From Dehalococcoidia bacterium (GTDB lineage: Bacteria > Chloroflexota > Dehalococcoidia > Tepidiformales > Tepidiformaceae): a stretch of DNA of 48,426 bases. Positions within the stretch are counted from its first letter, which is position 1. Each line of letters begins with the position of its first letter. Under the pieces are notes generated by a model. The model was not told the origin of the DNA. It made no database searches and worked only from the letters and a program-made list of their open reading frames with translations. Positions 1 through 48,426 of the stretch are shown piece after piece. Location: the NCBI GenBank assembly GCA_022826585.1, contig JAJDUR010000095.1, forward strand, positions 1 to 48,426, read 5' to 3'. A program made the position numbers and the translations under genes.

Positions 1-204
1 CGACACAAGCAGGAAGTCGAACGGCCCCTCCACCTCCGCCGCCTTCCCCGCCAGCACCTGCGCCCCCAGACGCATCCGCCGCCGCCACTCCCGCCCCGGC
101 AGCGTCAGCAGCTCAAGCTCGTGCCCCCCATGCGCCGCCAGCCCCTCCGCGAACGCACGGTGGCTCCCCCCGAAGAACGGCTCCACGAACAACCCACGCG
201 CCAT
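1..204 (-). CDS. tRNA-queuosine mannosyltransferase-like glycosyltransferase (DUF3524/QTMAN), 5' part only
   Basis: The reverse strand from an ATG at 204 reads 68 codons without a stop to the window edge, so only the N-terminus is present. It opens with a hydrophobic strand followed by EPFFGGSHRAF and then LLTLPGREWRRRM. This is the signature of the DUF3524 N-terminal domain (human GTDC1 begins IIEAFYGGSHKQL and continues TLPAKKWHWR). That family glycosylates the queuosine base at position 34 of tRNA-Asp. The function is inferred from these motifs; the GT4-like C-terminal domain lies outside the window. A queuosine precursor transporter and queF lie at 36.1-37.2 kb, which fits a cell that handles queuosine. 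A TAGCCT hexamer six bases before the ATG suggests a leaderless transcript. Confidence 0.8.
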   Translation of the reverse strand, partial: MARGLFVEPFFGGSHRAFAEGLAAHGGHELELLTLPGREWRRRMRLGAQVLAGKAAEVEGPFDFLLVS

Positions 205-210
205 GCCAAA

Positions 211-216
211 AGGCTA
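211..216 (-). promoter_or_regulatory. Candidate -10 element (TAGCCT) of the QTMAN-like gene
   Basis: On the minus strand TAGCCT sits six bases upstream of the ATG at 204, so transcription would start at or next to the start codon. No clear -35 box is visible. It is one of several TANNNT hexamers placed this way in the window. Confidence 0.35.
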
Positions 217-277
217 CAGGCCTCTAGCCGCTGTGGGGTCTGGAGCGGCCTATTGCGGAGTGAGGCGGAGGCTAGGT

Positions 278-1177
278 TCAGGAAGCTGCTTCGACCTCGG
301 ATGCTTCGGTAGGCAATTCTCCCCGCTGTCGCAACAGGTCTTCGATCGTATCCACCACTGTGTGTGCCTTGTACACCACCCCAAGGTCTACCATCTGTGT
401 GGTCTTTATCACTGGCCGGATGTCGGTAGGAATTTCCTCAAAACGTACAACGCCATCATCTTGACGATAGTAGACACTGCCAAGAATCCCGAGCCAAAAG
501 AAACGTTGGCCTCCAAGCGCGGGATTATAGAGAAACACGGGGCTTCCACTGCTTCCTGGGAAAACGGAAGCGTCGATGAGAAAGACCGGGTTCGATTCGT
601 AGTCAACCCTACAGGGGGTTGCAGTTATGCCCTTTCGTGAGATTGGGAGATTATTGGCCTTATCATAGATCCCGCTTGGGTATCCAATAAAGAGAACTTC
701 TTCCACTGCATCGAACTCGATGTCCTTACCCGGAACAAATGCCGTTGGAACGCCCTTATAGAAGACGTCGATACCCCTCCGTCGGTAGTTTTCAATGACG
801 GGCGCGAGAGGGGCAATGGCAATGTCAACTGCCGAAGATGCATGTTTGGTCCAGTCTGAAGGGCTAGTATCAAAGGTAAGCGTATGCGATGTGCCAAGAA
901 CCGGCTGTGCCTCTCCCTCTGCGTCCGTCCTGAGCGTGAAAGTCAACTTGATCTTCGCGGCTCCTTCTATGACGTGTTTATTGGTGACAAGGAATGGACC
1001 TTCACGGTCGTCAGACCACTTGTGGTTGACGATGGTCCCTGTGCCTAGCGTTGCCTGGGTTTCAATTCGTAGTGTCGAAAAGAGTAGTTGTTCGGCTAGG
1101 GTCTTGACTTTCACGAACGGGCTCCCTGCTAGCCGATTTGTGCGTCGGGCATGCCAGCTGGGGCACGAGTGTAGCAC
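278..1177 (-). CDS. Trypsin-like serine protease (S1/HtrA-type fold), stand-alone
   Basis: The 299-residue product has a chymotrypsin-like triad: His68 in VTNKHVIEG, Asp118 in VDIAIAPL and Ser210 in PGSSGSP. There is no PDZ domain, and no signal peptide or membrane segment is obvious, so a cytosolic or peripheral protease is likely. The start at 1177 lacks a good Shine-Dalgarno. Residues before about 22 look unlike the rest, so an internal start near Val22 is possible. Base composition is clearly less GC-rich than the flanking HAD and QTMAN genes and codon use is more relaxed, which suggests acquisition. Such free-standing trypsin-like proteins are often accessory and some sit in defence contexts; no partner is visible here and the substrate is unknown. 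Confidence 0.75.
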   Translation of the reverse strand: MLHSCPSWHARRTNRLAGSPFVKVKTLAEQLLFSTLRIETQATLGTGTIVNHKWSDDREGPFLVTNKHVIEGAAKIKLTFTLRTDAEGEAQPVLGTSHTLTFDTSPSDWTKHASSAVDIAIAPLAPVIENYRRRGIDVFYKGVPTAFVPGKDIEFDAVEEVLFIGYPSGIYDKANNLPISRKGITATPCRVDYESNPVFLIDASVFPGSSGSPVFLYNPALGGQRFFWLGILGSVYYRQDDGVVRFEEIPTDIRPVIKTTQMVDLGVVYKAHTVVDTIEDLLRQRGELPTEASEVEAAS

Positions 1178-1252
1178 ATGTGTTCCGCTGAGATGACGGC
1201 TGATACGGGGATGCGGGTGGATCTGTGAGGAGGGGAGTTTGTAGTGCAGGCC

Positions 1253-1642
1253 CTACAGGTCCCCGCGCTCCGCCAGCTTCTCTACGATCTCCAGCAGCTC
1301 CCTGTCGCTCTCGTTCACTTCCTTGTACTGCGAGACGCAGTACCCCCCGTACTTCTCCACCAGGTACCAGTCGTCGTCGATGATCACGTCCGGCGTCGGG
1401 TCCACCCGCGGGTGCTTGTCGAAACAGCCGTCGACCCACTCCGAGAGCCCGTGACGCTCCACCGTGCGCTCGCTGTAGTGCTGTCCCCCCGCCGACCAGA
1501 CGTAGACGCTGTGCCCCGCGTCTTTCAGCCGTTCCATCGCCTCGTGCGCGCCGGGGCGCAGCGAGCTCGCGTCCTTCGTCGTGTAGACCAGCGTGTGGTC
1601 CACGTCGAAGTAGACGTTCAGAGAGCGGGTCGCGTCGGTCAT
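1253..1642 (-). CDS. Small HAD-superfamily hydrolase
   Basis: The 129-residue protein carries HAD motif I as FDVDHTLVY (nucleophile Asp13, acid Asp15), motif II as VYVWSAGG and a C-terminal VIIDDDWY that serves as motif IV. It is short for the family and has almost no cap domain, as in phosphatases acting on large or exposed substrates. The substrate cannot be told. It begins 10 bases after the stop of the upstream gene on the same strand, so it looks like the last gene of the carboxylase operon that runs down from 5757. A polynucleotide-phosphatase-like or protein-phosphatase role is conceivable but not shown. Confidence 0.7.
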   Translation of the reverse strand: MTDATRSLNVYFDVDHTLVYTTKDASSLRPGAHEAMERLKDAGHSVYVWSAGGQHYSERTVERHGLSEWVDGCFDKHPRVDPTPDVIIDDDWYLVEKYGGYCVSQYKEVNESDRELLEIVEKLAERGDL

Positions 1643-1652
1643 GGGGTGGCGG

Positions 1653-2075
1653 CTACGCCTCGGCGATCGTCAGGCCCCACACGGGGCGGTAGCGCCACGT
1701 GCGGATGCCCTTGTAGCTGATGCCGTGCTTCCGGCAGAGGCGCTTCGCCTGCTGCACCTGCCCCGAGGGCACGTACAGCAGCAGCTCGCCCATCTTCGAG
1801 TACGGCAACCACTTCTTCTCGGCCTGCTCGTCCGTCATCGTGTCGGCCGTCTCCACCTGCGCCACGAACTGCAGCCACTGCCCGGGCCGCCGCACCACCA
1901 CGATGTCCGGGTAGAGCGGCTCGCCTTCCCACTCGCCCACCGAGATTGACGGCTCGGGGTTGTTCAGGAGCGTCTCCAGCTCGGGGTGCTCCTCGTTCGG
2001 GTAGGGGAAGCGCGACTGCGCGATCTCCGCGACCGTGCCCGTGTGACGCTGATCCCGAAGCTCCTTGACCGGCAC
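1653..2075 (-). CDS. Uncharacterised protein with a PD-(D/E)XK-like motif
   Basis: I do not recognise a named family. The 140-residue product starts at a GTG at 2075, 15 bases after the biotin-carrier stop. It contains LYPDIVVV (Asp57) and, 16 residues later, VAQVETAD (Gln73, Glu75), each on a predicted strand, followed by a helix (EKKWLPYSKMGE) and a strand (LLLYVP). That order (Asp, then an ExK/QxE-like pair, then helix-strand) resembles the core of PD-(D/E)XK nuclease-fold proteins. The Lys is replaced and no nuclease activity is established. The position between metabolic genes argues against a restriction system. The fold call is inference from motif spacing only. Confidence 0.55.
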   Translation of the reverse strand: MPVKELRDQRHTGTVAEIAQSRFPYPNEEHPELETLLNNPEPSISVGEWEGEPLYPDIVVVRRPGQWLQFVAQVETADTMTDEQAEKKWLPYSKMGELLLYVPSGQVQQAKRLCRKHGISYKGIRTWRYRPVWGLTIAEA

Positions 2076-2090
2076 CGGACGCTCCTTTGC

Positions 2091-2612
2091 CTACTCCAGG
2101 ATGACGAGGGTCTCGCCCTCGGCCACCTGCGCGCCCTCGCTCACGGTGACCTCTTTCACGGTCCCCGCCTTGGGCGCGTTGATCTCGTTCTCCATCTTCA
2201 TCGCTTCGAGCACGAGCAGGAGCTGACCCGCCTCCACGGCGTCGCCCGCCTGCACCTCGATCCGGAGCACCTTACCCGATAGCTGGGCCGCCACGCCTCC
2301 CGGCACATTCGAGACCGCCGGCGCGCCGCCCGCGGCCGCGCTCGAAGCCCTCGGCGCGGGCCGCGCGGGACCGCCGCCCAGCCGCCCCTCGTACTCCAGC
2401 GTGAACGGCCGGTGGTCGACCTCGATGGCCATGCCCGATTCGCGCTCCTCCTCGGGGGGAAGCGCCACGCGGTAGCTCACCGCGCCCGCCGTCACCGTGT
2501 CGTAGGCGTCGCCGCGCGCGATCGCGATGGGGAACTCTTCCCCGTCCACGACGACCGTGTCGCCGCGTACTTCGACCTCGTAGGTGCGTCCGCCGATCGT
2601 GACCGTCGCCAT
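2091..2612 (-). CDS. Biotin carboxyl carrier protein (transcarboxylase 1.3S-like subunit)
   Basis: The 173-residue protein ends in a biotinyl domain with EAMKMEN, Lys139 being the biotinylation site. Before it are an Ala/Pro/Gly-rich flexible linker (about 80-105) and an N-terminal beta-rich region (1-75) resembling the domain that joins carrier to enzyme in propionyl-CoA carboxylase alpha chains. It would swing carboxybiotin between active sites of the neighbouring carboxyltransferases. The ATG at 2612 is only two bases after the stop of the 5S-like gene, so the two are translationally coupled. There is no biotin carboxylase domain in the protein or nearby, so the carboxyl donor is either another acyl-CoA/oxo-acid (transcarboxylation) or a carboxylase encoded elsewhere. 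Confidence 0.88.
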   Translation of the reverse strand: MATVTIGGRTYEVEVRGDTVVVDGEEFPIAIARGDAYDTVTAGAVSYRVALPPEEERESGMAIEVDHRPFTLEYEGRLGGGPARPAPRASSAAAGGAPAVSNVPGGVAAQLSGKVLRIEVQAGDAVEAGQLLLVLEAMKMENEINAPKAGTVKEVTVSEGAQVAEGETLVILE

Positions 2613-2614
2613 CG

Positions 2615-4111
2615 CTACCGCATCTGCCTCATGCGCCCGAACTGGCGCCACGTGGCGCCGGGCGCCGCGCCGTTCGCGGATGGCGCCGCCGGCGCCGCCC
2701 GCGTGGCCGCGGGCCGGTCCTTGACCGCGATCGCGCCGACGACCGCCGCCACGAGCTCGCGCTCGGGGCCGCCGCCCTCGCGTCGCCACTCGAGGAACTT
2801 CTTCGCCGGCTGCGGGAACATCACGTACGAGAGCACGTCCTCGGGGCTCTCGGCGAGGTCGCCGATCTCCTCCTTCGCGCTCTCCAGCTCCGGTTCGAGG
2901 TCGTCCGCCGGACGGTGCTCGATCTGGGGCACGTCGCCCAGGACCAGGTCCAGCACTTCCTTCGTGATCGGCTCCGCCGTCGCGCCGTAGAGCCCCTGCG
3001 CGAGGTTGCGCGTCTCCTTCGTCACGACGCCGTAGCGCTTGCCCGTCAGCACGTTCAGGACGGCCTGCGAGCCCACGATCTGCGAGCTTGGCGTCACCAG
3101 CGGCGGGTAGCCGAGGTCCGCGCGCACGCGCGCGTTCTCCTCCAGCACCTCGCCCAGCTTCGCTTCCTGGCCCTGGTCCCGCAGCTGCCCCACGAGGTTC
3201 GAGATCATGCCGCCTGGCACCTGGTGCCGGAGCACGCCCGCATCGACGCCGAGCAGGTTGCTCTCGTGCTTCCAGTACTTCTTGCGTACGCCGCCGAAGT
3301 ACTCCGCCGTCTCCACCAGGTCGTCGAGCGCGATGCCCGTGCCGTTGTCGTCGTCCTCGCCCAGCGCCGCCACGAGCGTTTCCGTGGCCGGCTGCGAGGT
3401 GCCCCCCGCGAGCGGGCTGATGGCCGTGTCGATCATGTCGGCGCCGGCGCGAACGGCCAGCAGGTAGGCCATCTCCGAGTAGCCGGAGGTGTCGTGGCAG
3501 TGGAGCTGCAGCGGAACGTCGGGGTGGTCGCCCTTGATGCGCGTCACCAGCCGCTCGGCCATGACCGGGCTCAGCAGCCCCGCCATGTCCTTGATGCAGA
3601 GCGAATCGGCGCCCATCTCGACCAGCCGGTCGGCGAGCGTCCCGAAGCTCTCGACGGTATGCACCGGGCTCGTCGTGTAGCAGAGCGTGCCCTGCACGTG
3701 ACCGCCCGCGCGCTTCACGCCCTCGAAGGCCGTCTCGAGGTTCCGGGTGTCGTTGAGCGCGTCGAAGATGCGGAAGATGTCCATGCCGTTCTCGACGGCG
3801 CGCTCGCAGAACTCGAGCACGACGTCGTCGGCGTAGTGCCGGTAGCCGACCGCGTTCTGACCGCGCAGGAGCATCTGTGTGGGCGTGTTCTTCAGCCGGC
3901 TCTTGACTTCGCGAAGGCGCTCCCACGGGTCTTCCAGCAGGAAACGCATGGCCGTGTCGAAGGTCGCGCCGCCCCAGCACTCGATGCTGCCGTAGCCGAT
4001 GGCGTCCATCCGCTCGAGGGCGGGAAGCATGTCCTCGGTGCGCATCCGCGTGGCCAGCAGCGACTGATGCCCGTCGCGGATGGCGGTCTCCGTGATGCGT
4101 ACCTGGCCCAT
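2615..4111 (-). CDS. Oxo-acid carboxyltransferase subunit (5S / OadA / pyruvate carboxylase B family)
   Basis: The 498-residue protein has the HMGL-like TIM-barrel carboxyltransferase domain: TAIRDGHQS (metal-binding Asp13), LCIKDMAG (Lys174, the carbamylated lysine of the family) and LQLHCHDTSG (His204 and His206, metal ligands). A conserved C-terminal domain follows from about 300. It catalyses transfer of carboxyl between biotin and pyruvate/oxaloacetate. It lacks its own biotinyl domain, which is supplied by the next gene, as in the 5S subunit of propionibacterial transcarboxylase. Separate carrier subunits also occur in two-part pyruvate carboxylases, and no Na+-pump OadB subunit is adjacent. 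The gene sits between the 12S-like and carrier genes, all on the minus strand. Confidence 0.88.
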   Translation of the reverse strand: MGQVRITETAIRDGHQSLLATRMRTEDMLPALERMDAIGYGSIECWGGATFDTAMRFLLEDPWERLREVKSRLKNTPTQMLLRGQNAVGYRHYADDVVLEFCERAVENGMDIFRIFDALNDTRNLETAFEGVKRAGGHVQGTLCYTTSPVHTVESFGTLADRLVEMGADSLCIKDMAGLLSPVMAERLVTRIKGDHPDVPLQLHCHDTSGYSEMAYLLAVRAGADMIDTAISPLAGGTSQPATETLVAALGEDDDNGTGIALDDLVETAEYFGGVRKKYWKHESNLLGVDAGVLRHQVPGGMISNLVGQLRDQGQEAKLGEVLEENARVRADLGYPPLVTPSSQIVGSQAVLNVLTGKRYGVVTKETRNLAQGLYGATAEPITKEVLDLVLGDVPQIEHRPADDLEPELESAKEEIGDLAESPEDVLSYVMFPQPAKKFLEWRREGGGPERELVAAVVGAIAVKDRPAATRAAPAAPSANGAAPGATWRQFGRMRQMR

Positions 4112-4221
4112 GGCTCTGGCGAAGTCCCCTGCCGCCTCAAACGGGCGGCTTGCGGCTCTCCGTGAACACTATCACAAGCGCCCTTGCGGGCCAGTACGGA
4201 AGGCTTCTGCGGGTCGATTCC

Positions 4222-5757
4222 CTACAGCGGGATGTTGCCGTGCTTCTTCGGCGGGTTGCGGTCCGCCTTGTTCCGCAGCATCTCCAGCGCCGTCACGATC
4301 TTGCCCCGCGTCTCCCGCGGGTCGATCACGTCGTCGACGAAGCCCCGGCCGGCCGGGATGTACGGGTTCCCGAAGCGCGCGCTGAAGTCTTCCGCCAGCT
4401 CGTCGCGCTTGGCCTCCGGGTCGTCCGCCTCCGCGATCTCGCGCCGGTTGATGATCCCGACCGCCTGCTCCGGACCCATCACCGCCACCTCCGCCGCCGG
4501 CCAGGCGAAGTTCATGTCGCCGCGCAGGTGCTTGCTCGACATGACCAGGTAGGCCCCGCCGTACGCCTTCCGCAGCACGACCGCGATCTTCGGCACCGTC
4601 GCCTCGCTGTAGGCGAACAGCAGCTTCGCCCCGTGCGTGATGATCCCGCCGTATTCCTGAGACGACCCCGGCAGGTACCCGGGGATGTCGACCAGCGTGA
4701 TAATGGGGATGTTGAAGCAGTCGCAGGTGCGCACGAAGCGCGCCGCCTTGCGGCTCGCCTCGATGTCGAGCACGCCTGCCAGGTGCATCGGCTGGTTCCC
4801 CACGAACCCGACCGTCTGCCCGCCCATGCGCGCGAACCCGACGACCACGTTCTGGGCGAAGCTCTCGTGGATCTCGAGGAAGTCCCCGTCGTCCACGATC
4901 CGCCAGATGATCTCGCGCACGTCGTAGGGACGGTTCGGCTCGTCCGGCACGATCGTGAGCAACTCCTCGTCCGGCTCGTGCGTCGGGTGCTCGGTCGGGT
5001 AGAAGGGCGGGTCCTCGGCGTTGTTCGAGGGCAGGAACGAGAGCAGCCGCCGGACCTCCTGGAGCGTCTCCTGCTCCCCCTCGATGGCGAAGTGGGCCAC
5101 GCCCGAGCGGGTCGCGTGGATGGTCGCGCCCCCGAGCGTCTCGTGGTCGATCTCCTCGCCCGTGACGTTCCGGATCACGTCCGGCCCCGTGATGTACATC
5201 TGGCCCGTGCCCGCCGTCATGAAGATGAAGTCGGTGATCGCCGGGCTGTAGACCGCCCCGCCCGCGCAGGGCCCCATGATCACGCTGATCTGCGGGATCA
5301 CCCCGCTCGCCAGCGTGTTCATCGCAAACATCTCGCCAAAGCCGCGCAGGCTCTCGGGCCCGTCCTGGATGCGCGCCCCGCCCGAGTCCTGGATCCCGAT
5401 GACGGGCGCCCCCGTCATCAGCGCGAGGTCCATCACCTTCAGGATCTTCTCGCCCACCGTCTCGCTCAGCGAGCCGCCGGAGACGGTGAAGTCGTAGGAG
5501 AACAGGTACACCGGCCGCCCGTCGATGCGCCCCCAGCCCGTCACCACCGCCTCCGGGCCGCGATCGGCCCCGCGCGGCCGCACGAGGGCGTCCACCTCTT
5601 CGAACGTGTCCTCGTCGAGCAGCAGCTCGATGCGCTCGCGGGCCGTCAGCTTGCCGCGGCCGTGCTGCGCCTCGACGCGGCGCTCGCCGCCCCCGGCTCG
5701 CGCCTCGTCCTTCCGCTCGTTCAGCTCCGCGAGCCGCTCCTGCACGGTCTTCGTCAT
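4222..5757 (-). CDS. Acyl-CoA carboxyltransferase beta chain (propionyl-CoA carboxylase beta / 12S-like)
   Basis: The 511-residue protein is a full-length biotin-dependent acyl-CoA carboxyltransferase with two crotonase-fold halves. Recognisable are GKLTARERIELLLD near the N-terminus, IQDSGGARIQDG, GPCAGGAVYSPA (oxyanion hole) and, in the second half, DIPGYLPGSSQEYGGIITHGAK, a stretch typical of propionyl/methylmalonyl-CoA enzymes. It would carboxylate propionyl-CoA or decarboxylate methylmalonyl-CoA via biotin. The ATG at 5757 has AAGGAG seven bases upstream. About 110 bases separate it from the 5S-like gene, long enough for a separate promoter, but the three genes together match a transcarboxylase subunit set. 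An acyl-CoA carboxylase with its biotin carboxylase encoded elsewhere is the main alternative. Confidence 0.9.
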   Translation of the reverse strand: MTKTVQERLAELNERKDEARAGGGERRVEAQHGRGKLTARERIELLLDEDTFEEVDALVRPRGADRGPEAVVTGWGRIDGRPVYLFSYDFTVSGGSLSETVGEKILKVMDLALMTGAPVIGIQDSGGARIQDGPESLRGFGEMFAMNTLASGVIPQISVIMGPCAGGAVYSPAITDFIFMTAGTGQMYITGPDVIRNVTGEEIDHETLGGATIHATRSGVAHFAIEGEQETLQEVRRLLSFLPSNNAEDPPFYPTEHPTHEPDEELLTIVPDEPNRPYDVREIIWRIVDDGDFLEIHESFAQNVVVGFARMGGQTVGFVGNQPMHLAGVLDIEASRKAARFVRTCDCFNIPIITLVDIPGYLPGSSQEYGGIITHGAKLLFAYSEATVPKIAVVLRKAYGGAYLVMSSKHLRGDMNFAWPAAEVAVMGPEQAVGIINRREIAEADDPEAKRDELAEDFSARFGNPYIPAGRGFVDDVIDPRETRGKIVTALEMLRNKADRNPPKKHGNIPL

Positions 5758-5845
5758 CGCTCTCTCCTTCGGGCCCCTCGCCTGCGGAACCGTCGCGTTC
5801 GCCGCCGGTGGCGCGGCGCCTTCGCGCGCATCATCGTCGTGTGAT

Positions 5846-5921
5846 TGGTGGAGACAGGGGGAGTCGAACCCCCGACCTCAGCATTGCGAACGCTGCGCTC
5901 TCCCAACTGAGCTATGTCCCC
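5846..5921 (-). tRNA. tRNA-Ala (anticodon CGC), CCA encoded
   Basis: The reverse strand folds into a complete cloverleaf. The acceptor GGGGACA pairs with TGTCTCC and includes the G3-U70 pair that marks alanine tRNAs. The anticodon stem CAGCG/TGCTG closes a seven-base loop TTCGCAA whose anticodon is CGC, reading GCG codons. The T arm contains GGTTCGACTCC. The discriminator A is followed by a genomically encoded CCA (5846-5848). It lies about 90 bases upstream of the acyl-CoA carboxyltransferase gene on the same strand. Confidence 0.95.
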
Positions 5922-5976
5922 ACGGCCTGCCGCGATCGTAGGGACGGCCCTCTCGGGGCGTCAAATGGGGCGCGTT

Positions 5977-6033
5977 GACTCGTGGCCCGTGGACACAACC
6001 AGCCACGAGTCACTGGTCACCAGTCACTGGTGG
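5977..6033. repeat. Intergenic inverted repeat and CACTGGT repeats
   Basis: GACTCGTGGC (5977-5986) and GCCACGAGTC (6002-6011) form a perfect 10-base inverted repeat with a 15-base loop. It runs directly into tandem CACTGGT words and their complement (6011-6032). The wording (actGGTgAC, cactAGTcac) resembles the repeat at 18381-18463, so both may belong to one dispersed non-coding repeat family. Confidence 0.6.
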
Positions 6034-6055
6034 GGTCAGGGGAGAGGGGCGGCGC

Positions 6056-6226
6056 CTAGCGGCGGCGGGAGGATCCCCGGCCGATGCGGTAGCTCGTCTC
6101 GCCGGTGAACTGGCGCTCTTCGCCGCACTTCTTGCAGCGACCGAAGGTGAGCTCGCCTCTTGGTGGGTCCAGGATCCAGTGGTGGACGCAACTGCCTACG
6201 ACTTGAAGCGACTCGGCCTTCGCCAT
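6056..6226 (-). CDS. Small zinc-ribbon-like protein
   Basis: A 56-residue protein with Cys-x2-His near the N-terminus (GSCVHHWIL) and Cys-x2-Cys further on (GRCKKCGEER), spaced as in a four-ligand zinc ribbon, and ending in a basic tail. The family is not named, but the pattern C-H-x-W-x-L then G-x-C-x2-C-G-x2-R-x-F looks conserved rather than accidental. The ATG at 6226 is preceded by GAGGGG at eight bases; an ATG two codons earlier (6232) is too close to that site. It lies alone between rimM and tRNA-Ala. The role is unknown; nucleic-acid binding is a guess from the fold. Confidence 0.6.
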   Translation of the reverse strand: MAKAESLQVVGSCVHHWILDPPRGELTFGRCKKCGEERQFTGETSYRIGRGSSRRR

Positions 6227-6344
6227 CGCCATTCCCCCTCGACTGGGTATCGGCGCACAACCTCCGGACACACCCCGCCCGTCCGGCCGCTCGCCTCAAA
6301 GACGCTCCCGAGTCTAGCGGGCGTAAAGAGCCCTTTCAACGGCT

Positions 6345-6818
6345 TTATGACGATTCGTCGCCAAAGGTGAGCTCGTTTGTGATGAAAAGCACTCCCGCAG
6401 CGACGTCGACCGCTTCCACAACCGACGCGATCGCCGGTATCAGCGTCTCCCCCGAGGGCCCCTGCACGACGTACACGTCGTTCGCCCCCGTGCTCAGCAC
6501 CTCGCTCACGTGCCCCAGGCTCCGCCCCTCCGCCGTCATCACCTCCAGACCCACGATGTCCGACACCAGGTAGGCGTCCGCCTGCAGCAGCAGTTCGTCC
6601 TCCGCCACTTCGAGCAGTTCACCCCGCGCGTCCTCGACCTGGCTCCGCCGCTCGAGCCCCTCCAGCTTCAGGAGCACCCGGCCCCGGTCCCAGCGCACCC
6701 GCTCGATGCGCCGCCGCCGCCCCTGCAGGTAGACCTCGCCCTCCGGTTGAAGGTTGGGGAGGTCCGGATTGAAGGGCGCGACCCGCAGCTCGCCCGTGTT
6801 GCCGTGCGGGCGCAGCAC
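6345..6818 (-). CDS. rimM: Ribosome maturation factor RimM
   Basis: RimM binds S19 and helps mature the 30S head. The frame shows the N-terminal beta-barrel (HGNTGELRV, VLLKLEGLERRSQVEDARGE), then the PRC barrel (YLVSDIVGLEV, LGHVSEVLSTGANDVYVV, LIPAIASVV). The coordinates begin at the only canonical start near the N-terminus, a GTG at 6818. However, the codons just upstream in the same frame encode GFVAVGR, which aligns with the first strand of RimM and should be part of the protein. There is no ATG, GTG or TTG in frame between the khpA stop (6899) and that segment. So the true start is non-canonical, or there is a sequence error or frameshift. A weak AGCC/GGCT hairpin overlaps the stop codon region at 6329-6344. 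Confidence 0.8.
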   Translation of the reverse strand: MLRPHGNTGELRVAPFNPDLPNLQPEGEVYLQGRRRRIERVRWDRGRVLLKLEGLERRSQVEDARGELLEVAEDELLLQADAYLVSDIVGLEVMTAEGRSLGHVSEVLSTGANDVYVVQGPSGETLIPAIASVVEAVDVAAGVLFITNELTFGDESS

Positions 6819-6898
6819 GCGCCCGACCGCAACGAAGCCCTCGCGGGGCTCGGTGGGGCCGCCTGGATGGGAAGGGGGAGGGGTCGCCGCGCTCGCGG

Positions 6899-7141
6899 CT
6901 AGTCCCCGATCTCGAGGCCGACGCGCACATCCTCGCGGATGGCCGCCACCTTGATCAGCGAGCGCATCGCCGTCGCGATCCGCCCGTCGCGACCGATGAC
7001 CCGACCGATGTCGTCCTCGGCCACGTCCAGGTGCACGATGATGCGCCCGTGGTCGTCGTGCTCGCTCACCTGCACCTCGTCGGGCTCGTCCACGAGCGAC
7101 TTGGCGATGTACTCGATCAGGTTGCCCATCATGGACGCCAT
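6899..7141 (-). CDS. khpA: KH-domain RNA-binding protein KhpA
   Basis: An 80-residue single KH domain with the GxxG loop as VIGRDGRIA and preceding LDVAEDDIGR, matching KhpA, a small RNA-binding protein that works with KhpB in cell-envelope and ribosome-related regulation. It begins two bases after the rpsP stop and is followed by rimM, the usual rpsP-khpA-rimM order. Three ATG codons lie within the first five residues; the family usually starts close to the fifth (MGNLIEYIAKSLV), so the first four residues may not be translated. Confidence 0.92.
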   Translation of the reverse strand: MASMMGNLIEYIAKSLVDEPDEVQVSEHDDHGRIIVHLDVAEDDIGRVIGRDGRIATAMRSLIKVAAIREDVRVGLEIGD

Positions 7142-7143
7142 GG

Positions 7144-7596
7144 CTAGCTCTCCGTGCTCTCGGCGGCGAGGGCGGGCTCGGCCTCGGCCTCCGCCTCGCT
7201 CGTCTCGGCCGGGGCCTCGTCCGATGTTTCCGCCTCGGTGGGCGCCCCTTCTTCGGCACTGGACGCCTCCGCCTCGGCGGCTGCTTCTGCTTCTGCGGGC
7301 GCCTCGGCCCCTGCGGGGGCCTCCGTGGCTGCCGGAGCCTCCGCAACCGCGGCGCCGTTCAGGATGCCGGCCCGCCGCAGGACCTTCTCCGCCGCCTCCG
7401 AGGGCTGCGCGCCCCGCTCAAGCCAGTGGCGGGCGCGATCCGCATTCAGGTCCGACGTAGGAGGGTTGCCGTGGGGGTTGTACGCCCCCAGCGACTCGAG
7501 AAATCTGCCGTCGCGCGGAAAGCGCTGATCGGCCACCACCACGCGGTAGTAGGCCTGTCCCTTCTTCCCAACACGTCGCAGCCGGATACGCAGCAC
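7144..7596 (-). CDS. rpsP: 30S ribosomal protein S16 with long acidic Ala/Glu tail
   Basis: The first 80 or so residues are a standard S16: MLRIRLRRVGKKGQAYYRVV, then DGRFLESLGAYNP and a WLERGAQPSEAAEKVLRRAGI segment. S16 is a 16S rRNA-binding assembly protein. The remaining 65-70 residues are almost wholly Ala, Glu, Pro, Ser and Thr, an acidic low-complexity tail that S16 normally lacks or has only briefly. The start is a GTG at 7596 with a GAGAGGG purine run upstream. It lies just downstream of ffh on the same strand and heads rpsP-khpA-rimM. Confidence 0.93.
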   Translation of the reverse strand: MLRIRLRRVGKKGQAYYRVVVADQRFPRDGRFLESLGAYNPHGNPPTSDLNADRARHWLERGAQPSEAAEKVLRRAGILNGAAVAEAPAATEAPAGAEAPAEAEAAAEAEASSAEEGAPTEAETSDEAPAETSEAEAEAEPALAAESTES

Positions 7597-7659
7597 TCGC
7601 CGATCCCTCTCGTTTTCGCTGTTCGGGATGCTACCCCACGTCCCCGCTACGCGCCCGCC

Positions 7660-8985
7660 TCAGCCCAGCCCCGGAATCGCCGGCATCTTGCCCGTGCTGA
7701 TCTGCTTCGCCAGCTTGCGCGCCTCGAAGAACTGCTTCAGCAACCGGTTCACGTCCGCCGGAACCATGCCGCTTCCCGCCGCGATCCGCCGCCGACGCTT
7801 CCCGTCGATGCGGTCCGGGTGGCGCCGCTCCCAGGGCGTCATCGAGAGCACCATCGCCTCCGCGTGTCCGAAGTACGACTCGTCCAGCGCGTCCACGTTC
7901 AGCTGCGACTTGATCGAGTTGAACCCCGGCAGCATCTCCACGAGCTGACCGATCGGTCCCATCTCCCGCACCTGCCGCAGCTGGTCGATGAAGTCCTGGA
8001 GGTCGAACGAGCCCTTCCGCATCTTCTCGTTGAAGCGCTCGGTGTCCGCCTCCCCCATCGTGTCCTTGGCCTTGTCGATCAGGCTGAGCATGTCGCCCAT
8101 GCCGAGGATGCGGCCCGCCAGCCGGTCCGGGTGGAACGGTTCCAGCGCGTCCGTGCGCTCTCCCACGCCGATGAACTTGACCGGCACGCCCAGCACCGCG
8201 CGGATGCTCAACGCCGCCCCGCCCCGCGCGTCCCCGTCGAGCTTCGTCAACACCACGCCCGTGATCTCGACCTGCTCGTGGAACTCCTTCGCCGCTGTCA
8301 CCGCGTCCTGGCCGGCCATCGCGTCCGCCACGAACAGCACCTCGGCCGGGTCGAGTTGCTTCCGGAGGTCGGCGACCTCTTCCATCATCGTCTCGTCGAC
8401 GTGCAGGCGACCCGCCGTATCGACGATCACGTGGGTCACGGCCGTGCGCCGCGCCTGGGCCATGCCCCGCTCGGCGATGTCGGCCGGCTTCGCCTTTGTC
8501 CCCTCCTCGTAGAAGGGCACGTCGATGCTCTGCGCCAGCGTCACGAGCTGCTCGACCGCCGCTGGCCGGTAGATGTCGCAGGCGATCAGGAAGGGGCGCT
8601 TGCCGTCGCTTTTCAGGCGCGCCGCCAGCTTCGCCGCCGTCGTCGTCTTGCCCGACCCCTGCAGGCCCACCATCAGGATCACCGACGGCGGCTGCGGGGC
8701 GCTCGCCAGCTCGGCCGCCTCCCCGCCGAGGATGCCGGTCAGCTCCCGGTTGACAATGTCGATGACCTGCTGCGCCGGCGTCAGGCTCTTGAGCACGTCC
8801 GCGCCCAGCGCCTGCTCCCGCACGCTCGAGGTGAACTGCCGCACCACGCGAAAGTTCACGTCCGCCTCGAGCATCGCCAGCCGCACGTCGCGCAGGACCT
8901 TGTCCAGGTCCTCCTCCGTGACGATGCCGCGGCTCCCGAAGCGCTGGAACGCCCCCTGCAGCTTGTCGGTTAGCGCTTCAAACAC
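7660..8985 (-). CDS. ffh: Signal recognition particle GTPase Ffh
   Basis: The 441-residue protein has the N helical bundle (1-90), the G domain with P-loop GLQGSGKTT (107-115), DTAGRL and TKLDGDARGG, and a methionine-rich M domain (about 300-430) ending in the GSG hinge region MVPADVNRLLKQF. It targets nascent membrane and secreted proteins to the translocon via FtsY. The length is normal. The start is a GTG at 8985, with a TACACT hexamer seven bases upstream and no Shine-Dalgarno, so a leaderless mRNA is likely. It is followed by rpsP, the common ffh-rpsP arrangement. Confidence 0.97.
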   Translation of the reverse strand: MFEALTDKLQGAFQRFGSRGIVTEEDLDKVLRDVRLAMLEADVNFRVVRQFTSSVREQALGADVLKSLTPAQQVIDIVNRELTGILGGEAAELASAPQPPSVILMVGLQGSGKTTTAAKLAARLKSDGKRPFLIACDIYRPAAVEQLVTLAQSIDVPFYEEGTKAKPADIAERGMAQARRTAVTHVIVDTAGRLHVDETMMEEVADLRKQLDPAEVLFVADAMAGQDAVTAAKEFHEQVEITGVVLTKLDGDARGGAALSIRAVLGVPVKFIGVGERTDALEPFHPDRLAGRILGMGDMLSLIDKAKDTMGEADTERFNEKMRKGSFDLQDFIDQLRQVREMGPIGQLVEMLPGFNSIKSQLNVDALDESYFGHAEAMVLSMTPWERRHPDRIDGKRRRRIAAGSGMVPADVNRLLKQFFEARKLAKQISTGKMPAIPGLG

Positions 8986-8992
8986 GTTCCCG

Positions 8993-8998
8993 AGTGTA
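8993..8998 (-). promoter_or_regulatory. Candidate -10 element (TACACT) of ffh
   Basis: TACACT on the minus strand lies seven bases before the GTG of ffh. This would place the transcription start at the initiation codon. No consensus -35 box is visible upstream. Confidence 0.45.
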
Positions 8999-9015
8999 CC
9001 CCTGCGAGTCGAGGA

Positions 9016-10032
9016 CTAGAGGCCGCGCTCCACGAGCATCGCGCTCAGGTCGCTCAGGCGGCAGGCGTAGCCCCATTCGTTGTCGTACCAGGCCGCTACC
9101 TTCACGAGGTTCCCGCCGACCACGTTCGTCGAGCGCCCGTCGACGACGCTCGATCGCTCGTCGCCCTTCAGGTCCATGGAGACGACCGGGTCGTCCGTGA
9201 TGCCGAGGATGCCCTTCATCTGCTCGCCCGCCGTCTCCGCGACGATCGCGTTGACCTCTTCCTTCGAGGTCTCCTTCTCCGTCAGCGCCACGATCTCGAC
9301 GATCGAGACGGTAGGGGTGGGTACGCGGTAGGCCAGCCCGTCGAGCTTGCCCTCGACCTCGGGAATCACCAGGCGCAGCGCCCGCGCCGCCCCCGTCGAG
9401 GTCGGCACGATGTTGAGCGGGCCCGAGCGCATCTCGCGCGGGTCGCCCCCGCCCGCCTGGTCGAGGATCTTCTGCGAGCTCGTGTAGCTGTGGACCGTCG
9501 TCATCTGGCCCTTGACCAGCCCGAAGTTGTCGACCAGTACCTTCACCACCGGCGCCAGGCCGTTTGTCGTGCAGCTTGCGTTCGAGATGACGTGGTGCGC
9601 GGACGGATCGTAGCGCTCGTCGTTCACGCCCAGCACGACCGTCAGGTCCTCGTTCCTGGCCGGCGCGCTGATGACGACCTTCTTCACGCTGTCGCGGCGA
9701 TGCGCCGCCGCCTTCGTCGCGTCCGTGAAGAAGCCGGTCGACTCGATCACGATCTCGACGCCCGCGGAGCCCCAGGGAATCTGCCCCGGATCGCGCTCGC
9801 TGAACACGGTGACGAGCCGCCCGTCGACGGAGATGCCGTCGTCCGTCGCGCGCACGTCGCGGTCCCAGGGACCGTAGTTGCTGTCGTACTTCAGCAGGTT
9901 CGCGTTCGTCTCGACATCGACCAGGTCGTTGATCGCGACCACCTCGAGCGTGTCGCCGTGGCGCTCGCTGATCGCCTTGAAGACCTGCCTGCCGATCCGT
10001 CCGAAGCCGTTGATTCCGATCCTGGTAGCCAC
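9016..10032 (-). CDS. gap: Type I glyceraldehyde-3-phosphate dehydrogenase
   Basis: The 338-residue enzyme shows the NAD-binding GINGFGRIGR at the N-terminus, the catalytic SNASCTTN (Cys154) and HSYTSSQ (His181), and a C-terminal WYDNEWGY, all diagnostic of phosphorylating GAPDH. Asp46 in the NDL segment and the AINDLVD context favour NAD over NADP, by comparison with the family. It interconverts glyceraldehyde-3-phosphate and 1,3-bisphosphoglycerate. The start is a GTG at 10032. It is not followed by pgk here; the next gene downstream is ffh, so it is probably transcribed alone. Confidence 0.97.
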   Translation of the reverse strand: MATRIGINGFGRIGRQVFKAISERHGDTLEVVAINDLVDVETNANLLKYDSNYGPWDRDVRATDDGISVDGRLVTVFSERDPGQIPWGSAGVEIVIESTGFFTDATKAAAHRRDSVKKVVISAPARNEDLTVVLGVNDERYDPSAHHVISNASCTTNGLAPVVKVLVDNFGLVKGQMTTVHSYTSSQKILDQAGGGDPREMRSGPLNIVPTSTGAARALRLVIPEVEGKLDGLAYRVPTPTVSIVEIVALTEKETSKEEVNAIVAETAGEQMKGILGITDDPVVSMDLKGDERSSVVDGRSTNVVGGNLVKVAAWYDNEWGYACRLSDLSAMLVERGL

Positions 10033-10068
10033 CGTGTAACCCGCCTGTTGTGAGTAGGTGGGTGAAGC

Positions 10069-10761
10069 CTAGCCCCCGTTCGGCGCAGGCGATAGCCCGG
10101 CCGCCCCGAGCCCCCACAGGAGGACCTTCGCCGCCTCTCCCGGCGACGCCAGCTCCCCGTTCCCACCCTCCGCCGCTGGCGACCACGCCGCCCGCAACGC
10201 GACCAACCCCTTCGTCCGGGCGGCCTCCACGTCGCCCGCCTCCGCGCCCACGAAGGCGCACGCTTCCGCCTCCCGCCCGAAGTAGGAGAGGCACTCCGAG
10301 GCACGCGGCCCCACCGCCCACTTCTCCCCCTCGGGCGTGGGCGAGAGCACCGTCAGGAAGCGGTCGACGCCCGTCGCCTGCGCCTGCTTCAGCGCGACTG
10401 CGTGCGGCAACCGCGAGATCGCTCCGATCTCGACCCGCGCGGCCCGGATGTCGTCGAGCGCCATGCCTGTCCCGTCGAACACGAGCAGCCGCTTCATCGC
10501 GCTGCGTCCCTCGATCCGTTCGCAGAGCTCCAGCGCCCGCCGCTGCTCCTCCGGGTCGTCGAGCAGGATCGCGAGGCTGTCGCGCCAGGGCCGGCGGTGG
10601 TACTCCTCGATCAGTGGCCGCGCGTCGATGCGTTTGTTGGCGACGCTCATCAGCGTCTCCTCCAGCGTGTAGCGCCACGCCGGGCGGCTGTCGATGAGCG
10701 TTTCGTCGAGGTCGAAGATGACGGCCCGGTACGCGGGCTCGAACGTGCGCCCCGAGGTCAC
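10069..10761 (-). CDS. HAD-superfamily phosphatase-like hydrolase
   Basis: A 230-residue HAD protein starting at a GTG at 10761, five bases after the upstream nucleotidyltransferase stop. Motif I is VIFDLDETLID (Asp17, Asp19); motif II is RFLTVLSPTPEG and motif III/IV is carried by the GPRASECLSYFG and FVGAEAGDVEAARTKG segments. The last one resembles the VGDxxxDVxAARxAG of phosphoglycolate phosphatase-like enzymes, but the usual first Asp of that motif is Ala/Glu here, so activity may be altered. A long open frame extends upstream but overlaps the neighbour and is not coding. The substrate is unknown. Confidence 0.75.
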   Translation of the reverse strand: MTSGRTFEPAYRAVIFDLDETLIDSRPAWRYTLEETLMSVANKRIDARPLIEEYHRRPWRDSLAILLDDPEEQRRALELCERIEGRSAMKRLLVFDGTGMALDDIRAARVEIGAISRLPHAVALKQAQATGVDRFLTVLSPTPEGEKWAVGPRASECLSYFGREAEACAFVGAEAGDVEAARTKGLVALRAAWSPAAEGGNGELASPGEAAKVLLWGLGAAGLSPAPNGG

Positions 10762-10766
10762 CGCGC

Positions 10767-11357
10767 CTAGGCGTCGCCCGCCAGGGCGGCGACGGCGGCC
10801 TCGTACTCGTCCGGCGTGTTCAGGTCGAGCAGGCAACGCTCGTCGCTGGGCACGTTCACGATGTCCTTCAGGTGCGCCGCCAGAACGCCTCGCAGGCCCT
10901 GGTTGTCCTCGGTGGCTTCCAACAGCTCGCCCCGCAGCCGCCCCGCCAGCACGACGGGATGCCCGTGCCGGTCGCCGCACTCGGGACGCGTGGCACTTGC
11001 CGCCGTCGTGTGCGCTTCGATGACGGTGCGGATCAGGTCGGCCGGTCGGGGCTGGTCCACGTTCAGGAGCACGACCGCTGTCGCCTCCCGGCTCACCGCT
11101 TTCGCCCCCGCCCGCAGCGACCCTGCCCGTCCCAGCTGGTAGACGGGGTTCAGGACGCTCCGGTAGGTCATGCCGTGCAGCTTCCGGTGGATCTCGTCGG
11201 CGCGGTACCCGAGCACCACCACCACCTCGTCCACCCCCGCCTCCTGCAGCTGCCGGATCTGGTAGCGGATGAGCGGCTCGCCGCCCCAGTCGAGGAGCGC
11301 CTTGGGCTCGCCCATGCGCGTGGACATGCCCGCCGCCAGGAGGATGCTGGAGATCAT
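10767..11357 (-). CDS. MobA/MocA-like nucleotidyltransferase
   Basis: A 196-residue NTP-transferase-fold protein. The N-terminal LLAAGMSTRMGEPKALLDW is the nucleotide-binding loop with its Lys, and VLLNVDQPRP holds the metal-binding Asp. These features match the MocA/MobA group, which adds CMP or GMP to molybdopterin, and related sugar-phosphate nucleotidyltransferases. With no molybdoenzyme or moa/moe gene in the window, the substrate cannot be fixed. It appears to form a two-gene unit with the HAD protein that follows after five bases. Confidence 0.75.
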   Translation of the reverse strand: MISSILLAAGMSTRMGEPKALLDWGGEPLIRYQIRQLQEAGVDEVVVVLGYRADEIHRKLHGMTYRSVLNPVYQLGRAGSLRAGAKAVSREATAVVLLNVDQPRPADLIRTVIEAHTTAASATRPECGDRHGHPVVLAGRLRGELLEATEDNQGLRGVLAAHLKDIVNVPSDERCLLDLNTPDEYEAAVAALAGDA

Positions 11358-11421
11358 ACTGGTCGCGCCCCTCTCGCGTGCCCGCAGTCTAGGCGCGCCG
11401 CCCCCTTTGGGCGAACGACCC

Positions 11422-11733
11422 CTAGATGGGCTCCACGCCCCGCTTCTCCACCACCACGTCCCCCTCTACGTGCGCCTGACAGGCCAGCCGCAGCCGCGGG
11501 TCCTCGAGCGACCGCACCCCCCGCTGCCGGATCAGGTTCTCCCGCTCGTACCGTCCCATCGCGCTCAGCCGCCCCACCCCCGAGATGACCTCCATCGCGC
11601 AGTTCGTGCACTCCCCGACCTTGTCGCAACCGATCGGCCAGAAGTAGCCCTCCGCGCAGACCGCGTCCATCACCGTCTCGCCGTACGGCGCCTCGACCTC
11701 GATTCCCAGCGGCTCAACCCGAACGCGTGGCAT
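11422..11733 (-). CDS. [2Fe-2S] ferredoxin
   Basis: The 103-residue protein has the cysteine pattern C36-x5-C42-x2-C45 and C85, the adrenodoxin-type spacing for a plant-type [2Fe-2S] cluster, within a beta-grasp fold. It should carry single electrons in the cytoplasm. It starts at an ATG at 11733, ten bases after the stop of the DUF512 radical-SAM-like gene, and could be an electron donor to that protein. This pairing is inferred from adjacency only. Confidence 0.88.
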   Translation of the reverse strand: MPRVRVEPLGIEVEAPYGETVMDAVCAEGYFWPIGCDKVGECTNCAMEVISGVGRLSAMGRYERENLIRQRGVRSLEDPRLRLACQAHVEGDVVVEKRGVEPI

Positions 11734-11742
11734 GGCTCCAGC

Positions 11743-13176
11743 TTACTCCCCCCGTGCCCACACACCCTCGACCGGCACGTCGATCGCCGTGTCGCTCCAG
11801 AAGGCGCCGTTCGGTGCCGTCGCCGGCTCCGGCGCGTGCGGACCCGCCCGGATGGCCTCGAACGCCTCGCTCAACGACGTCGCGAACGCCACCGGCGCCC
11901 CGATGCCCTCCGCCACCTCCGAAACGGTCATGCTGTCGAGGAAGCGTTCCCCGAAGTAGTCGAGGCTCGTGCGGGGCAGCAGCACGAGGTCGGCCTCGAT
12001 GCCCTCCAGCGTCCGCACGAAGTCGCCGCCGCTCAGGAGCCCGCTTACGTTCACCCGCTCCCCGAAGAGCGTGTTCCCCACCGGGTGCACGCTCACGTCG
12101 ACGCCTGTCTCGTCCGCGAACTCCCCGGCCAGCCGTGCCAGGGTCGGGCCGATGAGAGTCCCGCAGGCCATCGCCACGCGCTTCCCCGCCACGTCCGCCG
12201 CCGGCTTCGCCCGCAGCCTCCGGCGCAAGCGCGACCAGTCCTCGATCAGCGTTCGCACCATCCCGATGCCGTTCTCGTACTGCGGGAACCCGTCGTACCT
12301 GCGCGCCGAGGGCACGGGGCGGCCCGCTGCCAGGTAGTACTCGTCCGCGCACTGCACGACGCTCGCGCCGTGCGCTTCCTCGCACCGCCGCTGGAAGCGG
12401 CGCACCGTCGCGATGAGCCCCCGCGCGAACTCCGGCTCCGGCGGCAACAGCTCGATCCCGTCCCGATCCCGCGACCACTCCTCCAGCCTCGGGCTCGCCC
12501 CCACCGGAACCACGGAGACGGTCTGCACGGTGGGGTACAGCTCCGTCAGGTCTCGCAGCGAGCGCTCCAGCGCCTCGCCGTCGTTCACGCCCGGCGTCAG
12601 CACGATCTGCGTGTGCGCCCGCAGCCCCAGGTCGCGCAGCCGCTCGAGCTGCGCGACCACGTCCGGCGCGCGCTCGTTCCCCAGCAGCTTCCGCCGCAGC
12701 TCCACCTCCGTCGCGTGCACCGAGACGTTCAGAGGGCTCAGCCGCTGCTCCTCCAGCCGCGCCCAGTCGTCCTCGGTCAGGTTCGTGAGCGTGACGAAGT
12801 TGCCGTGCAGGAAGCTCAGCCGGTAGTCGTCGTCCTTCAGGTAGAGCGGTTTCCGCAATCCCTTCGGCAGCCCCTTCAGGAAGCAGAAGAAGCAGGTGTT
12901 GTTGCAGACCTGCACGCCGTCCCACGTCGCTCGCTCGAATGCCAGCCCGAGGTCCTCGTCCGGATCCTTCTCGAAGACCACCAGGTCCTCGCTGCCGTCC
13001 GCCTTGCGGAAGCGCGCCGTGATCTCGTGCTCGGCCGCGTAGAACTGGTAGTCGACCGCGTCCCGCAGGACGCGCCCGTCGATGGCCACGATCGTGTCGC
13101 CCGGGACGACCCCCGCCTCCTCGGCCAGCGAACCATGGGTGACGGCGGAGATCACGCCGCCCTCGGGGGCCTTCAC
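11743..13176 (-). CDS. PDZ-containing DUF512 radical-SAM-type protein
   Basis: The 477-residue protein starts with a PDZ-like domain (VISAVTHGSLAEEAGVVPGD, about 5-70), then Cys91-x3-Cys95-x2-Cys98 in VCNNTCFFCF, a radical-SAM-type iron-sulfur motif, then the conserved HGNFVTLTNL and SVHATEVELRRKLLGN stretches and a C-terminal DUF512 domain. The family is widespread in anaerobic and Gram-positive bacteria and its reaction is not known. Its start overlaps the plsC stop by four bases (ATGA), and a ferredoxin follows within ten bases, so it is in an operon with lipid-synthesis and RNA-modification genes. Confidence 0.88.
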   Translation of the reverse strand: MKAPEGGVISAVTHGSLAEEAGVVPGDTIVAIDGRVLRDAVDYQFYAAEHEITARFRKADGSEDLVVFEKDPDEDLGLAFERATWDGVQVCNNTCFFCFLKGLPKGLRKPLYLKDDDYRLSFLHGNFVTLTNLTEDDWARLEEQRLSPLNVSVHATEVELRRKLLGNERAPDVVAQLERLRDLGLRAHTQIVLTPGVNDGEALERSLRDLTELYPTVQTVSVVPVGASPRLEEWSRDRDGIELLPPEPEFARGLIATVRRFQRRCEEAHGASVVQCADEYYLAAGRPVPSARRYDGFPQYENGIGMVRTLIEDWSRLRRRLRAKPAADVAGKRVAMACGTLIGPTLARLAGEFADETGVDVSVHPVGNTLFGERVNVSGLLSGGDFVRTLEGIEADLVLLPRTSLDYFGERFLDSMTVSEVAEGIGAPVAFATSLSEAFEAIRAGPHAPEPATAPNGAFWSDTAIDVPVEGVWARGE

Positions 13177-13844
13177 GCGGCCTCGGCCTCGTGCTCGAGC
13201 CGAAGCACTTCCAGCTCCTCCCGGATGCGCTCGGTCAGACCCTCGACCTGCTCGCCAAGCGGTCCCTCCGCCCGCTCCACCGGGAACGGCTTGCCGATGC
13301 GCACCGTCAGCGTCGGCCGGGGGAACAGGCTCCCCTTCTTCCCCAGCCGGTTCGTGTTGAAGACGCGGACCGGCAGGATGGGCGTGTTCGTACGCAGCGC
13401 GATCAGGGCGGTTCCCCCGTGCAGCGGCCCCAGGTCACCCGTCTTGCTGCGCGTGCCCTCCGGGAACATTCCCACCAGCCCACCCTTGCGCACCTCCGCC
13501 TCCGCCTTCCGCATCGCGTTCCGATCGGAGGCCCCCCGGTACAGCCGGATCGGGTTCCACCCGATGACGAACGGCGTCAGCACGTAGCGGAACAGCTGCT
13601 CCTTCGCCATGAAGCGGATGTAACGCCGGCGCGGGGCGAAGGCGATCGCCAGCATCATCGGGTCCACGTTGCCCAGGTGGCTGGAGGCGAGGATCAGCGG
13701 CCCGCCGGGGACGTTTCGCCGCCCCTTCACGTGCCAGCGCGCCATCAGCAGGAGGATGGCGTAGGAGGTCCACACCGACCACCAGTAGAAGCAGGGCACG
13801 TAGATCGCCCACAGGAACCGTCCTACCGGCTTGAATGCCTTCAC
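13173..13844 (-). CDS. plsC: 1-acyl-sn-glycerol-3-phosphate acyltransferase
   Basis: The 223-residue protein contains an N-terminal hydrophobic segment (about 10-35), the catalytic His56-x4-Asp61 in SSHLGNVDP, an NPIRLYRG block and FPEGTRS (127-133), the four-block signature of PlsC-type acyltransferases. It would add the second acyl chain to lysophosphatidic acid at the cytoplasmic membrane. A GTG at 13844 overlaps the stop of the upstream kinase fusion (GTGA), as expected for translational coupling. The cmk-plsC order is common in bacteria. Confidence 0.92.
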   Translation of the reverse strand: MKAFKPVGRFLWAIYVPCFYWWSVWTSYAILLLMARWHVKGRRNVPGGPLILASSHLGNVDPMMLAIAFAPRRRYIRFMAKEQLFRYVLTPFVIGWNPIRLYRGASDRNAMRKAEAEVRKGGLVGMFPEGTRSKTGDLGPLHGGTALIALRTNTPILPVRVFNTNRLGKKGSLFPRPTLTVRIGKPFPVERAEGPLGEQVEGLTERIREELEVLRLEHEAEAA

Positions 13845-15307
13845 GTCGCGCGCTCCTCTATTGCCTCTATCGCTCGCGCAATCATCGCATCCGCGTCCAG
13901 TTCCCCGGTATCGATGACGATCGCGCCCTCCGGCTCCACGAGCGGGCTGGCCGCCCGCGTGCTGTCGGTCGTGTCGCGACCGCTGATGTCGCGGCCGGCC
14001 TCGCTCGCGCTCTGCTGCGCCCCCCACTCCGCCGCCTGCTCTCCGCGACGCCGCGCCCGCACCTCCTCCGAGGCCTGCAGGTACAGCTTCACGGGGGCGT
14101 CCCGCAACACCACCGACCCGATGTCCCGCCCGACGAGCACCGACGGCTGCTGCGCCGCGAACAGGCGCTGCTGCGCGACCAGCTCCCGCCGCACCTCCGC
14201 GATGGCCGCGTAGTCGCTCACCGCCCCCTCCACCTCCGGCGCCCGCAGCAGGTCCGTCACGTCCTCTTCCCCCAGCAGGACGCGCACCTCGCGACCCCCG
14301 ACGGCGAGCCGCAGGAGGCCCCCTCGCGCGAGTTCGGCGCAGGCCCCGGCGTCGCTCGCTGGCGCCTCCGCCCGCAGCGCCGCCAGGGCGATCGCCCGGT
14401 ACATCAGTCCCGTGTCCAGCAACACGTACCCGAAACGCTCGACAAGGGCGCGCGCGAGCGTGCTCTTGCCCGAGGCCGCCGGGCCGTCGATCGCGATCGG
14501 GTGCGGGTGCGGGAATGCCATGCCTGGCGCCTCTGCCGCCGCCGCCATGCTACCGCGCGACTGCTTCCGCTCCGCTTTGGCCGCCTCGTACAGCGCCTCC
14601 ACCTCCTCGGGCGTCAGCTCCCGGCTGCTTCCTGCCGCCAGCGTCCCCAGGGCCAGCGGCCCGATGCGGATGCGACGCAGCGTCACCACCCGTCGTCCCA
14701 CGACTGAGAGCATCCGCCGGATCTCCCGCTTGCGGCCGCCGTGGAGCGTGATCAGCAGCCAGCGTGGGTCGGGATCGCCGCTCGAGCCCCCCGGGCTCAC
14801 GAGCTGCACCGAGTCGGCCTTCAGCCGCTCCCCCTCGTGCCGCACGCCCCGCACCAGCCGCTCCCGCCCCTTCTTCCCCAGCGGCTGGTCGATGGCCACG
14901 AGGTACTCCTTCGGCACCTCGTGCCGGGGATGCGTGAGCAGCTCCGTCAGCGCCCCGTCGTTGGTCAGCAGGATCAACCCCTCGCTCTCGAGGTCCAGCC
15001 TCCCGACCGGCCGCAGCGTCGCGCCCTCGATGTCCACCAGCGACACGACCGTCGGGCGCCCCCGGTCGTCGCTCGTCGTCGAGAGGACGCCGGTCGGCTT
15101 GTGCAGCGCCACGTAGCGGTACCGCTCCCGCAGCACGGGCGTGCCGTCCACCGTGATCTCGTCCTTCTCCGGGTCCGCTCGCGCGCCCAGCGTGTCCAGG
15201 GTCTTGCCGTTCCCGGCCACCCGGCCCGCCACGATCATTGCCTCCGCCGACCGCCTCGAGGCCACGCCCGCGTTCGACAGGATCTTCTGGAGCCGCTCAA
15301 CCGCCAC
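13841..15307 (-). CDS. Fused RsuA/RluB-type pseudouridine synthase and cytidylate kinase
   Basis: A single uninterrupted 488-residue frame. Residues 1-60 form an S4 RNA-binding domain (ERLQKILSNAGVASRR), 62-235 a pseudouridine synthase with the catalytic Asp105 in GRLDLESEGLILLTNDG and GRKREIRRML. After a 25-residue Ala-rich linker, residues 268-485 are a complete cytidylate kinase with P-loop GPAASGKS (275-282), DTGLMYRAIA, VGRDIGSVV and VKLYLQAS. The first half would modify rRNA, the second phosphorylates CMP/dCMP. These genes are often adjacent in other bacteria; here no stop separates them, although internal ATGs at residues 254 and 263 could also give free kinase. Confidence 0.93.
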   Translation of the reverse strand: MAVERLQKILSNAGVASRRSAEAMIVAGRVAGNGKTLDTLGARADPEKDEITVDGTPVLRERYRYVALHKPTGVLSTTSDDRGRPTVVSLVDIEGATLRPVGRLDLESEGLILLTNDGALTELLTHPRHEVPKEYLVAIDQPLGKKGRERLVRGVRHEGERLKADSVQLVSPGGSSGDPDPRWLLITLHGGRKREIRRMLSVVGRRVVTLRRIRIGPLALGTLAAGSSRELTPEEVEALYEAAKAERKQSRGSMAAAAEAPGMAFPHPHPIAIDGPAASGKSTLARALVERFGYVLLDTGLMYRAIALAALRAEAPASDAGACAELARGGLLRLAVGGREVRVLLGEEDVTDLLRAPEVEGAVSDYAAIAEVRRELVAQQRLFAAQQPSVLVGRDIGSVVLRDAPVKLYLQASEEVRARRRGEQAAEWGAQQSASEAGRDISGRDTTDSTRAASPLVEPEGAIVIDTGELDADAMIARAIEAIEERAT

Positions 15308-17165
15308 GACGCCACCTCCCCCACGCCCCGTGCGCCGCCGCGAAGGTCAGCACCAGGCTCGCGCCCGCCACCGCCCCCAGCGCGATCCACGGCGTGCGGC
15401 TCCCGGACTCCCGCTCGAACCGCACCGGCAGCGGCACGGGCGTCGCCGCGACCTCGGTCGCCGCAGCGGCCGGGGTGGGCGCTGCCGCCGGCGAGGCGCT
15501 GGGCGTGGGCCTCGGAGCCGGTGTCGCCTCCGGCTCCGCAAACGTGTTCGGTGCGCCCGGCGACGGCCGCAGCGTTTCCGCCCAGCGCCCGGGAACCTCC
15601 GGGCCGCCGGAGAAGCGCGCCCCGAGCGTTGCGCCGGGCGAAGCCACGGGTGGTGGTGAGTCGAGCACGCTCCTATTCTCCCCAAACGACAGCGCATCGA
15701 CGACATCCCCCGCCGGCGAGATCAGCCGCACGACATCGCCGGCGTTGTTCAGGCCGTTCCCGATCGTCCCGTCCGGCGCCCGCGCGACCAGCACGTTCAC
15801 CGGCAGGACCGCCGTCTTCGCGGCCACGACCACGAAGCCGCCCGGCGGTACCTCCACCGCGGGCAGCGGGTCCACCGAGGTGGCGTCTCCGATCGCCCAC
15901 CCCGCCGTGCTGACTGCCACCGTCGCGGTGTTCACCAGCTCTACCCACTCGTAGGCGCCGTCCACGCCCGGCTCGACCGGATCCGCCAGCACCTCCGAGA
16001 GTCGCAGCGCCGGTGGGCCGGCGGCCGCGCTCGTCGGCGCGGGGCGCGCCGCCGTCGCGGTCGGGGTGCTCCGCGAGACCGGCTCGCGTGAGGGTGTTGC
16101 GGTCGGGACGGCGGTCGGTGCGGGCGTGGCGGCGGGAGTAGGGGAGGGCGTCGCGTCCGCGGTTGGCGTCGCTGTCGGGATGGGTGCAGGTGTGGGCGTC
16201 GGGGTTGGCGTCGGCGTCGCGGTGGGCGTGGGCGCCTCTCCGATCCCGAACGAGGCCTCGTCGAACGCGGCCACGACCCTCGCCGCCGACTGCGGCTGCA
16301 GCATCAGCCGCAGGACCGCCGACCGCGCCTCCGGCGGCGCCTGCCCCGGCCCCACCGTGACCCGGCCCCACTCCCCGCTCCCCGCCCGCTCCCCCGTGAC
16401 CGTGCTCAGCTGCCGCCCGCTCCCGTCCCCTGACGCGTACCACGCGATCCGCAGGAACGCTTGCCCCTCCCCCGACACGATCCGCGCCCGGGCCGAGGCC
16501 TCGTACCACTCCCCGCCCTGGACGGTGACGGCCTGCTGCAGCCACTTCGTCCCGCGTGTCGAGGACGCCAGGACCGCCGCCCGCTCCCCCGCGAAGGCGA
16601 GTCCCGCGACGACCAGCTCCCCTCCCCGCTGCTCCCACCCCGCGGCCCCCTGCCGGCTCACCTGCTCGAAGCCGCCGTTGGAAAGCTCCGGCCCGATCGA
16701 GGGTGCCGCCGGTGCGACCGTCCCCGCGGGGGCCGGAGCCGGATTGGGCGGCGTCGGTCGCGGTGTCGGGGCGGGAGTCGGTGGTGGCGGCGCCGTCTGC
16801 ACCACGCTGATCCCCCCGCACTCCCCTCCCCCGACGACCATGACGGCCGCCTGGTAGGTGGCCGCCCCCGCCGGCGCCACGACCGTCGCGGACAGGGTCA
16901 CCGCGGTCGCCCCGAGCTCCTGCTCGTCGTCGCCCGAGTCGAGTGGCGAGTAGTCGTCGTCGAGCACTGTGAGGGACAGCCTCGCGACCTCCCCGCCGTC
17001 ACCGGGCGTTACCGTTGCCGACGCCGTGTACGTCGCCCCCGCAACGGCCGCGCCCCAGGCGGGTCCGCACGAGCCGCCGCCCTGGCCCTGCACCGGCCCG
17101 CCCCACCCCGGCAGGACCGCCGCCAGGCCCGCTCCCGCTAGCACCAGGACAAATCTTGTACCCAT
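15297..17165 (-). CDS. Large exported protein with lamin-tail domain and C-terminal membrane anchor
   Basis: The 622-residue protein starts with a signal peptide (hydrophobic to about 27). A beta-rich region follows (about 30-130), then a second carbohydrate-binding-like beta region (about 160-310; GGFEQVSRQGAAGWEQRG and similar). Low-complexity Thr/Pro/Ala linkers follow, then a lamin-tail domain (about 385-500; LRLSEVLADPVEPG, YEWVELVNTATV, GWAIGD). The C-terminus has one membrane segment (about 597-615) followed by RWRRGG. It is likely displayed on the cell surface. The gene's 3' end overlaps the fusion gene by 11 bases. The two beta-domain calls are guesses; the lamin-tail call is stronger. 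Confidence 0.8.
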   Translation of the reverse strand: MGTRFVLVLAGAGLAAVLPGWGGPVQGQGGGSCGPAWGAAVAGATYTASATVTPGDGGEVARLSLTVLDDDYSPLDSGDDEQELGATAVTLSATVVAPAGAATYQAAVMVVGGGECGGISVVQTAPPPPTPAPTPRPTPPNPAPAPAGTVAPAAPSIGPELSNGGFEQVSRQGAAGWEQRGGELVVAGLAFAGERAAVLASSTRGTKWLQQAVTVQGGEWYEASARARIVSGEGQAFLRIAWYASGDGSGRQLSTVTGERAGSGEWGRVTVGPGQAPPEARSAVLRLMLQPQSAARVVAAFDEASFGIGEAPTPTATPTPTPTPTPAPIPTATPTADATPSPTPAATPAPTAVPTATPSREPVSRSTPTATAARPAPTSAAAGPPALRLSEVLADPVEPGVDGAYEWVELVNTATVAVSTAGWAIGDATSVDPLPAVEVPPGGFVVVAAKTAVLPVNVLVARAPDGTIGNGLNNAGDVVRLISPAGDVVDALSFGENRSVLDSPPPVASPGATLGARFSGGPEVPGRWAETLRPSPGAPNTFAEPEATPAPRPTPSASPAAAPTPAAAATEVAATPVPLPVRFERESGSRTPWIALGAVAGASLVLTFAAAHGAWGRWRRGG

Positions 17166-17192
17166 GCATGCTTGACACTAACACAATGGGCG

Positions 17193-17221
17193 TTGACACC
17201 TGCCCCACCGCCCCGAACAAT
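17193..17221 (+). promoter_or_regulatory. Sigma-70-type promoter of the alcohol dehydrogenase gene
   Basis: A perfect TTGACA (17193-17198) is followed after exactly 17 bases by AACAAT (17216-17221), four of six matches to TATAAT. The predicted start is roughly 70 bases before the ATG at 17299. This is the best -35/-10 pair I found in the window. Confidence 0.6.
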
Positions 17222-17286
17222 GCGGCCCGTCCCAGGGTGCGGTTTTGCCCGCTGGACCGGGCTCGCGGGACGACTCTCGGCACTAG

Positions 17287-17293
17287 AAGGAGG
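17287..17293 (+). promoter_or_regulatory. Strong Shine-Dalgarno of the alcohol dehydrogenase gene
   Basis: AAGGAGG lies five bases before the ATG at 17299. It is a near-perfect anti-16S match, unlike many genes here that lack any such site, and suggests high translation. Confidence 0.75.
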
Positions 17294-17298
17294 TTCCC

Positions 17299-18375
17299 AT
17301 GAAGGCCGCTGTCATGTACGGCGTCGACCAGCCCCTCGTCATCGAAGACATTGATGTCGACGAGCCCCGCGCCAACGAAGTCCTGATTCGCACCAGCGCC
17401 ACCGGCGTCTGCCACTCCGACCTCCACTTCATGGAGGGCAAGTACCCGATGGCCACCCCCGCCGTCCTCGGGCACGAGTCCGCCGGCATCGTCGAGAAGA
17501 TCGGCGACGAGGTCACCAACGTGCAGGTCGGCGACCGCGTCGTCGTCGCCTTCGTCGCCTCCTGCGGTTTCTGCGATAACTGCGTCCAGGGGCGGCCCTT
17601 CATCTGCATCAACACCAACCGCCTCGGCCGCCAGGACCGCCTCAGCATGGGCGGCCAGATCGTGACCCAGTTCGCCGGCATGTCCGCCTTCGCCGAGCGC
17701 CAGCTCGTCACCGACACCGCCCTCGTGCACGTCCCCGACGACGTGCCCATGGAGGCCGCCGCCCTCGTCGGCTGCAGCGTCATGACCGGCGTCGGCGCCG
17801 CCACCAACACCGCCCGCGTGCAGGCCGGCCAGACCGTCGCCGTCGTCGGCTGCGGAGGCGTCGGACTCAACGTCATCCAGGGAGCCGTCGCCGCCGGCGC
17901 CTCGCGCGTCATCGCCGTTGACATGCTCGAGAACAAGCTCGCCGCCGCCCGCGAGTTCGGCGCCACCGACATCGTCGACGCCTCCGAGGGCGACCCTGTC
18001 GAGGCCGTCAAGGGACTCGTCCGTGGCGGTGTCGACTACGCCTTCGAGGCCATCGGCCTGGTGAAGACCGCCGAGCAGTGCTTCGAGATGGCCAAGCGCG
18101 GCGGACGCGCCGTCATCGTCGGCATGCTCCCCTTCGACTCGCAGGTCACCATCCCCGGCGCCGCCTTCCTCCAGGAGAAGGGCATGATTGGCAGCTTTTA
18201 CGGCTCCACCCGCCAGACCTACGACATGGCCTGGCTCATGGAGCTCTACCGCCAGGGACGACTCAAGATCGACGAGCTCATCTCCCGCCGCTACGAGCTC
18301 GGCGAGATCAACGAGGCCTACGACGCCCTCAAGGCCGGCGAGGTCAACCGCAGCGTCCTCATCCTGGAGAACTGA
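17299..18375 (+). CDS. Zinc-dependent alcohol dehydrogenase (MDR family)
   Basis: The 358-residue enzyme has the catalytic zinc ligands Cys38, His59 and Glu60 (GVCHSDLH, GHESAG) and the structural zinc cysteines 89, 92, 95 and 103. The Rossmann loop is VGCGGVGLN. It is a full-length member of the class III-like/NDMA-type medium-chain dehydrogenases that oxidise alcohols or glutathione/mycothiol adducts; the exact substrate cannot be read. Its own promoter and strong Shine-Dalgarno suggest a highly expressed single-gene unit. Third codon positions are overwhelmingly C, consistent with the C-rich plus strand on this side of the window. Confidence 0.92.
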   Translation: MKAAVMYGVDQPLVIEDIDVDEPRANEVLIRTSATGVCHSDLHFMEGKYPMATPAVLGHESAGIVEKIGDEVTNVQVGDRVVVAFVASCGFCDNCVQGRPFICINTNRLGRQDRLSMGGQIVTQFAGMSAFAERQLVTDTALVHVPDDVPMEAAALVGCSVMTGVGAATNTARVQAGQTVAVVGCGGVGLNVIQGAVAAGASRVIAVDMLENKLAAAREFGATDIVDASEGDPVEAVKGLVRGGVDYAFEAIGLVKTAEQCFEMAKRGGRAVIVGMLPFDSQVTIPGAAFLQEKGMIGSFYGSTRQTYDMAWLMELYRQGRLKIDELISRRYELGEINEAYDALKAGEVNRSVLILEN

Positions 18376-18380
18376 GGGCT

Positions 18381-18463
18381 GGTGATTAGTGAATAGTGGT
18401 TGGTGAATAGTGGGCTAGCGGGTCGGCGCGCGCACGCGCTCACCCCACCACTCACTAGTCACC
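18381..18463. repeat. Imperfect inverted repeat downstream of the alcohol dehydrogenase
   Basis: Nineteen bases at 18381-18399 (GGTGATTAGTGAATAGTGG) match the reverse complement of 18445-18463 at 16 positions. The left arm is followed by a second GGTGAATAGTGG copy (18402-18413). The loop holds GC-rich sequence. It lies between the convergent dehydrogenase and peroxiredoxin genes and might act as a bidirectional terminator. Its AGTGA/AGTCAC wording resembles the repeat at 5977-6033. Confidence 0.6.
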
Positions 18464-18497
18464 ATCCACTACCCACCGCGAGCGCAGCTCGCCGGCG

Positions 18498-18974
18498 CTA
18501 GCCGGCGACGCAAGCAAGCACAGGACCGTAGTCCGGCAGCTCCACCACCGCCGGCGCCGTCTCGATGTGCGCCACGTTCCCCTCGCCGTCGACCACGACG
18601 ACCACGCGGTTCGCCATGTTCATCCCCGGCAGCAGGACGCCGTACGCCTCCGCCGTCGCCCCGATCGGGTTGAAGTCGCTCAGGACCGGGTAGCTCACGC
18701 CCGTCTGCTGCGCCCAGGCCGCCAGCGTCCAGGTGTTGTCCGTCGAGATCGCGACCGTGACCGCCCCCTCGAGGCTCCCCAGCTGCTCCTCGATGATGGG
18801 GAGCTGGTTGCTGCACACCGGCGAGAACGCCGCCGGCACGAAGTTGATGACAACCGTCGACCCACGCTGGTCGCTCAGCTTGAACGGCCCCGGGTCGCCC
18901 GTCGGGCTCGCCGGAAGCTCGAAATCGGGGGCCGCGTCGCCCACCTTCAAAGTCGCCGTCTCAGACATATCCAC
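18498..18974 (-). CDS. Peroxiredoxin (AhpC/TSA family)
   Basis: A 158-residue thioredoxin-fold peroxidase with the active-site block FVPAAFSPVCSNQLP, placing the peroxidatic Cys54 in P-x3-S-x2-C. It reduces hydroperoxides in the cytoplasm. A second Cys (155) close to the C-terminus could serve as resolving cysteine. It is a cysteine version, in contrast to the UGA-containing paralogue at 33682. The first methionine lies at 18974; a Met two codons later is also possible. It is convergent with the alcohol dehydrogenase. Confidence 0.9.
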   Translation of the reverse strand: MDMSETATLKVGDAAPDFELPASPTGDPGPFKLSDQRGSTVVINFVPAAFSPVCSNQLPIIEEQLGSLEGAVTVAISTDNTWTLAAWAQQTGVSYPVLSDFNPIGATAEAYGVLLPGMNMANRVVVVVDGEGNVAHIETAPAVVELPDYGPVLACVAG

Positions 18975-19169
18975 GCCTCACAGTACAAATTGGAGCCGCG
19001 ATCGTACGGGCTGGGGCATGGGGGCGCTAGGCGGGGGTGCAGTGCTCCAGCCCTGCCCTTAGACCGATCCGCTTAGGCGCGTAAGCAGACAAACCAAGGA
19101 GTTGACTTTGGGTATGGGGCGTGTGACAGTGACTATTCGCTTAACGATGAGTGTATAGGGAGTATCTGA

Positions 19170-19487
19170 GTGGCCAACACGATCGAGTGGGACGGCGCCA
19201 GCGGCCGAACGTACACGTACTGGATCTACGATATCGGAACGACTTTTGAGGCCGTGCCGGGGAATTACATTTTCGCGAGGGAAGTAAGTGCTGGACGACA
19301 CCGCCCGGTTTACATCGGAGAGACTGGCGATTTGTCAGAACGCTTCGACAGTCACCACAAGATGACCTGTATCAAGCAGGAGGGCGCCACGCACATCCAC
19401 GTCCATCGCAACGACGGTGGGAAGGCAGCTCGTCAGGCTGAGGAGCAGGACTTGGTTGACAAGTGGAACCCCACCTGTAACGGGTAG
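19170..19487 (+). CDS. Small GIY-YIG-type nuclease domain protein
   Basis: The 105-residue product resembles a minimal GIY-YIG domain: GNYIF (31-35) as the first strand, VYIGET (47-52) as the second, Arg58 after it, a helix with RQAEEQDLV supplying the metal-binding Glu (91 or 92), and a terminal WNPTCNG, which matches the N-P-x-C-N ending of small GIY-YIG proteins. It probably cleaves DNA or RNA. The start is a GTG at 19170 with GGGAG seven bases upstream. The gene is less GC-rich than its neighbours and lies next to an HNH gene, suggesting a laterally acquired pocket. Target and partners are unknown. Confidence 0.75.
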   Translation: MANTIEWDGASGRTYTYWIYDIGTTFEAVPGNYIFAREVSAGRHRPVYIGETGDLSERFDSHHKMTCIKQEGATHIHVHRNDGGKAARQAEEQDLVDKWNPTCNG

Positions 19488-19520
19488 CCCTACGGCCGGG
19501 TCAGCCCCGGATGTCCTCCC

Positions 19521-19787
19521 CTACCCCACTATCTCTGCGAGCCGGGCCACCAGGTACTCCTGCGGACGATCGCCCTTGATTCGGTTGCAGTGGCCGCACA
19601 GGAGCTGGAGGTTGTCGATGTGGTCCGTACCGCCCCGCGACCGCGGGATGACGTGGTCGACCTCGAAGCGCCGGAAGTCGGGGTGTCCACTGGCAACCCC
19701 CAACAAGGGCGGGAACTCATGCCGGCTGACGGACTTCAACCATTTGTAGGTTTCTTTTGCGAAAGAACTCTCCCAAAGCCTGTGCAT
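19521..19787 (-). CDS. HNH endonuclease
   Basis: From the ATG at 19787 the protein has 88 residues and an HNH core: VDHVIPRSRGG (Asp44, His45), then NLQLLCGHCNRIKGD (Asn59, Cys64, Cys67, Asn68). The Cys pair probably holds a structural zinc. HNH domains nick or cut DNA using the first His. The frame stays open upstream to 19850, but that would deepen the overlap with the DUF2806 gene, which already reaches 71 bases into this start. It follows DUF2806 on the same strand, so the two may be co-translated. Convergent with the GIY-YIG gene, 33 bases apart. Confidence 0.8.
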   Translation of the reverse strand: MHRLWESSFAKETYKWLKSVSRHEFPPLLGVASGHPDFRRFEVDHVIPRSRGGTDHIDNLQLLCGHCNRIKGDRPQEYLVARLAEIVG

Positions 19788-20685
19788 AGTCGCTCCTGAT
19801 TCCGCCTCCAACCGCATTCGAAAGCTCCCAGCCTGCACGAGTAAGGGCAACGCCTGCTACTTTGACTTCCCTGACTTCGTCTTGGGTCAAGGGCAATAAG
19901 CCCCAGTTCCGGCCTTGGAAGGAAAAGACGGCTGAAACTGTCTTCATATCAGGGCTGACGCAGGGCTTGTAGTCCAGCCACGAGTTGAAGTCCGAGATGA
20001 TGAGGTCATGCTCGTTTAGGTTGTTGAGGACGGGAAATGCCAATCCGTATGCCTGTAGCGAGTTCGCCCCTGCGTCCCCTCCAAGCGACGGCACTCTAGC
20101 GTCAACGGAATCTCCGTAGCGCACAACGCTGCACATCGAGCACAGATTCTTGAAAGCCACAGCGGTGGCTTGGTCAAGGTCCTTGAGAACGCTGAGGGTG
20201 TGAAGTGAAGTGCTTCCTGGGCGTTCTACTTCCCCTGCAAGGATCTTCGCCCACAACACCTGCATCCCCTCGGAGGAGATGTCTTGGACGTCATTGAAGA
20301 ACCGTGCCGTCCAATCGGGGTCCGGCTCGACGTCAGGTACCTCCTTGTCCGCAAGCGCAAGGTAAGCCTGCCCGACGACAGAACCGATATTCCGCTGTCG
20401 CTTCTCTTCTTGAAACTGAATTCTCTGGCTCACCGTTTCGCCAATACTGAGTTCTCCCTGCACGGTAGATGCCGGAGCCGTCAGAGCTGCGCGCGCCTCC
20501 AACTGGGCGGCGGCGATGATCTTCAGCGAATCTGCGTCGCCTGCCGCCTTGATGCGCTTGGCGTTCGCTTCGATGCGGGCTCTCAACGACGCCAACATCA
20601 ACCCAGCCACGGTCCCAATGCCACTGGCGGCATAGTCCACAAGCTTCTCTGCGGCGGGAACTCGTAGGGTCAGGTCCAAGTCCAC
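19717..20685 (-). CDS. DUF2806 family protein
   Basis: The 322-residue protein carries the DUF2806 hallmarks: EEKRQRNIGSVVGQAYLAL, then DPDWTARFFNDVQDISSEGMQ and VLWAKILAGEVERPGSTSLHTLSVLKDLD. A short hydrophobic Ala/Gly stretch (about 18-33, SGIGTVAGLMLASL) may contact the membrane. The C-terminal half looks like a winged or beta-rich sensory region. DUF2806 has no known activity; it is scattered and accessory in bacteria. A GTG start at 20685 has GAGGT upstream. It is less GC-rich than the surroundings and overlaps the HNH gene downstream, suggesting an operon of unknown, possibly defensive, role. Confidence 0.8.
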   Translation of the reverse strand: MDLDLTLRVPAAEKLVDYAASGIGTVAGLMLASLRARIEANAKRIKAAGDADSLKIIAAAQLEARAALTAPASTVQGELSIGETVSQRIQFQEEKRQRNIGSVVGQAYLALADKEVPDVEPDPDWTARFFNDVQDISSEGMQVLWAKILAGEVERPGSTSLHTLSVLKDLDQATAVAFKNLCSMCSVVRYGDSVDARVPSLGGDAGANSLQAYGLAFPVLNNLNEHDLIISDFNSWLDYKPCVSPDMKTVSAVFSFQGRNWGLLPLTQDEVREVKVAGVALTRAGWELSNAVGGGIRSDYAQALGEFFRKRNLQMVEVRQPA

Positions 20686-20887
20686 ACTACCTACCTCGTG
20701 CGGACTTTAGGGCATATGTTCGGATTTGGTCAACAGCGCCACGCACCCCTTCCCCCTCCCGCGCCCCGACCCCACCCTCCCCGCCAAAGGCTGCCGCTGG
20801 GTCTGGACTACGGTGACGAGTCGTAGCACGGACGGGCCGGGTGGGACCGCAGCGCCCCGGATGCCGTCGGGGCCGGACGCGCCCGCG

Positions 20888-20893
20888 TATCAT
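20888..20893 (+). promoter_or_regulatory. Candidate -10 element (TATCAT) of the first CoA transferase gene
   Basis: TATCAT ends eight bases before the ATG at 20902, again placing the likely transcription start at the initiation codon. No Shine-Dalgarno is present in the cccctccc spacer. Confidence 0.4.
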
Positions 20894-20901
20894 CCCCTCC
20901 C

Positions 20902-22137
20902 ATGCCCCCCCTCCCCCTCGACGGTGTCCGTGTCATCGACCTGACCTGGATCATCGCCGGACCGACCGCCACCCGGTACCTCGCCGATTTCGGCGCCGAT
21001 GTCGTCAAGGTCGAGCACGAGCAGGCGGTCGACCCCATACGCCTCGGACGCCCCCTCGTCGGCGATAGCCCCACCCTCAACAACTCCGGCTTCTTCAACT
21101 ACGTCAACCGCAACAAGCGCAGCGTCCTCCTCAACGTCCGCCACCCCTTCGGCCTGGACCTGCTCAAGCGCCTCATCGCCGTCTCCGATGTCGTCATCGA
21201 GAACTTTTCCGCCGGAACGCTCGCCTCCTGGGAGCTCGACTACCCCCAGATGCGCGACATCAACGAACGCATCATCTACTGCTCCGTCTCGGGCTTCGGG
21301 CACACCGGCCGCGACCGCGACCACACCACCTGGGGACCCACCGCCCAGGCCCTCGGCGGCCTCACCCTCACCTCCGGCCTCCCCGGCATCACCCCCGCCG
21401 GCTGGGGCTACAGCTTCATGGACCACACCGCCGGCTACTCCGCCGCCATCGCCATCCTCATGGCCCTCCACCACCGCAACCGCACCGGCGAGGGCCAGCA
21501 CATCGATATGTCCCAGGTCGAGGCCGCCACCGTCCTCAACGGTCCCGCCGTCCTCGACCGCACCGTCAACGGCCGCAGCTGGCGTCGCGAGGGGCTGCCC
21601 CCGGGCAATCGCGCCTGGGAGCCCGCCGTCGCCCCCCACAACACCTACCCCTGCGCCGGCGAGGACCGCTGGATCGCCGTCGCCGTCATGAGCGACGCCG
21701 AGTGGGAGGCGCTCGTCCGCGCCATGGACGAACCCGCCTGGGCCCGCGACCCGCGCTTCGGGTCGAACGCCGACCGTCTCGCCAACCAGGACGCCCTCGA
21801 CGAGCACATCGCCGCCTGGACCGCCGAACGCGACGACTACGACCTGATGGCCCTCCTGCAGGCGTCGGGGGTGCGCGCGGCCGTCTGCCAGAAGCCCGGG
21901 GACCGCGTCGAAAGCGACCCGCAGTTCGCCGCCCGCGGCTGGTGGCAGACCCTCCCCCATCCGGAGATGGGCGACACCGCCCACGACGGCGTCACCCCCC
22001 GCTTGAGCGGGACGCCCGGCGTCTTGCAGCGCGCCGCCCCCCTCATCGGCGAGCACACGCGCGAGGTCCTTTCCGAGGTGCTGGACCTATCCGAAGCGGA
22101 AATCGACGAGTTCGCGGAAGCGGGGGTGTTCATGTGA
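20902..22137 (+). CDS. CaiB/BaiF (family III) CoA transferase, first of a pair
   Basis: The 411-residue protein has the family III opening (VRVIDLTWIIAGPTATRYLADFGADVVKVEHE), KRSVLLNVRHPFG, and SFMDHTAGYSAAIAIL. Asp174 there corresponds in position to the catalytic Asp of formyl-CoA transferase. GEGQHIDMSQVEA follows. It would move CoA between carboxylic acids; the substrate is not readable. The paired gene begins inside its stop codon (GTGA overlap), so the two probably form a heteromer or act in sequence. Alternative substrates include oxalate, carnitine or aromatic acids. Confidence 0.9.
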   Translation: MPPLPLDGVRVIDLTWIIAGPTATRYLADFGADVVKVEHEQAVDPIRLGRPLVGDSPTLNNSGFFNYVNRNKRSVLLNVRHPFGLDLLKRLIAVSDVVIENFSAGTLASWELDYPQMRDINERIIYCSVSGFGHTGRDRDHTTWGPTAQALGGLTLTSGLPGITPAGWGYSFMDHTAGYSAAIAILMALHHRNRTGEGQHIDMSQVEAATVLNGPAVLDRTVNGRSWRREGLPPGNRAWEPAVAPHNTYPCAGEDRWIAVAVMSDAEWEALVRAMDEPAWARDPRFGSNADRLANQDALDEHIAAWTAERDDYDLMALLQASGVRAAVCQKPGDRVESDPQFAARGWWQTLPHPEMGDTAHDGVTPRLSGTPGVLQRAAPLIGEHTREVLSEVLDLSEAEIDEFAEAGVFM

Positions 22138-23348
22138 GCGGTCCCCTCGAAGGTCTGCGCGTCGTCGAGATCGCGGACGAGCTGGGGCAGTACGCCGGCA
22201 AGCTCCTCGCCGACATGGGCGCCGACGTCGTCAAGGTCGAGCCGCCCGAAGGGTCGTCCGCCCGTCGCGTCGGCCCCTTCGTCAACGACGAGCCCGGCCC
22301 GAACCGGTCGCTCAACTTCTGGTACCACAACACGAACAAGCGCTCCGCCGTCCTCGACCTCGACGGTTCCGAGTCCGACCGCGAGCTGGCCCGCGCCCTC
22401 ATCGCGCGCGCCGACGTCTTCCTCGAGGCGCTGCCCCCCGGACGCCCCGCCGCCCTCGGTCTCGACTACGCCACGCTCGCCCCCGCCAACCCCGCCCTCA
22501 TCCACTGCGCTCTTACCCCCTTCGGCCAGGACGGCCCCTGGCGCGACTACCGCGTCTCCGACCTGGTCGCGCTGGCGGCGGGCGGCCCCATGAACATGAA
22601 CGGCTACGACCCCGAGGACGCCCCCGGCGCCCCGCCCATCCACGGCAAGGGCGACCAGGCCTACAACACCGGCGCCCACTTCGCCGTCATGGGCATCCTC
22701 ACTGCCCTCGTCGGCCGCGACGCCAGCGGCGAAGGGCAGTACATCGACGCGTCCATGCACGAAGCCCTCTCCTCCGCCACCGAGGTCGGCCTCCCGCACT
22801 GGCTCTACACGAAGACCAACATCATCCGCCAGACGGGTCGCCACGCCGCCGTCATCCGCACCGAGCCCTGGATCCATCGCGCCCGCGACGGCAAGGACGT
22901 GCTCGTCTTCAACATCGGCCGCAGCAACGAGTCGTGGGGCAAGCTGAAGCGCTGGATGCAGTCTCACGGCTTCGGCGCGAACTTCGACGAGGAGCGCTTC
23001 GACGACCCCATGAACCGCATGGCCGCGCGTGGCACCCCCGAGGCGAAAGAGATCTTCCACGAGGTCTCGCGCTTCGTCGGCACTCTCGACGCCGAGGAGG
23101 TCTACCGCGGCTCGCAGGCCTGCGGACTCCCGTGGGGCACCGTGCGCTCCCCCGACGAGGCCGTCGACGACCCCCATCTGCACGACCGCGGCCACTTCGT
23201 CGCCACCACGGGCGAGGGCCTGGAGGGGGAGGCGCTCATGCCGGGCGCGCCCTATGTGTTCAGCGCGAGCCCCTGGGAGCTGCGGCGTCCCGCGCCCAGG
23301 CTCGGCGAGCACACGGACGAGGTGCTGGCGGAGCTGCGCGGCTCCTAG
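22134..23348 (+). CDS. CaiB/BaiF (family III) CoA transferase, second of a pair
   Basis: From the GTG at 22134 the protein has 404 residues: LEGLRVVEIADELGQYAGKLLADMGADVVKVE, NTNKRSAVLDLDG, and GKGDQAYNTGAHFAVMGIL, whose Asp occupies the catalytic position, followed by GEGQYIDASMHEA. It overlaps the first CoA transferase by four bases. The two differ clearly, so this is an old duplication or a heteromeric pair rather than a recent copy. Its 3' end overlaps the convergent LysM gene by four bases; the strand composition changes at this same point. Confidence 0.9.
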   Translation: MSGPLEGLRVVEIADELGQYAGKLLADMGADVVKVEPPEGSSARRVGPFVNDEPGPNRSLNFWYHNTNKRSAVLDLDGSESDRELARALIARADVFLEALPPGRPAALGLDYATLAPANPALIHCALTPFGQDGPWRDYRVSDLVALAAGGPMNMNGYDPEDAPGAPPIHGKGDQAYNTGAHFAVMGILTALVGRDASGEGQYIDASMHEALSSATEVGLPHWLYTKTNIIRQTGRHAAVIRTEPWIHRARDGKDVLVFNIGRSNESWGKLKRWMQSHGFGANFDEERFDDPMNRMAARGTPEAKEIFHEVSRFVGTLDAEEVYRGSQACGLPWGTVRSPDEAVDDPHLHDRGHFVATTGEGLEGEALMPGAPYVFSASPWELRRPAPRLGEHTDEVLAELRGS

Positions 23349-23947
23349 GGAATGACGACCTCTTGCCCCACCTGCAGCGTGAGGCAGGACTCCTCGTCGA
23401 GCCCGTTCGCCACCAGGAAAGTCTGCAGCGGCAGGTCGTGGTCCTGGGCGATGGCGGCGCAGGTGTCGCCCGGAACGACGATGTAGATGGTGCCTTCCCG
23501 GCCCTCGGTGGTGTCGTCGCCACCGTCGTCGCTGCTGCTTGGCGCCTGGGCGGGGTCCGGCGCGGGGATGTTCAGGTCTTCGCCCACGTGCAGGTTCGTG
23601 CAGTCCTCGTTGATGCGCGGGTTGGCCGCGAGCAGCGTCTCCACCGTGATGTTGTACAGCGCCGCGATCTCGCCGCAGGTCTCCCCCTCCGCCACCGTGT
23701 GGATCCGCGCCGCGGGGCGTTCGGGCACGACGGTCGGCTCCTCCGTGGAGCCGGGGGGAAGGGGATTGTCGCCACCCAGCCGGAAGGCGGCGCGACCCTC
23801 GTCGGGGACGGCGGTGGGAACGCTCGCTGGGTCGGTCAGCGTGGGGCGCGCCTCGGGAGCCTTGGTCTCGTCGTCGCCGCCACAGCCGGCAACCACCAGC
23901 GCAAGGAGTAGGGCCGCGGCGAACGTTCGGGTGAGCACCGTGGCCAT
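23345..23947 (-). CDS. Lipoprotein with two cysteine-paired LysM domains
   Basis: From the ATG at 23947 (nine codons into the longest frame) the 200-residue protein has a lipoprotein signal with lipobox LALVVAGC (Cys22). This start leaves ten bases after the upstream stop. Two LysM modules follow, at about 82-128 and 154-200 (HTVAEGETCGEIAALYNI, VVPGDTCAAIAQDHDL), each with a Cys pair 25 residues apart (91/116 and 163/188), probably disulfides. LysM binds peptidoglycan or chitin-like sugars. It would sit on the outer face of the membrane, attached to the wall. No catalytic domain is present. Confidence 0.88.
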   Translation of the reverse strand: MATVLTRTFAAALLLALVVAGCGGDDETKAPEARPTLTDPASVPTAVPDEGRAAFRLGGDNPLPPGSTEEPTVVPERPAARIHTVAEGETCGEIAALYNITVETLLAANPRINEDCTNLHVGEDLNIPAPDPAQAPSSSDDGGDDTTEGREGTIYIVVPGDTCAAIAQDHDLPLQTFLVANGLDEESCLTLQVGQEVVIP

Positions 23948-23957
23948 GCTAGGTTCG

Positions 23958-25280
23958 CTACCGGCCTCCGGCAATCTCCACCAGCAGCGCCTGCAGGATC
24001 AACGCCCCTGCGTCCCCGATCCGATCGACCGCAACCGGCTCCACCTCGTCGAACACATCGGCCGGCGTGTGGATCAGGGAGACATCCCCGTCGGAGAGGA
24101 AGACCACGGGAACGCCAACCTGTACGAAGCTCGCGTGGTCGCTTCCGTAGCCGGGTGGCAGGGACGAGGCGAAGGCCGCAATCCCGGCGGCGGTCAGCCG
24201 CTCCACCGCGTCCGCCACGAGGGCGGGCGTGCCGATCACCTCGACCGCGTCACCGCGCGCGGTCACGTCGAAGTTCATCATGATCTCCGGAAGCTCCCCG
24301 GAGTCCGCCCAGCGCCGGGCGAGCGCGGCGCTGCCGAAGAGTCCCGACTCCTCCGCGCCGAAGGTGGCGAAGCAGAGCCCCTCGTCCAGCCCGTCGGCGG
24401 CGAAGGCGCGCGCCAGCTCGAGGACGATGGCGACGCCGCTGGCGTTGTCGAGCGCTCCCGGCGATCCCGGGGTGGTGTCGTGGTGGCCCCCGGCGATGAT
24501 GTCGCAGCGGGCGCCGGGCGCGGGCCGCGCGATCACGTTGGCCGCCGGGGGACGCGACGGGCCGATCGTGACCCGGATGGTGGCGCCGTCCCTCGCCGCC
24601 TGCGCCAGGCGCTCCCCCTCGGGCTGGGGCACGAGCACGACTGGTATCGCGTCCCGCACGGGGATGGGGAAGCCCCAGAGGCCCCAGGTATCACGGTTCA
24701 CGATGATGAGCCCCGCCGCCTCCGCCCGCGCCGCCGCCATGTAGAGCAGGCCGTCGTCGGGGTCGTTCGAACCCCGCTCCCTGATGGAGATGGCGCCCTC
24801 CGGAGCCGTCCCCTCCTGCGCGCGGTCGTCGTGGGCGGGGCCTTCCGCCGACTTCTGGGGTGTGCCTTCCCCGTTCAGCGCGATCCCCCCGATCGTCTCT
24901 TCCCCCACCGTGACCGTGGCGAGCCGGAAACGCGTCCGGTAGTCGAACTCCATCACTTCCACCGCGTAGCCGAAGCCACGCAGCGTGTCGGCGATGTAGG
25001 CCACCGTCTCCCGCGCCTCGGGGGAACCGGACACGCGCGGCCCGATGATCGTGGAGAGCAGCTTCAGGTGGGCCATCGCCCGGTCGATGTCGTGGTCGGG
25101 GGCGTCGGTGGGCAGTGGGTGGGAGGTGGTGGCGCCGGCTGAGGTGGGGTCGGCGGTGGGTGCCGAGGGGGTGGCGGTCGCCGGGGGGCTCGCGGTCGCT
25201 GGAGGCGTGGGCGCCGGGTCATCCGCGCAAGCGGCCAGCAGGGACACCAGCGCCGCCACGGCGACAAGCCGGAGGATCAT
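23958..25280 (-). CDS. Exported M28-family metallopeptidase lipoprotein
   Basis: Starting at the ATG at 25280, the 440-residue protein has a lipobox LVSLLAAC (Cys18), a Pro/Thr/Ala linker, and an M28 peptidase domain interrupted by a PA-type insert (about 140-230). The two-zinc ligands are visible: His267 in GGHHD, Asp278 in GALDNASG, Glu310 with Glu311 in GAEESG, Asp338 in NFDV and His404 in IHTPAD. It is probably an aminopeptidase or carboxypeptidase on the outer surface. The longer upstream frame overlaps the next gene and lacks a signal, so it was not used. Confidence 0.88.
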   Translation of the reverse strand: MILRLVAVAALVSLLAACADDPAPTPPATASPPATATPSAPTADPTSAGATTSHPLPTDAPDHDIDRAMAHLKLLSTIIGPRVSGSPEARETVAYIADTLRGFGYAVEVMEFDYRTRFRLATVTVGEETIGGIALNGEGTPQKSAEGPAHDDRAQEGTAPEGAISIRERGSNDPDDGLLYMAAARAEAAGLIIVNRDTWGLWGFPIPVRDAIPVVLVPQPEGERLAQAARDGATIRVTIGPSRPPAANVIARPAPGARCDIIAGGHHDTTPGSPGALDNASGVAIVLELARAFAADGLDEGLCFATFGAEESGLFGSAALARRWADSGELPEIMMNFDVTARGDAVEVIGTPALVADAVERLTAAGIAAFASSLPPGYGSDHASFVQVGVPVVFLSDGDVSLIHTPADVFDEVEPVAVDRIGDAGALILQALLVEIAGGR

Positions 25281-25317
25281 GGCGAACGGCCGGGAGGGGT
25301 CGTGGGCCAGGCGCGCT

Positions 25318-25752
25318 CTAGCGACGGCGAAACGCACGCCTGATCCGCGCCAGCACGCCCGGTGGCGGGGGCTCGTACTCGACGTAACGTCCACGCCAGT
25401 GCGCCCCCTTGGCAGCCGGTTGGCGGACGGTGGCTCGTCGCGGGCGCAGGAACGACCAGATGAACGCTGCCGCGAAGAGCACGACGCCTCCGAAGGCGAG
25501 CCAGATGAACGAGCCCCAGATCGTCGAGAGGATGAAGCCGACGAGCATGACGCCGGCGCCCGCGAAGAGCATCGAGGCGGGGGTGGGGCCGCTGAGGGAG
25601 AATCCGAAGGCCGCTCCCATGCGTGAGCCGAGCGGAGCCCGCCGCTGCCGCCGGCGCTGGGCCAGCGAGATGGGCTCCTCGCCGGGCTTCGGCGGCTCCT
25701 CTCCGAGCCGCGACAGGATCTCCTCGATCTCGCGATCGATGCGGTCGGGCAT
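25318..25752 (-). CDS. Small two-helix membrane protein, uncharacterised
   Basis: From the ATG at 25752, preceded by GGAGAG at about five bases, the 144-residue protein has a charged cytoplasmic N-terminus, two adjacent hydrophobic segments (about 61-79 and 81-103; ASMLFAGAGVMLVGFIL and IWLAFGGVVLFAAAF) and a basic C-terminal tail ending ARIRRAFRRR. I do not recognise a family. Similar small two-helix proteins are common beside lipoprotein genes in Chloroflexota, but no function is established. An in-frame GTG four codons earlier is possible. Confidence 0.65.
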   Translation of the reverse strand: MPDRIDREIEEILSRLGEEPPKPGEEPISLAQRRRQRRAPLGSRMGAAFGFSLSGPTPASMLFAGAGVMLVGFILSTIWGSFIWLAFGGVVLFAAAFIWSFLRPRRATVRQPAAKGAHWRGRYVEYEPPPPGVLARIRRAFRRR

Positions 25753-25795
25753 GTCGCTCTCCACGATAGGGGATCAGCGAGCAGCGCGTCGATGG

Positions 25796-27358
25796 CTAGG
25801 CGTCTGCGTCCTTACCCCAGCCTCCCCCGCCGGGCGTGCGCACCTCGATCCGGTCCCCGGGGCCTACCCGAAGCTGCTGCTGGCCGCCCAGGGGCTCGCT
25901 TTCGCCGTCCGCCTGAATGCGCGCGTTCTCGCCATGTGCCGCCGGCTCGCCGCTGTGCGCTCCCGGCGGCCGAACGGAGCGGCGGTCGCCGATGAGTGAC
26001 ACGTCCGCCTCCGTGAGGAACTCGATATCGCGCACTACGCCGTCCCCGCCGCGGTGGCGTCCGCCGCCGCCGCTCCCCTCCCGCAGCTCGAAACGGCGGA
26101 TGCGCACGGGGAAGGTGCTCTCGATCGACTCCGCCGGCGTGTTGGCCGTGTTCGTCATGTGGGTCTGGACACCGCTCTCGCCCTCCCCGGTGGGGCCGGC
26201 CCCCGCTCCCCCCGGGACCGTCTCGTAGTAGGCGAACGGCTCTCCGTTCTCGCGCACGCCCCCGAAGGTAAAGTTGCTCATGGTGCCCGCGCTCGCAGCC
26301 GGAATGCGGTCGGGGAGCGCCTCCGCGAAGGCGGCCAGGACGATGTCGGTAACGCGCTGCGAGGTCTCGACGTTCCCGGCCGAGACGGCACGCTGCGGGC
26401 GAGCGTTCACGATCGAGGCCTCCGGTAGCACGACCCGGATGGGCCGGAAGACGCCCGCGTTCGAAGGGGCGTCGGGCGGCAGGAGGCAGCGCACGCAGTA
26501 GGCCACTGCCGATCGCGTGACCGCCGCAACCGCGTTGATGGAGGCGGGTTGTTCCCCGGCCGAGCCCGTGAAGTCGACTGTGACGGCGTCCCCCTCCACC
26601 GTCACCCGTGCTCGCAGGGGCAGGAGGCCTCCGCCGGCGCTCTCCATGACGTCTGCGGCCTCGTAGTCGCCGTCCGGAATGTCCGCGAGGGCGGCTCGGG
26701 TCAGCCGTTCGGCGTAGTCCGTCAGTTCGGCCATCCAGCGGGCCAGTTCGGCGTTGCCGTAGCGCGCGGCGAGCGCTTCCAGCCGGGCGGCGCCGGTGCT
26801 CAGGGCGCCGAGCTGGGCGTCGAAGTCGCCGCGGCGCTCGGCGGGGGTGCGCACGTTGCGCAGGATGAGGGCGAAGAGCGCCTCGTTCAGGCGGCCCCCC
26901 TCGCGCAGCTTGAGGGGCGGGATGATCACCCCCTCCTGGTAGAGCTCCGTGGCGACCGGCATGGACCCCGCGGACATGCCGCCGATGTCGGCGTGGTGGG
27001 CGCGGTCCGCGACGAACCCGATGAGCTCGCCGCCCGCGAACACCGGCGCCACCAGGGTCACGTCGGGCAGGTGCGTGCCTCCCAGATAGGGGTCGTTGAC
27101 GATGGCGACGTCGTCTTCGCTCCAGGGCGCCAGCGCCGACACAGCGGCGACCGACTCGGGCATGGCGCCGAGGTGGACGGGGATGTGGGCGGCCTGCGCG
27201 ACCATCTCGCCCTTCGCGTCGAAGACCGCGCAGGAGAAGTCGCGCCGTTCCCGGATGTTGGGCGAATGCGCGGTCCTCCAGAGCGTGACCCCCATCTCTT
27301 CCGCAGCCGAGGCGAGGAGGGCGTTCCAGACGGCCAGCCGGGCGGGATCGTCGCTCAT
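25796..27358 (-). CDS. hyuB: Hydantoinase B / oxoprolinase beta-type subunit
   Basis: The 520-residue protein has family hallmarks: GVTLWRTAHSPNIRERRDFSCAVFD near the start, HIPVHLGAMPESV, NDPYLGGTHLPDVTLV, then GGAGAGPTGEGESGVQTHMTNTANTPAE and PGAHSGEPA near the end. HyuA and HyuB together form ATP-dependent hydantoinases, oxoprolinases or acetone carboxylase-like enzymes. The ATG at 27358 overlaps the hyuA stop by four bases. The substrate is unreadable: hydantoin, oxoproline or a related cyclic amide. A third subunit typical of acetone carboxylase is absent. Confidence 0.93.
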   Translation of the reverse strand: MSDDPARLAVWNALLASAAEEMGVTLWRTAHSPNIRERRDFSCAVFDAKGEMVAQAAHIPVHLGAMPESVAAVSALAPWSEDDVAIVNDPYLGGTHLPDVTLVAPVFAGGELIGFVADRAHHADIGGMSAGSMPVATELYQEGVIIPPLKLREGGRLNEALFALILRNVRTPAERRGDFDAQLGALSTGAARLEALAARYGNAELARWMAELTDYAERLTRAALADIPDGDYEAADVMESAGGGLLPLRARVTVEGDAVTVDFTGSAGEQPASINAVAAVTRSAVAYCVRCLLPPDAPSNAGVFRPIRVVLPEASIVNARPQRAVSAGNVETSQRVTDIVLAAFAEALPDRIPAASAGTMSNFTFGGVRENGEPFAYYETVPGGAGAGPTGEGESGVQTHMTNTANTPAESIESTFPVRIRRFELREGSGGGGRHRGGDGVVRDIEFLTEADVSLIGDRRSVRPPGAHSGEPAAHGENARIQADGESEPLGGQQQLRVGPGDRIEVRTPGGGGWGKDADA

Positions 27359-29295
27359 GCCGGCGTCACCTCGAGATTGCCGCCGGTGTCGACGGTGGCG
27401 CGCCAGCCTCGCGGGATGAAGGTGGTCGCGTCCGGCTGCGTGACGACGGCGGGCCCGTCGAGCGTCGACCCGACGGCAAGGTCTGCGCGGGAGACCTGGA
27501 CGGCGTGAACGCCTCCCGCCAGCGTGATCGGCTCCTGTTCGCCCGTTTCTCCGGTTCCGTCGACGGCCGTGTCGGGGATGTTGCGGGGGGCGCCCTGTGC
27601 GCGGCAACGGAGGGCGACCAGCTCGGCGGGGCGCTCAGGGGTCGCGAACCCGTATTCGCGCTCGTGGGCGGCGTGGAACGCCTCCGTGATGGTGCCCGGC
27701 TCGGGTTTCTCGATGGCGACGCGCAGCTCGTGCGCTTGGCCCCGGTAGCGGACGTCGGCGGCCCAGGCGAGCTCGGCAAGCGTTCCCCCGGCAGCTCCCA
27801 ATCCGGCGACCGCCTGCTCCTCAAGCGTGCTCGCCGTCGCGCGCACGGCCCCGGTGGCTTCGTGATCGAGCGGGAGCAGCAGACCCTGGCCGCGCTCGAT
27901 CACCTCCGGCGCGGTTGCGATGCCGATGGCCGAGAGCACCCCCGCGTGTCGGGGCACCAGCACCTTCCCGATGCCGAGGTCATCCGCGAGTTCGCAGGCG
28001 TGGAGCGGACCGGCCCCGCCGAAGGCGACGAGTGTGAAGCCGGCAGGGTCGTAGCCGCGTTCGAGGCTGACGCGGCGCAGGGCGCGGGCCATGGTTGCGT
28101 TCGCCACCTCCACCACCGCGGCCGCGGCGGCTTCCGTTTCACCCAGGGTGGCAAGGGCGTCGCGTGCCCGTCCGATGTCGGGAATCACGCTTCCGCCGAG
28201 GGGTGCTTCCGGGCGCAGGCGTCCGAGCACGAGGTTCGCGTCGGACACCGTGGGGAGGGTCCCCTTTCCGTAGCAGGCCGGGCCGGGATCGGCGCCCGCG
28301 CTCTGGGGGCCGACGGCAAGCGCCCCGCCGCTGTCCAGCCGGGCGATCGAGCCGCCCCCCGCCCCCACGGTCACGATGTCGACCATGGGGGTGTGGACCG
28401 CGAGGCCGTCGACCTCGGTGGCCGAGCGGTAGCGGGGTTCCCCCGGGCACAGCGAGACGTCGGTGCTGGTGCCGCCCATGTCGAATGTGATGACGTGCTC
28501 GTGGCCGGCGGACCTGGCGACGGCGAGCGCCCCGAGGACGCCCCCCGCGGGGCCGCTCGTCACCATCGAGACGGGCCGCTCGCCCGCCGTGGCCGCGTCG
28601 GTGAGGCCGCCGGCCGAGTGCATGACCCGCAGTGCCCGCGATCGCTCGTCGATGCCACCGAGATAGCTCCGCACGGTCGGCTGCAGGAAGGCGTTGACGG
28701 CGGTCGTGCTGGCGCGCTCGTACTCGCGGTGCTCGGGCAGGACCTCGTGCGAGGCGCTCACGGGGAATCCCGCCTCGCGGAGGGCTCCCGCCAGGCGGGC
28801 CTCGTGCTCCGGGCGCAGGTAGGAGAACAGCAGGCAGATGGCGACCGCCTCCGCGTTGAGGCTTCGCACTTCCTCGACGACGCGGGCGACCTCGGCGTCG
28901 TCGAGGGGAACGACGACCTCGCCGCCCGCCCCGATTCGCTCCCGCACGGTGACGACGTCGCCCCGGGAGACGACGTGGGGTGTGCGGTGGGGCTCCAGGT
29001 CGTACAGCGCGGGGCGCTCCTGTCGCCGGATGGTGAGCAGGTCGCGGAAGCCCTCGGTGGTGACGAGGACGGTTCGCGGTCCCCGGCGTTCGAGCAGGGC
29101 GTTGGTGGCGACGGTGCTGCCGTGGGCGAGACCTCGATCCGCCAGGCTCTCCGCCCCTTCCAGTACGGCCCGCTCGGGCGCGGACGGCGTGGAGAGGCGC
29201 TTCCACGTGCGGATGCCCGTCTCTTCGATGGCAACGAAATCGGTGAACGTGCCGCCCACGTCCACGCCGAGAGCGCGGTCCTGCGCCTCGTCCAC
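27355..29295 (-). CDS. hyuA: Hydantoinase A / oxoprolinase alpha-type subunit
   Basis: The 646-residue ATPase subunit opens with GVDVGGTFTDFVAIEE (phosphate-binding of the ASKHA fold), then GSTVATNALLERRGPRTVLVTTEGFRD, SGPAGGVLGALAVAR and ITFDMGGTSTDVSLC, and further on PGPACYGKG and VAFGGAGPLHACELADDLG. It would activate a cyclic amide with ATP for opening by HyuB. The start is a GTG at 29295, directly after the uvrC stop, so both subunits may be co-transcribed with uvrC by read-through, although the functions are unrelated. Confidence 0.93.
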   Translation of the reverse strand: MDEAQDRALGVDVGGTFTDFVAIEETGIRTWKRLSTPSAPERAVLEGAESLADRGLAHGSTVATNALLERRGPRTVLVTTEGFRDLLTIRRQERPALYDLEPHRTPHVVSRGDVVTVRERIGAGGEVVVPLDDAEVARVVEEVRSLNAEAVAICLLFSYLRPEHEARLAGALREAGFPVSASHEVLPEHREYERASTTAVNAFLQPTVRSYLGGIDERSRALRVMHSAGGLTDAATAGERPVSMVTSGPAGGVLGALAVARSAGHEHVITFDMGGTSTDVSLCPGEPRYRSATEVDGLAVHTPMVDIVTVGAGGGSIARLDSGGALAVGPQSAGADPGPACYGKGTLPTVSDANLVLGRLRPEAPLGGSVIPDIGRARDALATLGETEAAAAAVVEVANATMARALRRVSLERGYDPAGFTLVAFGGAGPLHACELADDLGIGKVLVPRHAGVLSAIGIATAPEVIERGQGLLLPLDHEATGAVRATASTLEEQAVAGLGAAGGTLAELAWAADVRYRGQAHELRVAIEKPEPGTITEAFHAAHEREYGFATPERPAELVALRCRAQGAPRNIPDTAVDGTGETGEQEPITLAGGVHAVQVSRADLAVGSTLDGPAVVTQPDATTFIPRGWRATVDTGGNLEVTPA

Positions 29296-29296
29296 G

Positions 29297-31168
29297 CTAG
29301 ACGTACTCCTTGACCTTCTCCGCGAGCGAGCGGGTGTACCCGGCGGTGCTCGCGATCTCGTCGACGCCCGCTTCGCGCACGGCCTTCAGCGAGCCGAACT
29401 TTCGCAGCAGTGCGCGCTTCCGCTTCGGGCCGACGCCGGGAATGGAGTCGAGGACGCTGGCTGTGGCGGCCTTGCGGCGCACCTGGCGGTGGTAGGTGAT
29501 GGCGAAACGGTGGGCCTCGTCGCGCACCCGCTGCACGAGGTAGAGGGCCTCGGAGCCGCGCGGCAGGATGATGGGCGCCTCCTCGTCGGGGGCGAACAGC
29601 TCCTCGTGGCGCTTCGCGAGACCGACGGTGGGGATGTCGTACACGCCAAGCTCGCGCATCACCTCGACGGCCGCGCCGAGCTGCCCCTTGCCCCCATCGA
29701 CGACGACGAGGTCGGGCAGGTCCCAGCCGTCGTCGTCGATGTCATCGGTGGCTCCCCCCTCGAGGGTCTGCTGCTCGATGCGTTTGGCCGCGCGCTTGAA
29801 CCGGCGGCGGAGTACCTCCTGCATGGTGGCGAAGTCGTCGGCGCCTTCGACGGTCTTGATGCGGAACTTGCGGTACTGGCGGGGGGCGGGCTGGCCATCG
29901 AGGAAGACGACCATGCTGGAAACGGGGCTGGCGCCCTGGAGGTTGGAGTTGTCGTAGCACTCGATGCGGTGGGGCACCTCGGGCAGGGCCAGCTCCTCGC
30001 GCAGCTCCTCGAGGGCGGTGGTCGTCTTCGTCTGGTCGCTGAGCCAGCGCACCTTGAGGTTGTCGAGCGCCTCCGCGGCGTTCTCACCGGCCATCTGCAG
30101 GAGCTGCCGCTTCTCGCCCCGCTGGGCCACGCGGATCTCGACGTTCGCCCCGCGCTTTTCCGTCAGCACTGCCTCCAGGTCCGCGCGCCCCTCGGGCTCG
30201 ATCGGCACGACCACCAGCTTCGGGATCGACTGTGCGCTCTCGTAGTACTGCTGGAGGAGGCTCCCCAGGACGGCTTCGTCCGACTCGCCTGTAACGCCCT
30301 CCAGCACGAAGTGGTCGCGCCCGGTCATCTGGGTGCCGCGCACGAAGAACACCTGCACGCAGGCGCGGTCGCCCTCGCGGGCCAGGCCGTAGACGTCGAG
30401 GTCCTCCTTCTTCGTAGTCGAGAGCATCTGGCGCTCGACCGTGCGCTCGATGGCGCGGATCTGGTCGCGGAGCATGGCCGCGCGCTCGTAGTCGAGGGAT
30501 TCGGCGGCTCCGCCCATCTGCTCGCCGAGCCGGTCGAGCACGGCCGAGGCCTTGCCCTCCAGGAAGAGGATGATCTGGTCGATGACCTCGTCGTACTCCT
30601 CTTTCGTGCAGAAGGCGGTGCAGGGGGCGATGCAGCGCTTGATGTAGTAGTCGAGGCAGGGGCGCGGGTCCTTCCCCGTGATCTCCTTGGTGCAGGAGCG
30701 GTAGGGGAAGAGCTTCTTCAGCAGGTCGAGGGTGGCGCGCACGGAGCCGGCGCTCGCGTAGGGCCCGAAGTAGCGCGCGCCGTCCTTCTCGATGCGCCGC
30801 GTGATGTAGACGCGGGGCCAGGGGTTCTGCACATCGATCTTCAGGTAGGGGTACCGCTTGTCGTCCTTCAGGCGGATGTTGAAGAAGGGCTGGTGCCGCT
30901 TGATCAGCGTCGCCTCGAGGATGAGCGCTTCGCCCGCGTTGGCGCAGACGATGTACTCGAAGTCCTCGATGTCGGCGCGCAGGGCGCGGGTCTTCGGTTC
31001 GAGGCTACGGGGCGAGCCGAAGTAGGAGCGCACGCGATCCTTGAGGCGCGCAGCCTTGCCCACGTAGATGACCTCGCCCTTCGCGTTGCGCATGAGGTAG
31101 ACACCCGGCCTCGCGGGGAGCGCCTCGATCTGCTTCTTCAGGCGGTCGGGAAGGGCGGTTGCGACCAC
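29297..31168 (-). CDS. uvrC: UvrABC system protein C
   Basis: The 623-residue protein has a GIY-YIG nuclease (RPGVYLMRNAKGEVIYVGKAARLKDRV), a Cys cluster region typical of the iron-sulfur form (YRSCTKEITGKDPRPCLDYYIKRCIAPC), a UVR domain (SLDYERAAMLRDQIRAIER), an RNase H-like nuclease with the VVDGGKGQLGAA motif, and C-terminal helix-hairpin-helices. It makes both incisions in nucleotide excision repair. It is full length. The GTG at 31168 has a TACACT hexamer six bases upstream and no Shine-Dalgarno, indicating leaderless initiation. Confidence 0.97.
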   Translation of the reverse strand: MVATALPDRLKKQIEALPARPGVYLMRNAKGEVIYVGKAARLKDRVRSYFGSPRSLEPKTRALRADIEDFEYIVCANAGEALILEATLIKRHQPFFNIRLKDDKRYPYLKIDVQNPWPRVYITRRIEKDGARYFGPYASAGSVRATLDLLKKLFPYRSCTKEITGKDPRPCLDYYIKRCIAPCTAFCTKEEYDEVIDQIILFLEGKASAVLDRLGEQMGGAAESLDYERAAMLRDQIRAIERTVERQMLSTTKKEDLDVYGLAREGDRACVQVFFVRGTQMTGRDHFVLEGVTGESDEAVLGSLLQQYYESAQSIPKLVVVPIEPEGRADLEAVLTEKRGANVEIRVAQRGEKRQLLQMAGENAAEALDNLKVRWLSDQTKTTTALEELREELALPEVPHRIECYDNSNLQGASPVSSMVVFLDGQPAPRQYRKFRIKTVEGADDFATMQEVLRRRFKRAAKRIEQQTLEGGATDDIDDDGWDLPDLVVVDGGKGQLGAAVEVMRELGVYDIPTVGLAKRHEELFAPDEEAPIILPRGSEALYLVQRVRDEAHRFAITYHRQVRRKAATASVLDSIPGVGPKRKRALLRKFGSLKAVREAGVDEIASTAGYTRSLAEKVKEYV

Positions 31169-31174
31169 GAGGCT

Positions 31175-31180
31175 AGTGTA
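31175..31180 (-). promoter_or_regulatory. Candidate -10 element (TACACT) of uvrC
   Basis: TACACT lies six bases before the GTG of uvrC on the minus strand. The same hexamer precedes ffh at almost the same distance. Confidence 0.45.
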
Positions 31181-31189
31181 GCGTGGCCC

Positions 31190-31606
31190 TCAGCGGGACA
31201 GTTCCGCGAGGGCGTTGGCCGGGGTGAGGGTGGGGATGGGTGACTGTGCGAAGTCGCGCTCGTTCCGCGTGACGATGAACTGTGCGTCGCAGGCCTGCGC
31301 AGCCGCGATCTGCATCGCGTCCTCGAAGTCGGCCATGGGCAGGGTCAGGGCATAGCGGAGGTCGTCGGTGCTGGTGGCAGCGATCTGTGCGAACTCGAGG
31401 AGGCTGGTGATGAAGGCTCGGGCAATCTCCGGGCTAGCCTGCCGGCGGACGTTGTAGAAGGTGTTGGAGGCCGTGTGCCAGGCAATGAACAGGTCCTGCC
31501 TCTCCTGCTGAAGGCGGTCCACCAAGCGGCGAGACGAGCCCACGTGGGGCTCCCGGTCGAGCGCGACGTCGATGAGCACGTCCGAGTCGACGAGCCACCT
31601 AGCCAT
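31190..31606 (-). CDS. vapC: PIN-domain ribonuclease toxin (VapC-like)
   Basis: The 138-residue PIN protein starts MARWLVDSDVLIDV with acidic residues Asp7 and Asp9 and continues with ADFEDAMQIAAA and FIVTRNERDF, the remaining acidic positions of a PIN active site. PIN toxins cut specific RNAs, often tRNA or rRNA. Its start overlaps the antitoxin stop by eight bases, the usual toxin-antitoxin coupling. Its target is unknown. A palindromic operator upstream of the pair supports autoregulation. Confidence 0.88.
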   Translation of the reverse strand: MARWLVDSDVLIDVALDREPHVGSSRRLVDRLQQERQDLFIAWHTASNTFYNVRRQASPEIARAFITSLLEFAQIAATSTDDLRYALTLPMADFEDAMQIAAAQACDAQFIVTRNERDFAQSPIPTLTPANALAELSR

Positions 31607-31961
31607 ACTTTTCCTGTAGGTGCTCGTACCGCAGGTCGTCCAGTTCTTCGTCCGTCAGCGGCTTTTCCGGCTTCGCCTGACCAAGCAACCGTGCTCCGAT
31701 GGGGAGGGTTTTGTCGTTGAGGCGAGCCCATCGTTCTTCCGGTGTCTCCTCGTCGAGGCCAGCCGCGATGGCGGCTGTGCGGGCTGCAGCCGCCTCCCAA
31801 TCCACCCTGTCCGCGGATGTTGGCTCGTCGACCCCCAACGCCCCGCGGAGCGCATCTTCGATCAGGGACGAAAGGGAGACCCCCCTGGCACGGGCGTACT
31901 CCTTGGCGCGCGGGAGCACCTCGGAGTCAATGGTGACGGTGAGCTTGGTCTTGGTCTGCAT
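31599..31961 (-). CDS. vapB: DUF6364-type antitoxin (ribbon-helix-helix)
   Basis: The 120-residue protein has an N-terminal ribbon-helix-helix DNA-binding segment (KTKLTVTIDSEVLPRAKEYARARGVSLSSLIEDAL), followed by an acidic, Ala-rich C-terminal tail that would wrap and inhibit the toxin. It precedes vapC with an eight-base overlap. DUF6364 proteins are a known antitoxin family. It should bind the 15-base inverted repeat at 31975-32013 just upstream of its start and repress the pair. Confidence 0.85.
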   Translation of the reverse strand: MQTKTKLTVTIDSEVLPRAKEYARARGVSLSSLIEDALRGALGVDEPTSADRVDWEAAAARTAAIAAGLDEETPEERWARLNDKTLPIGARLLGQAKPEKPLTDEELDDLRYEHLQEKYG

Positions 31962-31974
31962 GGGCGGCCCCCCG

Positions 31975-32013
31975 AGATACGTATACGTACTATAGCACTA
32001 CGTATACGTATCT
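31975..32013. promoter_or_regulatory. Palindromic operator/promoter of the vapBC pair
   Basis: AGATACGTATACGTA (31975-31989) and TACGTATACGTATCT (31999-32013) are perfect 15-base inverted repeats with a nine-base spacer. The repeat is itself built from TACGTATA words. On the minus strand the spacer contributes TATAGT, a good -10 hexamer, so a bound repressor would cover the promoter. The ATG of the antitoxin lies 13 bases further on. It is very AT-rich against the surrounding sequence. Confidence 0.85.
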
Positions 32014-32015
32014 TT

Positions 32016-32780
32016 CTAACGCTGCGTGCTCAGATCCCGGAGCTCCCGCAGACGGCGCCGGGCGTAGTCGTCCTCGATCTGCCAGCAGACGGCGACCTCC
32101 CAGGCGACCGACGCTCGCCGCGCACGCTGGAACTCGTCGTCGGTGAGCCCCGCCGACTCCGCGTCGGGCAGCGCGCCAAGGTCGAGGAGGGGTGAGTCGA
32201 CACGCGCCTCGTCCCAGTCGAGGAGGCCGACGGTGTCGCCATCGATGCGGACGTTGGTGGGTGAGGGGTCGCCGTGGATGACGGTCGGGTTGCGCTCGGG
32301 GAGTTCCCTCCAGGCGGAGCGGCACAGTTCCGTGTCCTCGGGCGGGAGCAGCGACATGTCGACATCGCCGCCGACGTCGGTGGTGAGCAACTCCCGGGCC
32401 GTGCGGAAGCCGGGACGCTGGGGCCACGCCGGCAGCAGGCCGTGGAGCCGCTGGAGTTCATCGCCGACGAGCGCTGCGTCGCGCCGGCCTTCCGGCTCCC
32501 TCCCCTCCAGGAAGGAGAGAACGACAAGCCCGCCCGCTCGGCGCTCACCCGAACGGGTCAGGACCGGGAGGGGAACGGCGAAACCCTGGTCGTGCAGGGC
32601 TTGGAGCAGGTCGAGCTCCCAGTCGAGAACCTCGGCGCTGCGGGCGTTCTGGCGGGCGACGCAAGGCTCGCCCCGAAGCCGGATCGTCCAGACGCGATTA
32701 CGCAGGCCGCTCACCTCGGCTTCGACCTCAACCTCGCCCCACCGTTCGAGCGCTTGCTGAAGTTCGTTGCTTGCGGTCAT
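32016..32780 (-). CDS. APH-family phosphotransferase (aminoglycoside/choline kinase-like)
   Basis: From the ATG at 32780 the 254-residue protein has the APH active site VIHGDPSPTNV (His169, Asp171, Asn176) and LLDWDEA (Asp188, the metal-binding residue). The N-terminal lobe (about 20-110) is short. APH-fold kinases phosphorylate aminoglycosides, homoserine, choline, fructosamine or other small substrates, and nothing here tells which. It has no neighbours in an operon: the toxin-antitoxin operator begins beyond its stop and the divergent enoyl-CoA hydratase gene lies upstream. Confidence 0.82.
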   Translation of the reverse strand: MTASNELQQALERWGEVEVEAEVSGLRNRVWTIRLRGEPCVARQNARSAEVLDWELDLLQALHDQGFAVPLPVLTRSGERRAGGLVVLSFLEGREPEGRRDAALVGDELQRLHGLLPAWPQRPGFRTARELLTTDVGGDVDMSLLPPEDTELCRSAWRELPERNPTVIHGDPSPTNVRIDGDTVGLLDWDEARVDSPLLDLGALPDAESAGLTDDEFQRARRASVAWEVAVCWQIEDDYARRRLRELRDLSTQR

Positions 32781-32845
32781 GCCCCGGTCTCCCTGTCGCC
32801 AGCGTACGGCGTCGGGCCTCGCGAGCCACCTACCGTGACCGCCGG

Positions 32846-32851
32846 TACAAT
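32846..32851 (+). promoter_or_regulatory. Candidate -10 element (TACAAT) of the enoyl-CoA hydratase gene
   Basis: TACAAT differs from TATAAT at one position and lies seven bases before the GTG at 32859. No Shine-Dalgarno is present, so this supports both a leaderless transcript and the choice of that GTG as start. Confidence 0.5.
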
Positions 32852-32858
32852 CGCCGCC

Positions 32859-33665
32859 GTGGAGTACGAGCACATCCTGTACGACGTGGCGGATGGCATT
32901 GCGACCATCACGCTCAACCGCCCCGAGCGGCTGAACGCCTTCGACAACCTGATGCTGAGCGAGTGGCGCGACGCGATCGAGCGCTCGGACGCCGATCGCG
33001 ACGTGCGGGTCATCATCCTGACGGGCGCGGGGCGCGGCTTCTGCAGCGGCATGGATGTCGCGCACGAGACGGCCGGGGAAGGGGTGCTGCAGTCGGAGGA
33101 GAGCGTCGCGGAGCGGCGCCACAGCCTGCGCAACAGCGTCCACCACATTCCGCGGGCGCTCGTCCAGCTCGAGAAGCCGTACATCGCGGCGGTGAACGGT
33201 GCGGCCGTGGGGGCGGGGATGGACATGGCTTCGATGGCCGATATCCGCTTCGCCAGCGAGCGCGCCCGGTTCGGCATGGGCTACGTGCGCATGGGGCTCA
33301 TCCCCGGAGATGGCGGCGCCTGGACGCTGCCCCGCATCGTGGGGACGGCCAAGGCGCTGGAGCTGATCTGGAGCGGCGAGCTGGTCGACGCGCAGGAAGC
33401 GCTGCGCATCGGCTACGTGAGCGAGGTCTGCCCGCCCGAGGAGCTGCTGGACCGCACGCGCGAGTTCGCCCAGAAGATCGCGCGTGGACCGGCGACGGCC
33501 ATCCAGCTGGCGAAAAAGCTCGTCTACCGCTCCGCCAACCTCACGTTCGACGAACACCTCGACTTCGCCCAGATGGCGATGACCCTCGCGCAGTCCACCG
33601 AGGACGCGAAGGAGGGTCCGCTGGCCTTCACGGAGAAGCGCGAGCCCAATTTCAAGGGCTACTAG
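32859..33665 (+). CDS. Enoyl-CoA hydratase/isomerase family protein
   Basis: A 268-residue crotonase-fold protein. The oxyanion hole is formed by [11 protein letters not shown] (57-67) and [10 protein letters not shown] (113-122). Of the two catalytic acids of hydratases, only Asp151 in IPGDGGAW is seen; the first is Arg144 (YVRMG), so it may be an isomerase, hydrolase or another crotonase reaction. The GTG start at 32859 fits the -10 hexamer; an in-frame GTG at 32835 is an alternative. It is followed after 16 bases by a peroxiredoxin and then an acyl-CoA dehydrogenase, all on the plus strand. Confidence 0.88.
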
Positions 33666-33681
33666 CAACAAGGAGAAGCAC

Positions 33682-34143
33682 ATGCCACCAGCACCCGGCG
33701 ATAAGGCCCCGGCCTTCACGCTCATGAACAAGGACCGGGAGGAAGTCACGCTCGACTCCTTCCCGGGCAAGAACATCGTCCTGGCGTTCTATCCGCTCGC
33801 CTTCACCGGCGGGTGAACGTCGGAGATGATCGCCTTCCGCACGCACACGGATGCGTTCGCGGAGGCAAACGCCCAGGTCCTGGGCGTGAGCGTTGATTCC
33901 TTCGCCGCCGTCGGCGAGTTCCAGGAAAAGCTCGGGCTGGAGTTCCCGCTTGTCTCGGACTTCCCGAAGAACCAGGTGGGGCGCGACTACGGCATCTTCA
34001 ACGAGGACTTCGGAATCCATAACCGCGCGACCTTCGTGATCGACAGCGACGGCATCGTGCGAGACGCCTACCTCGAGCCGCGCGACTTCGAGTCGCACGC
34101 TCCGCATGCGCTCGAAGTCCTGCAAGAGCTGAACGGGGGCTAG
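33682..34143 (+). CDS. Selenocysteine-containing peroxiredoxin (UGA at the peroxidatic position)
   Basis: The ATG at 33682 (AAGGAG upstream) opens a 153-codon frame with one internal TGA, codon 45 (33814-33816), before the final TAG. The context is [14 protein letters not shown]; peroxiredoxins have P-x3-T-x2-C here, and UGA replaces exactly that Cys. The rest is intact on both sides (GDKAPAFTL before; [32 protein letters not shown] after). No Cys occurs elsewhere in the protein, so it would be a one-Sec peroxidase. A hairpin with a bulged U lies just downstream. Selenocysteine peroxiredoxins are known in other bacteria; here it is inferred. The selenocysteine machinery genes (selA, selB, selC) are not in the window. 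A mutated pseudogene or a sequence error is the alternative. Confidence 0.85.
33832..33866 (+). promoter_or_regulatory. Candidate bacterial SECIS hairpin of the UGA peroxiredoxin
   Basis: GCCTTCCGC (33832-33840) pairs with GCGGAGGC (33859-33866) over eight base pairs, leaving one bulged U on the 5' side. An inner stem ACGCA/TGCGT (33841-33845 with 33852-33856) closes a six-base loop, CACGGA. The loop starts 30 bases after the UGA. Bulged U, loop G residues and distance fit the general bacterial SECIS plan within coding sequence. The loop is not identical to the classic E. coli one, so SelB binding is inferred. Confidence 0.6.
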
Positions 34144-34150
34144 GCGCCCA

Positions 34151-35323
34151 ATGCTCTTTCGCGATTCGCCCGAGCAGGCCGCCTTCCGCGCTGAGATCCG
34201 CGAGTTCCTCGACGCGGAGCTGCCCGCGGAGATGTGGAACATGCGCAGCGATCGCGAGGAGATGGACGAAGAGGAGGCGGCCTTCGCGAAGCAGTTCCGC
34301 GGGCAGCTCGCCGACCGGGGCTGGCTGACGCTGGGCTGGCCCAAGGAGCACGGCGGCGGTGGCGCGGACTTCGTCATGCAGACCGTCTACATGGAGGAGA
34401 TGAGCTCGCGCGGTGCGCCCGGGGCCTATGACCAGGGCGTCTGGCTGGCGGGGCCGGCGCTCATGCATGAGGGCACCAAGGAGCAGCAAGAGCGCTGGCT
34501 CCCCGGCCTCCGCGACGGGACGTCCCGCTTCTGCCAGCTCTTCTCCGAGCCGGGCGCGGGCTCGGACCTCGCCTCGCTCCAGACGAGCGCTATCCGCGAC
34601 GGCGACGAGTACGTCCTGAACGGCCAGAAAATCTGGACGAGCTGGGCGACCGGCGCGAAGTGGGGGATCCTGCTCGCGCGCACCGATCCGGACGCGCCCA
34701 AGCACCGCGGCATCAGCTACTTCATCCTCGACATCGAGTCGCCCGGGGTGAGCGTGCGGCCGCTCGTGAACATGATGAACGCCGCCCACTTCAACGAGGT
34801 GTTCTTCGATGACGTGCGCATCCCCATCGATAACCGCATCGGCGAGGAGAACCGGGGCTGGTACGTGGCCGCGGCGACGCTCGACCAGGAGCGCAGCTCG
34901 ATCAACCGCATCGTCATGACGCGTTCGACGCTGGAGGCGCTGGTCGACTACGTGCGCGAGCGCAACGGTGGGAATGCGCCGCACCACATCCGGCACGAGC
35001 TGGCCTCGCGGACGATCGATTTCGAGCTGGGGCGCTGGCTTTGTTACCGGGTCGCGCAGATGCAGAGCGAAGGGCTCAACCCGAACTACGAGGCGTCGAT
35101 CTCGAAGGTGTTCGGCACGGAGTTGCAGCGGCAGATGGGGCAGACCGGCATTCGCGTGCTCGGGATGGAGGGGCAGCTCGAGCCGGGCAGCCCCTACGTG
35201 CCGCTCCAGGGGAGGGTCGAACGCTGGGCCCTGGCCGGTCCCAGCTACACGGTGGCGGGCGGCACGAGCGAGGTGAACCGCAACATCATCGCGACCCGCG
35301 GCCTGGGGCTGCCGCGCTCGTAG
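34151..35323 (+). CDS. Acyl-CoA dehydrogenase
   Basis: A full-length 390-residue flavoprotein: an N-terminal helical domain, then FCQLFSEPGAGSDLASL (FAD/substrate-binding region), LNGQKIWTSWA, and the C-terminal helical domain ending VAGGTSEVNRNIIATRGLGLPRS. It introduces the double bond in the acyl chain of acyl-CoA. Chain-length preference is not readable, and its resemblance to bulky-substrate and steroid/terpenoid-type dehydrogenases is only a guess. It starts seven bases after the peroxiredoxin stop, so it looks co-transcribed with hydratase and peroxiredoxin. Confidence 0.92.
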   Translation: MLFRDSPEQAAFRAEIREFLDAELPAEMWNMRSDREEMDEEEAAFAKQFRGQLADRGWLTLGWPKEHGGGGADFVMQTVYMEEMSSRGAPGAYDQGVWLAGPALMHEGTKEQQERWLPGLRDGTSRFCQLFSEPGAGSDLASLQTSAIRDGDEYVLNGQKIWTSWATGAKWGILLARTDPDAPKHRGISYFILDIESPGVSVRPLVNMMNAAHFNEVFFDDVRIPIDNRIGEENRGWYVAAATLDQERSSINRIVMTRSTLEALVDYVRERNGGNAPHHIRHELASRTIDFELGRWLCYRVAQMQSEGLNPNYEASISKVFGTELQRQMGQTGIRVLGMEGQLEPGSPYVPLQGRVERWALAGPSYTVAGGTSEVNRNIIATRGLGLPRS

Positions 35324-35333
35324 GAGCTGCTCG

Positions 35334-36029
35334 CTAGAGCCGCTTCGGGTTGGTCCAGTATGGCTCGTCGTGGATGGCGAGGAGCTGGTCTTCGGGGATG
35401 TGGGCGTGGCCGGGGATGGGCCAGGAGGGGTCGGGGCGCCAGTCGCGGATATCGTCGGTGAAGGGCCAGGTGCCCCGCTCGACGTCGCCGATGGCCGCCT
35501 CGCCTTCCCTGCGGATGTGATCCGCCACGGCCTCGGACATGAGGCCGCGTGCGACTACCCGCTCGACTTCGTCCTCGTCCTTCCACCGCCAGTTGCGGTC
35601 AGGGTCGACGACGATGTCGAGCCAGAGATCGCGCAGGTCGAAGCCGAGGGGCGTGCGCCGCAGGGGCTCCTCGAGGTTCACGTACCAGCCGAGGAACTCC
35701 CAATCGGGCGTCCACCAGACCCAGGTGGAGCGCCACTGGTCCGGGACCTTGAGCGTGAGCATGTTCCAGCGTTCCCAGACGGCGTCGACCAGCTCCCACT
35801 CGCCGTCGAGCCAGGGGCGCGGCTGTTCCGGGTCGATCGGCTGGGAGAGTTTCGTGGGGGTTCCGGCCGGCAGCCAGAGCGAGAGGAGGTCGGGTCTGTC
35901 CCCGACGACGACGGAGGGGCGCACGTCGGCCACGGCGGGCGAGCACTCGCCGTTCTCGGTGACGAAAAGGGTGCGGTACATGACCACGTCGCCACGCGCG
36001 AAGGCCGCCGCCTCGCCGGGGTTAGCCAT
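35334..36029 (-). CDS. DUF402-family protein
   Basis: From the ATG at 36029 the 231-residue protein shows the DUF402 pattern: STWVWWTPDWEFLGWYVNLEEPLRRTPLGFDLRDLWLDIVVDPDRNWRWKDEDEVERV in separate conserved blocks, with the terminal Asp-rich segment that binds phosphate-metal in relatives. DUF402 proteins include nucleoside di/triphosphatases and an RNA-pyrophosphate-hydrolysis-like activity; the reaction here is unknown. The start has TACGCT six bases upstream. It is divergent from the YhhQ gene, and the two starts are only 51 bases apart. Confidence 0.8.
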   Translation of the reverse strand: MANPGEAAAFARGDVVMYRTLFVTENGECSPAVADVRPSVVVGDRPDLLSLWLPAGTPTKLSQPIDPEQPRPWLDGEWELVDAVWERWNMLTLKVPDQWRSTWVWWTPDWEFLGWYVNLEEPLRRTPLGFDLRDLWLDIVVDPDRNWRWKDEDEVERVVARGLMSEAVADHIRREGEAAIGDVERGTWPFTDDIRDWRPDPSWPIPGHAHIPEDQLLAIHDEPYWTNPKRL

Positions 36030-36035
36030 GAAGAC

Positions 36036-36041
36036 AGCGTA
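36036..36041 (-). promoter_or_regulatory. Candidate -10 element (TACGCT) of the DUF402 gene
   Basis: TACGCT lies six bases before the ATG at 36029 on the minus strand. With TAGAAT at 36066 on the other strand it forms a compact divergent promoter region of about 50 bases. Confidence 0.4.
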
Positions 36042-36065
36042 GCAGGGGGGCGAGGCTCCGCCTGC

Positions 36066-36071
36066 TAGAAT
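36066..36071 (+). promoter_or_regulatory. Candidate -10 element (TAGAAT) of the YhhQ-type transporter gene
   Basis: TAGAAT lies nine bases before the ATG at 36081 on the plus strand, with no Shine-Dalgarno in between. Confidence 0.4.
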
Positions 36072-36080
36072 CCGCGCTCC

Positions 36081-36830
36081 ATGACCCAGACGATGATGAC
36101 CGAATCGGGGGAGCGCCACTTCCGCTACCTGATGCCCGTGGCCGTGATCTTCACGGGCGCGTTGATCGTCTCGAACATCATCGCGATCAAGGTCGTCGAC
36201 ATCTCGGGACTGGTGGGCGGCGCGTTCGATTACTTCCAGCCCGCCGCGATCATCATCTTCCCGGTTTCCTACATCGTTGGCGACATCCTCACGGAGGTGT
36301 ACGGGTATTCGGTGGCGCGGCGCGTCATCTGGTCCGGGTTCTTCGCGAACGCGCTGGCGGTGCTGGCGATCTTCGTCGCCCAGGAGATCCCGTCGGCGCC
36401 GTTCTGGGCCGACCAGGAAGCGTACGAGACGATCCTGGGGCAGACGTGGCGGATTGTGGGCGGCAGCTTCCTCGCGTTCCTCGTGGGCGAGTTCGCGAAC
36501 TCGTACGTGCTGGCGCGGCTGAAGCGGGTGACGCAGGGGCGCTTCCTCTGGACGCGCACGATTAGCTCCACGATCGTGGGGCAGGGCATCGACTCGGCGG
36601 TCTTCCTGACCATCGCGTTCTTTGGAACTACGACCATCCCCAACGGCGAAGCCCTGTGGGCCTTTGTCTGGCGGGCGTGGCTGATCAAGACACTCTATGA
36701 GGTGGTTGCGACGCCGCTCACCTACCTGGTCGTGAACACGATGAAGCGGCTCGAGGGGGTGGACGTGTACGACACGGACACGAACTTCAACCCGATTCCG
36801 ATCCCCGCCGCGCTTCGCTTCGGGCGGTAG
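36081..36830 (+). CDS. Queuosine precursor transporter (YhhQ/VUT family)
   Basis: A 249-residue membrane protein with about six hydrophobic segments. It contains the family block FDYFQPAAIIIFPVSYIVGDILTEVYGYSVARRVIW and, later, LVGEFANSYVLARLKR and QGIDSAVFLTIAF. The YhhQ family imports queuosine precursors (preQ0, preQ1) across the cytoplasmic membrane. The gene is followed after about 45 bases by queF, which supports that role. A broader vitamin-like transport function is possible, but the context argues for deazapurines. Confidence 0.88.
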   Translation: MTQTMMTESGERHFRYLMPVAVIFTGALIVSNIIAIKVVDISGLVGGAFDYFQPAAIIIFPVSYIVGDILTEVYGYSVARRVIWSGFFANALAVLAIFVAQEIPSAPFWADQEAYETILGQTWRIVGGSFLAFLVGEFANSYVLARLKRVTQGRFLWTRTISSTIVGQGIDSAVFLTIAFFGTTTIPNGEALWAFVWRAWLIKTLYEVVATPLTYLVVNTMKRLEGVDVYDTDTNFNPIPIPAALRFGR

Positions 36831-36874
36831 GCAGGCGCTTGCGCGCTCGCGCGACGAGTCGCACGCTGGCGCGG

Positions 36875-37240
36875 ATGGGCACGAACGAATTCGCCACCGA
36901 CGGCACGATCGATTCCTTCGAGAACCAGCATCCCGGGCGAGACTACGAGATCCGCTTCGACGCGCCCGAGTTCACGAGCGTGTGCCCGATGACGGGGCAG
37001 CCCGACTTCGGGACGATCACGCTCATCTACGTGCCCGAGGCGCGTTGCATCGAGCTGCGCAGCTTCAAGTTCTACCTGCAGGCGTTCCGCCAGCGAGGCA
37101 TCTTTTACGAGGACGTGGTGAACGTGATCCTGGACGACGTGGTGAGCGCCATTGCCCCGCGGCGGGCGACTGTCATCGGCGACTTTCACGCGCGCGGGGG
37201 CATCACGGCGCGGGTGACTGCCACGCACCCCCAGGCGTAG
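36875..37240 (+). CDS. queF: NADPH-dependent 7-cyano-7-deazaguanine reductase (unimodular QueF)
   Basis: From the ATG at 36875 the 121-residue protein has FTSVCPMTGQPDFG, giving the nucleophile Cys37 and acid Asp44 that form the thioimide with preQ0, then IELRSFKFYLQAFRQRGIFYED and a T-fold end HARGGITA. QueF reduces preQ0 to preQ1. The short form fits the unimodular (Bacillus-type) enzyme. A TTG at 36839 is in frame and would add 12 residues that look non-native. Together with YhhQ it suggests that preQ0 may be imported and reduced in the cell. Confidence 0.9.
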   Translation: MGTNEFATDGTIDSFENQHPGRDYEIRFDAPEFTSVCPMTGQPDFGTITLIYVPEARCIELRSFKFYLQAFRQRGIFYEDVVNVILDDVVSAIAPRRATVIGDFHARGGITARVTATHPQA

Positions 37241-37254
37241 CATCTGGCGCGCTC

Positions 37255-38031
37255 ATGGCGGTGAAAGGGAACCCCGGCGGCTTTCCCCAGCGCAGGTTGA
37301 AGGACACGCCGACCGTCACGCCCGGGCAGATGCGCGAGATCCAGCGCGCTGCCCAGGAAGTATTCCACTTCGACATCCTGCAGGCGGTCGAGAACGCAGG
37401 CCTGGCGACGGCGCAACTCGTGCTGGCCATGCTGGGAGGCGGTGCCAAGGGGCAGCGGGTGGTGGTGCTGGCAGGGGGCGGGCACGTGGGTGCGGCGGGG
37501 CTGGCGGCCGTACGGCACCTCGACAACTGGGGCGTCCAGGCCGAGCCGCTACTGGGCGAGGTCGAGCAGCAGATGAGCTTCGTGACGCGGCGGCACCTGC
37601 ACATCCTGGCGGAGTCGGGCATTGCCGAGCCGCACGACAGCGACACCAGCGAGCACACCGCCGAGGACCACCTGCAACGCGCCGACCTCGTGGTCGATGC
37701 GCTCGTGGGGTACGGGCTCGAGGGCGCCCCGACGGGGCTGGCGGCGGCGGTTACCCAGATCGCGGCGGCGGCGCGGCGTCCGATCCTCGCGCTCGACATC
37801 CCGACCGGGGTGAACGCGGAAACGGGGGCGGTCAGCAGTCCGGCGGTAACGGCGGCCACCACCCTCGTGTTCGACCTGCCCAAGACCGGCCAGGTGCTGC
37901 CGGTCTGCGAGAAGAACGTGGGCGAGTTGTACGCGGCGGATCTCGGCGTGCCGCGGGCGGCCTACGAACGGCTGGGCATCAGCACGCGGGGTGTCTTCGC
38001 GGAAGGACACATCGTGCGGCTGCGGCGCTAG
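37255..38031 (+). CDS. YjeF_N-domain protein, degenerate NAD(P)H-hydrate epimerase-like
   Basis: The 258-residue protein has the YjeF_N fold: LQAVENAGLATAQLVL, VVDALVGYGLEGAPTG (Asp148) and ALDIPTGVNAETG. The usual substrate/cation loop GNNGGDG is replaced by GGHVGAAG (75-82), and the D of the conserved GLDA-type stretch is Asn187. This suggests altered or lost epimerase activity; a scaffold or RNA-decapping-like role is conceivable. No ADP-dependent hydrate dehydratase domain is attached. It lies 14 bases after queF and may be its operon partner, although no link is known. Confidence 0.75.
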   Translation: MAVKGNPGGFPQRRLKDTPTVTPGQMREIQRAAQEVFHFDILQAVENAGLATAQLVLAMLGGGAKGQRVVVLAGGGHVGAAGLAAVRHLDNWGVQAEPLLGEVEQQMSFVTRRHLHILAESGIAEPHDSDTSEHTAEDHLQRADLVVDALVGYGLEGAPTGLAAAVTQIAAAARRPILALDIPTGVNAETGAVSSPAVTAATTLVFDLPKTGQVLPVCEKNVGELYAADLGVPRAAYERLGISTRGVFAEGHIVRLRR

Positions 38032-38040
38032 CGGCCCGGA

Positions 38041-38607
38041 CTAGAAGCGGCGCGAGTCCCAGAGGACATCGCCGTGGCCGCCGAGCTGGTTCTGGAGGCG
38101 TGAGGCGACGAAGAGCAGGTCGCTGAGGCGGTTGAGGTAGGGCGAGACGAATTCGCCGACCTGTTCCTCGCGTCCGAGGGTGAACGTGAGGCGCTCCGCG
38201 CGGCGGCAGATGGTGCGGGCGAGGTGGAGGTGGGCGGCCGTGGCGTCGCCGCCGGGCAGGACGAAGCTGGTGAGGGGCTCCAGGTCGTCGTTCCAGTCAT
38301 CGATCCAGGCTTCGAGCTGCTCCACGTGGCGGGCTTCGACGCGCGGCCCGGTAGCCTCCTCGCCGGGCTCTCGGGGCGTGGCGAGTTCGGCGCCGAGGTT
38401 GAAGAGCACCTGCTGGATGACCCCGAACGGCTCCGTCAGCGGTTCTTCCAGGCCCGCTGCCACGGCGATGCCGATGGCGCTGTTCAACTCGTCGACGGTG
38501 CCGTAAGCCTCGATGCGGAGGCTGTCCTTTGCGACGCGCTGGCCGCCGGCGAGGGCGGTGGTGCCGTCGTCGCCGGCGCGGGTGTAGACACGGTTGATGC
38601 GAACCAT
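38041..38607 (-). CDS. PduO-type cob(I)alamin adenosyltransferase
   Basis: From the ATG at 38607 the 188-residue protein has VYTRAGDDGTTALAGGQRV (ATP-binding), EAYGTVDELNSAIG and the C-terminal block ICRRAERL and NRLSDLLFVASR. It attaches adenosine to cobalamin to make adenosylcobalamin. In a cell with methylmalonyl-CoA or transcarboxylase chemistry this cofactor would feed methylmalonyl-CoA mutase, but no mutase is in the window. It is convergent with the YjeF_N gene and divergent from the Cys-rich protein that follows. Confidence 0.92.
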   Translation of the reverse strand: MVRINRVYTRAGDDGTTALAGGQRVAKDSLRIEAYGTVDELNSAIGIAVAAGLEEPLTEPFGVIQQVLFNLGAELATPREPGEEATGPRVEARHVEQLEAWIDDWNDDLEPLTSFVLPGGDATAAHLHLARTICRRAERLTFTLGREEQVGEFVSPYLNRLSDLLFVASRLQNQLGGHGDVLWDSRRF

Positions 38608-38679
38608 GGGCCAAGCATGCCGGAGGCGGTGGCCGTGGACCACCCCGCCCCCTTTCATCGACGGGCATCGGAGTAGAGA

Positions 38680-38931
38680 ATGCGGGCGGAGGTTGCCGTG
38701 CCCGAGACGACCCGCTGTCAGCGCTGCCTGAAGTCCATTGAGGGCGAGCCCCACATGATGGCGGCGCGGCCCTACTGCTGCTCGAGCTGTTCGGTCGGTT
38801 CCGCCTGCGTGCACCAGGGGGTGCGGCGGGGATCCGCCATCCGGCGATACGACGGGAATTTCGACCGCTTCCGCGAGGTGGCGCGTCGCCCCGGGCCGTA
38901 TGAGCGGGACCGCCGGTTCGGCGCGGGTTGA
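38680..38931 (+). CDS. Small Cys-rich protein, putative zinc binder
   Basis: The 83-residue protein has Cys13-x2-Cys16, then the CCSSC cluster (33-37) and Cys43 in a basic, otherwise ordered sequence (RCQRCLKSI, PYCCSSCSVGSACVHQ). I do not recognise a family, but the cysteine order suggests a metal-binding treble-clef-like knuckle. It has GGAG six bases before the ATG, and the next gene (FmdB-type) begins within 31 bases, so the two small zinc proteins may be linked. Coding status is likely but not certain. Confidence 0.5.
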   Translation: MRAEVAVPETTRCQRCLKSIEGEPHMMAARPYCCSSCSVGSACVHQGVRRGSAIRRYDGNFDRFREVARRPGPYERDRRFGAG

Positions 38932-38962
38932 CCTAGCGGGCGACCCTCTCCACCATCGCGCC

Positions 38963-39262
38963 ATGGCTCTCTACGAATACCAGTGCCCTGACTGCGGCGA
39001 GCGCTTCGAGAAGCGGATGCCGATGGGCGACGCCCTCCAGCGAATACCCTGCCCCGCGTGTGATTCACAGGCGCAGAAGGTCATCGGGAACTTCGCGGTC
39101 GTGGGACGGGCGGAAGCGGGTGTGGGAGACGGCCCCGCACCGTGGGAGGACGGCGGTGACGGCGATGGGGAAGGCGGCGACCTCGACGCTCCCGGCGCCG
39201 ACGACCTCACGCATCACGGGCACAGCCACGGACACTCGCACGGCCATCCGCATCCCCACTAG
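38963..39262 (+). CDS. FmdB-family zinc-ribbon protein with His-rich tail
   Basis: The 99-residue protein starts MALYEYQCPDCGERFEKRM, with a second Cys pair in RIPCPACDSQAQK, the FmdB zinc-ribbon regulatory protein pattern. An acidic Gly/Asp stretch follows, then a C-terminus of His-Gly-His-Ser repeats ending HGHPHPH, twelve or so histidines, which could bind metal. FmdB proteins are small and poorly characterised; regulation of formamidase was proposed in one case. The His-rich tail is unusual for the family and suggests a nickel/zinc store or chaperone. Confidence 0.8.
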   Translation: MALYEYQCPDCGERFEKRMPMGDALQRIPCPACDSQAQKVIGNFAVVGRAEAGVGDGPAPWEDGGDGDGEGGDLDAPGADDLTHHGHSHGHSHGHPHPH

Positions 39263-39311
39263 GGACACCCCCGGCCACTAGTTGACGCTTGCTTGCGATG
39301 TGGAAAGCAAT

Positions 39312-39331
39312 GGTATATGGTTGCCCATACC
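39312..39331 (+). promoter_or_regulatory. Candidate operator upstream of the second toxin-antitoxin pair
   Basis: GGTAT (39312-39316) and ATACC (39327-39331) form a short inverted repeat with an inner GG/CC pair. It overlaps a TTGCGA-17-TATGGT promoter-like pair (39293-39321) and the first possible start codon. By analogy with other RHH antitoxins it may be the autoregulatory site; the evidence is weaker than for the first pair. Confidence 0.3.
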
Positions 39332-39685
39332 GTGAAGAAGACGACTATCAACATTGAGGACGCCGTCATGGAACGGCTCAAGGAAGAAGCCGCGCGTCGC
39401 CAGACGACCATGACCGCGCTTATCGAGGCTGGGATCCGGCGGATCCTCGCCGAGGGCGAGACGCCTGCCCCGGCGGCTGGTGAACTGCCGCCCCTGCCAA
39501 GCTGGCACGGCGGTGAATTCCTCGTGGACATAACCGATCGAGACGCGCTCTACGAGGTGCTCGACCGAGAACGCGACGAGCGGCTCTATGGTAAGTCCTC
39601 CCGTCCTGAGGTGGCCGCAGTGGCAGAAGAGCCTGCGGCCTACGATGCCGGTGAGAAGACTTCGACCGGGGCGGACGACAGCTAG
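39317..39685 (+). CDS. Ribbon-helix-helix antitoxin of the second toxin-antitoxin pair
   Basis: A 122-residue protein with an RHH segment TTINIEDAVMERLKEEAARRQTTMTALIEAGIRRIL near the N-terminus and an acidic tail. It would bind the operator and its toxin. The ATG at 39317 is used here; a GTG at 39332 (giving MKKTTINIE) is as likely, since antitoxins often start directly at the ribbon strand. Its TAG overlaps the GTG start of the PIN toxin gene by one base, indicating co-translation. Confidence 0.78.
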   Translation: MVAHTVKKTTINIEDAVMERLKEEAARRQTTMTALIEAGIRRILAEGETPAPAAGELPPLPSWHGGEFLVDITDRDALYEVLDRERDERLYGKSSRPEVAAVAEEPAAYDAGEKTSTGADDS

Positions 39686-40119
39686 TGCGGGCCGTCGACA
39701 CGAACGTGCTGCTCTACGCTGCCAACGTGGAGTCAGGTTTGTATGAGGCGTGTCGGCAGAAGCTCAACGAGTGGCGGCGGGGTCCGTCGCCGACGTTTCT
39801 GACCTGGAACGTCTGCTATGAGTTCCTGAGGCAGGCCACGCAAGCGCGTGTCCTGATGGTCCCGTGGGACGCCGCCCACGCCCTGCATTTCCTCGATCAG
39901 TTGCTCGCTTCGCCCGGCTTTTCGCTCTTGACCCCAACGAACCGTCACGCCGCGGTGCTTGCTCAGACTCTGGAGGAACTGCCGCGCTTGCGGGGAGCCA
40001 TCCTCCACGACCTCCACACCGCAGTGCTGATGCGGGAGCACGGGATCAGCCAGATATGCACCAGGGACCGAGACTTTTACCGCTTCCCGTTCCTGACGGT
40101 GGTGGACCCGCTCGAGTAA
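39685..40119 (+). CDS. vapC: PIN-domain ribonuclease toxin (VapC-like)
   Basis: A 144-residue PIN protein with Asp5 in VDTNVLLYA, Glu in NVCYEFLRQA and the acidic ICTRDRDFYRF near the end. This type matches the TA_VapC family of RNA-cutting toxins. The GTG start lies inside the antitoxin stop. It is a second, unrelated pair: sequence, antitoxin and operator all differ from the 31.2 kb pair. The pair ends in a strong hairpin terminator. Confidence 0.86.
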   Translation: MRAVDTNVLLYAANVESGLYEACRQKLNEWRRGPSPTFLTWNVCYEFLRQATQARVLMVPWDAAHALHFLDQLLASPGFSLLTPTNRHAAVLAQTLEELPRLRGAILHDLHTAVLMREHGISQICTRDRDFYRFPFLTVVDPLE

Positions 40120-40123
40120 CGAA

Positions 40124-40149
40124 GAGGCCCCGCCGAACGGCGGGGCCTC
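40124..40149. terminator. Bidirectional hairpin terminator
   Basis: GAGGCCCCGCC (40124-40134) and GGCGGGGCCTC (40139-40149) form a perfect 11-bp stem with a four-base loop. It lies between the stops of the convergent PIN-toxin (40119) and acyl-CoA dehydrogenase (40174) genes. The U tract is weak on both sides, but the stem is very stable. Confidence 0.75.
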
Positions 40150-40173
40150 CAGCTTGTTGCCGGAACGACCGGG

Positions 40174-41283
40174 CTAGATCTCCAGCATGGCCGCGACTTG
40201 CTCGCGGTGGTAGTCGGCGTCGCCCCAGAAGAGCTCGGCGCGCTTCTGGCGGCGGAAGTAGAGCTGGATGATGTAGTCCTTGGTGAAGCCGATACCGCCG
40301 TGTATCTGCTGGCCGTGGGCCACCACGCGCCGGCTGGCTTCGCTGCACCAGGCCTTCGCCATGGAGGTATCCATGTTCTGGGCGGGATCGTTCTCGCTGG
40401 TGGACCAGGCGGCCTTGTAGGTTATGAAGCGCATGCCGTCGACATCGGTGACCATGTCGGCGGCCTTGTGCTGGATCGCCTGGAAGGAGCCGATGGGGCG
40501 GCCGAACTGGACGCGCTCCTTGGCGTAGTTGACGGCGATCTCGAAGTCCTTCTGGGCGAGGCCGACGAGGTAGGCGTTCTCGAGGTTCACGGCGATGTTG
40601 CGGCCGCGCATGCTCGTCTCGCCGTCGACGGGCATGACATCTTCGGCGGCTACGCGGACGTTGTTAAGGACGACCTCGGCCTGCTTGTCGCTGGCGATGG
40701 TCTTGAGGAGGTTGACCTCCACGCCCGCCTGGTCGCGGGCGATGATGAAGTCCGCGAGCTTGCCGTCCGGCGTATTGCCGACGACGTGCAGGTAGTCCGC
40801 CACGTTGGCGTCGGGGACGAAGAGCTTGGTGCCGTTGAGCACGCAGTCGTCACCGTCCTGGGTGGCGGTCAGGGTGAAGCCGGCTCGGTCCCAGCGGCCG
40901 CTCTCTTCGGTCACGGCGTAGGTGTGGATGGCGGCGCCGCTGGCGATGCCGGGAAGGTACTTGGCCTTCTGGGCATCGCTGCCGGCGATGACGAGCCAGG
41001 CGGCGCAGGTGGCGTTGGGGATGAAGGGGCCGGGCACGAGGGCGCGCCCGAACTCTTCCACCAGGACGCAGAGGTCGAGGTAGGAGAAGCCGGAGCCGCC
41101 CTGCTCCTCGGGGATCATGAGGCCCTGCCAGCCGAGATCGGCCATCTTCTTCCAGAGGTCGGGGCTGTAGCCGGCCTCGTCCTCTTCCATGGCCCTCACG
41201 TGCTCCTCGGGGCACTCGTTCTCGAGGAAGTCGCGCGCCGAGTCGCGGATCAGGGTCTGCTCTTCGCTGAGGCTCAGATCCAT
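40174..41283 (-). CDS. Acyl-CoA dehydrogenase (short form)
   Basis: From the ATG at 41283 the 369-residue flavoprotein begins MDLSLSEEQTLIRDSARDFL, has PEEQGGSGFSYLDLCVL, a truncated flavin-binding middle (AVTEESGRWDRAGFTLTATQDGDDCVLNGTKLFV in separate blocks) and IHGGIGFTKDYIIQLYFRRQ near the end. The middle motif is weaker than in the 34.2 kb paralogue, as in the members that form pairs or act on bulky side chains. It may be a subunit of a heteromer with another dehydrogenase. The substrate is unknown. Confidence 0.88.
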   Translation of the reverse strand: MDLSLSEEQTLIRDSARDFLENECPEEHVRAMEEDEAGYSPDLWKKMADLGWQGLMIPEEQGGSGFSYLDLCVLVEEFGRALVPGPFIPNATCAAWLVIAGSDAQKAKYLPGIASGAAIHTYAVTEESGRWDRAGFTLTATQDGDDCVLNGTKLFVPDANVADYLHVVGNTPDGKLADFIIARDQAGVEVNLLKTIASDKQAEVVLNNVRVAAEDVMPVDGETSMRGRNIAVNLENAYLVGLAQKDFEIAVNYAKERVQFGRPIGSFQAIQHKAADMVTDVDGMRFITYKAAWSTSENDPAQNMDTSMAKAWCSEASRRVVAHGQQIHGGIGFTKDYIIQLYFRRQKRAELFWGDADYHREQVAAMLEI

Positions 41284-41382
41284 CGTTGTCCGTCCTTCAT
41301 CAGGGTCGCGAAGCGGGCGCACAGAAACGCGCCCCCTTCGCGGGGGTTAGCCGCGCGAGTCTAGCACGGGCTCGGGTGAGCG

Positions 41383-41739
41383 TCAGGCGAGCTCCACCCA
41401 GGAGTCGAAGTAGCGTTCCTGGAAGTGCACGGCGGCGGCAATCGCGGGGGAATCCCAGGCGCGTTCCGGGTGCAGAACGGCTACGAGCTTGTCCTCCACG
41501 TCGTCCCGGCGGCGGACGATGGCGATGACGGTGGCTTCGCAGTGTTCGAGCGGCCCGTCGGCGTCGAGGACGTAGACGTCGAGGGGGTGACCGTCGGGGG
41601 CGAGGGTGCCGGGGATAAAGCCGTAGTTGACGGGATAGGTGATGTCGTCCTCGCGCGGGTGGGGGCTGCCGAGGGGGCGATCCATCTCGACGGTGACGTG
41701 CCGCCCGGCCCAGTCGGCGAGGAGGAGGTTGGGGTCCAC
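41383..41739 (-). CDS. Short inorganic pyrophosphatase-family protein
   Basis: From the GTG at 41739 the 118-residue protein resembles the small Clostridium-type pyrophosphatase branch: VTVEMDRPLGSPHP, ITYPVNYGFIPGTLAPDGHPLDVYVLDADGPL and ATVIAIVRRRDD. The Asp residues of DVYVLD and the Tyr/Lys-like positions of class I pyrophosphatases are kept. It is shorter than classical bacterial enzymes (about 160-180 residues), and true pyrophosphatase activity is inferred. The start adds no poorly conserved residues; a longer frame upstream is rejected as non-coding. Confidence 0.75.
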   Translation of the reverse strand: MDPNLLLADWAGRHVTVEMDRPLGSPHPREDDITYPVNYGFIPGTLAPDGHPLDVYVLDADGPLEHCEATVIAIVRRRDDVEDKLVAVLHPERAWDSPAIAAAVHFQERYFDSWVELA

Positions 41740-41901
41740 TGCTATCCGCCCTTCGGCAGGTCGTGAAGCGGGCGCGGGGGCGCACGCCCTTGCCGCGTGT
41801 GAGTGCAAGTCTGCCACGGGAGCCCGGGGCCGTCCGGCAGATGTGAACTACAATTTTCATCCGTATGATTATTCGTGGAGCTTGGGAAAAGGTTGTCCTT
41901 G

Positions 41902-43083
41902 ATGAAACTGGTGAGCGTCCTGTCTCTTGTTGCGGCGGTCCTGGTGGGGGTCTCGATCGTTGTCGCCCAGGAGCAGGGCAGTCCGACCGTGGAGGTCCGC
42001 GTCTGGGAAAACGCGGACGATCCCTCGACGAATTACCTGAGCATCCGCGTTGACGGTGGGAGGTGGCGGAACCAGGCGCTGGCGCTCGACGACGTGAGCC
42101 CGACCGGACGCTTTCGCTATGCGGATCTGAGGCTTGCTCCGGACGGGACGGAGGCCGTGGCAGTGCGGTTCTGGGAGAGCGTCGGCGACTCCTCCATCAA
42201 CTTCCTCAGCGTGCGTGTGGGAGGCGGGAGCTGGCACCTCCATGCCGTTCCCGCCGGTGAAGTGAGCGAGACGGGACGTTTCCACTACGGAGACATCCCC
42301 GACGCCGCCTCCAGTTCAAGCGCTCCCGCATCACCAAGCCGGGGCACTTCAACGTCCACCCCCACGCCAACGCCCGAGCCGGAGGAGTGCTACCCGTACC
42401 AGGTCTGGGTCAACGGGGAATACGGGGGAGGCCAGGAGGACCCATTCGACGAAGAGGATCTGGCGATATTCGAGCGCGTGTATCCGGGCCAGTGGGAGAC
42501 CCGGGCGGTCGAGTGCCCCGAGGCCACGCCAACGCCCACATCCACACCAACGCCAACACCGACACCCACCCCTACGGCGACGCCCACCCCTACTCCCACG
42601 CAGGAGCCGGAGCCTGAGTCCGAGGAGTGCTACCCCTACCAGGTCTGGATCAACGGGGAGTACAACGGGGGCCAGGAGTTTCCCTTCGAAGAAGAGGACC
42701 TGGCGATCTTCGAGCGTGTGTATCCGGGACAGTGGGAGACCCGGGAGGTCGAGTGCCCCGAGAACTCCGGCGGCAGTCCGTCACCGGATCCGGGCGGGTC
42801 CGCGCCAGCGCCGACACCAACGCCCACCCCCACACCCACGCCTACGCCCACACCCACGCCGACGGCCACCCCTACGCCGACGCCCACACCTACGCCCACA
42901 CCTACGCCCACGGCCACCCCCACACCGGAGCCGGAGCCGGAGGAAGAGTGCTTGCCCTACCAGCTGTGGATCAACGGGCAGTATGCCGGGGGCCAGGAGA
43001 CTCCCTTCGAAGAAGAGGACCTGGCGATATTCGAGCGTGTGTATCCGGGGCAGTGGGAGATCCGGGAAGTCACGTGTCCCTGA
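41902..43083 (+). CDS. Exported protein with duplicated N-terminal and triplicated Cys-bracketed C-terminal modules
   Basis: No named family is recognised. From the ATG at 41902 the 393-residue protein has a signal peptide (1-22, MKLVSVLSLVAAVLVGVSIV). Two related repeats follow at about 30-75 and 86-131 (VEVRVWENADDPSTNYLS; VAVRFWESVGDSSINFLS; both end in TGRF-x-Y-x-D). Three C-terminal modules follow, separated by Thr-Pro linkers: PYQVWVNGEYGGGQEDPF, DLAIFERVYPGQWE and a closing Cys-Pro. Each is bracketed by cysteines exactly 42 residues apart (163/205, 243/285, 350/392). It is probably a surface or secreted binding protein. The close internal identity of modules 1-3 shows recent duplication. 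GGAAAAGG lies nine bases before the ATG. Confidence 0.85.
   Translation: MKLVSVLSLVAAVLVGVSIVVAQEQGSPTVEVRVWENADDPSTNYLSIRVDGGRWRNQALALDDVSPTGRFRYADLRLAPDGTEAVAVRFWESVGDSSINFLSVRVGGGSWHLHAVPAGEVSETGRFHYGDIPDAASSSSAPASPSRGTSTSTPTPTPEPEECYPYQVWVNGEYGGGQEDPFDEEDLAIFERVYPGQWETRAVECPEATPTPTSTPTPTPTPTPTATPTPTPTQEPEPESEECYPYQVWINGEYNGGQEFPFEEEDLAIFERVYPGQWETREVECPENSGGSPSPDPGGSAPAPTPTPTPTPTPTPTPTPTATPTPTPTPTPTPTPTATPTPEPEPEEECLPYQLWINGQYAGGQETPFEEEDLAIFERVYPGQWEIREVTCP
41989..42294 (+). repeat. Two N-terminal protein repeats
   Basis: Codons 30-75 (41989-42126) and 86-131 (42157-42294) encode two diverged copies of a 46-residue unit (V-x-VR-x-WE...D-x-S-x-N-x-LS-x-RV-x-GG-x-W...VS-x-TGRF-x-Y-x-D). 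The DNA has diverged enough that the relation shows only in protein. Confidence 0.7.
42382..43080 (+). repeat. Three direct repeats of a 138-bp module with Thr-Pro linkers
   Basis: Copies at 42382-42519, 42622-42759 and 42943-43080 encode the Cys-bracketed module and are highly similar at the DNA level. Between them lie simple ACGCCCACACC-type tracts encoding Thr-Pro linkers of 36 and 63 codons or so. The unequal linker lengths suggest repeat slippage, so assembly here may be unreliable. Confidence 0.85.
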
Positions 43084-43171
43084 AACCGGCATGAAGTGAC
43101 CCGCGCACGCCGGACCGCCGGGCCGCTGTCTGGCCGTCGGCGCTCGGACTCCAGGGGCTGCCCGAGTTCGG

Positions 43172-44353
43172 TTAGCGGTTGCGCTGGACGAAGCGGCCGA
43201 TTCGCTCGAGGGCGCGCTCGATCTGTTCGTAGCCGCTGGCGTAGCAGGCGCGGACGAAGCCCTCGCCGCAGGCACCGAAGGCAACGCCGGGCACGACCGC
43301 GACGCGCTCCTCCTCGAGCAAGCGCTCGCTGAAGGTGGTGCTGTCCAGGCCCGTGGGGCGGATGTCGGGGAAGGCGTAGAAGGCGCCGCGGGGGCGGAAG
43401 GCGGGGAGGCCGACGGCGTGGAGGCCATCGACCATGAGGCGGCGGCGGCGGTCGTACTCGGCCAGCATCTCCTGGACGAAGCTCTCCCCGTGCTGAAGGG
43501 CCGCGAGAGCGGCGTACTGGGCAGCCGTGGGTGCGGACATCATGACGTACTGGTGGACCTTCATGGCGGCCTCGGCGAGGGGTGCGGGGGCGGCGAGCCA
43601 CCCGATACGCCAGCCGGTCATGGCGTAGGTCTTGCTGAAGCCGCCGATGAGGATGGTGCGGTCGCGCATGCCCTCGATGGAGGAGAAACAGGTGTGCTCG
43701 CCCTCGTAGGTGAGGCGGGCGTACAGCTCGTCGCTGATGACGGCGAGGTCGTTGGCGGCGGCGACCTCGGCGACGGCTTCCAGGTCGGGGCGGTCCATGG
43801 TCGCGCCTGTGGGGTTGGCGGGGTAGCCGAAGAGCAGGGCCTTCGTCTGCTCGGTGACGCGCTCGGAGACGTCGCTCGCGAGCAGGCGGAACTCGTGCTC
43901 GGCGCTGGTGGGAACGGGGCGGAAGCGGCCCTTGGCCATGATGACGGCGGGTTCGTAGGCGACGTAGCTGGGGTCGGGGCAGAGGACCTCGTCGCCATCG
44001 TCGATGAGCGAGCGGAGGGCGATGTCGAAGGCCTCGCTGGAGCCGCTGGTGACGACGATCTCGGAGGCGGGGTCGTAGGAAACGCCGTAGAGGGTCTGGA
44101 TCTCCTCACTGAGAGCCTCGCGGAGCTCCAGGAGGCCATAGTTGGAGGTGTAGTGGGTGTCCCCGCGCTCGATGCTCTCCAGGGCGGCGCGGCGGATGGG
44201 TTCGGGCGTTACATAATCGGGCTCGCCGACGCCGAGTGAGATGACGTCGTCAATGGTGCTGAGGAGGTCGAAGAACTTGCGGATTCCGCTGGCGGGCAGG
44301 GAGGCGAGGCTCCGGGAGATGAAGCGCTCGGCCCCGGGGGAATCGTGGTCCAC
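43172..44353 (-). CDS. Class I/II pyridoxal-phosphate aminotransferase
   Basis: From the GTG at 44353 the 393-residue enzyme has the PLP lysine Lys241 in LIGGFSKTYAMTGWR, Asp208 and Tyr211 in ISDELYAR, Asn180-Pro181 in GYPANPTGAT, and TSGSSEAFDIAL near the N-terminus. It belongs to the aspartate/aromatic aminotransferase family I and would transfer the amino group between an amino acid and an oxo-acid; the substrate cannot be read. A longer upstream frame to 44446 adds a non-conserved N-terminus. A GC hairpin (44396-44414) lies just before it. Confidence 0.9.
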   Translation of the reverse strand: MDHDSPGAERFISRSLASLPASGIRKFFDLLSTIDDVISLGVGEPDYVTPEPIRRAALESIERGDTHYTSNYGLLELREALSEEIQTLYGVSYDPASEIVVTSGSSEAFDIALRSLIDDGDEVLCPDPSYVAYEPAVIMAKGRFRPVPTSAEHEFRLLASDVSERVTEQTKALLFGYPANPTGATMDRPDLEAVAEVAAANDLAVISDELYARLTYEGEHTCFSSIEGMRDRTILIGGFSKTYAMTGWRIGWLAAPAPLAEAAMKVHQYVMMSAPTAAQYAALAALQHGESFVQEMLAEYDRRRRLMVDGLHAVGLPAFRPRGAFYAFPDIRPTGLDSTTFSERLLEEERVAVVPGVAFGACGEGFVRACYASGYEQIERALERIGRFVQRNR

Positions 44354-44395
44354 GGCCCCGTTCCTTCCGCCCCCCGCCGGTGGCGGATACGAAAG

Positions 44396-44414
44396 AGCCG
44401 CCCCGCGGGCGGCT
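44396..44414 (-). terminator. GC-rich hairpin between gatA and the aminotransferase gene
   Basis: AGCCGCCC and GGGCGGCT form an eight-base-pair stem with a three-base loop, followed on the minus strand by CTTTCG. It lies downstream of gatA and 43 bases before the aminotransferase start. The U tract is poor, so it is a weak terminator or attenuator candidate. Confidence 0.45.
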
Positions 44415-44570
44415 TCGTTCTCTGTGCGTCTTTGAACCGCTCGCATGCTACCTGCGCGCTTGCGCCGCCGCCGCAGCGGCAGTGGGGAGGCACGTCGCAG
44501 TTGGCTTACGGTCCACGATTCGGACTCTGAGCATGGCGGCCATTACGGTCAAGGTTTGTGACCGGGGGCG

Positions 44571-46028
44571 CTACAGCGCCGCGAGGCGGTTGGCCTGGCC
44601 GAGCCCTGCCTCGAAGGCGTGGCCGATCTGGAGGATCGTGCCCTCGTCGCCGACGTCGCCGATGATCTGGAGGCCGACGGGCAGGCCCTCGCTGAGGCCG
44701 CAGGGGAGGCTGAGGGCGGGGAGGCCGGCGACGGCGCTGGGGAGCGTGTAGATGTCGTTCAGGTACATGGCGTAGGGGTCGTCGAGCTTCTCGCCGACGG
44801 GGAAGGCGACGCCGGGGGTGGTGGGGGTGACGAGCGCGTCGTAGCGGGTGAAGGCGTCGCGGAACTCGTTGGTGATGAGGGTCCGGACCTTCTGCGCCTT
44901 CAGGTAGAACTGGTCGTAGTAGCCGGCGCTGAGGGCGTAGACGCCCAGCATGATGCGGCGCTTCACCTCGTCGCCGAAGCCCTGCTCGCGGGTCTGCTCC
45001 ATGTTCTCCCACATGCTGCCGCCGCGTTCGCTGAGGCCGTACTTGACGCCGTCGTAGCGGGCGAGGTTGGAGCTCGCCTCGCTGGGGGCGATGAGGTAAT
45101 AGACGGCGAGCGCGTGCTCGGTCATGGGCAGGGAGAGGTCGGTGTCGACCTCGCAGCCCAGCGATTCGAGGCGGGCGAGGGACTCCTCGATGCGCTCGCG
45201 GACGCCGGGCTCCATCCCCTCGACGAAGTATTCGCGAGGCACGCCGATCTTCTTGCCGGCGATGTCGCGGCCGAGGTAGTGGCGCATGTCGGGCCGGGGC
45301 GCGGGGTCGCTGGTGGAGTCGCGGGGATCGTGGCTGCCGATGCCATCGAGGATGGTGGCGACGTCCTCGACGTCGCGGCCGATGGGGCCGACCTGGTCGA
45401 GGGAGCTGCCGAAGGCGATGATGCCGAAACGGCTGACGCGGCCGTAGGTGGGGTCGAGGCCGACGACGCCGCAGAGGGCGGCGGGTTGGCGGATGCTGCC
45501 GCCGGTGTCGCTCCCGAGGGCGGCGAGGCACTCTCCCGCGGCGACGGCAGCGGCGGAGCCCCCGGAGCTGCCGCCGGGGACGCGGTCGGTGTCCCAGGGG
45601 TTGCGCGTGGGACCGAAGGCGGAGTGCTCGGTGCTGGAGCCCATGGCGAACTCGTCCATGTTCGCCTTGCCCACCATGACGGCGCCGGCGCGCTTCAGCT
45701 GCTCGTACACGTGGCTGTCGTAGGGGGGGATGAAGTCCCCGAGCATGCGCGAGCCCGCAGTGGTGCGGACGCCCTTCGTGATGATGAGGTCCTTGACGGC
45801 GAAGGGGATGCCGGTGAGGGGCGTGGCCGTGCCGGCGGCGAAGCGGGCGTCGGCCTCGCGGGCCTGCTCGAGGGCGATCTCGTCGGTGCGGGTGACGTAG
45901 GCGTTGACGCGGTCCTCGACCGCATCGACGCGGGCGAGCACGGACTCGGTCAGCTCGACGGCGGAGAAGGCCTTTGCGCGGAGGCCGTCCTGGGCCTCGT
46001 GCGCGGTCAGCTCCCAGAGCTCGCTCAT
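44571..46028 (-). CDS. gatA: Glutamyl-tRNA(Gln)/aspartyl-tRNA(Asn) amidotransferase subunit A
   Basis: The 485-residue amidase has the Ser-cisSer-Lys triad at Lys79 (PFAVKD), Ser154 (PGGSSGGSAA) and Ser178 (DTGGSIRQP), identical in numbering to characterised GatA enzymes. It liberates ammonia from glutamine and channels it to GatB for conversion of mischarged Glu-tRNA(Gln) or Asp-tRNA(Asn). The ATG at 46028 overlaps the gatC stop by four bases. GatB is not in the window. The open frame continues on the minus strand beyond the ATG into antisense of the penicillin-binding protein gene and is not coding. Confidence 0.96.
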   Translation of the reverse strand: MSELWELTAHEAQDGLRAKAFSAVELTESVLARVDAVEDRVNAYVTRTDEIALEQAREADARFAAGTATPLTGIPFAVKDLIITKGVRTTAGSRMLGDFIPPYDSHVYEQLKRAGAVMVGKANMDEFAMGSSTEHSAFGPTRNPWDTDRVPGGSSGGSAAAVAAGECLAALGSDTGGSIRQPAALCGVVGLDPTYGRVSRFGIIAFGSSLDQVGPIGRDVEDVATILDGIGSHDPRDSTSDPAPRPDMRHYLGRDIAGKKIGVPREYFVEGMEPGVRERIEESLARLESLGCEVDTDLSLPMTEHALAVYYLIAPSEASSNLARYDGVKYGLSERGGSMWENMEQTREQGFGDEVKRRIMLGVYALSAGYYDQFYLKAQKVRTLITNEFRDAFTRYDALVTPTTPGVAFPVGEKLDDPYAMYLNDIYTLPSAVAGLPALSLPCGLSEGLPVGLQIIGDVGDEGTILQIGHAFEAGLGQANRLAAL

Positions 46029-46312
46029 TCGAGCACGGCTCGCACGCGAATGAGGCCGTCCTCGACCTCGGGCGCGTTGCTGAGGGCATCGTCGCGCTTG
46101 AGGGAGGGGGCCACGGAGTCGCTGCGCATGATGTTGTGCAGGGGGAGGGGATGGGCGGTCGGCTCGACGCCCTCGGTATCGACGGCGGCGAGGGCGTCGA
46201 AGTGGTCGAGGATGTCGGAGAGCTGGACGGTGAGGCGGTCGATCTCGGCGTCGCTCAGGCCGAGGCGGGCAAGCCTGCCGATGTGGAGCACCTGTTCGCG
46301 GGAGATGGGCAT
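46025..46312 (-). CDS. gatC: Glutamyl-tRNA(Gln)/aspartyl-tRNA(Asn) amidotransferase subunit C
   Basis: From the ATG at 46312 the 95-residue protein has LHIGRLARLGLSDAEIDRLTVQLSDIL and the C-terminal segment VEPTAHPLPLHNIMRSDSV, the complete GatC pattern. GatC holds the A and B subunits together. It is coupled to gatA by a four-base overlap. TACGAT lies six bases before the start. It is divergent from the penicillin-binding protein gene, 133 bases away. Confidence 0.94.
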   Translation of the reverse strand: MPISREQVLHIGRLARLGLSDAEIDRLTVQLSDILDHFDALAAVDTEGVEPTAHPLPLHNIMRSDSVAPSLKRDDALSNAPEVEDGLIRVRAVLE

Positions 46313-46318
46313 GGCGCG

Positions 46319-46324
46319 ATCGTA
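46319..46324 (-). promoter_or_regulatory. Candidate -10 element (TACGAT) of gatCA
   Basis: TACGAT lies six bases before the gatC ATG on the minus strand; no Shine-Dalgarno is visible, matching the leaderless pattern of other genes in the window. Confidence 0.45.
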
Positions 46325-46445
46325 CACACGGTCTCCCGCACGTGCCCGCAACAGGCCGTTTTGCTAGGCTCGAAGGTGATGCGGCACCCCGCCCATCCCC
46401 CGCTGGGGCCTTTCTTCCCTTCTCCGGCCACGTGCGCGTCGGATC

Positions 46446-48426
46446 ATGGCTAGCCGGGTCGTCATCCGCCGCCGCCTGCGGGCCCGCCGCGTGCGCGTCC
46501 AGCGGAGGGGATTCCCGCTCTGGGCGATCGGCCTGTTGGTGGCCGGCTTCCTCGCCTCGGCGTCGCTGGCAGGGGCGGCCGGGACCGTGTTCGCCGTCTA
46601 CCAGCACTACGCTCGCGACTACGTGCCCATCGAGGACCTGCTGATCGAGCGGCAGGTGGGGATCACCCGCATCTTCGACCGCACCGGGAGGGTGGAGCTG
46701 GGGGTCCTCACGAACCCCGCGCAGCAGCTCCTGCACCCGGTCGCGCTGGACGACATCTCGCAGAGCATGATCGACGCCACCGTCTCGACGGAGGACAACG
46801 ACTTCTGGACGCACCCGGGCGTGAACTACCGGGGCCTCGCCCGGGCCGCCTGGGAGAACTACGTCGGTGGTGGCATCGGAACGGGAACGGGCGGCTCGTC
46901 GATCACGCAGCAGCTCATCAAGAACGTCTACATCTGCGGCAGCTTTACCGACCCCGAAGACCCGTGCGTGGCCGAGCGCACCGTCGACCGGAAGCTGCGG
47001 GAGATCGCCTACGCGATCGAGCTGGAGCAGGACTACACGAAAGACCAAATCCTGACCTGGTACCTGAACCAGATCTCGTATGCGGATCGCTACGTTGGGG
47101 TGCAGGCGGCGGCGGAGGGGTACTTCCGCAAGGACGCCTCTGAGCTGACGCTGGCGGAGTCGGCGATGCTGGCGGGGATCCCCCAGTTCCCCACGCTCTA
47201 CCACCCACGCCTGAACTGCCATCGCGACGACGACGGCAACTGCATCCTCGATGCGCTGGGGCGGATGACGGTCGGGGGGCCGGCCAAGGTGCGGCAGGAG
47301 GACGTGATCGACCTGATGGTCGTGCACGGCTGGCTCACCTTCTCGGAGGCGGAGGAGGCGAAGGCGGAAACCCTGTACGTGTTCCCGGCGGCCACGACGG
47401 CGGCCCAGGATGCGTCGGCCTTCATCGACAACCAGGTGGAGCCGAGGCTGGTGCGCATGTGCGAGGCGGGCCTCCTGCCGAAGCTGGAGAGCTCGCCCGA
47501 CTGTCTGACGAGTGTGCACAGCGCGGGCTGGACCGTGCGCACGACGCTGGACTGGACCGCGACCCAGGACGCGCTGGAGATGGCGCGGGCGGCGATCGAG
47601 CGGGGCCTGGAGGCGGGTTGCGAGTGCCACAACGCCGCGATCGTCACGATCGAGCCGGAGACAGGCGAGCTGCTCGTCTATGCGCCGAACCGGGACCCGT
47701 CGTTGACGGCCGACCCGCGGGTGGCGGGCAACGTCGACCAGCTCGTGGAGATCAACCAGCCGGGGTCGGCGTTCAAGCCGGCGGTGTACCTGGCCTGGTT
47801 CGAGTACGCGAACAAGGCGCCGATGAGCATCCTCTGGGATACGAACCCGCTGGAGCTCGAGGGCGAGGACGTCGAGATCGTCAATCCCCGGGCGAGGCCG
47901 AGGACGGAGGGCCTGGTCAGCGCGCGGGCGGCCCTGGGAGGCTCGCAGAACGTGCCCGCCTACCGCGCGGCGCAGGAGGCCGGCATCGAGAACGTGATCA
48001 CGATGGCGAAGCTGCTGGGAATCACCACCATCCAGCAGCAGTTCGACCCCACCTTCGTGTCCCACCTCGACATCTACTACGGCGCGTCCATCGCGACCGG
48101 AGGGGCCAACATCCGGGCGGTGGACATGGCGTACATGAACGCGACCATCGCGAACATGGGCGTGATGGTGGGCGTGCCCCACCATGCGACCACGGTTGCG
48201 CCCGAGACGCTGAACAACACCGCCTTCGACGAGGGCGTGGACTACGAGAACGCGATCCAGCAGAAGCTCGACTTCCAGCGGGGGCACCTGCGGCTGCCGG
48301 GGACGCGCCCCCTCGACCCGGTCGTGGTGCTGGAGGTGCGCGACATCAACGACCGCGTGATCTTCCTGCACCAGGGCCCGCAGCGGATCCGGACGGTGGA
48401 TGCGGGGAGCGTCTGGCTGCTGCACA
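46446..48426 (+). CDS. Bifunctional class A penicillin-binding protein, 3' end outside the window
   Basis: From the ATG at 46446 the frame runs open to the edge (660 codons seen). A basic cytoplasmic start precedes one membrane segment (about 24-50). The GT51 glycosyltransferase has Glu116 in VSTEDNDFWTHPG and GGSSITQQLIKN. The transpeptidase has Ser441-x2-Lys444 in QPGSAFKPAVYLA and a Ser-x-Asn in LGGSQNVPA (500-502); the KTG motif should lie outside. It polymerises and cross-links peptidoglycan. Cysteines at 164/174, 258/266, 339/353 and 392/394 occur in pairs in the extracytoplasmic part, unusual for the family. No Shine-Dalgarno is clear. It is divergent from gatC. Confidence 0.93.
   Translation, partial: MASRVVIRRRLRARRVRVQRRGFPLWAIGLLVAGFLASASLAGAAGTVFAVYQHYARDYVPIEDLLIERQVGITRIFDRTGRVELGVLTNPAQQLLHPVALDDISQSMIDATVSTEDNDFWTHPGVNYRGLARAAWENYVGGGIGTGTGGSSITQQLIKNVYICGSFTDPEDPCVAERTVDRKLREIAYAIELEQDYTKDQILTWYLNQISYADRYVGVQAAAEGYFRKDASELTLAESAMLAGIPQFPTLYHPRLNCHRDDDGNCILDALGRMTVGGPAKVRQEDVIDLMVVHGWLTFSEAEEAKAETLYVFPAATTAAQDASAFIDNQVEPRLVRMCEAGLLPKLESSPDCLTSVHSAGWTVRTTLDWTATQDALEMARAAIERGLEAGCECHNAAIVTIEPETGELLVYAPNRDPSLTADPRVAGNVDQLVEINQPGSAFKPAVYLAWFEYANKAPMSILWDTNPLELEGEDVEIVNPRARPRTEGLVSARAALGGSQNVPAYRAAQEAGIENVITMAKLLGITTIQQQFDPTFVSHLDIYYGASIATGGANIRAVDMAYMNATIANMGVMVGVPHHATTVAPETLNNTAFDEGVDYENAIQQKLDFQRGHLRLPGTRPLDPVVVLEVRDINDRVIFLHQGPQRIRTVDAGSVWLLH

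What the first reader, a model, noticed from the sequence alone, without database searches (positions are those of the whole stretch)
31975..32013. Perfect 15-base palindromic operator enclosing the -10 box of a vapBC pair
The arms match without a mismatch, each made of TACGTATA-type words, with a TATAGT hexamer lying in the spacer on the minus strand. It sits 13 bases before the antitoxin start and is the most AT-rich short stretch in this part of the window. The layout predicts that dimers on both arms block the promoter, and the repeat nature may permit cooperative binding.
Basis: partly seen in the sequence, partly recalled or inferred. Interest (0 to 1): 0.5.

Follow-up and report, generated by a model that had tools for sequence, protein, structure and literature searches.

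The report
Two-box operator of a toxin-antitoxin pair
A short mirrored DNA sequence in front of a bacterial toxin-antitoxin gene pair is very probably the switch through which the antitoxin turns its own genes down; the switch is of a familiar kind, but its paired layout turns out to be shared by many related bacteria and had no description that we found.

Summary
A perfect 15-nt inverted repeat lies at 31975-32013, the only one of that length (loop up to 30) in the window. Each arm carries the 12-bp palindrome TACGTATACGTA, centres 21 bp (two helical turns) apart, with no other exact copy in the host genome. It precedes a DUF6364/ribbon-helix-helix antitoxin gene that overlaps a PIN_3 (VapC-type) toxin gene.

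Five of 9 same-genus genomes have this antitoxin at the locus, and all five carry the exact box pair; two that lack the gene pair have a clean empty site without boxes. In the phylum, 32 of 53 loci examined, in 10 families, carry a recognisable pair, 24 at exactly 21 bp.

Refinements: the conserved unit is two GTATAC-centred boxes; perfect 15-nt arms occur in 2 of 32 loci. In 22 of 27 loci outside the genus a -10-like hexamer lies inside box 1; in the window's genus it lies in the spacer.

Best reading: FitAB-like autorepression operator of a type II toxin-antitoxin pair. Binding is untested. New member of a known kind.

The parts
31975..32013 (.). Whole operator: perfect 15-nt inverted repeat with 9-nt spacer
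31999..32010 (.). Box 1 (upstream with respect to the vapBC genes): 12-bp palindrome TACGTATACGTA
   Evidence: conserved in relatives
31978..31989 (.). Box 2 (nearer the antitoxin start): 12-bp palindrome TACGTATACGTA, centre 21 bp from box 1; the predicted transcription start falls in it
   Evidence: start position inferred from the -10
31989..31994 (-). Predicted -10 hexamer TATAGT, preceded by TGC (extended -10)
   Evidence: only promoter-like site in 400 bp; TGn in 4 of 5 genus members
32013..32018 (-). Weak -35-like hexamer TAGAAA, 18 nt from the -10
31599..31961 (-). [quoted passage not shown]
31190..31606 (-). Toxin, 138 aa, PIN_3 (PF13470, 72.4 bits, cut-off 27); start overlaps the antitoxin end by 8 nt
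32016..32780 (-). Upstream neighbour: phosphotransferase of the APH family, stop codon 2 bp from the operator; not part of the module

Best explanation
The palindrome is the operator of an autoregulated type II toxin-antitoxin operon (DUF6364-type RHH antitoxin, PIN_3 toxin). Each 10-12 bp GTATAC-centred box is bound by one antitoxin RHH dimer. The two dimers sit two helical turns apart, so on the same face of the DNA, and are probably bridged by toxin dimers into one complex, as in FitAB. In the window the two dimers cover the extended -10 (TGC TATAGT) between the boxes and the predicted start site inside box 2, so RNA polymerase cannot open the promoter while antitoxin is plentiful. Shown here: the repeat, its spacing, its conservation, its co-occurrence with the gene pair, and the predicted promoter. 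Inferred: binding, stoichiometry, cooperativity, repression and the start site.
For: Perfect repeat, unique in genome. RHH plus PIN_3 pair with overlapping genes. In the genus, 5 of 9 genomes have the exact pair, all five directly before this antitoxin (spacing 21 in four, 19 in one) with -10-like TATAGT/TACAAT/TACAAT/TAGAAT/TACAAT between the boxes. G003 and G004 have the APH neighbour followed at once by uvrC, with no gene pair and no boxes. Class set: 16 of the 19 best-scoring antitoxin loci read have the pair, with a sharp optimum at 21 bp, against 0 of 11 remoter RHH loci. Phylum set, scored with the same box and spacing: 16 of 23 new loci have the pair and all 16 have a PIN_3-like gene; the other 7 have neither. 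In 12 of 27 non-genus loci TTG stands exactly 17 bp before the TATACT/TATAGT in box 1; no other offset of 90 exceeds 2.
Against: No binding or transcription data. L076 (G005) has a near-identical RHH N-terminus and a PIN_3-like neighbour but no box pair; L080 and L089 likewise, and L090 among the remoter loci. L081 has boxes but my motif scan found no PIN_3-like ORF within 700 bp downstream. L119 is weak (31 of 500 shuffles do as well), and five class loci have 1 to 14 of 500. Many loci come from a few genera, so they are not independent. The RHH_1 match is marginal, the structure model modest (pLDDT 73.5) and no Foldseek match reaches E 0.001 (best 0.72). No NCBIfam model reaches its cut-off for either protein, and the toxin has no sequence match among solved structures at E up to 1.
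Confidence: 0.87

Rival explanations
1. RNA hairpin: the 15-nt arms act in RNA, as a terminator of the upstream phosphotransferase gene or as a leader structure of the vapBC mRNA.
For: The strand folds well (-26.4 kcal/mol for 71 nt, z -3.5), and 27 of 32 loci have z of -2 or lower against mononucleotide shuffles.
Against: No terminator-like site in 31800-32200. Perfect arms of 13 nt or more occur in 3 of 32 loci; the others have 5-11 nt. In some loci the boxes agree better as direct than as inverted repeats (for example L086 12 against 8 of 14, L116 10 against 7). From the predicted promoter the upstream arm is not transcribed. The preferred 21-bp spacing and the 17-bp TTG offset are DNA-geometry features. 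Folding energy alone cannot separate the two readings, since GTATAC boxes always pair with each other.
Confidence: 0.04
2. Operator of some other regulator, not the antitoxin.
For: No binding experiment ties the antitoxin to the site.
Against: The exact palindrome occurs nowhere else in the genome, is absent from the two empty sites, and is tied to this antitoxin family in 10 families.
Confidence: 0.04
3. Autoregulatory site, but the antitoxin activates rather than represses, as reported for Synechocystis VapB15 (passages of PMC5924515).
For: The window promoter has only a weak -35; activation by a VapB is on record.
Against: Boxes overlap the -10 and the predicted start site, a position for repression; in 22 of 32 loci box 1 contains a -10-like hexamer.
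Confidence: 0.05

Closest known systems
FitAB of Neisseria gonorrhoeae (RHH antitoxin, PIN toxin, four heterodimers on a 36-bp operator; passages of reviews PMC3920265 and PMC4803016 and of PMC3384007)
   Same: RHH antitoxin with PIN-domain toxin; two separated binding sites within about 36-39 bp before the genes.
   Different: Different antitoxin (DUF6364) and toxin (PIN_3) families; sites here are GTATAC-centred boxes 21 bp apart; complex stoichiometry untested. FitAB's site sequence was not compared.
YefM-YoeB operator: two palindromes with a TGTACA core, 12 bp centre to centre, one over the -10 (passages of PMC3920265 and PMC4803016)
   Same: Two palindromes with a six-base core at a fixed distance over the promoter, conserved among relatives.
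   Different: [quoted passage not shown] 12 bp instead of 21 bp.
Shigella flexneri VapBC: two operator sites over -10 and -35 (passages of PMC3384007)
   Same: VapC-type toxin, two sites overlapping promoter elements.
   Different: AbrB-type antitoxin rather than RHH.
CopG and Arc repressors (RHH; structure matches 1ea4, 1myl)
   Same: Predicted fold of the N-terminal part, at E-values that are not significant by themselves.
   Different: Not toxin-antitoxin systems (recalled); other operators.

Membership tests
Type II VapBC toxin-antitoxin system | PIN-domain toxin | tested here: met
   PF13470 PIN_3 72.4 bits, cut-off 27; DSDVLID, DFEDAMQ and TRNERDF motifs (their meaning is recalled). No NCBIfam VapC model reaches its cut-off.
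Type II VapBC toxin-antitoxin system | Small antitoxin gene directly before the toxin gene | tested here: met
   Genes overlap by 8 nt, 31599-31606; a PIN_3-like gene also follows in 15 of 16 box-bearing loci of the class set and 16 of 16 of the phylum set
Type II VapBC toxin-antitoxin system | Antitoxin with DNA-binding domain | tested here: met
   RHH_1 20.7 bits, cut-off 20.5; phmmer to PDB antitoxin Rv0298 E 0.0036 and VapB26 E 0.018; helices 16-25 and 30-42 in the model. Marginal scores.
Type II VapBC toxin-antitoxin system | Palindromic operator overlapping the promoter | tested here: met
   promoter is a prediction
Type II VapBC toxin-antitoxin system | Toxin stops growth, antitoxin neutralises it | not testable with these tools
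   needs expression in a laboratory strain
Type II VapBC toxin-antitoxin system | Antitoxin or complex binds the operator and represses | not testable with these tools
   needs gel shift, footprint and reporter
FitAB-type complex on DNA | Two RHH dimers on two sites bridged by toxin into a hetero-octamer | not testable with these tools
   two sites 21 bp apart are shown; stoichiometry is not
DUF6364 (PF19891) | Match above curated cut-off | tested here: met
   49.6 bits, cut-off 27.3

The most novel reading that the evidence does not exclude
DUF6364/PIN_3 modules of Chloroflexota share one operator code: two GTATAC-centred boxes about two helical turns apart, kept across 10 families while promoter and spacer change. 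The commoner layout has the -10 (TATACT) as part of box 1, often with a TTG -35 seventeen bp upstream. In the window's genus box 1 is a perfect palindrome without TATACT, and an extended -10 stands 12 bp further down between the boxes, so the promoter has moved under a fixed operator. Antitoxin genes without a toxin partner (seven loci, all of genus g244) also lack the operator, while three loci of that genus with a toxin have it.
Probability: 0.45. Interest if true: 0.45.

Novelty: new member of a known kind. Interest (0 to 1): 0.32.

Why it matters
It gives DUF6364, a family 'of unknown function' in Pfam with no paper in the library searched, a specific and testable role: the DNA-binding antitoxin of PIN_3 toxins with a defined operator. 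The aligned loci with varied boxes, near-fixed spacing and two promoter layouts are a ready set for testing how two-site cooperativity and promoter position trade off. The general principle, a palindromic autorepression operator over a toxin-antitoxin promoter, is textbook.

Tried and rejected
Hairpin, terminator or leader RNA: see rivals; not supported by arm conservation or promoter position, though folding energy alone does not exclude it.

General repeat: the exact pattern ACGTATACGT-N5-15-ACGTATACGT gave 49 stretches in the species collection and 9 in viral contigs. Four of the 49 are relatives of this locus (L032, L037, L043, L054). Nineteen are Porphyromonas or Porphyromonadaceae pairs and arrays at 22 bp. 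L021 and L026 lie before other RHH-like genes, and L039 before an archaeal gene that I took for RHH by eye but Pfam did not support. L062 has a helix-turn-helix-like frame near by (by eye). For the rest I saw no DNA-binding gene, judging by eye from the first 60 residues printed. So the box pair by itself is not a signature; its place before DUF6364 is.

Plasmid-borne copies: one 46-aa query found nothing in the plasmid collection. PADLOC gave only weak, probably chance DrmD matches. NCBIfam gave nothing above cut-off.

Literature: no paper with DUF6364; TACGTATACGTA only in two papers, unrelated by title; none with ACGTATACGT and antitoxin. Listings were used to choose papers. From papers I saw search listings, starts of abstracts and found passages (PMC3384007, PMC4803016, PMC3920265, PMC2701414, PMC5924515), no whole text. 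The passages of PMC2701414 held nothing on this pair.

Row handling: of 41 matches I read the 30 given as loci; the second matches of G296 and G005, not read in that step, score as well as some of the 19. L098 and L099 had no sensible start in my parser but stayed among the 11 remoter loci. The split into 19 and 11 follows E-value (5.2e-13 and below; 3.9e-9 and above among those with a locus). Of 23 new loci, 21 were scored by script and two (L130, L134) read by eye. For L128 I moved the start codon by 9 nt by hand. The 32 box loci include L119, which is weak.

Full report
What is there. The window carries a perfect 15-nt inverted repeat at 31975-32013 with a 9-nt spacer. It is the only perfect inverted repeat of 15 nt or more with a loop up to 30 in the window; at 13 nt or more there are two, against a shuffle mean of 0.067 and maximum of 1 in 60 shuffles. 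Each arm contains the 12-bp palindrome TACGTATACGTA (31978-31989 and 31999-32010), centres 21 bp apart, and these are the only exact copies in the 2.74-Mb genome. With up to two mismatches only one further match lies in the window. The stretch is one of three places in this 69% GC window with 25 or more A/T in 39.

Genes. On the minus strand, 13 bases after the repeat, starts a 120-aa protein of family DUF6364 (49.6 bits, cut-off 27.3) with a marginal RHH_1 match (20.7 bits, cut-off 20.5). It overlaps by 8 nt a 138-aa PIN_3 protein (72.4 bits, cut-off 27). No NCBIfam model reaches its cut-off for either. By sequence the antitoxin's nearest solved relatives are antitoxin Rv0298 (E 0.0036), VapB26 (0.018) and CopG (0.22); the toxin has none at E up to 1. 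A structure model from five sequences (pLDDT 73.5) has helices at 16-25 and 30-42 after an extended N-terminus, as in RHH proteins. Foldseek ranks CopG first (probability 0.96 but E 0.72), then an unrelated low-probability chain, VapB26 and Arc. The upstream gene is an APH-family phosphotransferase that ends at 32016, and the downstream gene is uvrC.

Promoter. The only promoter-like site in 31800-32200 is on the minus strand: TAGAAA, 18 nt, TATAGT at 31994-31989, with TG before the -10; the shuffle mean is 0.1. No terminator-like site was found. The start site would fall in box 2, near 31982 (inference).

Same genus. Of nine genomes, five have the exact box pair, each directly before an orthologous antitoxin (identity to the window protein 80, 64, 62 and 58% in the four others). 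Spacing is 21 bp in four and 19 in G006, with -10-like TATAGT, TACAAT, TACAAT, TAGAAT and TACAAT between the boxes. TGn precedes the -10 in four of five. Of the four without the pair, G003 and G004 have the same APH gene, and in them its stop is followed at once by the uvrC leader; neither gene pair nor boxes are there. G005 has remoter antitoxin matches elsewhere; two of them (L008/L076 and L014) are followed by a PIN_3-like frame, and the genome has no exact box pair. G008 has neither APH match nor antitoxin match. So at this locus the operator comes and goes with the gene pair. Equal contig lengths link G001, G002, G006 and G007 to records titled Dehalococcoidia or Chloroflexi MAGs; the host lineage is inferred from that.

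Class. A profile search of 393 genomes gave 41 matches, of which 30 came as loci. In the 19 best of these, 16 have a box pair at 19-21 bp within 120 bp upstream. Shuffle counts for these 16 range from 0 to 14 of 500, with eleven at 0. The mean mismatch score has a sharp optimum at 21 bp (4.5; side peaks of about 5.9 at 15 and 27 reflect the 6-bp repetition inside the box; every other distance from 11 to 35 has 7.4 or more). The 11 remoter RHH loci show no pair. Misses among the 19: L076, L080, L089, all three with a PIN_3-like neighbour.

Phylum. The same box and spacing were then applied to a new set: 400 genomes, 23 new loci. Sixteen have the pair at 20-22 bp; 15 of these have 0 of 500 shuffles as good and L119 has 31. 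All 16 are followed by a PIN_3-like gene. The other seven (L123, L129-L134) have neither boxes nor a PIN_3-like ORF in the stretch scanned, L130 and L134 being read by eye. These seven are of one genus (g244), so they count as few events; three loci of the same genus (L126-L128) have both.

Consensus. Over the 32 box loci, 10 families and 11 genera, box 1 is ATACGTATACT and box 2 is ATACGTATACGTA; spacing is 21 bp in 24, 20 in 4, 22 in 3 and 19 in 1. Perfect 15-nt arms are found only in the window's genome and G002. Position 8 of box 1 is T in 22 of 32 loci, all outside the genus, which makes TATACT or TATAGT, a -10-like hexamer. In 12 of the 27 loci outside the genus TTG stands exactly 17 bp before that hexamer, while no other offset among 90 has more than two; three of the twelve are near-identical. 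By my simple promoter score the best site uses the box-1 hexamer in 19 of these 27; in the other 8 it lies elsewhere, among them L084 and L114 with TATAGT and TG in the spacer. So the -10 seems to be part of box 1 in most relatives. In the window's genus position 8 is G, TTG is absent at that offset, and the -10-like hexamer lies 12 bp further on (10 in G006). This is a prediction from sequence; no start site is mapped and no tree was made, so the direction of change is a guess from the majority.

How it works. RHH antitoxins bind short palindromes through a paired beta-strand, and toxin-antitoxin operators usually overlap the promoter (reviews PMC3920265 and PMC4803016, passages). In FitAB, also RHH plus PIN, four heterodimers sit on a 36-bp operator (passages). 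Two boxes two turns apart before an RHH-PIN pair fit that picture. I infer one dimer per box and bridging by toxin; neither is shown. Result: feedback repression.

Other readings. Folding the strand as RNA gives a stable hairpin, and 27 of 32 loci keep a z of -2 or lower, which is expected from two GTATAC boxes. Arm length is not conserved and box 1 is not transcribed from the predicted promoters, so I give an RNA role about 4%. Activation instead of repression is on record for VapB15 of Synechocystis (passages of PMC5924515) and stays possible.

Beyond the phylum. Exact box pairs are rare and mostly unrelated: 49 stretches in the species collection, 19 of them in Porphyromonas or Porphyromonadaceae at 22-bp spacing. 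A Deltaproteobacteria MAG (L021) has three boxes at 12-bp steps just before a probable RHH protein (Pfam hits below cut-off) and a VapC-like frame (by eye), and Streptomyces spongiae (L026) has boxes before an Arc-like protein above cut-off. The same palindrome may have been adopted more than once.

Verdict. It is an ordinary kind of element, in a family not described in the papers searched, with a broader conservation than one window could show.

Noticed in passing
window 33682-34143 (+): Peroxiredoxin (AhpC-TSA, 130 bits when TGA is read through) with an in-frame TGA where the catalytic cysteine is expected (AFTGG-TGA-TSEM; place recalled): probable selenocysteine. The same TGA is seen in 7 of 9 genus members, the window's included (the other two did not fit my search word); tRNA-Sec is over cut-off in 9 of 9 genomes and SelB over cut-off in the own genome. 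The ORF list starts the gene late, at 33826.
   Followed up: partly
L018-L020, L023-L025, L030, L033-L035, L038, L040, L042, L044, L049, L050, L057, L058, L061: Porphyromonas and Porphyromonadaceae genomes hold pairs and short arrays of ACGTATACGT at 22-bp spacing in several places; no RHH-like gene seen beside them by eye.
   Followed up: no
L021:5487-5520: Three ACGTATACGT palindromes at 12-bp steps, 10 bp before a probable RHH antitoxin and a VapC-like frame in a Deltaproteobacteria MAG: a tighter layout of the same box.
   Followed up: partly
L017 (G000:C20), L016, L093, L096: Another small RHH (CopG-like) gene with ATATGGGTA-type repeats just before the start codon in four loci; a PIN-like frame follows in L093 and L096: perhaps a second operator type.
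   Followed up: no
L079 (G296:C32:30368-30749): Two DUF6364-like antitoxin matches in tandem before one PIN_3-like toxin.
   Followed up: no
L080:1501-1896: Antitoxin of G281 with three copies of a PEPPFSERWR-type segment in its C-terminal half, and no recognisable box pair.
   Followed up: no
L123, L129-L134 (genus g244): DUF6364-like genes with neither a PIN_3-like neighbour nor boxes: possible orphan antitoxins that lost both.
   Followed up: partly

Follow-up and report, generated by a model that had tools for sequence, protein, structure and literature searches.

The locus considered here raises the question of what is made by a gene that encodes two kinds of small repeated unit and lies where six sister species carry no gene at all. 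The window, i.e., the entire stretch analyzed, comprises 48,426 nucleotides of contig JAJDUR010000095.1, assigned to a member of the Tepidiformaceae (Chloroflexota, Dehalococcoidia). An earlier note had drawn attention to the exact spacing of the cysteines in the encoded protein. The analysis presented below leads to the conclusion that the 393-residue product is no artefact but a rare protein, either surface-located or secreted, made of two undescribed small domains. Its anatomy is solid, while its function we infer.

Anatomy and authenticity of the 393-residue protein

Re-reading of the layout (Table 1) bore out the earlier description of an exported protein in which a signal peptide, corresponding to hydrophobic residues 1-22 in the sequence, is followed by a 2+3 arrangement of repeated units joined by linkers that are chiefly Thr-Pro. 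The protein contains only six cysteines, found precisely where they had been placed, namely, at positions 163/205, 243/285 and 350/392, with the members of each pair being 42 residues apart. The two N-terminal units (N-units) had been described as copies of a 46-residue repeat; two copies are indeed present, but each spans some 50-55 residues. At a period of 56, 24 of 50 aligned residues are identical (48%), a similarity with a score equaled by none of 2,000 shuffles (0/2000). The claim that this pair is older than the three C-terminal modules (Cys modules) holds, given its DNA identity of 60%. By contrast, to call the C-terminal modules nearly identical in DNA was an overstatement, as these share 81-87% identity at the DNA level and 78-89% at the protein level, with a synonymous divergence of 0.26-0.71.

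Table 1. Features of the locus. Positions are those of the window, unless another genome is named.
Feature	Position	Strand	Remarks
Whole gene, 393-residue exported protein	41902..43083	+	ATG 41902, TGA 43081; orthologue of like layout in G278
Signal peptide, residues 1-22, MKLVSVLSLVAAVLVGVSIVVA; without lipobox Cys	41902..41967	+	Read from the sequence
N-unit 1	41986..42144	+	Profile A3 match, E 9.7e-23
N-unit 2	42151..42303	+	Profile A3 match, E 4.6e-19; 48% identity to N-unit 1
Ser/Thr/Pro linker 1, residues 136-161	42307..42384	+	
Cys module 1, residues 162-206, Cys 163 and 205	42385..42519	+	
Thr-Pro linker 2, residues 207-241	42520..42624	+	
Cys module 2, residues 242-286, Cys 243 and 285	42625..42759	+	Predicted strand-strand-helix-strand, pLDDT 92.4
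Thr-Pro linker 3, residues 287-348	42760..42945	+	
Cys module 3, residues 349-393, Cys 350 and 392; C-terminal end of the protein	42946..43080	+	
Segment absent from six sister species, where both flanking genes adjoin	41740..43169	.	
Flanking gene, inorganic pyrophosphatase (PF00719)	41383..41739	-	Start probably GTG at ~41739; most relatives have ATG
Flanking gene, class I/II aminotransferase (PF00155)	43172..44446	-	
N-unit gene of G005	G005:C1:2236000-2250000 (L071), 6371-7219 and upstream	-	C-terminus Cys-containing, without Pfam match

Since long Thr-Pro-encoding DNA repeats assemble poorly, and since the reading frame is broken in one relative, the possibility, already voiced in the earlier note, that the repeats represent an assembly artefact, or that the ORF is not a gene, was weighed. 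This has next to no probability. Another genome, G278, belonging to genus g75 of a different family of the same class, contains a 366-codon frame encoding a signal segment, two N-units and three Cys modules. Because the same layout exists in this independent genome, the 2+3 protein is not an artefact of assembly; the linkers of the G278 orthologue are unlike those of the window protein, while the 2+3 order is kept. Moreover, dN/dS values of 0.07-0.23 between the Cys modules of the window and those of g75 point to purifying selection on the protein sequence of these modules, and the flanks of the gene are syntenic with sister genomes.

Cys modules were also found in two further g75 species, G099 and G366, the copy in the latter being cut by the end of the contig, with none being found in the fourth g75 genome. 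The G099 contig corresponds, on the basis of matching sequence, to the public record VXMU01000100.1, from 'Chloroflexi bacterium SB0661_bin_44'. There (L038 4403-5150), the N-unit is shortened and the linker and Cys modules lie in another frame. Either the gene is broken, in which case it may be dispensable in G099, or the assembly is wrong at this point.

The Cys module as a conserved mini-domain

Of 393 sampled genomes of the class, the Cys module is present in only four, namely, the window genome and three of the four g75 species. The phylum sample yielded no further genome, apart from a chance match in G649 (E 2e-4) that was rejected, as it covers only 16 residues within an aldehyde dehydrogenase. 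When the nine modules from the four species were compared, 24 of 45 columns proved to be invariant, including both cysteines and the motifs NG-x-Y-x-GGQ, PF, IFE and YPGQWE. The spacing of 42 residues between the cysteines is likewise the same in all nine. The exact spacing is the ordinary outcome of repeated homologous modules. As the paired cysteines are invariant in an exported protein, a disulfide probably joins the ends of each module.

The statement that neither repeated unit belongs to a recognizable family stands insofar as Pfam, NCBIfam and PDB sequences offer none for either. Searched alone, the Cys module matched no Pfam or NCBIfam family at E<=10 and no family among PDB sequences, where only weak matches to hairpin motifs of 16-17 residues were obtained; those to YteR and glutaredoxin-3 were rejected on these grounds. 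When five sequences were submitted to AlphaFold2, a confident strand-strand-helix-strand (ββαβ) model was returned (pLDDT 92.4), in which one cysteine lies to either side of the structured core. This agrees with the earlier picture of separate units carried by a flexible stalk, here of Thr-Pro. Foldseek comparison of this model with the PDB and with viral models gave no significant match, and in comparison with VIA, the best Z was 2.5 and no chain stood out. The Cys module is, accordingly, a compact and well-conserved mini-domain that has no Pfam entry and is seen in only four sequenced species.

One resemblance encountered was to the BRK domain, itself GYF-like (PMC7096718), which raised the possibility that the Cys module is a distant relative of the GYF/BRK peptide-binding domains (PF07533, PF02213). 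In both, strand-strand-helix-strand elements come in the same order over ~45 residues, with a conserved Pro after strand 2 and another before strand 3. The BRK domain structure 2ckc ranked fourth in the Foldseek search (TM 0.40), and when pairwise scores against BRK sequences from the PDB were averaged, only 32 of 1,000 column shuffles did as well. Yet, the Foldseek E value of 3.8 is not significant, the hhalign profile-profile probability was 0.09, a value equaled by 237 of 300 shuffles, and the Cys bracket is not a feature of BRK or GYF domains. Likewise, BRK was absent among the VIA rows for the Cys module, and neither BRK nor GYF was matched in Pfam. A genome search with GYF_2 (PF14237) gave no match anywhere, not even in the controls. 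With no significant match in sequence or fold, a GYF/BRK origin of the Cys module is very doubtful. The likeness is treated as a common arrangement, with the sequence tests failing to support common descent.

Probable gain of the gene and history of its modules

In six sister species, the pyrophosphatase and aminotransferase genes are separated by ~20 bases or less, as compared to 1.43 kb in the window, where the interval holds only the gene for the 393-residue protein, on the strand opposite to that of its neighbors. In G008, a more distant member of the same genus, there is likewise no room for the gene. The simplest reading is that the gene was gained in the lineage of the window, an insertion consistent with horizontal gain. 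The window and g75 sequences are only ~71-78% identical, similar to core genes of these families, such that the donor was not a sampled g75 species. The gene in g75 lies elsewhere, at a locus common to G278 and G366. In G005, a sister species, the same interval contains, on the same strand, a different gene with a single N-unit, a Thr-Pro linker and another C-terminus, and hence it appears that N-unit genes have entered this interval on more than one occasion.

Carriage on a contaminant contig was rejected, as the flanks are syntenic with genomes of the same genus at 81-93% identity. Carriage by a phage or plasmid was also rejected, as neither the records of phages and plasmids nor IMG/VR yielded a match. 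Across window positions 38041-48426, DNA identity to the six sister species steps from 88-93% to the right of the insertion to ~81-85% to its left, and a recombination boundary may lie here. Separately, a pair of small genes at 39293-40119 (+), of which the second encodes a PIN domain (PF01850), probably specifies a VapBC-like toxin-antitoxin; in alignments with G005 and G008, this stretch falls within a gap.

The earlier note had also read the C-terminal modules as recently duplicated. However, a genus from a different family also has the three-module form, and a tree built from the DNA of the modules splits the three Cys modules of the window from all g75 modules with a support of 93, inner nodes being weak. 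Because the modules group by genome and both lineages possess three-module proteins, the copies are better read as having been homogenized or amplified within each lineage, in place of a simple recent duplication.

The N-unit family and a proposed role for the protein

A search with a profile built from 13 N-units revealed 14 copies in the genome of the window and gave at least 16 matches in most sister species, meaning that the N-unit, for all its absence from the family databases, is not unique to this protein. N-units were found in 20 of the 393 genomes of the class, comprising all nine of genus g1 and members of families f2 and f21, with f56 contributing a single weak match. In a phylum sample of 400 genomes, none besides these was matched at E 1e-5. 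Among 51 distinct N-unit frames, 38 contain two units and 13 a single one, and in 46 of the 51, the first unit follows the end of a hydrophobic segment at a distance of 5-20 residues (median 13). The suggestion that the modules be sought in other combinations in related genomes was thus fruitful for the N-unit, which precedes many unrelated exported proteins. The payloads recognized by Pfam include GH3, Sod_Cu (Cu/Zn SOD), alpha-2-macroglobulin (A2M), NHL, LRR, ankyrin, Trypsin_2, PA14 with lipase, Peripla_BP_6, GmrSD_C and Big_2/CarboxypepD_reg.

When the window pair and same-genome copies on other payloads were compared to Pfam, nothing scored above the cut-off (best E 0.022), and no PDB sequence was matched; weak Pfam matches to Stb3, DUF6212 and others, all below the cut-off, were rejected. 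The N-unit is, therefore, a Pfam-invisible module that the genus of the window, along with a few others of the class, shares among the N-termini of unrelated exported proteins, right after the export signal. This wider family is a more interesting find than is the spacing of the cysteines.

Two further observations concern individual members of the family. One N-unit protein (G005, L094 871-1500) combines a signal-like segment with a payload of GmrSD_C type, i.e., HNH nuclease-like, which is unexpected in a protein that is exported. Elsewhere (L115, G003:C49:48674-56131 and G007:C30:107459-112688), three to four genes encoding proteins of ~800 residues, each with an N-unit pair, form tandem arrays, with NHL propellers in those examined.

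Many exported proteins share small modules for surface anchoring or targeting, such as the SLH, LysM, WxL and Por sorting domains. Like these, the N-unit is small, often in tandem and fixed at one end of many unrelated exported proteins; unlike these, it matches no Pfam or NCBIfam family and is found at the N-terminus, immediately behind the signal. As the N-unit occupies one fixed place on unrelated enzymes, a role in location and not in catalysis offers the best explanation. Tentatively, then, the N-unit may be an undescribed surface-retention or sorting domain that attaches dozens of unrelated exported proteins to an unusual envelope in a few marine Chloroflexota lineages and that here displays new disulfide-closed heads. 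The marine origin of the organism is presumed from its relatives. SAR202 Chloroflexi genomes from sponge symbionts have been reported to lack genes for peptidoglycan biosynthesis (PMC6306507); should the window lineage resemble these, peptidoglycan-binding analogues would not apply.

The N-unit could instead bind targets such as host or environmental glycans, much like a carbohydrate-binding module (CBM), on freely secreted proteins, with the Cys modules serving as extra heads. The presence of N-units on enzymes of secreted type (GH3, PA14-lipase, trypsin-like) and their mostly paired occurrence, as is often the case for binding modules, would fit such a role. It is, however, unlikely, given that payloads such as Cu/Zn SOD, a periplasmic-type binding protein and alpha-2-macroglobulin have no need for substrate targeting, that the N-unit is nearly always directly behind the signal segment, and that the score against CBM_25 was negligible (E 0.044, below the cut-off).

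As to the protein as a whole, the reading preferred here, to which we assign a probability of about 0.5, is that the N-units locate the protein at the surface, while three heads on a stalk bind ligand. After secretion, the paired N-units would retain the protein at the cell surface or guide it there, the extended Thr-Pro stretches would serve as a stalk, and the three strand-strand-helix-strand heads, the ends of each joined by one disulfide, would bind the same ligand multivalently, possibly a protein or glycan of the host, a neighbor or the matrix. Binding by the heads is suggested by their repetition, together with the lack of a catalytic domain. Signal peptides, folded modules and Thr-Pro linkers are familiar from secreted enzymes and CBM proteins in which several modules are joined by Pro-Thr linkers. 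The 393-residue protein shares all three, yet differs in containing neither a catalytic domain nor a known CBM and in having heads that are absent from Pfam. Counting against the preferred reading, sequence searches matched no ligand-binding family and fold comparison none convincingly, the N-unit pair of the window was modeled from a single sequence too poorly for fold matching (pLDDT 65.6), and the frame is broken in the G099 assembly.

Alternatively, the Cys modules could be secreted peptide-like effectors or inhibitors, such as protease inhibitors or toxin-like mini-proteins, arranged in tandem on a carrier. In favor of this are their small size, putative disulfide bracket, repetition and strongly conserved sequence, together with their scattered occurrence and the gain of the gene at a locus where it had been absent. 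Nonetheless, this is quite improbable, as each unit has only one potential disulfide, there is no likeness to inhibitor or toxin families in Pfam or among PDB sequences, and dN/dS is low, where diversification would be expected in conflict. Surface retention by the N-units and ligand binding by the Cys heads remain the roles that we would propose.

To our knowledge, it is not understood how uncultured marine Chloroflexota hold their surface proteins. By marking the N-terminus of many exported proteins, the N-unit provides a testable handle on surface-protein retention, as well as a sequence signature for spotting the extracellular proteins of these Chloroflexota, while the ligand of the Cys module could be sought directly.
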